A DNA stretch of 29,933 nucleotides from positions 1-29,933 of the IMG/VR virus record IMGVR_UViG_3300048839_000318, one strand, 5' to 3'. Under the pieces are notes generated by a model. The model did not search any database. It was not told the origin of the DNA and was given only the letters and a program-made list of their open reading frames with translations. Below are positions 1 to 29,933 of the stretch, one piece after another. Position 1 is the stretch's first letter. Each line of letters begins with the position of its first letter. This stretch comes from a virus. Both the position numbers and the translations under genes were made by a program.

Positions 1-826
1 GCACGTTCTCATCGAGCGGCGCTGTGAGATCAGCGTCCTGTGCAGCCGCCCATGTGTGATCCGCTTCGGCGTCGTCGTCTACACCCCAGCGGAATCCCTC
101 TTGCTCGACAGTTCCAGCGGCACCAGCATCAGCCTTGACCTCGAACGCCAGCGCGATTGTCTTGGCGACGAAGCAAGTGCCGTTTTTAATGTCATCCCAA
201 CCAACCGTCGTTGACGTTGACCCGGTACGCTCCTGAAGCTGAACTCCTTCGTAATTATCTGACCCGCGAAAATCGTAAAGCTCAGTCCACCCCGACCCCG
301 GCGCTACATTATTTGTGCCCGCCGTTCCATAATCTTGCCAGAGCAATCCAATCACATAACTATCGGACGCAGGAGCGCCCGACAACGTGATCGACACCGC
401 TCCATCGGTGCCTAATCCGGTTGACCCGCTACTTCCACCCGTCGCCGTCGCACCAATCGGCGTGGACGTGTCGTACCCAGTGAAATCAATTGCCGTGGTC
501 AGATAAAAATAAATGTCATTCGCGCCGCAATCGACCGTCACCGTCATCGACGACGGGCTTGCTCCTACCGGCGCACGCCAAGCACGCTGACCCGACGACC
601 AGTTCGTCGCGTTACCAACGTTCGCAATTTCCGTCCAAGTCAGACCGGCGCTATCGCTGATCGTTAGCGAACCTGAAACGTTCGTTGATCCGTTGTTCGG
701 TAGGACCGAACCGGTGACGATCAGCAGAGAATTGGCGCTAGGAGTGAAACTCCCTGTTGTAAATCCGCCGGTACCGTGGCCTTCGCTACTGCTCCACGAC
801 CCCCGACTAGTGCGAGCGAGAGCCAT
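1..826 (-). CDS. Virion/tail-associated beta-rich protein, N-terminal part (runs off the left edge)
   Basis: An open leftward frame starts at the ATG at 826, two bases after the stop of the preceding gene. It continues without a stop to base 1, giving 275 visible residues. The protein is rich in Ser, Thr and Gly, has alternating beta-type patterns and no signal peptide or membrane segment. Segments such as TGSFTPSANSLLIVTGSVL and GLTWTEI are typical of beta-sandwich domains in phage tail or decoration proteins. The visible C-terminal stretch (FRWGVDDDAEA, then WAAAQDADLTAPLDENV) resembles a repeat module seen in phage and metagenomic structural proteins. Its overall arrangement resembles the N-terminal third of the protein at 24277-25773. 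A virion surface or fibre role is inferred; the C-terminus is not visible. Confidence 0.75.
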   Translation of the reverse strand, partial: MALARTSRGSWSSSEGHGTGGFTTGSFTPSANSLLIVTGSVLPNNGSTNVSGSLTISDSAGLTWTEIANVGNATNWSSGQRAWRAPVGASPSSMTVTVDCGANDIYFYLTTAIDFTGYDTSTPIGATATGGSSGSTGLGTDGAVSITLSGAPASDSYVIGLLWQDYGTAGTNNVAPGSGWTELYDFRGSDNYEGVQLQERTGSTSTTVGWDDIKNGTCFVAKTIALAFEVKADAGAAGTVEQEGFRWGVDDDAEADHTWAAAQDADLTAPLDENV

Positions 827-828
827 GA

Positions 829-1296
829 CTACCCGATCAGTGCGAGCAGGGTATCGGCCTGAGTCCTGAACGTAGCAAGTTGCGCGGTCGTGAACGTCAG
901 ATGCGTCTCGTCGCCGTTCTCGGCCACCGTGTATACAAGCACCGCGCCGCTCACCGCATCACGCGGAAAGTTCGTGTGAATCCACGCTCGCAACGAATTG
1001 GCAGTATTGCGCAGCGCCGTGAACTCAGCGGCAACATCCAGCGTCGCGTCGCCGAACTGATCCTGCGCATAGGCGATCAACGCATTGCGCTCTGCCTGCG
1101 GCAGTCCTGACGCTGAATCCAACGCGACCACACTGCTATTGAGCGAGCGTTGAAGCTCCAACAACAGCCGCCGCTCGACCGGACCGGCAACCGACAAGTC
1201 CCTCGCCCGTTGCGTGACGGACTTGATGTGCCGGATTTCGGTATTGATCTGCCCGAACCGCAGTTCGAGCGTCGCCCTGGACAGAGGCCATGCCAT
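829..1296 (-). CDS. Conserved phage protein of unknown function, probably virion-associated
   Basis: This 155-residue frame starts at the ATG at 1296 behind an AGGAGAG ribosome binding site and stops two bases before the next gene. It has no signal peptide or membrane segment. The first half is predicted to be mostly helical and charged (about residues 1-90). A beta-type segment follows (about 115-135, VLVYTVAENGDETHLTF) and then a final helix. I do not recognise a family with certainty. Its place between two beta-rich putative structural genes suggests a minor structural or decoration role, but this is inference from context only. Confidence 0.7.
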   Translation of the reverse strand: MAWPLSRATLELRFGQINTEIRHIKSVTQRARDLSVAGPVERRLLLELQRSLNSSVVALDSASGLPQAERNALIAYAQDQFGDATLDVAAEFTALRNTANSLRAWIHTNFPRDAVSGAVLVYTVAENGDETHLTFTTAQLATFRTQADTLLALIG

Positions 1297-1307
1297 GATC
1301 GTCTCTC

Positions 1308-1382
1308 CTACACCTGAAACACAGCCACGACCGTATCGTCGGCCCGGCGCAACTGGCCGTAGCCTTTGCGGGTGAACTTCAT
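1308..1382 (-). CDS. Possible 24-residue peptide
   Basis: The ATG at 1382 overlaps the TGA of the preceding gene as ATGA. The frame encodes 24 residues (MKFTRKGYGQ at the start, DDTVVAVFQV at the end) and closes at TAG 1308-1310, just before the binding site of the next gene. The tight coupling and the otherwise empty 82-base gap favour translation. Its size and lack of a recognisable domain leave it uncertain. It could instead be a remnant of a longer gene. Confidence 0.3.
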   Translation of the reverse strand: MKFTRKGYGQLRRADDTVVAVFQV

Positions 1383-1918
1383 GACGCGGTCACGGTCGGC
1401 GTGACGTTCAACGTGTCGCCAGAGGAAACCGTGCGCGGCGCTGCGAAGTCGCCGGCCGAATACAGCGTGCCGCTCGTGCCAGACGTCGCGCTCGTGATGA
1501 ACCCGCCGTAGACACTCGCTGACCCGGTAATCGAGAACGAGAGCGCCGAGCTGGCCGCCAGCGTACCGCTCGACGGCTCGCCGAAGGTGATCGCCGGACG
1601 ATTGCCGCTGTACGGCGTAACCTCCGCCCAGCCGGCATGCGAGGCTAGCGTGTCACCGGCCGCGGCGTTCCCGGTGCCCTTCAGCCCCAGATACCAGCCG
1701 GTGATCTGCGTCGCAGCGTCGAAGTAGACGTCGAGCAGGCTGTTCTTGCCCTCGGTCGTCACCAGGTTCTCGACGCATTCGGCCCAGCGCATCCGGCCTG
1801 CAGCGTCGAAGCACTCGAACCTGTACGTGAACGCCGGGGCCTTGAACTCCTCGGCCAGCGCCGGACGGGTGACCACCGCGGCGACCATGCTGTCGCCGAC
1901 CCTCGCCTTGCTTTCCAT
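1379..1918 (-). CDS. Putative phage structural (tail or decoration) protein
   Basis: The 179-residue product starts at the ATG at 1918, which has GAGGG seven bases upstream. An in-frame GTG at 1954 is possible but less well placed. The N-terminal half carries a pattern I associate with a widespread phage protein: RFECFDAAGRMRW, then ENLVTTEGKNSLLD, WYLGLKG and ASHAGWAEVTPYSGNRPA. The C-terminal third is a Ser/Thr/Gly-rich beta region ending GDTLNVTPTVTAS. Such proteins lie among head or tail decoration genes, and I treat it as structural. No enzymatic motif is visible. Its stop overlaps the possible 24-residue peptide downstream. Confidence 0.75.
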   Translation of the reverse strand: MESKARVGDSMVAAVVTRPALAEEFKAPAFTYRFECFDAAGRMRWAECVENLVTTEGKNSLLDVYFDAATQITGWYLGLKGTGNAAAGDTLASHAGWAEVTPYSGNRPAITFGEPSSGTLAASSALSFSITGSASVYGGFITSATSGTSGTLYSAGDFAAPRTVSSGDTLNVTPTVTAS

Positions 1919-1980
1919 GCTTTTGCCCTCGTGGATGACTTTGATCGCCCCCACAGGGTGCCGCTGCGCTCAGGACATTT

Positions 1981-2286
1981 TTAGCCGGAACTTGTCCGTC
2001 CAACGAACCGGCGCACCTGGCGCACCGACAGCCCGTAGCGGGTCGCCAGCGATCCGACGCTCACCCCGCCCTGCGCCAGCGCACGGATCTCGCGCGCGCG
2101 CATCGCCCGCGACATCGGGTCCGTCTTGGGGATATAGACCCGCGTGTCGGTGCCGCCGTGCTGCTCGACCAGGCGCGTCATGGTCTGCGCGAACACCCGC
2201 TCCTGCTCCACGAACGTCAGCGACGTCCCGACCACCGACTGCGCCGCTTCGGTGATGATCGACCGCAACAGTGCCACATTGTTCAT
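1981..2286 (-). CDS. Mor-like transcription activator (helix-turn-helix)
   Basis: This 101-residue protein begins at the ATG at 2286, which overlaps the stop of the methyltransferase gene as ATGA. Residues about 44-95 fit the Mor activator family of phage Mu: a GG-x-x-VYIPK beta segment (GGTDTRVYIPK), then an arginine-rich helix and a C-terminal HTH (SVGSLATRYGLSVRQVRRFV). In Mu-type phages Mor activates middle transcription. Here the gene sits between terminase/methyltransferase and virion genes, so control of the downstream late genes is possible but not shown. A longer reading of this frame upstream would run through the methyltransferase gene and was not used. Confidence 0.8.
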   Translation of the reverse strand: MNNVALLRSIITEAAQSVVGTSLTFVEQERVFAQTMTRLVEQHGGTDTRVYIPKTDPMSRAMRAREIRALAQGGVSVGSLATRYGLSVRQVRRFVGRTSSG

Positions 2287-3068
2287 TTTCGCAACACCCC
2301 AAGTATCGGATCGGTCGTATGTACGGCCAACACGTTCACCCCGGCAGGCATCACCTCGTAGCCCCAGCCGCGCAACACCTCGAGCAGTTGATTGCCGTCG
2401 ACCTTGATGTGCTCGATCAGCATGACCGGATGCAGCTCGCGGATCGTCGCGTCCGCACCGGCCAGCACGTCGAACTCCATCCCCTCGACGTCGACCTTGA
2501 GCAGATCCAGCCGCGGCAGCCCAAGCGAGTCGATGCGCATGAGCCGAACGGTCTCTGCTCTCTCGTAGTCGATCGGCTGGCCGATGTCCTCGGTGTTCGC
2601 CCGGCGCCGAATCTCCAGCGACCCGAACGACGCCGGGCGCGTGTAGTCGATGCGCGGCACCTCCAGCGTGCCGTCCGTGGCCCCAACCGCCGCGAACATT
2701 GCCCGCGCGTTCAGGCAGTTGTTCAGCGCCAGATTCCCGGCCAGCGCATAGAAGATCCGCTCCTGCGCCTCGAACGCCAGGACCTGCCCCCAGCCGTAGC
2801 ACTCCGTCGCAAGGCTCACCGTCACCGTGCCGATGTTGGCGCCGCAATCCACCGCATACACACCGTCGCCGTAGTGCTTTCTGCGCAACCGCAACAAGTG
2901 CGCGAGCAGGTCGACCTCCGGCCCCTCGCAAACCGACGTCGTCATCAACTGCCAGCCAACCCCGAACCCGGAGTGCTCGTCGATCATCTTGTAGTCGTGG
3001 CGGTTGACGATCATCGTGCCGTGGCTCGACGCCTGCAGGACGAACGGTGCCGGTCGGTGCGGTTGCAT
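2283..3068 (-). CDS. FkbM-family SAM-dependent methyltransferase
   Basis: The chosen start is the ATG at 3068, preceded by GAGGGG, giving 261 residues and leaving eight bases after the terminase stop. The frame stays open further upstream, but that part is antisense-like sequence inside terminase. Motif I for S-adenosylmethionine binding is at about 72-81 (AVDCGANIGT), followed by an acidic motif II (AFEAQ, 98-102). The FkbM signature KVDVEGMEFDVL is at about 191-202. FkbM enzymes usually O-methylate sugars or polyketides. In a phage between terminase and virion genes it might modify host surface glycan or a virion glycan; that target is a guess. It is coupled to the Mor-like gene by ATGA. 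Confidence 0.9.
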   Translation of the reverse strand: MQPHRPAPFVLQASSHGTMIVNRHDYKMIDEHSGFGVGWQLMTTSVCEGPEVDLLAHLLRLRRKHYGDGVYAVDCGANIGTVTVSLATECYGWGQVLAFEAQERIFYALAGNLALNNCLNARAMFAAVGATDGTLEVPRIDYTRPASFGSLEIRRRANTEDIGQPIDYERAETVRLMRIDSLGLPRLDLLKVDVEGMEFDVLAGADATIRELHPVMLIEHIKVDGNQLLEVLRGWGYEVMPAGVNVLAVHTTDPILGVLRK

Positions 3069-3076
3069 GGTTCCCC

Positions 3077-5062
3077 TCAGAATCGGCGTCGACGGCGCGC
3101 AGCCAGCGCGACGGCGAACGGATCGCGGCGTGCTACAGGAGGCGGATCTGCGGCCGGCGCCTGCTGATGTTCCACATGAAGCAAGTCCGGTTGCGCCGGA
3201 GCTATCCGCTCGGCCAGACGCTCCCACATGGTCGACGTGTACCGCTCGATCCCCAGCGCGTGCGCGGCAAACAGCGCGTAGACCGCGCAGTCCCACGCCT
3301 CGTTCCGCTTTCCAGCCGGACACGCCCAGACCATCCGAACGCCTCGCGCAGTGCGCGCCTGAACCCGCGACTCGACCGTCATCTGCTCGCACCAGTCGTC
3401 CGTCACGTCCTGCGGGACATGCACGTATCCCGGGCCCGGCCGTTCGTGGCGCAGCCGCGCATACAGCACGTCCTTCGCGCTGTTCACGCCGACCATCCAC
3501 AACTGCACGCCGCGCTTGATGAGTTGGCCGCGGTAGTTGATGTCGACCGGGTTGGCGCGGCCCTTCACAGGCATTCCCGGTCGATCCAGTCCCTTGATCG
3601 CATAGACCCGCTGCACCCACGCCACGCCGTCGGCACTCACCCGCCGGCCTGGCGAGCGTTCCCGCACGTACCCGTAGACGGTGTGCGTGAAGTGCCCACC
3701 TGTGTCGATCGCGACCGCTTCGATCCCCAGGCTTGCGCCGCTGACACGCCGAAACCGCGTCGAGAGATACGTGTCCAACCGCTCCCAGATCTCCGGCTGC
3801 GCCGGGTCACCAGGCAGAACCGTGTGATCGACCAGCGCAGATTCGTCGCCTGCGCCCCAGCCCCAGACGCTGACCTCGAGGCGGTTGTCCTGCACGTCGA
3901 CCCCGGCTGTCAGCACCAGCACGCAGTCCGGCAGATCGCGCAGCCGGTGCCCGGCCCGGTTCGCCCGTTCCCGTAACTGATGAACAGCCAGTCTGGCGCC
4001 AGGCTCGGCCCAGCAACGAGCGAGCCGAGTGTTCACCCACGTTTTCATCGGCGCGGTCACGCCCTGCTCCAGCGCCACCGCCGCTTCGAGGAACTCGCGC
4101 ACGATCGTCGACCACGACAGCCAGCCCAGCGGCGAATAGAGCGACGAAAGGTGGTAGCTACGAACCTGCGCGTCCGGGTTCTCGGCCCGCCACTCACCGT
4201 CCGCCAGCATCTGCGACTTTGAGTGCTCGCCGATCTCGGCCCCGCAGTGCATGCAGACGTAGTGCGCCGTCGACGGGTCGCCGCGCCACTTCAGCCCATG
4301 CGCCACCTCCCGCCCGCCCCACTCGAGCACCTGGTACTCGCCACAGTGCGGACACGGCACCCAGTAACGGAACCGCGTCCCGGCATCGAACCGCCGCTCG
4401 ATCGTCGAGAATCCCGGCGGTCGCTTCGGCGAGGACGACAGCAGCCGCTTACGGCGCGAGAACGTGTCCTGCCGCGCCGTCGCCAACCCGAGCGGCTCAC
4501 CCTGCCCGTCGACGTCGTCCGGATAGTCGTCGATCTCGTCGGCGTAGAGGATGCGCGACGGCATCGACGCCAGCCCTGCCGCACTGTTGGCCCCCGTCAC
4601 CACCAGGATCCCGCCGGGAAATTCCTTGACGAGCATCGTATTGCCCGAGTCCCGCGACCGCGCCTCGCGGATTCTGTCCCGCAGCACGTCCGTCTCGCGC
4701 ACCATTGGCGCTAACCGCTGCTTGCTGAACCGCTTGGCGATGTCGACAGTCGGCAGAATCAGCATCATCGGCCCGGGATCGTGGTGGATCCCGTAGCCCA
4801 GCCAGTTAAGGCCACATTCCGACTTTCCGAGCTGCGTGCCGAACATCAGCACCACCTCGGAATACGGCGCGTCGTCCGACAGGTCCGCCAGGATCTGCCG
4901 CAGGTACGGCGTTCGGTCGGTGCGCCACGGACCAGGCTCGGCCGACGTCTCTCCGGCCAGCACCCTGTAGCGGTCGGCCCAGACATCCACCGGCATCGAC
5001 TCGCGTGGCCGCAGGTACTCCCGCAGCAACTGGTGCACCAGCTCGCGCTCAGGTGACCCCAT
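3077..5062 (-). CDS. Terminase large subunit (lambda gpA-like, GpA family)
   Basis: This 661-residue protein packages DNA into the capsid by ATP-driven translocation and cuts it with a C-terminal nuclease. The ATPase half shows a Walker A-like GTQLGKSE at about 75-82 and Walker B ILYADEID at about 171-178. A zinc-ribbon-like pair follows (CPHC at 237-240, CMHC at 270-273), common in this family. The nuclease half has GVDVQDNRLEV (Asp389) and AIDTGGH (Asp453) as candidate metal ligands, and ends in an arginine tail. Length matches lambda gpA (641). The start at 5062 lies inside the end of the small-subunit gene, behind a Shine-Dalgarno complementary to 11 bases of the 16S tail. Confidence 0.95.
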   Translation of the reverse strand: MGSPERELVHQLLREYLRPRESMPVDVWADRYRVLAGETSAEPGPWRTDRTPYLRQILADLSDDAPYSEVVLMFGTQLGKSECGLNWLGYGIHHDPGPMMLILPTVDIAKRFSKQRLAPMVRETDVLRDRIREARSRDSGNTMLVKEFPGGILVVTGANSAAGLASMPSRILYADEIDDYPDDVDGQGEPLGLATARQDTFSRRKRLLSSSPKRPPGFSTIERRFDAGTRFRYWVPCPHCGEYQVLEWGGREVAHGLKWRGDPSTAHYVCMHCGAEIGEHSKSQMLADGEWRAENPDAQVRSYHLSSLYSPLGWLSWSTIVREFLEAAVALEQGVTAPMKTWVNTRLARCWAEPGARLAVHQLRERANRAGHRLRDLPDCVLVLTAGVDVQDNRLEVSVWGWGAGDESALVDHTVLPGDPAQPEIWERLDTYLSTRFRRVSGASLGIEAVAIDTGGHFTHTVYGYVRERSPGRRVSADGVAWVQRVYAIKGLDRPGMPVKGRANPVDINYRGQLIKRGVQLWMVGVNSAKDVLYARLRHERPGPGYVHVPQDVTDDWCEQMTVESRVQARTARGVRMVWACPAGKRNEAWDCAVYALFAAHALGIERYTSTMWERLAERIAPAQPDLLHVEHQQAPAADPPPVARRDPFAVALAARRRRRF

Positions 5063-5546
5063 CGATCACCTCCTCGAGCGCCACCACGAACCCGGCCAAC
5101 GCGTTACGGTGTTCGTCGCGCAGCATCCGCCGGCACACCGCCTGGTCGGACTCCGCCGCGACCTGCGCAGACAGCCGCTCCGCGAGCACCTCGAGCGACT
5201 CCCGCAGCGCAACCAGCTTGGCCGCGAGCTCGCGCTCGACCAGCGCACGACGCACCAGGTCCCCACGCAACTCCGCAGCCTTCAACTCCGCGATCTCGGC
5301 CTCGGCCGCCTCGCGCCGCGCCTTCGATCCCCAGTAGTCCGATCCTTCCGCCGCCTCGCCCGCGGGCGCCTCTGGCTCAACCCGCACCGGCTGACGCTTG
5401 CGGTTCGCCTCCCACTGGATCTTTGCGACGGCCGTATCGAGCTTCCCATCGAGCGCCGTCAACCTCCCCGAGCGGATCGCCTCATACACCGACTGGCGGT
5501 GCACACCGACCGTCCTGGCGAATTCGGCAGGCGTCACGAGCGGCAT
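5049..5546 (-). CDS. Terminase small subunit (Nu1-like, DNA-binding)
   Basis: The 165-residue product recognises packaging sites and recruits the large subunit (by family analogy). I chose the ATG at 5546 because the protein then begins directly with a putative helix-turn-helix (TPAEFARTVGVHRQSVYEAI, about 5-24), as in Nu1. The frame could be extended to 5636, but those residues look non-coding. Residues about 75-150 are long charged helices (AEAEIAELKAAELRGDLV and following), typical of the oligomerisation region. The gene overlaps the large subunit by 14 bases, consistent with coupled synthesis. The Shine-Dalgarno before 5546 is weak. Confidence 0.85.
   Translation of the reverse strand: MPLVTPAEFARTVGVHRQSVYEAIRSGRLTALDGKLDTAVAKIQWEANRKRQPVRVEPEAPAGEAAEGSDYWGSKARREAAEAEIAELKAAELRGDLVRRALVERELAAKLVALRESLEVLAERLSAQVAAESDQAVCRRMLRDEHRNALAGFVVALEEVIDGVT
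5064..5074 (-). promoter_or_regulatory. Unusually long Shine-Dalgarno of the large terminase gene
   Basis: On the minus strand this reads AGGAGGTGATC, complementary to 11 consecutive bases of the usual 16S rRNA 3' end, one base before the ATG at 5062. It lies within the last codons of the small-subunit gene and supports the 5062 start. Confidence 0.8.
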
Positions 5547-5580
5547 TGTCAGGTTCGCTTCACAGATGAAAGGCAAACGG

Positions 5581-5593
5581 AAAGGCGAGACAC
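5581..5593. repeat. 13-bp direct repeat, copy 1 (leader of small terminase gene)
   Basis: The sequence AAAGGCGAGACAC is found here and again at 6535-6547. Both copies lie in leaders of leftward genes. This one is in the 106-base gap between the gpZ-like and small terminase genes. No clear promoter is visible in that gap. Function is unknown. Confidence 0.6.
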
Positions 5594-5652
5594 TAGAGCG
5601 AGATCGGGCGTCGTTGTAGCCGTACAACACCGGCATGGGAAGGACCCGCGCT

Positions 5653-6231
5653 TCATCGCCCGATCAGCCTCTGGATCTCGTACGCCAGGCGCTGCGGGAA
5701 CACGCGAGCGACTGCGCGCTTGAGGTTCGTCACGCCGATGTCGGAGAACATGGCCTGCGGCACGTCGATCGCCTGCAGGGATTCGATCGGCAGTCGCGCC
5801 TTGCCCACGCGTCGGAACACGGTGCGGCCCTGGTTGCCGATGAACGCGCCCTTGACCAGCTTGTAACTGTCGCCGCGGCGGATCTTCACGTATACGCCGA
5901 GCGTGCCGGACTTGGCGCGCTTGCGAATCTTGGCCGCCGTGGGCCGTGTTTCAGCGTATCGGATCAGGTTGGCCGATCGCTTGCCGGGACTCGACAGCAC
6001 CACCTCGAGAACACCGGAGCGAGCCGATGCCCTGCGGATCCTGATGCGATCCTTGACGTACCTCGCCTGCAGGTTGAAGGTGCCGGTGATGTCCCGCGCT
6101 GCCGCAGTCTTTGCCATCTCTGCGGTGCGGTTCAGTGCGGCGGCAATGGCCTTCTCGCGCACACCCTTCTCGAGCCTGCGCAATTGGTCACGCACCGCAT
6201 TGAGGTCGGCCCGGACGGACATGCGGATCAT
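5653..6231 (-). CDS. Prophage minor tail protein Z (gpZ)-like protein
   Basis: The product has 192 residues. The start at 6231 follows GGAGGG at seven bases and overlaps the preceding stop as ATGA; a second ATG at 6222 is also in frame. The sequence is basic, with a long N-terminal helix (residues 8-35) and a central motif (ITGTFNLQARYVKDRIRIRR) typical of GPZ-type proteins, which complete lambda-like tails at the head-proximal end. A FRRVGKARLPIESLQAIDVPQ segment is also typical. Its position between replication genes and terminase, away from other tail genes, is unusual. The assignment rests on recalled family patterns. Confidence 0.75.
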   Translation of the reverse strand: MIRMSVRADLNAVRDQLRRLEKGVREKAIAAALNRTAEMAKTAAARDITGTFNLQARYVKDRIRIRRASARSGVLEVVLSSPGKRSANLIRYAETRPTAAKIRKRAKSGTLGVYVKIRRGDSYKLVKGAFIGNQGRTVFRRVGKARLPIESLQAIDVPQAMFSDIGVTNLKRAVARVFPQRLAYEIQRLIGR

Positions 6232-6434
6232 GGCTGCACCCTCCTTCCTTCCTCGAAGGCGGTCCCCAGCTCGTGACCGCCTTCCATCGCCCAGAACTTG
6301 TTTGGCTCGCCCCGCATGCCAGCCCGGATGCTCGGGTCGACCTGGTCGGCGCCGAACGCCCTGCGCAGCTCGTCGATCCAGCCCGCCACCGTCGGCATGG
6401 CCTCGCGCATCGACCCCTTCGCCTGTTCGCTCAT
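6228..6434 (-). CDS. Small conserved phage protein of unknown function
   Basis: The 68-residue protein starts at the ATG at 6434, with GGAGGCGAGG immediately upstream, and ends in an ATGA overlap with the gpZ-like gene. Motifs such as WIDELRRAFGADQVD, IRAGMRGEPNKF and GGHELGT recall a small protein found next to tail or packaging genes in several Proteobacterial phages. No catalytic residues or membrane segments are evident. The frame is open further upstream through the repeat block, but that part encodes only the low-complexity repeat and is not counted. The last GGTGTGG repeat partly forms its ribosome binding site. Confidence 0.7.
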   Translation of the reverse strand: MSEQAKGSMREAMPTVAGWIDELRRAFGADQVDPSIRAGMRGEPNKFWAMEGGHELGTAFEEGRRVQP

Positions 6435-6486
6435 CCTCGCCTCCACACCTGTTCCACACCTTGGCCGAAGGTATGGAGCCTCGAAA

Positions 6487-6502
6487 CCCGCGCCAGTGCT
6501 TG
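6487..6502. repeat. 16-bp direct repeat, copy 1
   Basis: CCCGCGCCAGTGCTTG occurs here and again at 6639-6654, in the same orientation. One copy lies just outside each arm of the 28-bp inverted repeat. Because the arms are inverted, these direct copies are not part of the mirror symmetry and are a separate repeat. Confidence 0.85.
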
Positions 6503-6505
6503 TTC

Positions 6506-6637
6506 TTCCATACCTTCCATACCTTCCAGACCTAAAAGGCGAGACACGCGCGCGGGCGCGCGGGCGCGGGCGCTCACGTGTACGCGCACGTGCGCACGCG
6601 GGAGAAAACAGGTCTGGAAGGTATGGAAGGTATGGAA
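6506..6637. repeat. Perfect 28-bp inverted repeat with a 76-base GC-alternating spacer
   Basis: The left arm, 6506-6533, is exactly the reverse complement of the right arm, 6610-6637. Each arm holds three 9-base units of the GGTNTGGAA type. The spacer 6534-6609 is dominated by CG/CA alternation and contains the 12-bp palindrome GCGCACGTGCGC at 6584-6595. Such sequence can form Z-DNA or a cruciform under negative supercoiling. Confidence 0.9.
6535..6547. repeat. 13-bp direct repeat, copy 2 (inside the inverted-repeat spacer)
   Basis: AAAGGCGAGACAC, identical to 5581-5593. In both places it lies upstream of a leftward gene. Confidence 0.6.
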
Positions 6638-6638
6638 C

Positions 6639-6654
6639 CCCGCGCCAGTGCTTG
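6639..6654. repeat. 16-bp direct repeat, copy 2
   Basis: This is the second copy of the sequence at 6487-6502, directly after the right arm of the 28-bp inverted repeat. It could mark an ancient duplication or recombination joint. Confidence 0.85.
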
Positions 6655-6663
6655 CTCTCCGGC

Positions 6664-6690
6664 TTCCATACCTTTGCCGAAGGTATGGAA
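6664..6690. repeat. Perfect 11-bp stem-loop downstream of the primase gene
   Basis: 6664-6674 and 6680-6690 are exact reverse complements with a 5-base loop (TGCCG). It lies 21 bases past the primase stop in the leftward direction. No T-run follows on the minus strand, so it is not a typical intrinsic terminator. It might slow polymerase or protect mRNA 3' ends. Confidence 0.7.
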
Positions 6691-6711
6691 CAGGTGTGGA
6701 ACTTTTCGGGT

Positions 6712-9054
6712 TTAGAGCGGCAACGGCCCATCTCTGTCCCCCACCTGGTTGTCCCGGATCTGCTGCGCCTGCTGGTATTTCGACCACGCTGGCAGCACGT
6801 ACACGAAGCGACTCACGCCGTTGCGCCGCTCGAGCCGCGTGCAGCCGAGCTTCTTCAACAGCATCCCCACGCGCGTCATCACGTCGCGCGTCATCCTCCC
6901 TGCGTCCAGTTTCAGTGCGTCCTGCAGGACGTCGTTCAGCGTGAACTCCGGGCGCCCGAGGGCCTCGATCCAGTCGTGGATCGGGTCGACGAACGCATCC
7001 TCGGCTTCGCGCTTGAGCTGTTCGGGATCGAACAGGTCGCGCTGCTCCTGCGAGGTCGGCCAGTAACGCTCGCCCGCGTCGAAGGCCGCCACCGCCTCGG
7101 CGAACAGCTGGTCGCGCGCCGCGGCCAGCCCGTCGGTGTCGATCTCCCCGGCGATCTCGACCGGCCAGAAGCGCCGGCCCCCGGTCGGGTCGCGGTTCCA
7201 CTGCCAGTCGTTCGTCGTGCCGGCGAACACCAGCTGCCGCGGGCAGCGAATCTCCCGGCGCCCGTAGGTCGGCCGGAACTCGTCGATTTGCCTCGAAAGG
7301 AACGACTTCTGCCGCATCGACTCGACGCGCGCGATCGACCCCATCTCCGAGAACTCGTGCAGCCACTTGCCCCGGATCGCCGACATCGAATCCTTGTTCG
7401 CGAGGTCCAGCTCGGTGTCGCTGAAGTGGTCCCCGGCCAACGCCCGCAGCGCGCTGGACTTGCGCAGGCCCTGCGCGCCTTCCAGCACCAGGCAGTAGTC
7501 GAACTTCACGCCCGGGCGCATCACCCGGGCCACCATCGCGATCATGTACCAACGAGCGACCCGCGTGCTGTATTCGCTGCGCGGCACACCCATGTAGTCG
7601 GCGAGCCACTCGGCCAGGCGCGGCGTGCCGTCCCAGACGAGCGCGCGCAGGTAGGCTCTGACCGGGTGGAAGGCGTTCGCGCGCGCGACCAGCTCGATCG
7701 CCTCGTCGACGATGTTCGACGGCGGCGTGATCCCGTAGGCGGTGGTCAACCAGACGATCGTGTAGCTGGTGTCGACGTCGGTCCATTCGGCCGAGTCGCC
7801 CGGGGTCAGGTGCGTCCCCTCGAAGCGGGGAAGCTGCGCGAGCTTGACGGTTCGTGAGGCGAACTCGTCGTAGCCCACCACGCCGGCCCACGCCGCGTCG
7901 CTGGTCATGATCTGGACCACGTTCGCCAGGCACGCCACGACCTCGCCACGGCGACGCAGCAGCCCGGCCTGCCACTCGGCCTCGACAGCCCTGCCCGCGC
8001 GAGCAGGCGTCGCTGTAGAGGCTTGCGCAGGCTGTGCGGCCTGGGCGGCGCACGGACGCAATGACTTCAGCCAGCCGAGCAAGTCCTCGCGCGTCGCGCC
8101 GTCGGCGATCGCGTCCGCAACGTCCCATCCGTCCGGCTTCTCGCCAGGAGCCGGGACCTTGACGATGCGCACCTCGCACTGCAGCTCGAGGAGCTGCTCC
8201 GCGATCGTCTCGGCTGCCTTCACGCCGGGCTGTTTCGGCTCCGGCAGTAGCGCCCCGGCCTGGTCGCACTTCGCATCGGCATCCGGCCAGATCACGACCT
8301 TGCGGTGCGCGATCGGCCTCCAGTCGACTTTCCTCACGGCGCTCGATCCGCCCGGCCACGACAGGACGTCGAGCTTCTCGCCGAGCGCCTGGTGCGCTGC
8401 GTCCGCGCACTTCTCCCCCTCGACGATCAGCACCACATGGCCGTCGCGCAGCCGGTCCAGCCCGTACATTGGCCGCGGCTCGGCCCAAGTCATCCAGTGC
8501 CATTCCTCGGCACCGGTGTCGGCGTGCTTCGCCCAGACCACCGGCAGGATCTCCTTGCCACCGTCGGAAGTGGGGAACCTGTAGACGTGGCCCAGCAGCC
8601 GCCCATCGCGGTCGCGGTAGTCCCAGATCAGCTCGGGCTTGCCACGCTTGATGTGCGCCGCCGGCGCGACCGGCGCGCCAGCCGGCACCGGCACGACCGG
8701 GGTCCAGGCGCTGCGCTTCTTCTCGAGCGGCTTCGCTGGCTCGATCGACCCGAGCCGCAGCTCCTCGATCAGGCGCTCGGCGGCCTCGACGTTTGTCAGG
8801 CCCTTGATCGCCGCGTAGAGCGAGATCAGGTCCCCGCCCGCGACGTCGGTCGCGAAGTCCTTCCAGACCCCGGTTCGCAGGTTGATCGAGCAGGACTTGC
8901 CAGCCTCGCCCGCCAGGTTGCCGCAGGTCCACTCGTGGCCGTTTTTCTTGCCGTTCGGCAGCCAGTCCGGCACGAGCCGGTCGGCCCTGTCGAGCAGCGT
9001 CGCCGCCAGTGCTGCGAAGTCGATGGGGGCGCGGCGGCGACCCTGTGCGGGCAT
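6712..9054 (-). CDS. Phage primase-helicase: Toprim plus VirE-type P-loop ATPase
   Basis: This 780-residue protein probably primes and unwinds phage DNA. Residues about 25-100 resemble a degenerate primase N-terminal domain (HEWTCGNLAGEAGKSCSIN; only two of the usual zinc ligands are clear). A Toprim-like domain follows: VVLIVEGEKCAD at about 207-218 and VVIWPDADAK at 253-262. After a Pro/Ala linker comes a virulence-associated E family ATPase with a Walker A-like EGAQGLRKSS at 525-534, an acidic WLHEFSEM at 564-571 and FAGTTNDWQWNRDPTGGRRF at 610-629 as sensor and arginine motifs. The start at 9054 has only a weak binding site. A 906-codon frame in another phase on the same strand is a shadow. 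Confidence 0.92.
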   Translation of the reverse strand: MPAQGRRRAPIDFAALAATLLDRADRLVPDWLPNGKKNGHEWTCGNLAGEAGKSCSINLRTGVWKDFATDVAGGDLISLYAAIKGLTNVEAAERLIEELRLGSIEPAKPLEKKRSAWTPVVPVPAGAPVAPAAHIKRGKPELIWDYRDRDGRLLGHVYRFPTSDGGKEILPVVWAKHADTGAEEWHWMTWAEPRPMYGLDRLRDGHVVLIVEGEKCADAAHQALGEKLDVLSWPGGSSAVRKVDWRPIAHRKVVIWPDADAKCDQAGALLPEPKQPGVKAAETIAEQLLELQCEVRIVKVPAPGEKPDGWDVADAIADGATREDLLGWLKSLRPCAAQAAQPAQASTATPARAGRAVEAEWQAGLLRRRGEVVACLANVVQIMTSDAAWAGVVGYDEFASRTVKLAQLPRFEGTHLTPGDSAEWTDVDTSYTIVWLTTAYGITPPSNIVDEAIELVARANAFHPVRAYLRALVWDGTPRLAEWLADYMGVPRSEYSTRVARWYMIAMVARVMRPGVKFDYCLVLEGAQGLRKSSALRALAGDHFSDTELDLANKDSMSAIRGKWLHEFSEMGSIARVESMRQKSFLSRQIDEFRPTYGRREIRCPRQLVFAGTTNDWQWNRDPTGGRRFWPVEIAGEIDTDGLAAARDQLFAEAVAAFDAGERYWPTSQEQRDLFDPEQLKREAEDAFVDPIHDWIEALGRPEFTLNDVLQDALKLDAGRMTRDVMTRVGMLLKKLGCTRLERRNGVSRFVYVLPAWSKYQQAQQIRDNQVGDRDGPLPL

Positions 9055-9075
9055 CTGGTGTGCGTCCCGGGGCGA

Positions 9076-9333
9076 TCAGGTGCTGCATCGCGTTGTAGGC
9101 GCCACCGCGCCGGGCAGCCCGTATCGCATCGGCCACGGCCCCCGCCCGCACCCGCGCACCGACGAGACCAGCCGCACGTCACCGACCTCGAGCAGCTGGC
9201 GCATCACCTTGGCGACCGCTGGCTGCTGCACGCCGATCCGCTCGGCGATCTCGGCCTGCGTGAGCGGCCCGCCGGCGAGCGCGTCGCGCACCTGAGAGCG
9301 GCGCACGTCGAGGCGAGCGTAGGAGCGGGTCAT
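9076..9333 (-). CDS. Small winged-helix / MarR-like DNA-binding protein
   Basis: The 85-residue product starts at the ATG at 9333, overlapping the preceding stop as ATGA, and ends 21 bases before the primase start. Residues about 24-47 (LTQAEIAERIGVQQPAVAKV) form a clear helix-turn-helix, followed by a wing-like segment (LLEVGDVRLVSSVRG). The tail has no known motif. It belongs to a leftward run of four small DNA-binding candidates upstream of the primase, so a role in controlling replication gene expression is likely. It could also be a replication accessory factor. A family name cannot be given. Confidence 0.75.
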   Translation of the reverse strand: MTRSYARLDVRRSQVRDALAGGPLTQAEIAERIGVQQPAVAKVMRQLLEVGDVRLVSSVRGCGRGPWPMRYGLPGAVAPTTRCST

Positions 9334-9623
9334 GCGGCCCGAATCTCGGTGACAGCCTGCCGCGCCGTCCACGCCATGACGCGCACGCCGGGTTCCGTCG
9401 CCACGCCGGCGGGCAGCGAGTACCAGGTGCGGCCGTTCTCTGATTCCCGCACGAGCAGCCCGTAGTCGACGGCCCGGTCGCAGCCCATCCAGATGTTGGC
9501 GGCGCTCGGCTTGCCCAGCGCTCTCTGAATCGAGTAGGACGAGACCCGCGCCGGCGCCCCAGGCGCGCGCAGCTGCTGCAGCACGTAGTCGGCGACGCTG
9601 CCGGGGCGAGGGGTGTAGGTCAT
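9330..9623 (-). CDS. Small phage protein with a probable winged-helix fold
   Basis: The protein is 97 residues long, starting at the ATG at 9623 in an ATGA overlap. Residues about 7-72 fit a winged-helix pattern: helix (SVADYVLQQLRA), recognition-type region (SYSIQRALGKPSAANIWMGC), then a helix and a beta wing (DYGLLVRESENGRTWYSL). This type is frequent among small phage genes near replication modules. No catalytic residues are visible. Coupling on both sides puts it in the same leftward operon as the repressor-like gene and the primase. DNA binding is inferred. Confidence 0.7.
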   Translation of the reverse strand: MTYTPRPGSVADYVLQQLRAPGAPARVSSYSIQRALGKPSAANIWMGCDRAVDYGLLVRESENGRTWYSLPAGVATEPGVRVMAWTARQAVTEIRAA

Positions 9624-9856
9624 CTCGCCGGCACCTCAGGCCAGCGATTCCGTGATGCATCCGTGTTGCACGGATTGCCACGCGTCACTGCATAGATACG
9701 ATCTGCCTCATGGATGCGTTCCTCTGCCCACTTGAGCAGGATTTCGGCGACCAGTTCGTTGCGCGGGATGCGCCGGGACATGCTCACGGCGTCGAGCAAG
9801 TCGACGACGTGGCGCGGTTGCATGCCGCGAAGCTCGGCCTGTTCGTCGGCGGCCAT
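9620..9856 (-). CDS. Small ribbon-helix-helix-like protein
   Basis: A 78-residue product. Residues about 13-55 (QPRHVVDLLDAVSMSRRIPR, then NELVAEILLKWAEERIHEA) read like a short strand and two helices, as in Arc/MetJ-type ribbon-helix-helix proteins; SRNELV-like sequence before the second helix is common in that group. The C-terminal 20 residues look disordered. The gene starts four bases before the end of the repressor-like coding region and ends in ATGA with the next gene. An in-frame ATG twelve codons in is an alternative start. A DNA-binding role is probable but not certain. Confidence 0.65.
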   Translation of the reverse strand: MAADEQAELRGMQPRHVVDLLDAVSMSRRIPRNELVAEILLKWAEERIHEADRIYAVTRGNPCNTDASRNRWPEVPAR

Positions 9857-9859
9857 TTG

Positions 9860-10096
9860 TCAGGCGGCGTGCTTGTCGGGTTCGGTGGCTGGCGGTACTG
9901 CGTTCGGGTCGCCACCAGCGCACTTTTCGCGCCAGAGATCGAGCAGCTTGACGCCCGTGGCGAACGCGATGCGCCCGCCGTGTTCGCCACGCTCGATGTC
10001 CGAGATCGTCGGCTGGGTGACTCCGATTGCGGCCGCGATCTGCGCCTGCGTCAGTGCTGACCCCTTGAGGTCACGAACGATGCGAGTCCAGTCCAT
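9860..10096 (-). CDS. Cro/CI-type helix-turn-helix regulator
   Basis: The 78-residue protein carries a classic HTH at about 15-38 (LTQAQIAAAIGVTQPTISDI followed by ERGEHGG). It lacks the C-terminal peptidase-like domain of full-length CI, so it is Cro-sized. It is the first gene of the leftward operon and faces the rightward early operon across a 199-base control region, as expected for a lysis-lysogeny or early-gene switch. I chose the ATG at 10096 because a strong sigma70 promoter ends seven bases upstream; the mRNA would then begin at or one base before the start codon. Upstream in-frame codons would lie in the promoter. Confidence 0.85.
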   Translation of the reverse strand: MDWTRIVRDLKGSALTQAQIAAAIGVTQPTISDIERGEHGGRIAFATGVKLLDLWREKCAGGDPNAVPPATEPDKHAA

Positions 10097-10103
10097 GCCA
10101 CCG

Positions 10104-10132
10104 ATCATATCGGCGTGCCTATCACGCGTCAA
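10104..10132 (-). promoter_or_regulatory. Leftward sigma70 promoter of the repressor-like gene
   Basis: The minus strand shows TTGACG (10132-10127), 17 bases, then TATGAT (10109-10104), a near-consensus promoter. The predicted start is about 10097-10096, at the ATG itself, giving a leaderless or nearly leaderless mRNA, as known for lambda cI from PRM. Confidence 0.8.
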
Positions 10133-10286
10133 TAGGCAAACACATTTTCGCATGTGCCAGCCTGAGCTCTGCCACCAGGTCGTCGCGATCGCCCCCCCCC
10201 GACCACTTGACCTGACCACCCCCTAGCGGTGGTCGGCGAAAAAATATCGGCGACCCTATTGACACGGCTATATGTGTTCGCCGATA
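10128..10286. promoter_or_regulatory. Candidate operator region of the divergent switch
   Basis: CCTATTGAC is found in inverted orientation at 10128-10136 (minus) and 10255-10263 (plus), overlapping both -35 boxes. A second motif of the type TATCGGCGAA is at 10233-10240 (partial), 10245-10253 and, inverted, 10277-10286; a partial copy lies at about 10107-10114. GGCRAACACAT occurs near 10136 and, inverted, near 10272. These are good candidate sites for the adjacent HTH protein. The region also holds a C9 tract (10192-10200) and a 7-bp stem-loop (10214-10220 with 10228-10234). No gene is seen here. Confidence 0.6.
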
Positions 10287-10288
10287 CT
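10259..10288 (+). promoter_or_regulatory. Rightward early promoter
   Basis: TTGACA (10259-10264), 18 bases, then GATACT (10283-10288). Transcription would begin near 10295, next to the ATG at 10296, so this transcript may also be leaderless. The -10 box is weaker than that of the leftward promoter. Confidence 0.65.
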
Positions 10289-10295
10289 TGCCTCC

Positions 10296-11015
10296 ATGCA
10301 CTCACGCACGGATGCCGAGATGCCAGCCACCACCACCCCGACCCGCCCGGCGCCCGTAGCGCTGCGCATGGCGTCGGGGGAGTCGTTTCCGGCCACGATC
10401 ACCCACATCGAGCGACTGATTGACGCGGCCAGCACACTGGATGAGATCAAGCACGTGATCGCGCTCGCGAATGCCGCGCTGGCCTATGCATCCACGCACT
10501 ACAAGAAGCAACGCGACATGATCCAGAGGGCGAAGGTCGTCAAGCTGCTGGTTGAACGCCGCCTCGGCGAGATGCTGAAGGCGACGACTAAACACGAAGG
10601 CGGCAGGCCACCACAGAAAACCGGTTCCGATGTGGAACCGGTTTCCTCAGTGCCGACCCTCGCCGATCTCGGCATCGACAAGAAGACCTCGGCGCGAGCG
10701 CAGAAGCTGGCCGCGCTGCCAGACGAACAGTTCGCGGCGGTGGCGGCTGGGGAGATCCCGGTTTCCCGCGCGATCACGCCCAAACCGTCTGCAGCGCGGC
10801 GCGCACCTCAGCGCACGAAGGTTGCCGCGCAGCGTCGTGAAGCGGTTGCCGAGGCGCAGGTCAAGCACGTTTCGATGTTCGTCACCTACGCGCGGATGGC
10901 GATCAAGGAACTCCAGTCGGATCGCGAATGGTCCGATGAAGAAATCAGGCTCGCCGCAGAGCTGGCCGATCTTTGCGCGCGAGTCGTGCGCAGGGTTCAA
11001 GCGCTGCCCGCATGA
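10296..11015 (+). CDS. First gene of the early operon; possible DNA-binding phage protein
   Basis: From the ATG at 10296 the product is 239 residues; starts at 10272 and 10320 are also in frame. The 10272 start would lie inside the promoter, so 10296 is preferred. The protein is helical and charged. It has a central KLLVERRLGEML segment (about residues 80-92) and a motif LADLGIDKKTSARAQKLAAL, followed by FAAVAAGEIPVSRAI. That pattern is common in phage and ICE proteins carrying an HTH-like or ParB-like region. The C-terminal helix (EEIRLAAELADLCARVV) may pair with partners. Function is unknown; a regulatory or replication role fits its promoter-proximal place. Confidence 0.75.
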   Translation: MHSRTDAEMPATTTPTRPAPVALRMASGESFPATITHIERLIDAASTLDEIKHVIALANAALAYASTHYKKQRDMIQRAKVVKLLVERRLGEMLKATTKHEGGRPPQKTGSDVEPVSSVPTLADLGIDKKTSARAQKLAALPDEQFAAVAAGEIPVSRAITPKPSAARRAPQRTKVAAQRREAVAEAQVKHVSMFVTYARMAIKELQSDREWSDEEIRLAAELADLCARVVRRVQALPA

Positions 11016-11041
11016 CGCGCTATTTCGTGAGAGCCAATCCT

Positions 11042-11884
11042 ATGAAAACGGAAATTCTCCTTGTAACACCCGCGCTGGCGAAGAAATGGCTGGAGCGCAA
11101 CACCAATAACCGTGACATCCGGCCGTCCGTCGTCACCGGACTAGCCGAGTCGATCACGCGGGGCGAGTGGGTGTTGTCGCACCAGGGAATCGCCTTCGCA
11201 AAGTCTGGGCGGCTGCTCGATGGCCAGCATCGACTGCTCGCAATCGTGGAGGCGAATCGCCCGGTCGAGATCGCGGTCACGCGAGATGTCGACGAAGACG
11301 CCTTCAAGGTGATGGACATCGGAACGAAGCGCAGCGTGAGCGATGTCCTGCACACGTCGAAGTCGCTGGCCGCGACGGCGCGCTTCTTCGCGGTGCTGGA
11401 GGGGGTCGCGACACGATCCGGGATCACGCCGCAGTACCTCGTGCCGTTCATCGAGGCAATCGAGCCGTTTCACGCCGATCTGATCACGTTCTGCCCGACC
11501 GTGAAGAAGACATGGTCCTCGGCGGCGGTGCAGGCGGCAGCCGTGATGCGCATGATGGACGGCGAAGACGCCGATTACGTGAAGATCGTATATCACGCTC
11601 TCGTGCATCTCGAGTTCGACTCGATGCCGCCGGTGGCGCAATCGCTGTTCCGACAGTTTGACAGCGGCGTCGCGCGCTCCAGCCCGGTAGATATGTTCGC
11701 GCGGTGCCTGAAGGTGTTCTCGCGAGACAGCGCGAACCTGCGAAAGATCCAGATCAACCAGAACGACGGTGCGCTGGCATACGCGCGCGACGTGATCGCG
11801 CAGCATGTGCACGGGCAAAAAAAGCCGCCCACGTCGGGCGGCAAGCGGCTCGTGAAAGCACAGCGCAACTATACCGCGAGGTGA
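11042..11884 (+). CDS. DGQHR-motif (ParB/DndB-like) phage protein
   Basis: The product is 280 residues from the ATG at 11042. Starting at 11012 (ATGA overlap with the previous stop) would add ten residues. I prefer 11042 because recalled relatives begin close to MKTEIL-VTP. The motif RLLDGQHRLLAI at about 58-69 is the DGQHR signature shared by ParB-like and DndB-like folds. It is preceded by a helix pattern (DIRPSVVTGLAESITRGEW) and followed by VMDIGTKRSVSDVL. Such proteins are frequent in phages of high-GC hosts, where their substrate is unknown. DNA-related function is inferred. The C-terminus is basic. Confidence 0.8.
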   Translation: MKTEILLVTPALAKKWLERNTNNRDIRPSVVTGLAESITRGEWVLSHQGIAFAKSGRLLDGQHRLLAIVEANRPVEIAVTRDVDEDAFKVMDIGTKRSVSDVLHTSKSLAATARFFAVLEGVATRSGITPQYLVPFIEAIEPFHADLITFCPTVKKTWSSAAVQAAAVMRMMDGEDADYVKIVYHALVHLEFDSMPPVAQSLFRQFDSGVARSSPVDMFARCLKVFSRDSANLRKIQINQNDGALAYARDVIAQHVHGQKKPPTSGGKRLVKAQRNYTAR

Positions 11885-11888
11885 GAAC

Positions 11889-12098
11889 ATGACCGCAGCC
11901 CACCATCCGCGCGCGCCCGCAGAAGGGCCGCGCGCACTCCTGTTGCAGCGCGACTGCGACCGGCTCGAGCGGGTGCGCGACATGCTGATCGACGCCCTGC
12001 GTGACAGCGTCGAGCAGCTGGCCGCGCTGCGCGGTCAGGACGATCCGACCGTCCGCGCCGGTCGGCGAGCGATCACCCTGGCGAGTCTCTCGGCATGA
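11889..12098 (+). CDS. Small hypothetical phage protein
   Basis: The 69-residue product starts at the ATG at 11889 with GAGGTGAG just upstream. Residues about 16-50 form one long charged helix, with leucine spacing that permits a coiled coil (LQRDCDRLERVRDMLIDALR). Its last codons overlap the start of the next gene as ATGA. No family is recognised and no catalytic residues stand out. Coding is supported by spacing and coupling within the operon. Confidence 0.6.
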   Translation: MTAAHHPRAPAEGPRALLLQRDCDRLERVRDMLIDALRDSVEQLAALRGQDDPTVRAGRRAITLASLSA

Positions 12099-12310
12099 AG
12101 CGCGCCTACGCCCAGCTCACCGACCGCGAGCGCCGCGCGCGTGCCGAGGAGGAAGCCTTCTTCGACCTGCCCGGCACCGGCACGAGGCTCGAGCTCCTCT
12201 GCTTCCTCGGCGTCAACGGATGCCGGCGCATTCCCATCGACCAGGTCGGCCCGGCTGCGCGCCAGTGGCTCGACGATCGCGGCCTGTTGCCGCAGGAGGT
12301 TGCACGATGA
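12095..12310 (+). CDS. Small hypothetical phage protein
   Basis: A 71-residue product, coupled at both ends by ATGA overlaps. The N-terminal third is a charged helix (LTDRERRARAEEEAFFD). The rest mixes short hydrophobic helices (LELLCFLGVNGCRRIP) with a C-terminal helix. Two cysteines are present, too few for a zinc site. No family is recognised. It sits in the run of very small genes before the dNMP kinase. Confidence 0.6.
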   Translation: MKRAYAQLTDRERRARAEEEAFFDLPGTGTRLELLCFLGVNGCRRIPIDQVGPAARQWLDDRGLLPQEVAR

Positions 12311-12537
12311 GCGCGCGACCCGAATCCGCCGGCATGCGCGCGCTGCGCCAGGCCGACTACGACCTGCACCACATGCGCCCCACGGACCTGTTCGCGATGT
12401 GCATCGGCTACGCGCTGCTGATCGGCGTGATGCTGTTCGGCCTGGTCACGATTGGCGTCGCCGTCGACGACTGGGCGAACGGGCGCACGGTCGACGTTCT
12501 GGCGCAGATCTCCACGCTGATCGCGAGGCTCGACTGA
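12307..12537 (+). CDS. Small single-pass membrane protein
   Basis: The product has 76 residues, starting at the ATG at 12307. A hydrophobic segment at about 29-51 (FAMCIGYALLIGVMLFGLVT) predicts one inner-membrane helix, with about 25 residues on each side. The gene is not near the lysis cassette, so a holin role is unlikely. Small early membrane proteins of phages often act in exclusion or host takeover, which is only a possibility here. It overlaps both neighbours by one to four bases. Confidence 0.65.
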   Translation: MSARPESAGMRALRQADYDLHHMRPTDLFAMCIGYALLIGVMLFGLVTIGVAVDDWANGRTVDVLAQISTLIARLD

Positions 12538-12773
12538 TGGCCGCCCCGCTCGTCGTCTACGGGCCGCAGGGCTGCGGCAAGACCGCGAACGCCAAGGCGA
12601 TCGCCGACTACTTCTACTGCACGTTGATCGTCGACGACTGGGATGGACGATCGGCGCTGCCCGACGGCGCCCTCGCGCTCTGCCAGCGGTATCCACGCCG
12701 CCGCGGATGCGATGTCCTGAGCTTTCAGGCCGTGATGGCAGCGATGAAGGCCCGCCCGCGGGGTACGCCATGA
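12537..12773 (+). CDS. Mini P-loop ATP/GTP-binding protein
   Basis: This 78-residue protein consists of little more than a Walker A (GPQGCGKT, about 9-16) and a short acidic motif (LIVDDWDG, about 30-37) that could act as Walker B. It lacks room for a full ATPase or kinase domain. I recall similar tiny P-loop proteins in other phages of high-GC hosts, without known function. The start at 12537 overlaps the preceding stop (TGATG) and the end overlaps the next start as ATGA. A nucleotide-binding role is supported by the motif only. Confidence 0.7.
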   Translation: MAAPLVVYGPQGCGKTANAKAIADYFYCTLIVDDWDGRSALPDGALALCQRYPRRRGCDVLSFQAVMAAMKARPRGTP

Positions 12774-12937
12774 CCCGGTGGCCCGCGATTCTCTGGTGGT
12801 GGGCCCGCGTGACCTACCTCGAGCTCGTGCACGCGCGCATCGTCGAGCAGGCACCGCACCACCCCGAGGCCACGACGACGTGGCTCGAGATCCAGCATGC
12901 GCGCGGCCGGTTCGCGGCTGCATGGGGCCCGCGATGA
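12770..12937 (+). CDS. Small hypothetical phage protein, Trp-rich N-terminus
   Basis: A 55-residue product in tight ATGA coupling with both neighbours. The first residues are hydrophobic and aromatic (TRWPAILWWWARVTYLEL), which could lie in or against the membrane. The rest is an amphipathic helix with His and Glu. No family is recognised; the gene call rests mainly on operon spacing. Confidence 0.5.
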   Translation: MTRWPAILWWWARVTYLELVHARIVEQAPHHPEATTTWLEIQHARGRFAAAWGPR

Positions 12938-13092
12938 ACCCCCGCGAGATCTACCTGCTCGACGCCCGTCGCCGCGCGAAGTCGATCCGCTCGACGCGCT
13001 CTGAGGCCATGCGCCGCGCGCTGATCAAGCGCGTGCTGTTCGACTTGCGCGAGGCACTGCGCCCCGCCACGAGGAAGGCTCCGACGCAATGA
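12934..13092 (+). CDS. Small basic hypothetical phage protein
   Basis: The 52-residue product is strongly basic and helical (ARRRAKSIRSTRSEAMRRAL). It has ATGA overlaps at both ends. Its charge could allow nucleic-acid binding, but no fold or family is recognised. It precedes the dNMP kinase gene in the same operon. Confidence 0.5.
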   Translation: MNPREIYLLDARRRAKSIRSTRSEAMRRALIKRVLFDLREALRPATRKAPTQ

Positions 13093-13712
13093 ACGCCGCA
13101 CTGATCGGATTGACCGGCTACAGCCGAAGCGGAAAGGACTCGACGGCCCGCTTGCTCGCCGAGCGCTTCCGCATCGCGCGGTGCGCCTTCGCCGACGCCC
13201 TGAAGCGCGAAGTCGCCGCCGCCTGGCACGTCGACGTGAATCTGTTCCACGACGACGACCTGAAGGACACCCGCCTGCACCAGCTCGCCCTGCGCCGCTG
13301 CACCGACGTCCGCTTCTGCGCCGATCACTGGCACCTCGCAACGCTCGACGCTTTGAAGCCCCGCACCGTCATGCAGGAGTGGGGCGACTGGATGAACCGT
13401 AACGACCCGGGCCGATACGTGCGCATCCTCGCCGCCGAGGTTCGCGAGCTGCTGGAGTCCGACGTGCAGGCCGTGATCGTCACCGACGTTCGGCTGCAGC
13501 ACGAGTACGAGTGGCTGTTGCACAACGGAGGCCGGCTGTGGCGCATCACCCGACCCGATCAGGGACAGCCGAGCGGCCACGAGACGGAATGGCGACAGCG
13601 CCACTGGCTCGTCAATGCCGAGATCGTGAACGGCGGCAGCACCGAGGAGCTGGCGAAGAAGGCCAGCGACCTGCTGCTCGAGCTGATCAGGCCAGCGGAG
13701 GCGCGGGCATGA
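13089..13712 (+). CDS. Deoxynucleoside monophosphate kinase (T4 gp1-like)
   Basis: This 207-residue enzyme is predicted to phosphorylate dNMPs to dNDPs with ATP, supplying phage DNA synthesis. A P-loop lies at about 10-18 (GYSRSGKDS). It is followed by a CAFADALKREVA segment, which resembles the substrate-side region of this family. Further family-like motifs are LMQEWGD-type sequence (VMQEWGDWMN, about 94-103) and VIVTDVRLQHEYEWL at about 134-148, where the Asp-Arg pair is typical. Length is normal for phage dNMP kinases. The gene begins in an ATGA overlap and is the best-defined enzyme of the rightward operon. Confidence 0.9.
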   Translation: MNAALIGLTGYSRSGKDSTARLLAERFRIARCAFADALKREVAAAWHVDVNLFHDDDLKDTRLHQLALRRCTDVRFCADHWHLATLDALKPRTVMQEWGDWMNRNDPGRYVRILAAEVRELLESDVQAVIVTDVRLQHEYEWLLHNGGRLWRITRPDQGQPSGHETEWRQRHWLVNAEIVNGGSTEELAKKASDLLLELIRPAEARA

Positions 13713-13927
13713 AGCCGACGAAGCATCAGCGCGCGCGGCACACCGCGCTTTGCATGAGCGACCGGCAGGCCAGGCGCATCCGCGACGGGCTGACCGAGTC
13801 GCAGCCTGGCGAACAGCACGGCAACAGCCCGGCAAGCGCGGCCGATCGCCGGCGCGTGCGACTGCTGTCCGAGATGGAGGATGCCAGGATGCTGCGCGAA
13901 CTCGGACTCGAGGAGATGCCGCTATGA
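13709..13927 (+). CDS. Small basic hypothetical phage protein
   Basis: The 72-residue product starts at the ATG at 13709 in an ATGA overlap with the kinase gene. It begins basic (KPTKHQRARHTALC) and ends with an acidic amphipathic helix (LSEMEDARMLRELGLEEMPL). No domain is recognised. Its last codons contain GAGGAG, which also serves as the ribosome binding site for the ATG at 13924. Confidence 0.55.
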   Translation: MKPTKHQRARHTALCMSDRQARRIRDGLTESQPGEQHGNSPASAADRRRVRLLSEMEDARMLRELGLEEMPL

Positions 13928-14010
13928 CCGCCGAGACGATCCACTGGGTGCCTGCCTCCGAGCGCCTGCGAATCGACAGAGCCGGCCACCGTGCCGGCGA
14001 AGGAGGAATG
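13924..14010 (+). pseudogene. DUF551-like N-terminal remnant, in frame with the next gene
   Basis: The ATG at 13924 (ATGA overlap, GAGGAG eight bases upstream) starts 28 codons that read into the following gene. The stretch TIHWVPASERLR resembles the opening of DUF551 proteins (a W-I/V-P-x-S-E-R-L-P pattern), after which the similarity stops. The next gene has its own strong binding site at the junction. This looks like a truncated accessory gene joined at a shared initiation cassette. If translated from here, the product is a 178-residue fusion. Confidence 0.5.
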
Positions 14011-14460
14011 ATGAGCAAGCGAATGTCCGAACAGGAAATGCGCGCCGCCGAAGTGCCGAGCGCCGAAACTATAGGCGAACTGAGCGACTACATCGAGTCA
14101 ATCGTTCAGCAGGAGCACGACTACGGAACCTGCGTCTATGCGATGAGCATGGCTGCGACCGCTGCGTTCAACTATGTCGCGCATCGGCTTGGTGTGACGG
14201 GATTCCAGGCGTCGTGCGCCGACCTCGATGTGCTGCGTCGCACTCGCCGGATCACGGGTCCATTCATGCTCGTGGACTCGAACCGAATGCTTTACCCACA
14301 GTACAGCATCGAGCGTGACGTTCGCGAGGCAATGAGCAGTTGGCTGCCGTGGGCCGCTGGCGAGGCGCGCAAGTTGTTGGCCGGCGCCAACGAGCACACG
14401 TCTTCGAATGTCATCAAGCACTGGAAGGCGCTCGCGGCCGCTGTGCCGGCGAAGGAGTGA
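14011..14460 (+). CDS. Conserved phage protein of unknown function
   Basis: The product is 149 residues from the ATG at 14011, which follows AAGGAGG at suitable spacing; the adjacent ATG at 14008 is too close to it. The frame is open back to 13924, so a fusion protein may also be made. Motifs such as HDYGTCVYAMSMAATAAFNY, GVTGFQASCADLD and VDSNRMLYPQY match a recurrent phage protein family with no known function. The C-terminus (SSNVIKHWKALAAA) is also typical of it. No membrane segment or catalytic site is obvious. Confidence 0.8.
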   Translation: MSKRMSEQEMRAAEVPSAETIGELSDYIESIVQQEHDYGTCVYAMSMAATAAFNYVAHRLGVTGFQASCADLDVLRRTRRITGPFMLVDSNRMLYPQYSIERDVREAMSSWLPWAAGEARKLLAGANEHTSSNVIKHWKALAAAVPAKE

Positions 14461-14462
14461 CC

Positions 14463-14702
14463 ATGATTGATACCGGCGACCATGTGCTACATAAACCAAC
14501 CGGAGAAACGTGGATTGTCGCTCGCGTGGATGGCGACAGACTGGCGTGGTGTGGCTGGCCGGAAGGATGGGCGAGGCTTTCCGATTGCCGTCTCGTGAAG
14601 AAGGCGCGGACGAGATACCGCGATTCGGTACTGATGGAGCTAGCCGGCAGCGACCATCATTGTGCCGCGTGGGCACTCGACAGGATTGCGAAGGAGGAAT
14701 GA
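14463..14702 (+). CDS. Small conserved phage protein (beta-rich)
   Basis: A 79-residue product starting at the ATG at 14463, two bases after the previous stop, with GGAG upstream. The sequence (TGDHVLHKPTGETWIVARVD, then LAWCGWPEGWARLSDCRLV) reads like a small beta-barrel. It belongs to a family found in many phages of high-GC hosts, function unknown. Its end carries the GCGAAGGAGGAATGATGA initiation cassette for the next gene and overlaps it by one base. Confidence 0.75.
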   Translation: MIDTGDHVLHKPTGETWIVARVDGDRLAWCGWPEGWARLSDCRLVKKARTRYRDSVLMELAGSDHHCAAWALDRIAKEE

Positions 14703-15904
14703 TGACCCCAGATGAACTGCGCGCACTGGCCGATGCGCTTGAACCGATGAGCGCAGCGCCGCGCTTCGATTGCCTGCCGGTGGTCGAGTTTTGCGCGTGG
14801 CTGCGACAGTGCGCCGATGCGAAGCCGGTGGCGTGGCGCGTCGAGTGCCGATGGACGGATCGCAGTAAGGGGGGCGGCTGGCGCAAGTACGCGGATTACG
14901 GCACAGAGCAAGCGGCGGCATCGTCGCAACAGGTGTTCGCAAAACCCGGCGACATTGAATCGCGCATCGTGCCGTTGTTCACGCACCCTGCGCCAGCCGC
15001 ACCGCAGGCCGAGCCGGTCGCAACCGTGCGTGTACACCGCACAGGTGGCAATGCGGGCATCGCGTGGTCAGCGGTTCCGACCGGGGCGCAGATGATGCGC
15101 GATGGAGATTTGCTCTACGCCGCCCCGCAGCAGGCAGACGAGCGCGAGCCGTGCATCGGCAACGACCCCGCGTGCCCGTGCCAAGACGGAGATCCCTGCC
15201 ACTACAGGGACACGGAGACTACGAAGGCATGGCCGGTTCCGCAGGTCGATCAGAAGCGTGAGCCGTGGTCCGGCTATGAAGCCGGGCACCGCGCCGGCTA
15301 CGCATTGGCGCTGACCGAGCGACGCACTGATGATTGCACATTCGAAACAGACACCCCTGACGAGCATACGCACATCGAAGAAGTGCGTGCTTTGCTGCGT
15401 GGGGATACCGGATTGAAGGAGCAGGCCAAGCCGCCACGGCAAGCAGGGCAGGAGATTTCGCTTGGCGCGCTGATGCGTGAGCAACGTCAGTCCCGCATTG
15501 TCGCTGGCGCATACCCAGACGGCAACCCCAATGCTGGGGCAATGATGGCACAGACACCGCAGGCCGGGCCGCAGCGCGAGCCGTTGAGCGACGGACAACT
15601 CGCCAGCGTTTGCCTGTCCTACCGTCACGACTTCGGCCTGCTGAACAAAGACGAGCAAGCGCGGCTGATGCTTGAGGCGCGGGATTGGGAGCGAGCCTTT
15701 CGCAAGGAGTGGCAGCGCGAGCCGTTGAGCGATGAACCGCCATCAGCCGAATGGTTGTCTAAAGACGACGCCGAAACACAGCTTGCGCTGGCAATGCGCT
15801 ACGCCGCAAAGATCGCTCCTAGCACCGACGACAAGGCTCTGCTGGACGCACTAAGTCGTCGCGGAATTTGGCTCGCGTGGATCGGAGGCAGCGATGCTGA
15901 GTGA
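14702..15904 (+). CDS. Mosaic accessory protein (Ea22-like type)
   Basis: The 400-residue product appears to be stitched from short modules. It begins with MTPDELRALADALEPM, then a KPVAWRVE segment (about 41-48), an EPVATVRV segment (104-111), an LLYAAPQ end motif (137-143), a Cys-rich patch (151-166), a GYEAGHRAGYALAL motif, and two copies of QREPLSD (291-297 and 338-344). Such modules recur in variable order in Ea22-like and related accessory proteins of temperate phages. A 21-base perfect direct repeat underlies the two QREPLSD copies. Function is unknown. The start at 14702 follows AAGGAGG; the ATG at 14699 is too close to it. Confidence 0.7.
   Translation: MTPDELRALADALEPMSAAPRFDCLPVVEFCAWLRQCADAKPVAWRVECRWTDRSKGGGWRKYADYGTEQAAASSQQVFAKPGDIESRIVPLFTHPAPAAPQAEPVATVRVHRTGGNAGIAWSAVPTGAQMMRDGDLLYAAPQQADEREPCIGNDPACPCQDGDPCHYRDTETTKAWPVPQVDQKREPWSGYEAGHRAGYALALTERRTDDCTFETDTPDEHTHIEEVRALLRGDTGLKEQAKPPRQAGQEISLGALMREQRQSRIVAGAYPDGNPNAGAMMAQTPQAGPQREPLSDGQLASVCLSYRHDFGLLNKDEQARLMLEARDWERAFRKEWQREPLSDEPPSAEWLSKDDAETQLALAMRYAAKIAPSTDDKALLDALSRRGIWLAWIGGSDAE
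15571..15591 (+). repeat. 21-bp direct repeat, copy 1
   Basis: A perfect 21-base copy of the sequence at 15712-15732 within the same coding region, encoding the QREPLSD motif. It may mark recombination between modules of this gene. Confidence 0.85.
15712..15732 (+). repeat. 21-bp direct repeat, copy 2
   Basis: Second copy of 15571-15591, 141 bases downstream. The offset is a multiple of three, so a recombination between copies would delete 47 codons in frame. Confidence 0.85.
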
Positions 15905-16118
15905 CGACGAGATCACCGATATGTGGGCATCCGCTTCGTCCACTGAGGCGGATGAAATGGACCTGTACGCCTTCGCACGCGCCGTCGAGCGCGCAGCCTA
16001 TGAGCGGGCGGTGCAGGAGTGTGAGGCTAGAGCCACAGCACCGCAGGGCGAAGATTACTTGGCGTGCTACTACGCCTGCGCCGACGCTATCCGCGCACTA
16101 GGAGAGCAGCATGACTGA
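15894..16118 (+). CDS. Small acidic phage accessory protein
   Basis: The 74-residue product starts inside the last 11 bases of the mosaic gene, behind GGAGGCAGCG. It is acidic and helical, with DDEITDMWASA and FARAVERAAYERAVQECEAR as recognisable accessory-protein patterns. Relatives occur as short modules in moron regions of temperate phages. No function is known. Its end overlaps the next start by eight bases. Confidence 0.65.
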   Translation: MLSDDEITDMWASASSTEADEMDLYAFARAVERAAYERAVQECEARATAPQGEDYLACYYACADAIRALGEQHD

Positions 16119-16335
16119 CGCAGAGCGTGAATTGCGCGCCGACATAGCATCCGGCAATACTGCCTGCGGTCGGGTATTCAGCGGATCGCCGACCAACATC
16201 GCCGCACTGCTCGCCGAGATTGACCGGCTGCGCGGGCTGCTGTGCAAGTGCGACATGCGGACTCGTCTGGTCGGCGACGGCTGCGAGTTTTGCAATCCGC
16301 AGCTTGCCGAAGAACTGGCGAAGGAGCAGCGATGA
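16111..16335 (+). CDS. Small phage protein with a possible zinc-binding Cys cluster
   Basis: The 74-residue product has a helical N-terminus including AALLAEIDRLRGLL and then four cysteines spaced CKC (45-47) and CEFC (58-61), which could bind one zinc. The segment CDMRTRLVGDGCEFCNP recurs in other phage accessory proteins. The gene overlaps both neighbours by a few bases. A regulatory or protein-binding role is possible but not shown. Confidence 0.65.
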   Translation: MTDAERELRADIASGNTACGRVFSGSPTNIAALLAEIDRLRGLLCKCDMRTRLVGDGCEFCNPQLAEELAKEQR

Positions 16336-16793
16336 GCGGCCAGATTGACGCGAAAATGGTTGCCGACTGGCGCATCAACTACGGCCTCGACACCCGCACG
16401 CCGGCAGAGGCGATGCGCTGGTGGCACGACAACATGGACGGCAAAGCGCCGGCGGGTGCGGTCGCTGCGCTCGGGCTGTGCATTGACGAGATCGAACGGC
16501 TGCGGGCAGAGAACGAGGTGTTGCGAGAGATTGAGCGTGACGTGTCGAACGCCCTGCCCGGCGTCTACTACATGGACCCGCCTGATGGTGGTTCCGTACC
16601 TCTCGGTGAGCAGGTTCGCAGGATGGCTGTGGACGCCGCACGGTATCGGTGGCTGCGTGGCGACTCCTGCCCGAATCACTCGTCGCGCTGGACACAGTGG
16701 GAGGTGCGCTGCTGGAAAGCGCCATCCTGGACAGGCGACCTACGCCGGGCCGATCTTGACGATGCAATCGACGCAGCGAGGGGGAAGGAATGA
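16332..16793 (+). CDS. Ea22/DUF-type phage accessory protein
   Basis: The 153-residue product starts at the ATG at 16332 after the GCGAAGGAGCAGCG type of binding site. It has a helical middle (IDEIERLRAENEVLREIERD, about 51-70, coiled-coil-like). Its C-terminal half has the pattern AARYRWLRGD, then WTGDLRRADLDDAIDAA, common in temperate-phage accessory proteins such as Ea22-like ones. The C-terminal module is found fused to different N-termini in other phages, consistent with the mosaic nature of this stretch. Function unknown. Confidence 0.7.
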   Translation: MSGQIDAKMVADWRINYGLDTRTPAEAMRWWHDNMDGKAPAGAVAALGLCIDEIERLRAENEVLREIERDVSNALPGVYYMDPPDGGSVPLGEQVRRMAVDAARYRWLRGDSCPNHSSRWTQWEVRCWKAPSWTGDLRRADLDDAIDAARGKE

Positions 16794-17275
16794 GCGACCA
16801 ACAACCGAAACAAACGCCGATCCTCGATCTGCTGCGCGACATTCCGGCCGACGCTCGCATGGTGTACGAAGTGAATCCGACGCACCATCAGTCGATTCCG
16901 GTCGGTGTTCTGGCGCACCAAGCCGCCGACGAGATCGAACGCCTGCGCGCCGACTTGGAGCGCGAGCAGTTGAGACTGGCGGCTTGCGGCGTAGTCGCAC
17001 TTGCCAACACCCCCGAGAGCGCAGCCAAAGCACGGCAGATGCACGACGACTACCGCAGCGCGTCATGCGACGACGTTGCGCGAGCGGTTGACCGGGAGAT
17101 GGCACTGCGCGCCGCACTGGTGGCGGCGATGGAGATTGTGCAGAAAGAGCGGACCAGGATCGCGTACAACGCGAAGGGCGCGCCGCCTGCAATCTACGAG
17201 GGATATGCCGACATCATGCGCCGGCTCGACGCCGTGATCGCGCAGGCGGATGCGGCGATGGGGAGGGAGGGATGA
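16790..17275 (+). CDS. Phage accessory protein with coiled-coil segment
   Basis: The 161-residue product begins in an ATGA overlap. Residues about 40-62 (LAHQAADEIERLRADLEREQ) form a coiled-coil-like helix, followed by a helical module (ACGVVALANTPESAAKAR and so on) that I recognise as a recurrent accessory module in phages. The C-terminus is helical with YEGYADIMRRLDAVIAQAD. There is no catalytic signature. Its end contains the GATGGGGAGGGA initiation cassette for the next gene. Confidence 0.7.
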   Translation: MSDQQPKQTPILDLLRDIPADARMVYEVNPTHHQSIPVGVLAHQAADEIERLRADLEREQLRLAACGVVALANTPESAAKARQMHDDYRSASCDDVARAVDREMALRAALVAAMEIVQKERTRIAYNAKGAPPAIYEGYADIMRRLDAVIAQADAAMGREG

Positions 17276-17412
17276 AACGAATGCTGTTCTATCAGGCGAT
17301 GTGCATGGGCCTCGCCGTAGCAAATTGGTTTTTGGGGAGGCCTGGATTCGATACGTGGATGGCTGCCGCCATCGTCATTGGTGCTATCGGCGGCGCAGTG
17401 GCGGATCGGTAA
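17272..17412 (+). CDS. Tiny membrane protein
   Basis: A 46-residue frame from the ATG at 17272 (ATGA overlap, GGGAGGGAGG upstream) to TAA at 17410-17412. Two hydrophobic stretches (FYQAMCMGLAVANWFLG and WMAAAIVIGAIGGAVA) are separated by a short polar loop, so two membrane helices are likely. It is not near the lysis genes. Function unknown. Confidence 0.6.
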   Translation: MKRMLFYQAMCMGLAVANWFLGRPGFDTWMAAAIVIGAIGGAVADR

Positions 17413-17459
17413 TGCTGCTGACCGTGCGCGATATAGAAGGGATGGGGAGGGATGGATGA
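17412..17459 (+). pseudogene. 15-codon remnant with an HTH-gene-like start
   Basis: The ATG at 17412 shares its A with the preceding TAA, and the TGA overlaps the next start. The encoded MLLTVRDIEGMGRDG begins like the frame at 18132 (MLMTVREVAEL). This suggests a deleted copy of a small HTH or excisionase-type gene of which only the start remains. Confidence 0.35.
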
Positions 17460-17755
17460 GCCACATCAGAATCACGGCCGGCTTCCTGCAGGGAACCGAC
17501 GTTCACGTCGCTGCACTCGAAGCGATCGCTTTGGCTGACCGTATCGCGGTGACGATCGAATACAACTTCAACGGCGTCACCTGCCTCGCCGTTCCGGGGG
17601 ACGACGCAGGACTGCTCGCCGAGCACTGCATGAAGATAATGGGTAGCAACCTGATCATCAAGATTGCACGCGGCGGCCCGAAGGATGCTGTCATCCGCCA
17701 CGAGATCGCGGAGCGTCTGCGCTCGCTGCCAAAGTTCGAGGAGCGCGGGCGATGA
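17456..17755 (+). CDS. Hypothetical phage protein
   Basis: A 99-residue product from the ATG at 17456, preceded by GGGAGGGATG. Predicted beta strands (IRITAGFLQGTDVHV, RIAVTIEYNFNGVTCLAVP) and two helices suggest a small alpha/beta fold. No motif or membrane segment is recognised. It is coupled to the cysteine-cluster gene by ATGA. Confidence 0.6.
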   Translation: MSHIRITAGFLQGTDVHVAALEAIALADRIAVTIEYNFNGVTCLAVPGDDAGLLAEHCMKIMGSNLIIKIARGGPKDAVIRHEIAERLRSLPKFEERGR

Positions 17756-18132
17756 ACGACATGGCACGCGCACACTCGTATCGCATCTCCTCTGGCGTGT
17801 ACGACGTGCCATGCAACGGCTGCACGCTCTGTTGCCACAACGACGCTATCCGAATCCTGCCGCACGAGGACGCATCGAAGTGGCAGACCGAGCCACACGA
17901 CCGGATGCCGGGCGCGCGGATGCTCGCGCACAAGCCCAACGGCGACTGCGTGTACCTCGGCGAGCACGGCTGCACGATCCAGCATGACAAGCCGCAGATT
18001 TGCTACGAGATGGATTGCCGGCTGATCGCGCGGCAAATCTCGTGGACGCAGGCCCGCAAGCTCGAAGCGAACGGCCAGATGAAGATGGTGATCTGGCGGC
18101 GCGGGCGGGATCTGCTGAAGGAGCGCGACTGA
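17752..18132 (+). CDS. YkgJ-family cysteine-cluster protein
   Basis: The 126-residue protein has the pattern of YkgJ/UPF0153 proteins: CNGCTLCC (Cys21, 24, 27, 28), then a proline-rich spacer, CVYLGEHGC (66 and 74), and PQICYEMDC (84 and 89). All eight cysteines of a metal-binding cluster are present; Zn or Fe-S binding is expected. The biochemical role of the family is unclear. The C-terminal helix is basic. It is the last well-supported gene of the rightward operon and its stop overlaps an ATG at 18132. Confidence 0.85.
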   Translation: MNDMARAHSYRISSGVYDVPCNGCTLCCHNDAIRILPHEDASKWQTEPHDRMPGARMLAHKPNGDCVYLGEHGCTIQHDKPQICYEMDCRLIARQISWTQARKLEANGQMKMVIWRRGRDLLKERD

Positions 18133-18440
18133 TGCTGATGACCGTGCGCGAGGTTGCGGAACTGACCGCCCGCCGATCGCGCCACAGGCGTCGATCTGGC
18201 AAGCCGGCGGGTCAGCCCACCCACGCGAGCACGCCGGCCGCAGCGAGGATGATCGCCATGAGAACGAGAAAGTCGTCGTCAGCCACCGAGCGCATCCCGG
18301 ACCGCCGGCCATGCTCGCACCGCGATCGGCACCGGGTCTGCCATTCCGGCGACGCGCGCCAGGTACGTGCGGTGCCGGCTGGCCCGGCCGCGGTAGTCGA
18401 CCCGCAGGATCGCGCCACGGCGCACGACGGCAGCGCGTGA
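18132..18440 (+). pseudogene. Possible truncated HTH gene at the operon end
   Basis: The frame from the ATG at 18132 encodes 102 residues. Only the first dozen (MLMTVREVAELTARR) look like a protein, namely the start of an excisionase or MerR-type HTH. The rest is Arg/Pro-rich and lies opposite the leftward LytTR-like gene, so it is probably not real sequence. The gene seems cut off where the rightward operon meets the lysis cassette. Confidence 0.35.
18212..18295 (-). CDS. Possible 27-residue membrane peptide
   Basis: The frame from the ATG at 18295 starts inside the LytTR-like gene's last codons and encodes 27 residues, with one hydrophobic segment (FLVLMAIILAAAGVLAWVG) at the end. It is the last candidate of the leftward lysis cassette. 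Size and lack of homology knowledge make it uncertain. Confidence 0.4.
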   Translation of the reverse strand: MRSVADDDFLVLMAIILAAAGVLAWVG

Positions 18441-18623
18441 CAGCCACAGCCAGTCCAGGGGATAGCGTTCGACCAGGCGCGACAGGCTCGGCCGGGTCAT
18501 CAGCCCGGCCCGCCCGCGGTGCGTCCAGACCTCGATCAGCCGGTCGGCAGACGTGACGGCGGTCAGGTCCGCCGGCGGGACGATCACCCAGCCGGCGCGG
18601 TCGACCAGGCGCAACGGGCGCAT
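18279..18623 (-). CDS. LytTR-like DNA-binding protein
   Basis: A 114-residue protein whose order of elements fits a LytTR domain: a beta start (GWVIVPPADLTAVTSADRLI), EVWTHRGR, a helix (RPSLSRLVERYPLDWLWL), SRAAVVRRGAILRV (LytTR proteins have an RxHRSxxVN-like motif here), and a C-terminal VPIAVRAWPAVRDAL. LytTR domains bind DNA through beta strands. Stand-alone forms next to lysis genes are unusual. Regulation of late or lysis gene expression is possible. No signal-receiver domain is present. The start at 18623 directly follows the stop of the small membrane protein gene. Confidence 0.6.
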   Translation of the reverse strand: MRPLRLVDRAGWVIVPPADLTAVTSADRLIEVWTHRGRAGLMTRPSLSRLVERYPLDWLWLSRAAVVRRGAILRVDYRGRASRHRTYLARVAGMADPVPIAVRAWPAVRDALGG

Positions 18624-18758
18624 CTACCAGCTGCGCTTCGCCGCCCGGATTGCTGCGGCGATCTCCTCGAGCTTGTCCGGGTCGCGCCGCAGTGCGTAGC
18701 GGTACGCCCACGCGCCGACGGCGACGCCCAGCAACAGTCCTGCGCAGAATTCGATCAT
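18624..18758 (-). CDS. Small membrane protein of the lysis cassette
   Basis: A 44-residue product starting at the ATG at 18758, overlapping the Rz stop as ATGA. It has one N-terminal membrane helix (IEFCAGLLLGVAVGAWAY) and a charged tail (RRDPDKLEEIAAAIRAAKRS). Size and place fit a minor lysis or holin-modulating protein, but no family is recognised. Confidence 0.65.
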   Translation of the reverse strand: MIEFCAGLLLGVAVGAWAYRYALRRDPDKLEEIAAAIRAAKRSW

Positions 18759-19294
18759 GGCGAGTCTCCAGAATTGACCCGCTCGCGCAGGTCGGTGTAC
18801 CAGCGTTTCGCCTCTGCGAGCCGCGCTACGTTCGCGGCGCAGACGGCGTAGTTCTCCCGGACCCGGTCGAGTTCGACGGCGAGTTCGACGGTTCGATCGA
18901 GTGCGGCCGCATCGGGATTGGCTCGAGGTGGCTTGGCCACGGCGGGAGCTGCGGGCAGGCCAGCTGCGGTGTCGAGCTGCACGCCGACAGACCGAGGCAC
19001 CCTGCAGCGAGGCAGGCTCGCCAGAGTCTCGCGCCACGCGGCACCCTGTCGTTTCGCCTGTTCATGTAGCGCCTGCTCCTTTGCCGCGACCCGCTTTGCC
19101 GACGCCTCGGCCGCCGCGACCAGTTCGTTCTCTGTCTGCCGAGCTGCTCGCTCCGACTCCGCAAGCCGCGCCTGCCAGACCCGCTCGGTTTTCGACTTGC
19201 CGGTCGTGTACCCGTGCAGCCAGACGCCGCCGAACAGCGCCGACGCGAACACCAGCCCGCCGATCCAGCTACCGATTCGGGTTCCCAGATCCAT
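18755..19294 (-). CDS. Rz-like inner-membrane spanin
   Basis: A 179-residue protein: N-terminal membrane anchor (IGSWIGGLVFASALFGGVWL, about 7-26), then a long periplasmic helical region with coiled-coil character (about 35-90, QARLAESERAARQTENELVA and onward). The linker is Pro/Ala-rich and a C-terminal helix follows. With the nested Rz1 lipoprotein it would fuse inner and outer membrane in the last step of lysis. It starts in a TGATG overlap after the amidase gene and carries Rz1 in another frame. Confidence 0.85.
   Translation of the reverse strand: MDLGTRIGSWIGGLVFASALFGGVWLHGYTTGKSKTERVWQARLAESERAARQTENELVAAAEASAKRVAAKEQALHEQAKRQGAAWRETLASLPRCRVPRSVGVQLDTAAGLPAAPAVAKPPRANPDAAALDRTVELAVELDRVRENYAVCAANVARLAEAKRWYTDLRERVNSGDSP
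18826..19065 (-). CDS. Rz1-like outer-membrane spanin lipoprotein, nested in Rz
   Basis: The 79-residue frame lies wholly inside the Rz gene in a different phase. After a basic start (MNRRNDRVPRGARLW) comes a hydrophobic stretch and the lipobox LGLSAC, with Cys29 as the predicted lipidated residue. The mature part is rich in Pro and Ser, as in Rz1 proteins. The full nesting resembles the lambda arrangement. Start at the ATG at 19065; the upstream ATG at 19164 would give a poor signal peptide. Confidence 0.85.
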   Translation of the reverse strand: MNRRNDRVPRGARLWRACLAAGCLGLSACSSTPQLACPQLPPWPSHLEPIPMRPHSIEPSNSPSNSTGSGRTTPSAPRT

Positions 19295-19851
19295 CACAGC
19301 CGCACCGTCCTGCTGATGCCATCGGCGATCGCGTGTGCCGCGGCCCGCTGATAACCCGGGTCGACGAGCTTGTCCAGGTCGTGCCCGTTCGTCAGGAACC
19401 CGAGTTCGATCAAGATCGCCGGCCGCTCGTAGCGCAGGATCGCCAGGTCGTCCCGTTGTTTGCACCCGCGGTCCGTCGTTCCAAGCGCCGAGACCACCTG
19501 GCGCTGCACTTCAGCCGCCACCCACTCGCTCGCCAGGTACAGCGTCTCGGTGCCGTTCGCGTGCTCGCGCTCGTGCGCGTTCAGGTGCAGGCTCACGATG
19601 CAGTCGGCGCCGGCCATGCGCATGCGCATCACCCGATCCCGCAACGGCGCGTCGTCTGCCGTGCTCGTGCGAGTCATGGCGGTTTTCCATCCGCGCTGCA
19701 GGCAGGCGTCGCGCAGGTAGCCTGCGATGATGAGTGTGATCCGCGCCTCGTTGATGCCCGGGCCGGCACTCGCGCCGGGATCGTAGACACCGTGCTCACG
19801 ATTGCTCATGCCGTGGCCCGGGTCGATGCCGATCGTCAGCATCTCACTCAT
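19294..19851 (-). CDS. N-acetylmuramoyl-L-alanine amidase (AMI-3) endolysin
   Basis: The 185-residue endolysin would cleave the bond between muramic acid and the stem peptide. Zinc ligands of the Amidase_3 family are visible: His13 in IGIDPGHG, Glu35 (INEARITL), His89 in SLHLNA, and the catalytic Glu149 in ILIELGFLTN. The core domain fills nearly the whole length, with no cell-wall-binding domain and no signal peptide, so release depends on the holin. It starts at the ATG at 19851, overlapping the holin stop, and is followed by Rz. Confidence 0.93.
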   Translation of the reverse strand: MSEMLTIGIDPGHGMSNREHGVYDPGASAGPGINEARITLIIAGYLRDACLQRGWKTAMTRTSTADDAPLRDRVMRMRMAGADCIVSLHLNAHEREHANGTETLYLASEWVAAEVQRQVVSALGTTDRGCKQRDDLAILRYERPAILIELGFLTNGHDLDKLVDPGYQRAAAHAIADGISRTVRL

Positions 19852-20309
19852 GGCTGGTTTGGAAATACCCGGTTGATGATCCGGTCGTTGATAAGCTGAA
19901 TCGTTCGATTGCCGCCCCAACCGGCGATGCCGCAGGCCACCAGGGCCAGCGCTGGCGGTAGCGTGTACTCGATCCCGAGCAGATATGCCAGCAGGCCGGC
20001 GAACTGCGCGGCGAACATGTGCCCGAGGCCGTTGAGCAGGCTCCACTTCTCCGGGGATTGCTTGATCTCGTGGAGCATGGACGTTGCGCCGCCGAGCGCA
20101 GCGATCGCGATCGTCGAGTAGAAGATGCCGTCGCTCATGAGCCAGGCATTCAGCATCAGCGCGCCGGCCCACGAGTCGGCAGGGATGATCCCGACGTAGA
20201 CCCCAATCAGCACGCGAATGCCGACTGCCGTTGTGATCGCGCTGCTGATGATCAATCCGACATTGGCCTTCCAGTGCGGGCAGGCGCGACGCTGTATGGG
20301 CTCTGTCAA
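19848..20309 (-). CDS. Holin
   Basis: A 153-residue protein with three to four hydrophobic segments (about 17-43, 50-72, 97-114 and 117-135, such as GLLAYLLGIEYTLPPALALV). Its place immediately before the endolysin identifies it as the holin that forms inner-membrane lesions. The start appears to be TTG at 20309, seven bases after GGAG, overlapping the TGA of the upstream small membrane frame as TTGA. An ATG start further in would remove the first membrane region. Confidence 0.82.
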   Translation of the reverse strand: MTEPIQRRACPHWKANVGLIISSAITTAVGIRVLIGVYVGIIPADSWAGALMLNAWLMSDGIFYSTIAIAALGGATSMLHEIKQSPEKWSLLNGLGHMFAAQFAGLLAYLLGIEYTLPPALALVACGIAGWGGNRTIQLINDRIINRVFPNQP

Positions 20310-20502
20310 TTGGAATCTCCGTTCAGAATGAGACCCGCACGCCGATGGCGGCGTTGTGCGCGTTCGATGCGCGTGACCGCGAGCGCCGCGCCGACCGCGA
20401 ACACGATGCCGGCTTCGACGCGCACGCTCGACACGCCGGCCAGAGCTTGGCGAACGCCGTGACTGCGGTATCCCAGAGGCCGGGTTGAGGATCTGCAGCC
20501 AT
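20306..20502 (-). CDS. Small membrane protein with apparent frameshift, upstream of holin
   Basis: An ATG at 20502 starts a plausible N-terminus (MAADPQPGLWDTAVTAFAKL), but that frame turns Arg/Ser-rich and stops at 20323. In the -1 frame the downstream part is convincing: GVSSVRVEAGIVFAVGAALA is a membrane helix, followed by a basic tail, ending at 20306 in a TTGA overlap with the holin. Either a base has been gained or lost, or the second frame starts on its own at the GTG at 20434 (42 residues). No clear slippery heptamer is seen. A holin-related role is possible. Confidence 0.5.
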
Positions 20503-20506
20503 CGTC

Positions 20507-20947
20507 CTAATCTCTCAGAGGGATCCTGAGTTGCACCGCGACGAACGCCGGCGAGTCCCGCAGCGATAGTGGCTGCGCGATCAGCGCAGCCTCGAATCGC
20601 CGCCAGCGCAACACGACCTCCGGGAGCACCGCCGGCACGACCGAGTACCTATAGCCTGTCGCAGCCGCAGCGAGCAGCCCAACACTCCACGGCCCGGCCA
20701 TCTGCCATAGCCACTCTCGCGCCACGTACACCGACTGTCGATCGAGCGAGTTTCGGTACGTGCCCACGGCCCACCCCGACCACTCGCCGCGGTCTATCCG
20801 CACGCCGACCCCGACGTTGTCATCGCGATACTCGCCGCCACGGTGCCACGACCAGAACCCGCTCAGCAAAGTCTGCGAGTGCGCTGCGCTCCAGGCCAGC
20901 AGCAAAACCAGCGCGCACATCAACCGCGCAGAAGCTCGACTCGACAT
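20507..20947 (-). CDS. Secreted, probably outer-membrane beta-barrel protein
   Basis: The 146-residue product begins with a signal peptide (about 1-24, hydrophobic LMCALVLLLAWSAAHS, cleavage near Ser24-Gln25). The mature part alternates polar and hydrophobic residues in strands (GVGVRIDRGEWSGWAVGTY, RQSVYVAREWLW, FVAVQLRIPL at the C-terminus), consistent with a small eight-stranded barrel. GTYRNS-type sequence recalls barrel proteins that modify lipid A, but no catalytic set is proven. The gene overlaps the end of the tip gene by 28 bases. A role in host surface change or superinfection exclusion is an inference. Confidence 0.7.
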   Translation of the reverse strand: MSSRASARLMCALVLLLAWSAAHSQTLLSGFWSWHRGGEYRDDNVGVGVRIDRGEWSGWAVGTYRNSLDRQSVYVAREWLWQMAGPWSVGLLAAAATGYRYSVVPAVLPEVVLRWRRFEAALIAQPLSLRDSPAFVAVQLRIPLRD

Positions 20948-23451
20948 ACCGATTCAAGAATCACAACAGGGTCAAACGTCCAGCCGATCGGCACGTTCGG
21001 GTAGCTCAGCACTCTATAAACAGACCCGGCTTCTACGTCGCCAGCCATCTGTACCGTGACCGTTCCATATCGATCGTCCCCGGCGGACAGGCCGGTATCG
21101 TCGAAATACACCGTATTGTTCGCAGAGAACGCGGGCACGCCATTGATGCTCCCGCCGCTCCACGTCGTCCAAATGTCCAGCCCCGTCGCCGTTCCGGTGA
21201 ACGCGCCAAGATTACCTTGCGTTCCGCCGATCCACTTAACCAACGACGAGATTTGAACGATGTCGTGATCGTCGTTGATGACCGTCGTCACGCGCGTCGC
21301 CTTGATCGTGCATGTGACGGTCGCGACCATCCGGCCACTTACCGGCGCGACGAACCAGAACGCAAATACACGTTCGTTGAACGCAAGCGATGATAGGTCG
21401 ACGTTTGAGACCTGCCAGACAATGCTCCCGCCGACGCTACCGCTGGCGCCGGCGCTACCGTTGATCGGCGCATCCTGCGACACAACCACTTGCGAGACAG
21501 ACCACGTAGAGCGCACACCGATCCCGTTGATCGCGCGAACCAGCACGATCCACGTCTCCCCTCTCGACACGCCGTGCGCATCGAATGCCAACCGATTCGC
21601 AGGCACGGTCTCCTGCTGCCACGTCGTTGTATCGCTGCGTCGCCACCAGACCTCGACACGCTCGATCGACTCGTCCATTCGCTCCCAGTACACGCGGACG
21701 AACGGACGCTGTGAGCCATCGGACGACAGCGTGTAGAACGTCGCACCGGAGTCGAACGTGAGCACAGGCGCTGCGACCACCAGCGGGTTCGGCAGGTTCG
21801 TGTTCGGCGCGGGATCTGGCGTTACCAGCTCCGAGTAGCTCGACGAGTAGATCGCCTCGGCATCTTCCTGGAATACCGCCTGGATCGTGCCGGTCGCCGG
21901 CTGATACACGCGACGCAGGCACCGGAACGCCTTGGCGTTCCACCCGTAGCGAGCAATCGTCCACTCGACCATTGTTCCCGGCGTCACCGCGAACGCGCTC
22001 ATCTCGAGCGTGCAGGCGAACGTCAGCGCCTGTCGGGCCTTGTGCAGCATGAGCCGCGCGACCCGCTGCGCACGATGCACGTCGGAGATCATCGTCAGAT
22101 CGACATCGAGGATCTCCGTCTCGTCGTTGTCGAGTGCGACATAGCCCGGGCTCACGTACGTCGGGAACGAGTCCTCGACGAACTGGTTGGAATTCGCGTA
22201 GGTGTACCGGCCGCCGATGCCGTTGAACAGCGAACCGTCCTCGGCTACGCCCTGCACCGTGATCTCGCCCGGCGCAAGGTCGGATTCGTCGAGCGCAATG
22301 GTGGGTTCCTCCCACGCCCCGGCCCAGATGTACCAGACGCCAGCCGAGCGCACCGCCGAGCCGACCATCGACTGCAGGATGCGTTCCAGGCCGTCGACCG
22401 TGCTCGTGTCGCTGCTGATAACGTCGTCGAACGTGTAGCGGTCGTGCGTCACGACGCCAGAGATTGCGACGTCCTCGTCGCAGACGTTCGCCGCTGCGAT
22501 CAGGCTCGCAGAGTCGTATGTCTCGCCTGGGAAGCGCATGCTGATCCATTTCCACGCGATCAACGCCGGATTGCGCGTCCAGACCGTAGTGCTTGTTCTC
22601 GGGTCGTAGCACTTGATCCCGCGCACGACCGCAGTCACCTCCGGCACGCCGCTCGGGTACACGTCCGGGTGATAACCGAACGTCCCGGAAATGTAGGCCG
22701 TCCCAGTGAACTTGTCCGTCGCCGACCACACCGTCGGCAATTGTGCGACCAGGTACGGGTCGGCAGCCTGCCCGGACGCGCCGAGAAACGCTTTAGCTCT
22801 CGCTAGCGGCCTGCCGTCCGTGTACGTGTAGTTCACGACGAGGGTCTGGCCGACCCACGTCGTATTGAACGTCACCACCGTGACTGACGACACCGTCGCC
22901 ACCGAGAACGCCTGCTCGTCGCTGGCCGGCGTGCCGACGTGGAATACCTGCGGGTCCGTGTCGCCGGACGCTACCCCGCTGATCGACTGGATCGCATACG
23001 CCTCGTGCGCGAGCGTGATCGTTCCGCCGGCCGTCACAACAGCCTGTTTGTACGTCGGGATGCGGTTCGCCGAGTAGAACATCCCCTCGGTCGTCCAGCC
23101 GTCGGCGTCGAGCGTGCCGATCGGCGCATCGTTGAACCACACCGCTTCGACCGCGTCGATCTCGTCGCCGAGCGCGAGAGTCCAGTGCAGGTACTCGCTG
23201 TTTGCGCCGGACGACCCGAGGAACTGGATCTGTCCGCTGGTGCGCACACGGCCGAACAAATATGGCCGATCCGCAGTCGATTCGCGGACCATGACGAGCC
23301 GATCTTGGACCGACCGCTCGAGCGCCCGCTGCGCCTTCTTCCTCTGCTCGCGCGCCGTGTAGATGCCAACAATCATCGACGCGCCGGCCAGATACGCGGC
23401 GGTTGCGCCGGTCGTGAGCAGGCTGCCGACAGCCAGCGCGAAGCCCAGCAT
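20920..23451 (-). CDS. Tail tip / host-specificity protein (gpJ-like)
   Basis: This 843-residue protein is the likely tail tip and receptor-binding component. It starts at the ATG at 23451 in a TGATG overlap. The first 40 residues are hydrophobic (LGFALAVGSLLTTGATAAYL), a known feature of this group. The middle contains tip-type sequence (DRPYLFGRVRTSGQIQFLG, ALGDEIDAVEAVWFND, and a region near YDPRTSTTVWTRNPALIAWK). Residues about 640-740 look like a fibronectin III domain (FVRVYWERMDESIERVEVWW). The last 150 residues are the probable receptor-binding part. It is shorter than lambda gpJ (1132). Confidence 0.88.
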   Translation of the reverse strand: MLGFALAVGSLLTTGATAAYLAGASMIVGIYTAREQRKKAQRALERSVQDRLVMVRESTADRPYLFGRVRTSGQIQFLGSSGANSEYLHWTLALGDEIDAVEAVWFNDAPIGTLDADGWTTEGMFYSANRIPTYKQAVVTAGGTITLAHEAYAIQSISGVASGDTDPQVFHVGTPASDEQAFSVATVSSVTVVTFNTTWVGQTLVVNYTYTDGRPLARAKAFLGASGQAADPYLVAQLPTVWSATDKFTGTAYISGTFGYHPDVYPSGVPEVTAVVRGIKCYDPRTSTTVWTRNPALIAWKWISMRFPGETYDSASLIAAANVCDEDVAISGVVTHDRYTFDDVISSDTSTVDGLERILQSMVGSAVRSAGVWYIWAGAWEEPTIALDESDLAPGEITVQGVAEDGSLFNGIGGRYTYANSNQFVEDSFPTYVSPGYVALDNDETEILDVDLTMISDVHRAQRVARLMLHKARQALTFACTLEMSAFAVTPGTMVEWTIARYGWNAKAFRCLRRVYQPATGTIQAVFQEDAEAIYSSSYSELVTPDPAPNTNLPNPLVVAAPVLTFDSGATFYTLSSDGSQRPFVRVYWERMDESIERVEVWWRRSDTTTWQQETVPANRLAFDAHGVSRGETWIVLVRAINGIGVRSTWSVSQVVVSQDAPINGSAGASGSVGGSIVWQVSNVDLSSLAFNERVFAFWFVAPVSGRMVATVTCTIKATRVTTVINDDHDIVQISSLVKWIGGTQGNLGAFTGTATGLDIWTTWSGGSINGVPAFSANNTVYFDDTGLSAGDDRYGTVTVQMAGDVEAGSVYRVLSYPNVPIGWTFDPVVILESVCRVELLRG

Positions 23452-23717
23452 CAGACGATCCTCCACGCGCGCACGGCGTCGCTCATCGACAGCATCAGCC
23501 CGCTCGCCGGCACCGCATGCCGGCCGACACAGACAGCGAGCTGCCCACCCGCGAACTCGACCAGGTCGCCGCGCCGCGCCATGCGCCAGTCGATCTCGCC
23601 GCCGTGCCGGCCACCGCACTCTGTGAGCCACCCGGCGACCCACGCCGCGCCGCCGAGATCCTCGTCGCGAGCGCGAACGTATGCCGCCAGGCGCTCCGGC
23701 CAGTCCTCGCGCTTCAT
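23451..23717 (-). CDS. DUF6950-like tail protein, apparently missing its central part
   Basis: The 88-residue product starts at the ATG at 23717 in an ATGA overlap. It opens like DUF6950 proteins (KREDWPERLAAYVRAR) and ends like them (RRGDLVEFAGGQLAVCVG and MSDAVRAWRIV). The family normally has about 130 residues with an F-x-W-G-x-x-D-C motif soon after the N-terminus. That part, which carries the supposed catalytic Cys, is absent here, so an in-frame deletion is likely. Family members sit before the tip protein, as here, in the place of the NlpC/P60-type gpK. Confidence 0.65.
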   Translation of the reverse strand: MKREDWPERLAAYVRARDEDLGGAAWVAGWLTECGGRHGGEIDWRMARRGDLVEFAGGQLAVCVGRHAVPASGLMLSMSDAVRAWRIV

Positions 23718-24280
23718 AGGTAGCGCTTCATCAGTTCGCGGTTCGGCCACACGATCTGCTTTCCTTGGTTGTCTTTCACCCGCGAGAACGCCGTGTCGGT
23801 CGGGTCGATCTTTCGCTGATCGGCGTCCGAGAGCCGCCGCGGCTGCGACCGGCCCATGCGCTTGACCGCTGAGACGCAGTTGATGATGACCCGCGCCGAC
23901 CCGGTCGCCGAGTAGCCCGGGGCCGAGGCGCCAGCGGTCACGGTGACGACGATGCCGTCGCTATCGACACCCTCGCAGCTCGCGGTGATCGTCGTCGTGC
24001 CGGCGGCCAGAGCAGGCAACGGCACCGATACCCTGCCGTCGCTGCCGGTCGTCCCAGACGCCGGGTCGTCAATCGTCGCGTCGGTCGTCGACGCCCAGGT
24101 GACAGTCCGCCCGGCCAGCGCGTCACCGAACCCGTCTTCGACCAGCACCGTCGCCGTCGCCGTGTTGCCGACCTCGATCGATAGCGGCGTGATCGACAGC
24201 GTGACCGTGTCGACAGCACCAGCGAACGGACTGACCGGCTCGTCGCCGCTGCCGTCGAACGGAAGGAGCGTGTCGCTCAT
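23714..24280 (-). CDS. Ig-like (Big_1-type) domain fused to the C-terminal part of a tail hub-adaptor
   Basis: The 188-residue product has two parts. Residues about 23-120 are a Big_1-type Ig domain (TLSITPLSIEVGNTATATVL, then GRTVTWASTTDATI). Residues about 128-188 (GSARVIINCVSAVKRMGRSQ, RRLSDADQRKIDPTDTAFSR, QIVWPNREL) resemble the C-terminal end of DUF2163-like minor tail proteins, whose N-terminal half seems to lie at 27139-27534. The Ig domain thus appears joined to a tail-protein fragment after an insertion. It starts in an ATGA overlap at 24280. Whether the two halves associate is unknown. Confidence 0.7.
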   Translation of the reverse strand: MSDTLLPFDGSGDEPVSPFAGAVDTVTLSITPLSIEVGNTATATVLVEDGFGDALAGRTVTWASTTDATIDDPASGTTGSDGRVSVPLPALAAGTTTITASCEGVDSDGIVVTVTAGASAPGYSATGSARVIINCVSAVKRMGRSQPRRLSDADQRKIDPTDTAFSRVKDNQGKQIVWPNRELMKRYL

Positions 24281-25773
24281 GCCGCCGTCACCACCTGGGT
24301 GCCGTGAACCTTGCCGGCCGTCGTCATTGCAGAGCCGACGTTCTCGACGTGCACGAGCACCTTCTCGCCGCTGTACGCGGCGCTGATGCTGACCGTGAGC
24401 ACGCCTGATGCGTTCGTCGTCGCGGTGCCGCTGGCGAGGATCGTGTTGTCTGCGGACTTGACGATGTAGTCGAGCGGCTGGCTGGCGTATGCCGCACCGC
24501 TGAACACCCACGTCGAGCTCACCGTCGTCGTCCCGGACTGGGCCCCGGCAACAGTCACGGTCGCGGTCGCGTAGATGTTCGCGTCGGTCGACAACGCGGC
24601 CTTGACGACGGCGACCGTGTCGCTGGCCGGTGCCGTATACAGGCCATTTGAGGAGACGGTCCCAGAGCCGGACGTCACCGACCAGGTCCAGGTCGCCGTA
24701 TCGTCCCCGGATAGTGCTGCAACGAACTGCTGCGTCTGGCCCTGCGTGAGCGAGGCCGTCTGCGGACTGATCGTCGCCGCACTGCCGGCGTCAGTCACCG
24801 TGGCCGTGACGGTATTGGACACCACACCATCGAACGTCGCTGTCACCGCCGACTGTCCCGGAGCGACCCCGGTGATCCTGAGCGTCGATTGACCTGAGCT
24901 GTCGCTCGCAGCGAGCAGCGCGACCGTCGCGACTCCGGTATCGGCGGACGCAGCCGATCCGGTCAACCCGGCCAGCGCAGTGCTCGCCTGGTCCCGCACC
25001 GTCGCGGTCACGTCCGTGTAGTTGCCGGCCGGGACCGACGCGGTCGTCGATGCGATCGACACGCTATGCACCACCGGACAATCGGCCTCGCCACTGAGCG
25101 AGATCGTGCTGCTGCCGCCGGTTGGCGCAATCGCCACCAGTACGCCGACCGTCCGCGCAGCCCCGGCACTTGTCCTCGCAACAGTCCCGGTGACTGCGCC
25201 GCTCGACCCTGCACTGGCTTGCGTGATATCGGCGACGGTCAGCGCACGCGGATCGTAGGACGCACCAGAGTCGATCCGCTCCGTGTACGAAGCAGGAGCG
25301 GTAAACGACGGGGCATTGCCCGTCGTCGTGAACCGACCCGCCCCGAAGAACACGAGTTTGCTATCGTTGTCCGGGACCGTGATTGCACTGGCGTCTATGT
25401 CGTATGGCGTCGTGCTCCCGGCGTCTGCGGCGCTCGCCGTGCCGTACACCGACACATCCGAGCCGGACTGGTACGCGACAATTGCCGCACGACCGTTGAA
25501 GTCGTAGTCGAATACAAAGTCATAGGTCGCCGGTTCACTACCACCAGCGACCTTCTTGCACAGCCACGCACCTGTCGACGGCGCGCTGGTCGTCGTGGCG
25601 CTCGCGATCTGCGTCCAACCGGACGGCATGGTATTGAGAATCCGCGAACCGTCGTTGTTGACGAACCACGCGAGTAGAACATCGCCCGATGCGACGCTGG
25701 CCGGCTTGTCCAGCGTGACCGTCGCAAGCGTGTAGAACTCGTCGACAGTGTGTGAACGATAGGCCGCTGTCAT
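24277..25773 (-). CDS. Multi-domain Ig-like tail surface protein
   Basis: The 498-residue product begins at the ATG at 25773, one base after the stop of the glycosidase-like gene. Residues about 1-218 form a beta-sandwich pair (TLATVTLDKPASVASGDVLL, MPSGWTQIASAT, ARTVGVLVAIAP at its end) similar in plan to the protein at 1-826. Two Ig-like (Big) domains follow at about 230-330 and 330-415 (ISPQTASLTQGQTQQFVAAL), and a C-terminal beta domain at about 415-498. Such domains on virions are thought to bind weakly to cell-surface carbohydrates. No enzyme motif is present. Confidence 0.75.
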   Translation of the reverse strand: MTAAYRSHTVDEFYTLATVTLDKPASVASGDVLLAWFVNNDGSRILNTMPSGWTQIASATTTSAPSTGAWLCKKVAGGSEPATYDFVFDYDFNGRAAIVAYQSGSDVSVYGTASAADAGSTTPYDIDASAITVPDNDSKLVFFGAGRFTTTGNAPSFTAPASYTERIDSGASYDPRALTVADITQASAGSSGAVTGTVARTSAGAARTVGVLVAIAPTGGSSTISLSGEADCPVVHSVSIASTTASVPAGNYTDVTATVRDQASTALAGLTGSAASADTGVATVALLAASDSSGQSTLRITGVAPGQSAVTATFDGVVSNTVTATVTDAGSAATISPQTASLTQGQTQQFVAALSGDDTATWTWSVTSGSGTVSSNGLYTAPASDTVAVVKAALSTDANIYATATVTVAGAQSGTTTVSSTWVFSGAAYASQPLDYIVKSADNTILASGTATTNASGVLTVSISAAYSGEKVLVHVENVGSAMTTAGKVHGTQVVTAA

Positions 25774-25774
25774 G

Positions 25775-27142
25775 TCATGCCGCCGCGTTAGTTGGACGAT
25801 CCGAGTTCAGCACGCCACTGGTGCGCGTGACCTCGGCAATCACATCGTTGATCGTGAACGTCGCGTTCGATGCAGTGACCGGCTGCCAACCCATGAACTG
25901 AACGCCAATGTTCTGCGCGTTCTCGATCAACTGGCGCGGCGTTTCAGGCTGGAAGTAGGCAATCCACTCGATCAGTCCGTAGAAGTACGCCTCACCCGCA
26001 TAGCGGTCGAAAATGTACTTGCCGTAATCGTTCGCGTTGTACTTTGCGTATGTCGAGAGCGCGAGATCGTTCGGACACAACCCTGTCCGGTGAACCCGCA
26101 CCATCGTGTCGGTCATCCGGTAGTGCTCGGTCGTGTCGGAACTCGGCTCGTTCGACCAACCCATGTTGTTATGGAACAGCGCATTCCCGATGCCCGCAGC
26201 GCCCCGCCGCGACTGCTCGAGGAGAAACGCATTCATCGCCTGCCAGGTGTAGCCGGACTGCAACCAACCCCCGGATAGCTGGCATTCCTCGGTCGCCACG
26301 CCTTGCAGCGCCGGGTGATCGTTGATCTCCGCGAGGCAGGCATCCAGCATGTCCAGCCACGCCGACCCGCAACCCGACACCCACAGCTTTGGCCCTGCGA
26401 AATTCTGCCCGCCGCCGGTGTAGCTGTACGTCCAGCCTGCATTGACGATGTACGCGGGACAGAACGAACCGCGTGCGCTGCCGTGGAAGCTGCGGTTGTT
26501 CAGCCACACCCACATCTTTTTCCCGTCGGCCTCGGCTTTGTCGAGGTCGGCGGTAATGATCGAGAAGTCGTACACGCCCTGCGTAGACTCAAGCCGGTGC
26601 CACCAATAATGACCGTAGTAACCAGCCCAGTTTGAATCGTTCTTTACCCGGTTGCGATCCGTGTCCGACGTGATCCCCATGCGCGTCACCTCGTCGGTCA
26701 CGCGCAGGTAGTGGCCCGGATTCCACACCTTCCCGCTCGGTGCGGTGATGTCGCTCGGGTACTTGAGCTTGAACGATCCGGCAGCGAGATCCACACTCGT
26801 CGCAAACGCGCTCGGGATCGAGAACACACCGGACAGCACACCAGCGGTCGTGCGGAAAATCTCCACGTCTGCGCTTGTGGTGACGACCACGGTCGCCGGC
26901 GTTCCAGTGCCTGTCTGACTCCCGGTGAACGCCCCCGGAGTGATCGGGTAGTAATCCTGCGTCAGCGCCCCTTTCATCCAGGCTGCCGACGTGACCGTGC
27001 GAATGAGCGTGCCGCCTGAATCGTAGAACTTGAGCTTCGTTCCGGTCGTCAGCAGCGTAGCCAGTGCCGCCGCGCGATCCGATGCGCCACTCTCCGCGAG
27101 CACCGCCGTCCAATAGGCTGCGGCTGGCGTAAACGTCGTCAT
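25775..27142 (-). CDS. Tail-associated glycoside-hydrolase-like (TIM-barrel) protein
   Basis: The 455-residue product starts at the ATG at 27142 in an ATGA overlap. Residues about 1-135 are a small beta domain of phage tail type (FTPAAAYWTAVLAESGASDR, LKFYDSGGTLIRTV). Residues about 140-440 look like a beta/alpha barrel of the GH5/GH42-type superfamily: WWHRLESTQGVYDFSIITAD (180-199), KKMWVWLNNRSF (208-219), ATEECQLSGG (283-292, candidate acid/base Glu), IEWIAYFQPE (391-400, candidate nucleophile Glu392) and QFMGWQP (415-421). It may degrade host polysaccharide or be a catalytically dead sugar-binding version. Specific family is unresolved. Confidence 0.65.
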   Translation of the reverse strand: MTTFTPAAAYWTAVLAESGASDRAAALATLLTTGTKLKFYDSGGTLIRTVTSAAWMKGALTQDYYPITPGAFTGSQTGTGTPATVVVTTSADVEIFRTTAGVLSGVFSIPSAFATSVDLAAGSFKLKYPSDITAPSGKVWNPGHYLRVTDEVTRMGITSDTDRNRVKNDSNWAGYYGHYWWHRLESTQGVYDFSIITADLDKAEADGKKMWVWLNNRSFHGSARGSFCPAYIVNAGWTYSYTGGGQNFAGPKLWVSGCGSAWLDMLDACLAEINDHPALQGVATEECQLSGGWLQSGYTWQAMNAFLLEQSRRGAAGIGNALFHNNMGWSNEPSSDTTEHYRMTDTMVRVHRTGLCPNDLALSTYAKYNANDYGKYIFDRYAGEAYFYGLIEWIAYFQPETPRQLIENAQNIGVQFMGWQPVTASNATFTINDVIAEVTRTSGVLNSDRPTNAAA

Positions 27143-27534
27143 GCACTCACCCCGTCGATAACCGGCATCGTGTCGATCTGCAAATCCGCCTCGAGAATCG
27201 GCGTGCCCTCGATCGCGCCGGCTGCGTTGAAGAACGCCACCCAGACCCGCACGCGCCTGCCCTTGCCCTGCCCGCCCAACGCCAGCGCCACGAGCGACGC
27301 AGACCCGGCCAGCTCTAGCTGCAGCGCCGTCGACTGGATCTCCAGCGACTCCTCGATGTCGCTGATGCCGAGCAGCGTGCCGTCGCCGAGCCATGTCTTG
27401 CTGTCGTAGGTCACATTCCGGCCGGCCGTAGTCAGGTACATCGGCGTGTCGAAGTCGATCTGAATCAGCTCGCACTTCGTGACGCCTGCGGCGTCCGCTA
27501 GCGTCTGCTGGCCTGCTGTCAGTGAGCGCGCCAT
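27139..27534 (-). CDS. Tail hub-adaptor protein, N-terminal part (DUF2163-like, truncated)
   Basis: The 131-residue product has the pattern of DUF2163-like minor tail proteins: MARSLTAGQQTL at the start, IDFDTPMYLTTAGRNVTYDS, TWLGDGTLLGISDIEESLEI, LQLELAGSASLVALAL, then VRVWVAFFNAAGAI and EADLQIDTMPVIDG. The usual C-terminal 50-60 residues, with an RRxxxxDQ motif, are missing here. A matching stretch is at the end of the protein at 23714-24280. The gene ends at ATGA with the glycosidase-like gene, exactly where the split falls. It starts at the ATG at 27534. Confidence 0.75.
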   Translation of the reverse strand: MARSLTAGQQTLADAAGVTKCELIQIDFDTPMYLTTAGRNVTYDSKTWLGDGTLLGISDIEESLEIQSTALQLELAGSASLVALALGGQGKGRRVRVWVAFFNAAGAIEGTPILEADLQIDTMPVIDGVSA

Positions 27535-28151
27535 TACCAGGCCGGGGATTCGATGAGGGTGACGGGAAAGCTCGGCGCATGGGCCGAACGGTACGTGGCA
27601 GGAACAAACGATTCTTCCAGCCGGAACAACGCGGTCGGTTTGTCGACGACGACGGCGGCGCCGTTCGCAACCGCACCCACGAGCGGCGGGACGAACGAAA
27701 CGGCAGTCATCACGCCAGCGGCAGACGTGACATCAGCCACTACCTGCACGAGTTGCGTGGCTCCTGTGAGCGCGAGCGAGATCATGTCGCCGGCCAACAG
27801 GGTCAAGCCGGTCGTCGCCGTGATGTTCACGGTCGACGCACCCTCGGACGCACTGGCAGCGGTCGTCGTGTTTGCCTGCAACGTCCCGCGAGGCAGGGGC
27901 CGCGTATGGTGCCACAGGCTCACGACCTCGTCGGCATCGGACACCCGGTTCCAGAACGCCTCGATCTGCGCGCGATCGGCAAGGCTGTTGTTCGGATAGA
28001 TCAGCGTCGCGACCCAGAGCGCACCGACATGCTCGATGGTCGTGCGGCGCCTGGTCAGTGGGTTCCTGCGCTGCGTGAGGTTGCGCTGCAGGCCGAGCGA
28101 GAACTCCTCGACCATGAACGCCTGCGTGCTCGGGTAGGCGATCGTGCTCAT
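27534..28151 (-). CDS. Minor tail protein
   Basis: The 205-residue product starts at the ATG at 28151 (ATGA overlap with the tape measure gene). It begins AYPSTQAFMVEEFSLGLQRN and has a basic segment (RRNPLTRRRTTIEHVGALWV). A helix (DRAQIEAFWNRVSDADE) and a beta-rich C-terminal half follow (VNITATTGLTLLAGDMISLA). Its position right after the tape measure gene, before the hub-adaptor, fits a distal-tail or minor tail protein of lambda-like phages. No finer family is given. Confidence 0.78.
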   Translation of the reverse strand: MSTIAYPSTQAFMVEEFSLGLQRNLTQRRNPLTRRRTTIEHVGALWVATLIYPNNSLADRAQIEAFWNRVSDADEVVSLWHHTRPLPRGTLQANTTTAASASEGASTVNITATTGLTLLAGDMISLALTGATQLVQVVADVTSAAGVMTAVSFVPPLVGAVANGAAVVVDKPTALFRLEESFVPATYRSAHAPSFPVTLIESPAW

Positions 28152-29933
28152 GCCATCGCCCGCCTGCGGCTATCGGCCATCGTCGCGAGCGCGACATTGC
28201 GCATCATCACAGCGAGGCGCGCTTCCTGGCTGCGGCTCATCTCTCCGTTGATCGTGATGGTCGGCGCGACTGTCACGCCGCCCAACTGGTTGTTCGGAAC
28301 GATGTTGCCGCTCGCCAGCGGCATGAACACTTCCGGCCCTTTCTCGCCGACCATGTACGGCGTGCGGGCCGACACCGGGCCGCCAGATGCACGCATCGTG
28401 AGTCCGCCGCCGCCAAAGCGGCTCGCCAACCATCCGAGGCCGTCGCCGAGCCACCCGCTGATCTTGCCGTCCTTCGCGTAATCACCGAACAGCATTTTCG
28501 ACAGGTTCGCCGCCATCGCCTCGGCAGCCATGCGCTTGAGCATGTTGCCGAAGCTGCGGCCAATCGAGTCGAACTTACCGTCGAGGATGTCGTACAGGTT
28601 CTGGCCGAGCGCATCCTGAATGTTCCGAGCAGCTTCGCGCGCCCACTCGTCGGCCTCGCTCAACTTTTCCGGAACCCCGGTGGCGAGCTTCTTCATCTCG
28701 GCAGCCGTAGCGGCCGATATTCGGCCCAGCTCGCGCTGCTTCTCGATGTAGTCGACGATCCGAATGAACCGATCGGCCTCGGACTGCGCCGTATCGTCGA
28801 GCAGGCCCTGGTACTGTCTCTCGAGCGCAAGCTCCGCATCAACCGATGCGTTGACCTTCTGCGACGCCTCGAGCAGCCGCATCTCGGCCACATGCTGTTC
28901 GCCGATCGTCTTGACGCGGTTCCGTTCGATCTCCTCGGCGTCGGTTGCTGCCTGCAGCGCCTTCGCGGCGTCGATGAGCCGCTGTTTTTCGCCGTCGGAC
29001 AGCGTTTTGAATCGGCCTTTCGTGACTTCCCAGATTGCCTCCTCGACGATCTTGTTCTCGCCGAGCGCCGCCGCGCGCTTTTGCAACTGCGCGACCTCAT
29101 CGGCGAGTTGCTCGGCGGGCGTTTTCCCGCCGGTCGGATTGGTCGGGAACCGGGGTGTAGCACCAGTCGCCTCGCGCGGACCGAACAGCGACGACCGGAA
29201 CCCGGCCGGATGCTGTGCAGTCGCACGCGACTCGACCCTGCGCTGAATCGCGAGTAGCTTGTTCAGCTCGGCAGTCAGTTCGGCCTCGCTTTGGTTCGAG
29301 AACAGGCCGGTCCAGCGGCCGGACCTCTTGCCCTCTAACTTCTCGCGAACGCTGGCGATCTTCTCCTCGAGCGTGCCGAATCCCTTGATCGCGAGCGCGA
29401 CGTCGAGCGACTCGCCGAACGCCAATCCCTCTCGACGCGCATCGAGGAACCTGGCAGCGATCTCACCCAGCGACGCGATCAGCGGCGTAAAGGCATCCAT
29501 CAGAACGCCGCGCGTGGTCGCGCTCAGGCGCGTCAAGTTGTCGTTGAAGTCCTCGGCCGCCTTCGCTGTTTTCGAGTCGATGACGATCCCGAGACGCTCG
29601 GCTTCCTCGCGCATCTCCTGCAGGCCGTCGCGCCCCTGATTGAGCAGCGGAATGAGCTTCGCCCCGGCGCGACCGAATATCTCGATCGCGAACGCCGTTT
29701 TCTCCGGGCCGTCAGCGAACTCGGAGAATCGATCAGCGATGTCGCCAAGAACCTCCTCGGTCGGGCGCATCTGGCCCCCGGCTCCGAGCACGGAAACGCC
29801 GAGCGCCTTGAAGATCGCGACCGTTTCCTTCGACCCCTGAGCGACATCGCCCATCTTCGCGGTCAGGCGCGAGATGCCGGCGCCAAGCTCCTCGGTGGAG
29901 ACGTCCGAGAGCTTCGCCGCATAGTCCAGCGCA
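28148..29933 (-). CDS. Tail length tape measure protein, C-terminal part (runs off the right edge)
   Basis: An open leftward frame enters at 29932 and ends at 28148, giving 594 visible residues; the ATG at 29854 is internal, as the reading continues upstream (ALDYAAKLSDVSTEELGAGI). The conserved tape measure segment is visible (KTAFAIEIFGRAGAKLIPLL). It is followed by long helices (coiled coils around EKIASVREKLEGK and QLADEVAQLQKRAAALGENK). A Gly-rich C-terminus has FGGGGLTMRASGGPVSARTP and EKGPEVFMPLASG, typical for siphovirus tape measures. The protein sets tail length and is ejected with DNA. Confidence 0.9.
   Translation of the reverse strand, partial: ALDYAAKLSDVSTEELGAGISRLTAKMGDVAQGSKETVAIFKALGVSVLGAGGQMRPTEEVLGDIADRFSEFADGPEKTAFAIEIFGRAGAKLIPLLNQGRDGLQEMREEAERLGIVIDSKTAKAAEDFNDNLTRLSATTRGVLMDAFTPLIASLGEIAARFLDARREGLAFGESLDVALAIKGFGTLEEKIASVREKLEGKRSGRWTGLFSNQSEAELTAELNKLLAIQRRVESRATAQHPAGFRSSLFGPREATGATPRFPTNPTGGKTPAEQLADEVAQLQKRAAALGENKIVEEAIWEVTKGRFKTLSDGEKQRLIDAAKALQAATDAEEIERNRVKTIGEQHVAEMRLLEASQKVNASVDAELALERQYQGLLDDTAQSEADRFIRIVDYIEKQRELGRISAATAAEMKKLATGVPEKLSEADEWAREAARNIQDALGQNLYDILDGKFDSIGRSFGNMLKRMAAEAMAANLSKMLFGDYAKDGKISGWLGDGLGWLASRFGGGGLTMRASGGPVSARTPYMVGEKGPEVFMPLASGNIVPNNQLGGVTVAPTITINGEMSRSQEARLAVMMRNVALATMADSRRRAMA

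Follow-up and report, generated by a model that had tools for sequence, protein, structure and literature searches.

The locus described here raises the question of whether two genes lying ~2.9 kb apart are the halves of one tail-hub gene, which in its family is usually a single uninterrupted chain, and whether their products still form one tail part. The window (the whole stretch of DNA analysed, 29,933 nucleotides) comprises positions 1 to 29,933 of IMG/VR record IMGVR_UViG_3300048839_000318, an uncultured virus contig. On the minus strand, the genes for a tape measure protein (28148-29854; start beyond the contig end) and a distal tail protein (27534..28151; phrog_1302, 9.6e-22) are followed by the first piece of the hub gene (27139..27534) and by two genes of an intervening cassette, one glycosidase-like (25775..27142, 455 aa) and one multi-Ig (24277..25773, 498 aa). 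Beyond these lie the gene for an Ig-like domain joined to the second piece (23714-24280, 188 aa), a DUF6950 protein (23451..23717; PF22262, 2.4e-7) and a gpJ-like tail-tip protein (20920..23451; phrog_31, central tail fiber J, 3.2e-33; phrog_5616, 2.7e-77; Phage-tail_3, 3.2e-6), in which the remaining hub domains are expected. All neighbours from the tape measure to the gpJ-like gene overlap or nearly do so. The junction of the distal tail gene with the N half is TAATG, those of N half/glycosidase-like, multi-Ig/C and C/DUF6950 are each ATGA, with the ATG of the C protein at 24280 overlapping the multi-Ig stop, and the glycosidase-like and multi-Ig genes are separated by a gap of 1 nt (TGA-C-ATG). 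The first-pass annotation had reported these tight ATGA or near-ATGA couplings together with the ORF coordinates, and both were confirmed on the sequence. The contig L002 overlaps the end of the window at 99.93% identity, and the tape measure ORF there is 677 aa. The DUF6950 protein of the window is 88 aa only and aligns solely with model positions 71-134 of 134.

It had been proposed from the sequence that one tail gene is split at this locus, with its missing C-terminal part placed behind an Ig domain, and both proposals hold. The N piece is a 131-aa protein that terminates in ...IDTMPVIDGVSA*, whereas the second protein opens with a clear Big_1 Ig-like domain and linker (23909..24280; Big_1 5.5e-11 at residues 39-114) and continues into the C half (23714..23908, 64 aa), with GSARVIINCVSAVKRMGRSQPRRLSDADQ following the Ig domain and QIVWPN at the end. 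Against phrog_2048, the N piece matches positions 178-283 of 390 (3.4e-15) and the end of the C protein positions 302-360 of 390 (1.3e-7), in a register that adjoins the N-piece match. Alignment of the pieces against the family, as had been suggested, placed them in contiguous columns: when profiles of the pieces were compared with that of 11 uncut homologues (183-194 aa), the N piece corresponds to columns 1-132 (~residues 1-131 of the uncut family; 1.3e-19) and the C piece to columns 134-185 (3.8e-6), with no part of the family protein absent between them. The C half offers 64 aa only and a modest profile match, which at 17.6 bits against the uncut hub profile compares with a best of 6.2 among shuffles (n=2000). 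On the record of a relative, L004, the uncut-hub profile is likewise matched in two separate genes, at positions 1-133 and 133-184. These sequence comparisons confirm the N piece and the last ~60 residues of the C protein as halves of one ~184-aa tail-hub protein.

Uninterrupted homologues, whose presence in relatives had been proposed as a further check, were found at the same operon position. They include an IMG/VR locus (L007), the Roseobacter phages CRP-406, CRP-831, CRP-6 and CRP-811, the Pelagibacter phages HTVC202P and HTVC112P (annotated 'minor tail protein L'), and DSL-LC06, and the gene order around them is tape measure, distal tail, hub, DUF6950 and tail protein. Just downstream of the hub, the site of DUF6950 elsewhere, HTVC112P carries a gene annotated 'RTX toxin acyltransferase' (L021:1155-1541), and the gene just downstream of the DSL-LC06 hub is annotated 'glucosamine 6-phosphate N-acetyltransferase' (L019:4546-5031); both are possibly misannotated DUF6950 proteins. 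Among the loci collected, matches to the N half alone are confined to the clade of the window, a small group of uncultured siphoviruses (window/L002, L003 on an incomplete contig, L004 and L005). Sampling of genomes across the class yielded 11 hub matches: 10 cover nearly the whole profile, the partial match in G090 lies inside a longer continuous frame, and no split hub pair is among the 11. No match was returned by a nucleotide search of the region in phages, by tblastn of the N piece against phages, by the C-half protein as a single-sequence query in viral contigs, or by the N-piece profile in the genome contigs scanned, and tblastn of the C-half protein against phages gave one weak match, chiefly over the Ig domain. 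As the hub gene is interrupted here and uncut in all 92 full-length relatives collected, the cassette may have broken it in a recent accident, with one or both halves now decaying and another gene performing the hub function; the evidence that bears on this possibility comes from the relatives that share the split, and is given below.

The uncut family is identified by sequence and by predicted fold as the HDI, or attachment, domain seen in T5 pb3, lambda gpL and the RcGTA hub. The uncut profile finds residues 9-178 of the T5 baseplate hub protein pb3 by sequence (1.3e-8), and an AF2 model of the uncut L007 protein, a relative of the split pair, matches the folds of T5 pb3 (Z 15.7), the RcGTA hub (14.0) and lambda gpL (13.3). 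The pLDDT of this model is mostly 70-90 for residues 11-142 and weaker near 61-70, and the C-terminal arm from residue 143 is unreliable (pLDDT < 50). The label 'DUF2163-like' of the first-pass annotation is roughly right: the DUF2163-type family PF09931 (baseplate hub N-terminal attachment domain) matches 6 of the 11 uncut homologues with E values of 0.1 or lower, the best being 4.4e-7, although the N piece itself (0.0097, 16.5 bits) falls below the cut-off of 26. For what was named 'tail hub adaptor', HDI (attachment) domain of the tail-tip hub is the better description. The four lambda-type iron-sulfur cysteines of the C-terminal iron-binding domain are absent, with one cysteine per half.

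The L007 model places the cut (residues ~129-132) after predicted strand 114-128 and before predicted strand 133-142, in the turn of the last HDI beta-hairpin, so that the C half would bring the final strand of the HDI together with the C-terminal arm. The N half alone might instead be a truncated hub domain, with the C stretch serving only to anchor the Ig protein and the HDI fold left uncompleted; short gpL-like hubs are known, such as Sf11 BHUB1 with 156 aa (PMC12724387), and Jersey gp30 shows a severe truncation at its C-terminal end (PMC13243795). We consider this rather unlikely, as the Sf11 and Jersey truncations come after the HDI, whereas the cut in the window takes the last predicted HDI strand (133-142), and the strand lost from the N half is exactly that present in the C half, at equal constraint.

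The split is an old one, shared within the clade. L004 has the complete arrangement, with identities to the window of 78% for the N half, 75% for the C half and 66% for Ig plus C half, and in L005 the N half is followed by an unrelated gene and then by the contig end. The N half ends at the same point in three lineages and the C half follows an Ig domain in two, both halves being visible in these two lineages only and the other contigs ending too early. Relatives with the 131-residue protein and no C part had been named as a test of the split, and L004, the sole contig long enough, has the C part. In L004, the C-half protein opens with a short motif that occurs three times (VYWAEV, VSRVYWAEV and VSRAYWAEV; L004:9708-9830) ahead of its two Ig domains; the VYWAEV-type motif is absent from the window counterpart.

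By simple Nei-Gojobori counts with dS partly high, dN/dS between the window and L004 is 0.28 for the N half, 0.26 for the C half and 0.22 for the distal tail gene, compared with 0.59 for the shared domain of cassette gene 1 and 0.37 for the multi-Ig N-terminal domain (DUF6950 was left out of the comparison, its L004 frame probably being wrong). The N and C halves are under purifying selection. A recent accident followed by decay is improbable in light of these data: the split is common to lineages that are 67-78% identical in the N half, dN/dS is 0.26-0.32 for both halves, the frames are open and the start and stop codons overlap, and a search of the window's own record with the N piece found no second hub copy. 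The window being a contig from an uncultured virus, an assembly chimera or sequencing error also comes into consideration. The separate contig L002, which matches the window at 99.93% over 2,901 bases across the N-half/cassette junction, rules out an assembly artefact. The same architecture recurs in the independently assembled L004, L005 terminates its N half at the same place, and we give this explanation next to no weight.

Between the two halves, the similarity to relatives breaks off sharply. It ends in blastn just past the N-half stop, at 27132 against L004 and 27134 against L005. With L004 it picks up again at 24060, a position within the Ig domain that precedes the C half. In L004, a cassette protein of 413 aa is related to cassette protein 1 over its first 130 residues (38%) and unrelated over the remainder, and one of 345 aa is related to the multi-Ig protein over 225 residues (43%). 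Because the breakpoints are sharp, we infer that the cassette genes have been swapped between relatives through recombination; no long direct repeat pair was found at the two cassette junctions.

Cassette protein 1 consists of an N-terminal ~130-aa domain and a glycosidase-like domain, is itself matched by no Pfam, PHROG or NCBIfam family, and gives a poor AF2 model overall. Relatives of the glycosidase-like domain are ~350-aa proteins that occur in Pseudovibrio, Vibrio, Roseobacter, Planctomycetes and other bacteria. One of them, from Vibrio, has a GH42 match of 0.0041, below cut-off, and weak matches to GH35 structures, so that the domain may be a TIM-barrel glycosidase. The ~350-aa bacterial relatives (L109-L126) have a conserved GINLQE motif, and many of their N-termini resemble signal peptides. 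The ~130-aa adapter-like domain recurs in L015:6246-9230, where it is part of a 994-aa protein whose PcRGLX-like match is weak. L009-L012 and L015, which hold relatives of the cassette domains, yielded no hub match. The multi-Ig protein has a 225-aa N-terminal domain followed by Ig-like repeats, for which the Big_1 match is weak (0.016).

Since the halves adjoin with nothing absent between them, intron-like or intein-like splicing across the cassette could in principle join them. However, the insert is filled by coding frames, no Rfam intron match rises above threshold, neither cassette protein contains an intein or an endonuclease domain (HNH, GIY-YIG), and each half has its own start or stop overlapping the neighbouring genes, which would be needless if the halves were spliced; splicing is therefore very improbable.

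The reading that we favour, and consider likely, is a functional split hub whose halves reassemble without a covalent link and flank a recombining host-contact cassette. Both halves are kept by selection, and therefore one tail part is probably rebuilt from two chains, one with an extra Ig-like domain. Under this reading, a single ~184-aa hub gene between the distal tail and DUF6950/gpJ genes would have been cut in the turn of the last beta-hairpin. The N half would supply the beta-sandwich through the first hairpin strand, whereas the C half, a separate and translationally coupled chain with the Ig-like domain at its N-terminus, would supply the second strand of the hairpin together with the C-terminal arm. 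Selection on both halves and the position of the cut point to a non-covalent reassembly of the two chains in the hub ring. The lambda hub contains gpL and gpJ in three copies each, and by homology with known hubs three Ig domains may be displayed per tip. The genes between the halves would encode surface-acting proteins that are exchanged by recombination, with a conserved half of the hub gene on either side, and the cassette proteins may be present in the virion, docked and acting at the cell surface.

The first-pass annotation had envisaged a split, complementing tail component that docks enzymes. The split and complementing component is the best reading, with both halves conserved and under purifying selection and with uncut homologues in relatives, whereas the docking of enzymes is conjectural. 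A more specific proposal, which we put forward tentatively and with more doubt than conviction, is that the cut in the HDI hairpin has evolved as a docking port, in which three two-chain hub domains per virion point their Ig domains outward, the cassette proteins attach to these, and enzymes are swapped by recombination within the conserved hub halves. Were this so, surface enzymes could be changed while the tail core stays undisturbed. The usual view of tail-tip hubs is of a conserved, rigid core whose variation comes from added domains or from division between domains; here, the division runs through a core beta-sandwich that is apparently still maintained, and the gap holds swappable surface-protein genes. 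If the chains do reassemble, the locus would represent a split-protein scaffold that evolved naturally at the tail tip, and would offer a testable idea of how siphoviruses change surface-acting modules by recombination.

Both gene splitting and Ig-decorated hubs are already known. An HDI beta-sandwich cut around a surface-protein cassette was not found in the literature, in a search that covered few subscription journals and is weak evidence of novelty. In T4-like genes-in-pieces, nrdA of Aeh1 is split by mobE, gene 60/39 is split by mobA, and gene 43 is also split (PMC2988022); the products of such split phage genes reassemble (PMC2988022; Friedrich et al. 2007 as cited there). The window resembles these systems in that a contiguous phage gene is split by inserted DNA. 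There, however, an enzyme gene is interrupted by a homing endonuclease or by intercistronic sequence, whereas the window has variable surface-protein genes in a structural gene, and one of its halves has gained a domain, unlike the T4-like cases.

Extra surface-type domains on a tail-tip core protein are a second point of likeness, shared with the 'evolved Dits', distal-tail proteins with inserted carbohydrate-binding domains (PMC10688798), with the R4C hub, where an oligosaccharide-binding domain is inserted at 162-243 (PMC10276861), and with FNIII-A of lambda gpJ (PMC10721106). These are insertions within a chain, whereas the core protein of the window is encoded by two genes around a multi-gene cassette. 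In JBD30, the upper baseplate protein and the distal tail protein form the attachment site of the side fibres (PMC11445458), and gp47/gp48 are enzyme-like side appendages at the same hub region where the window proteins may dock. The JBD30 side-fibre genes are, however, encoded outside an intact upper baseplate gene, unlike the window cassette.

A hypervariable focus has been described where the hub chain is divided (PMC13243795). The hub domains of T5 are all in one chain (PMC10721106, PMC10038345), whereas those of lambda are spread over several, gpL, gpI and gpJ; the last tail ring of lambda is built by the gpL HDI and gpJ, with the C-terminal domain of gpL placed on the outer surface (PMC10721106). 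The family of the window hub is like siphophage hubs in the sequence (T5 pb3) and predicted fold (Z 13-16) of its uncut relatives, and in its operon position between distal tail protein and gpJ. In known hubs the divisions run from one domain to the next (PMC10721106), whereas the window hub is cut inside the HDI, as predicted from the model, and bears an Ig domain on its second half.
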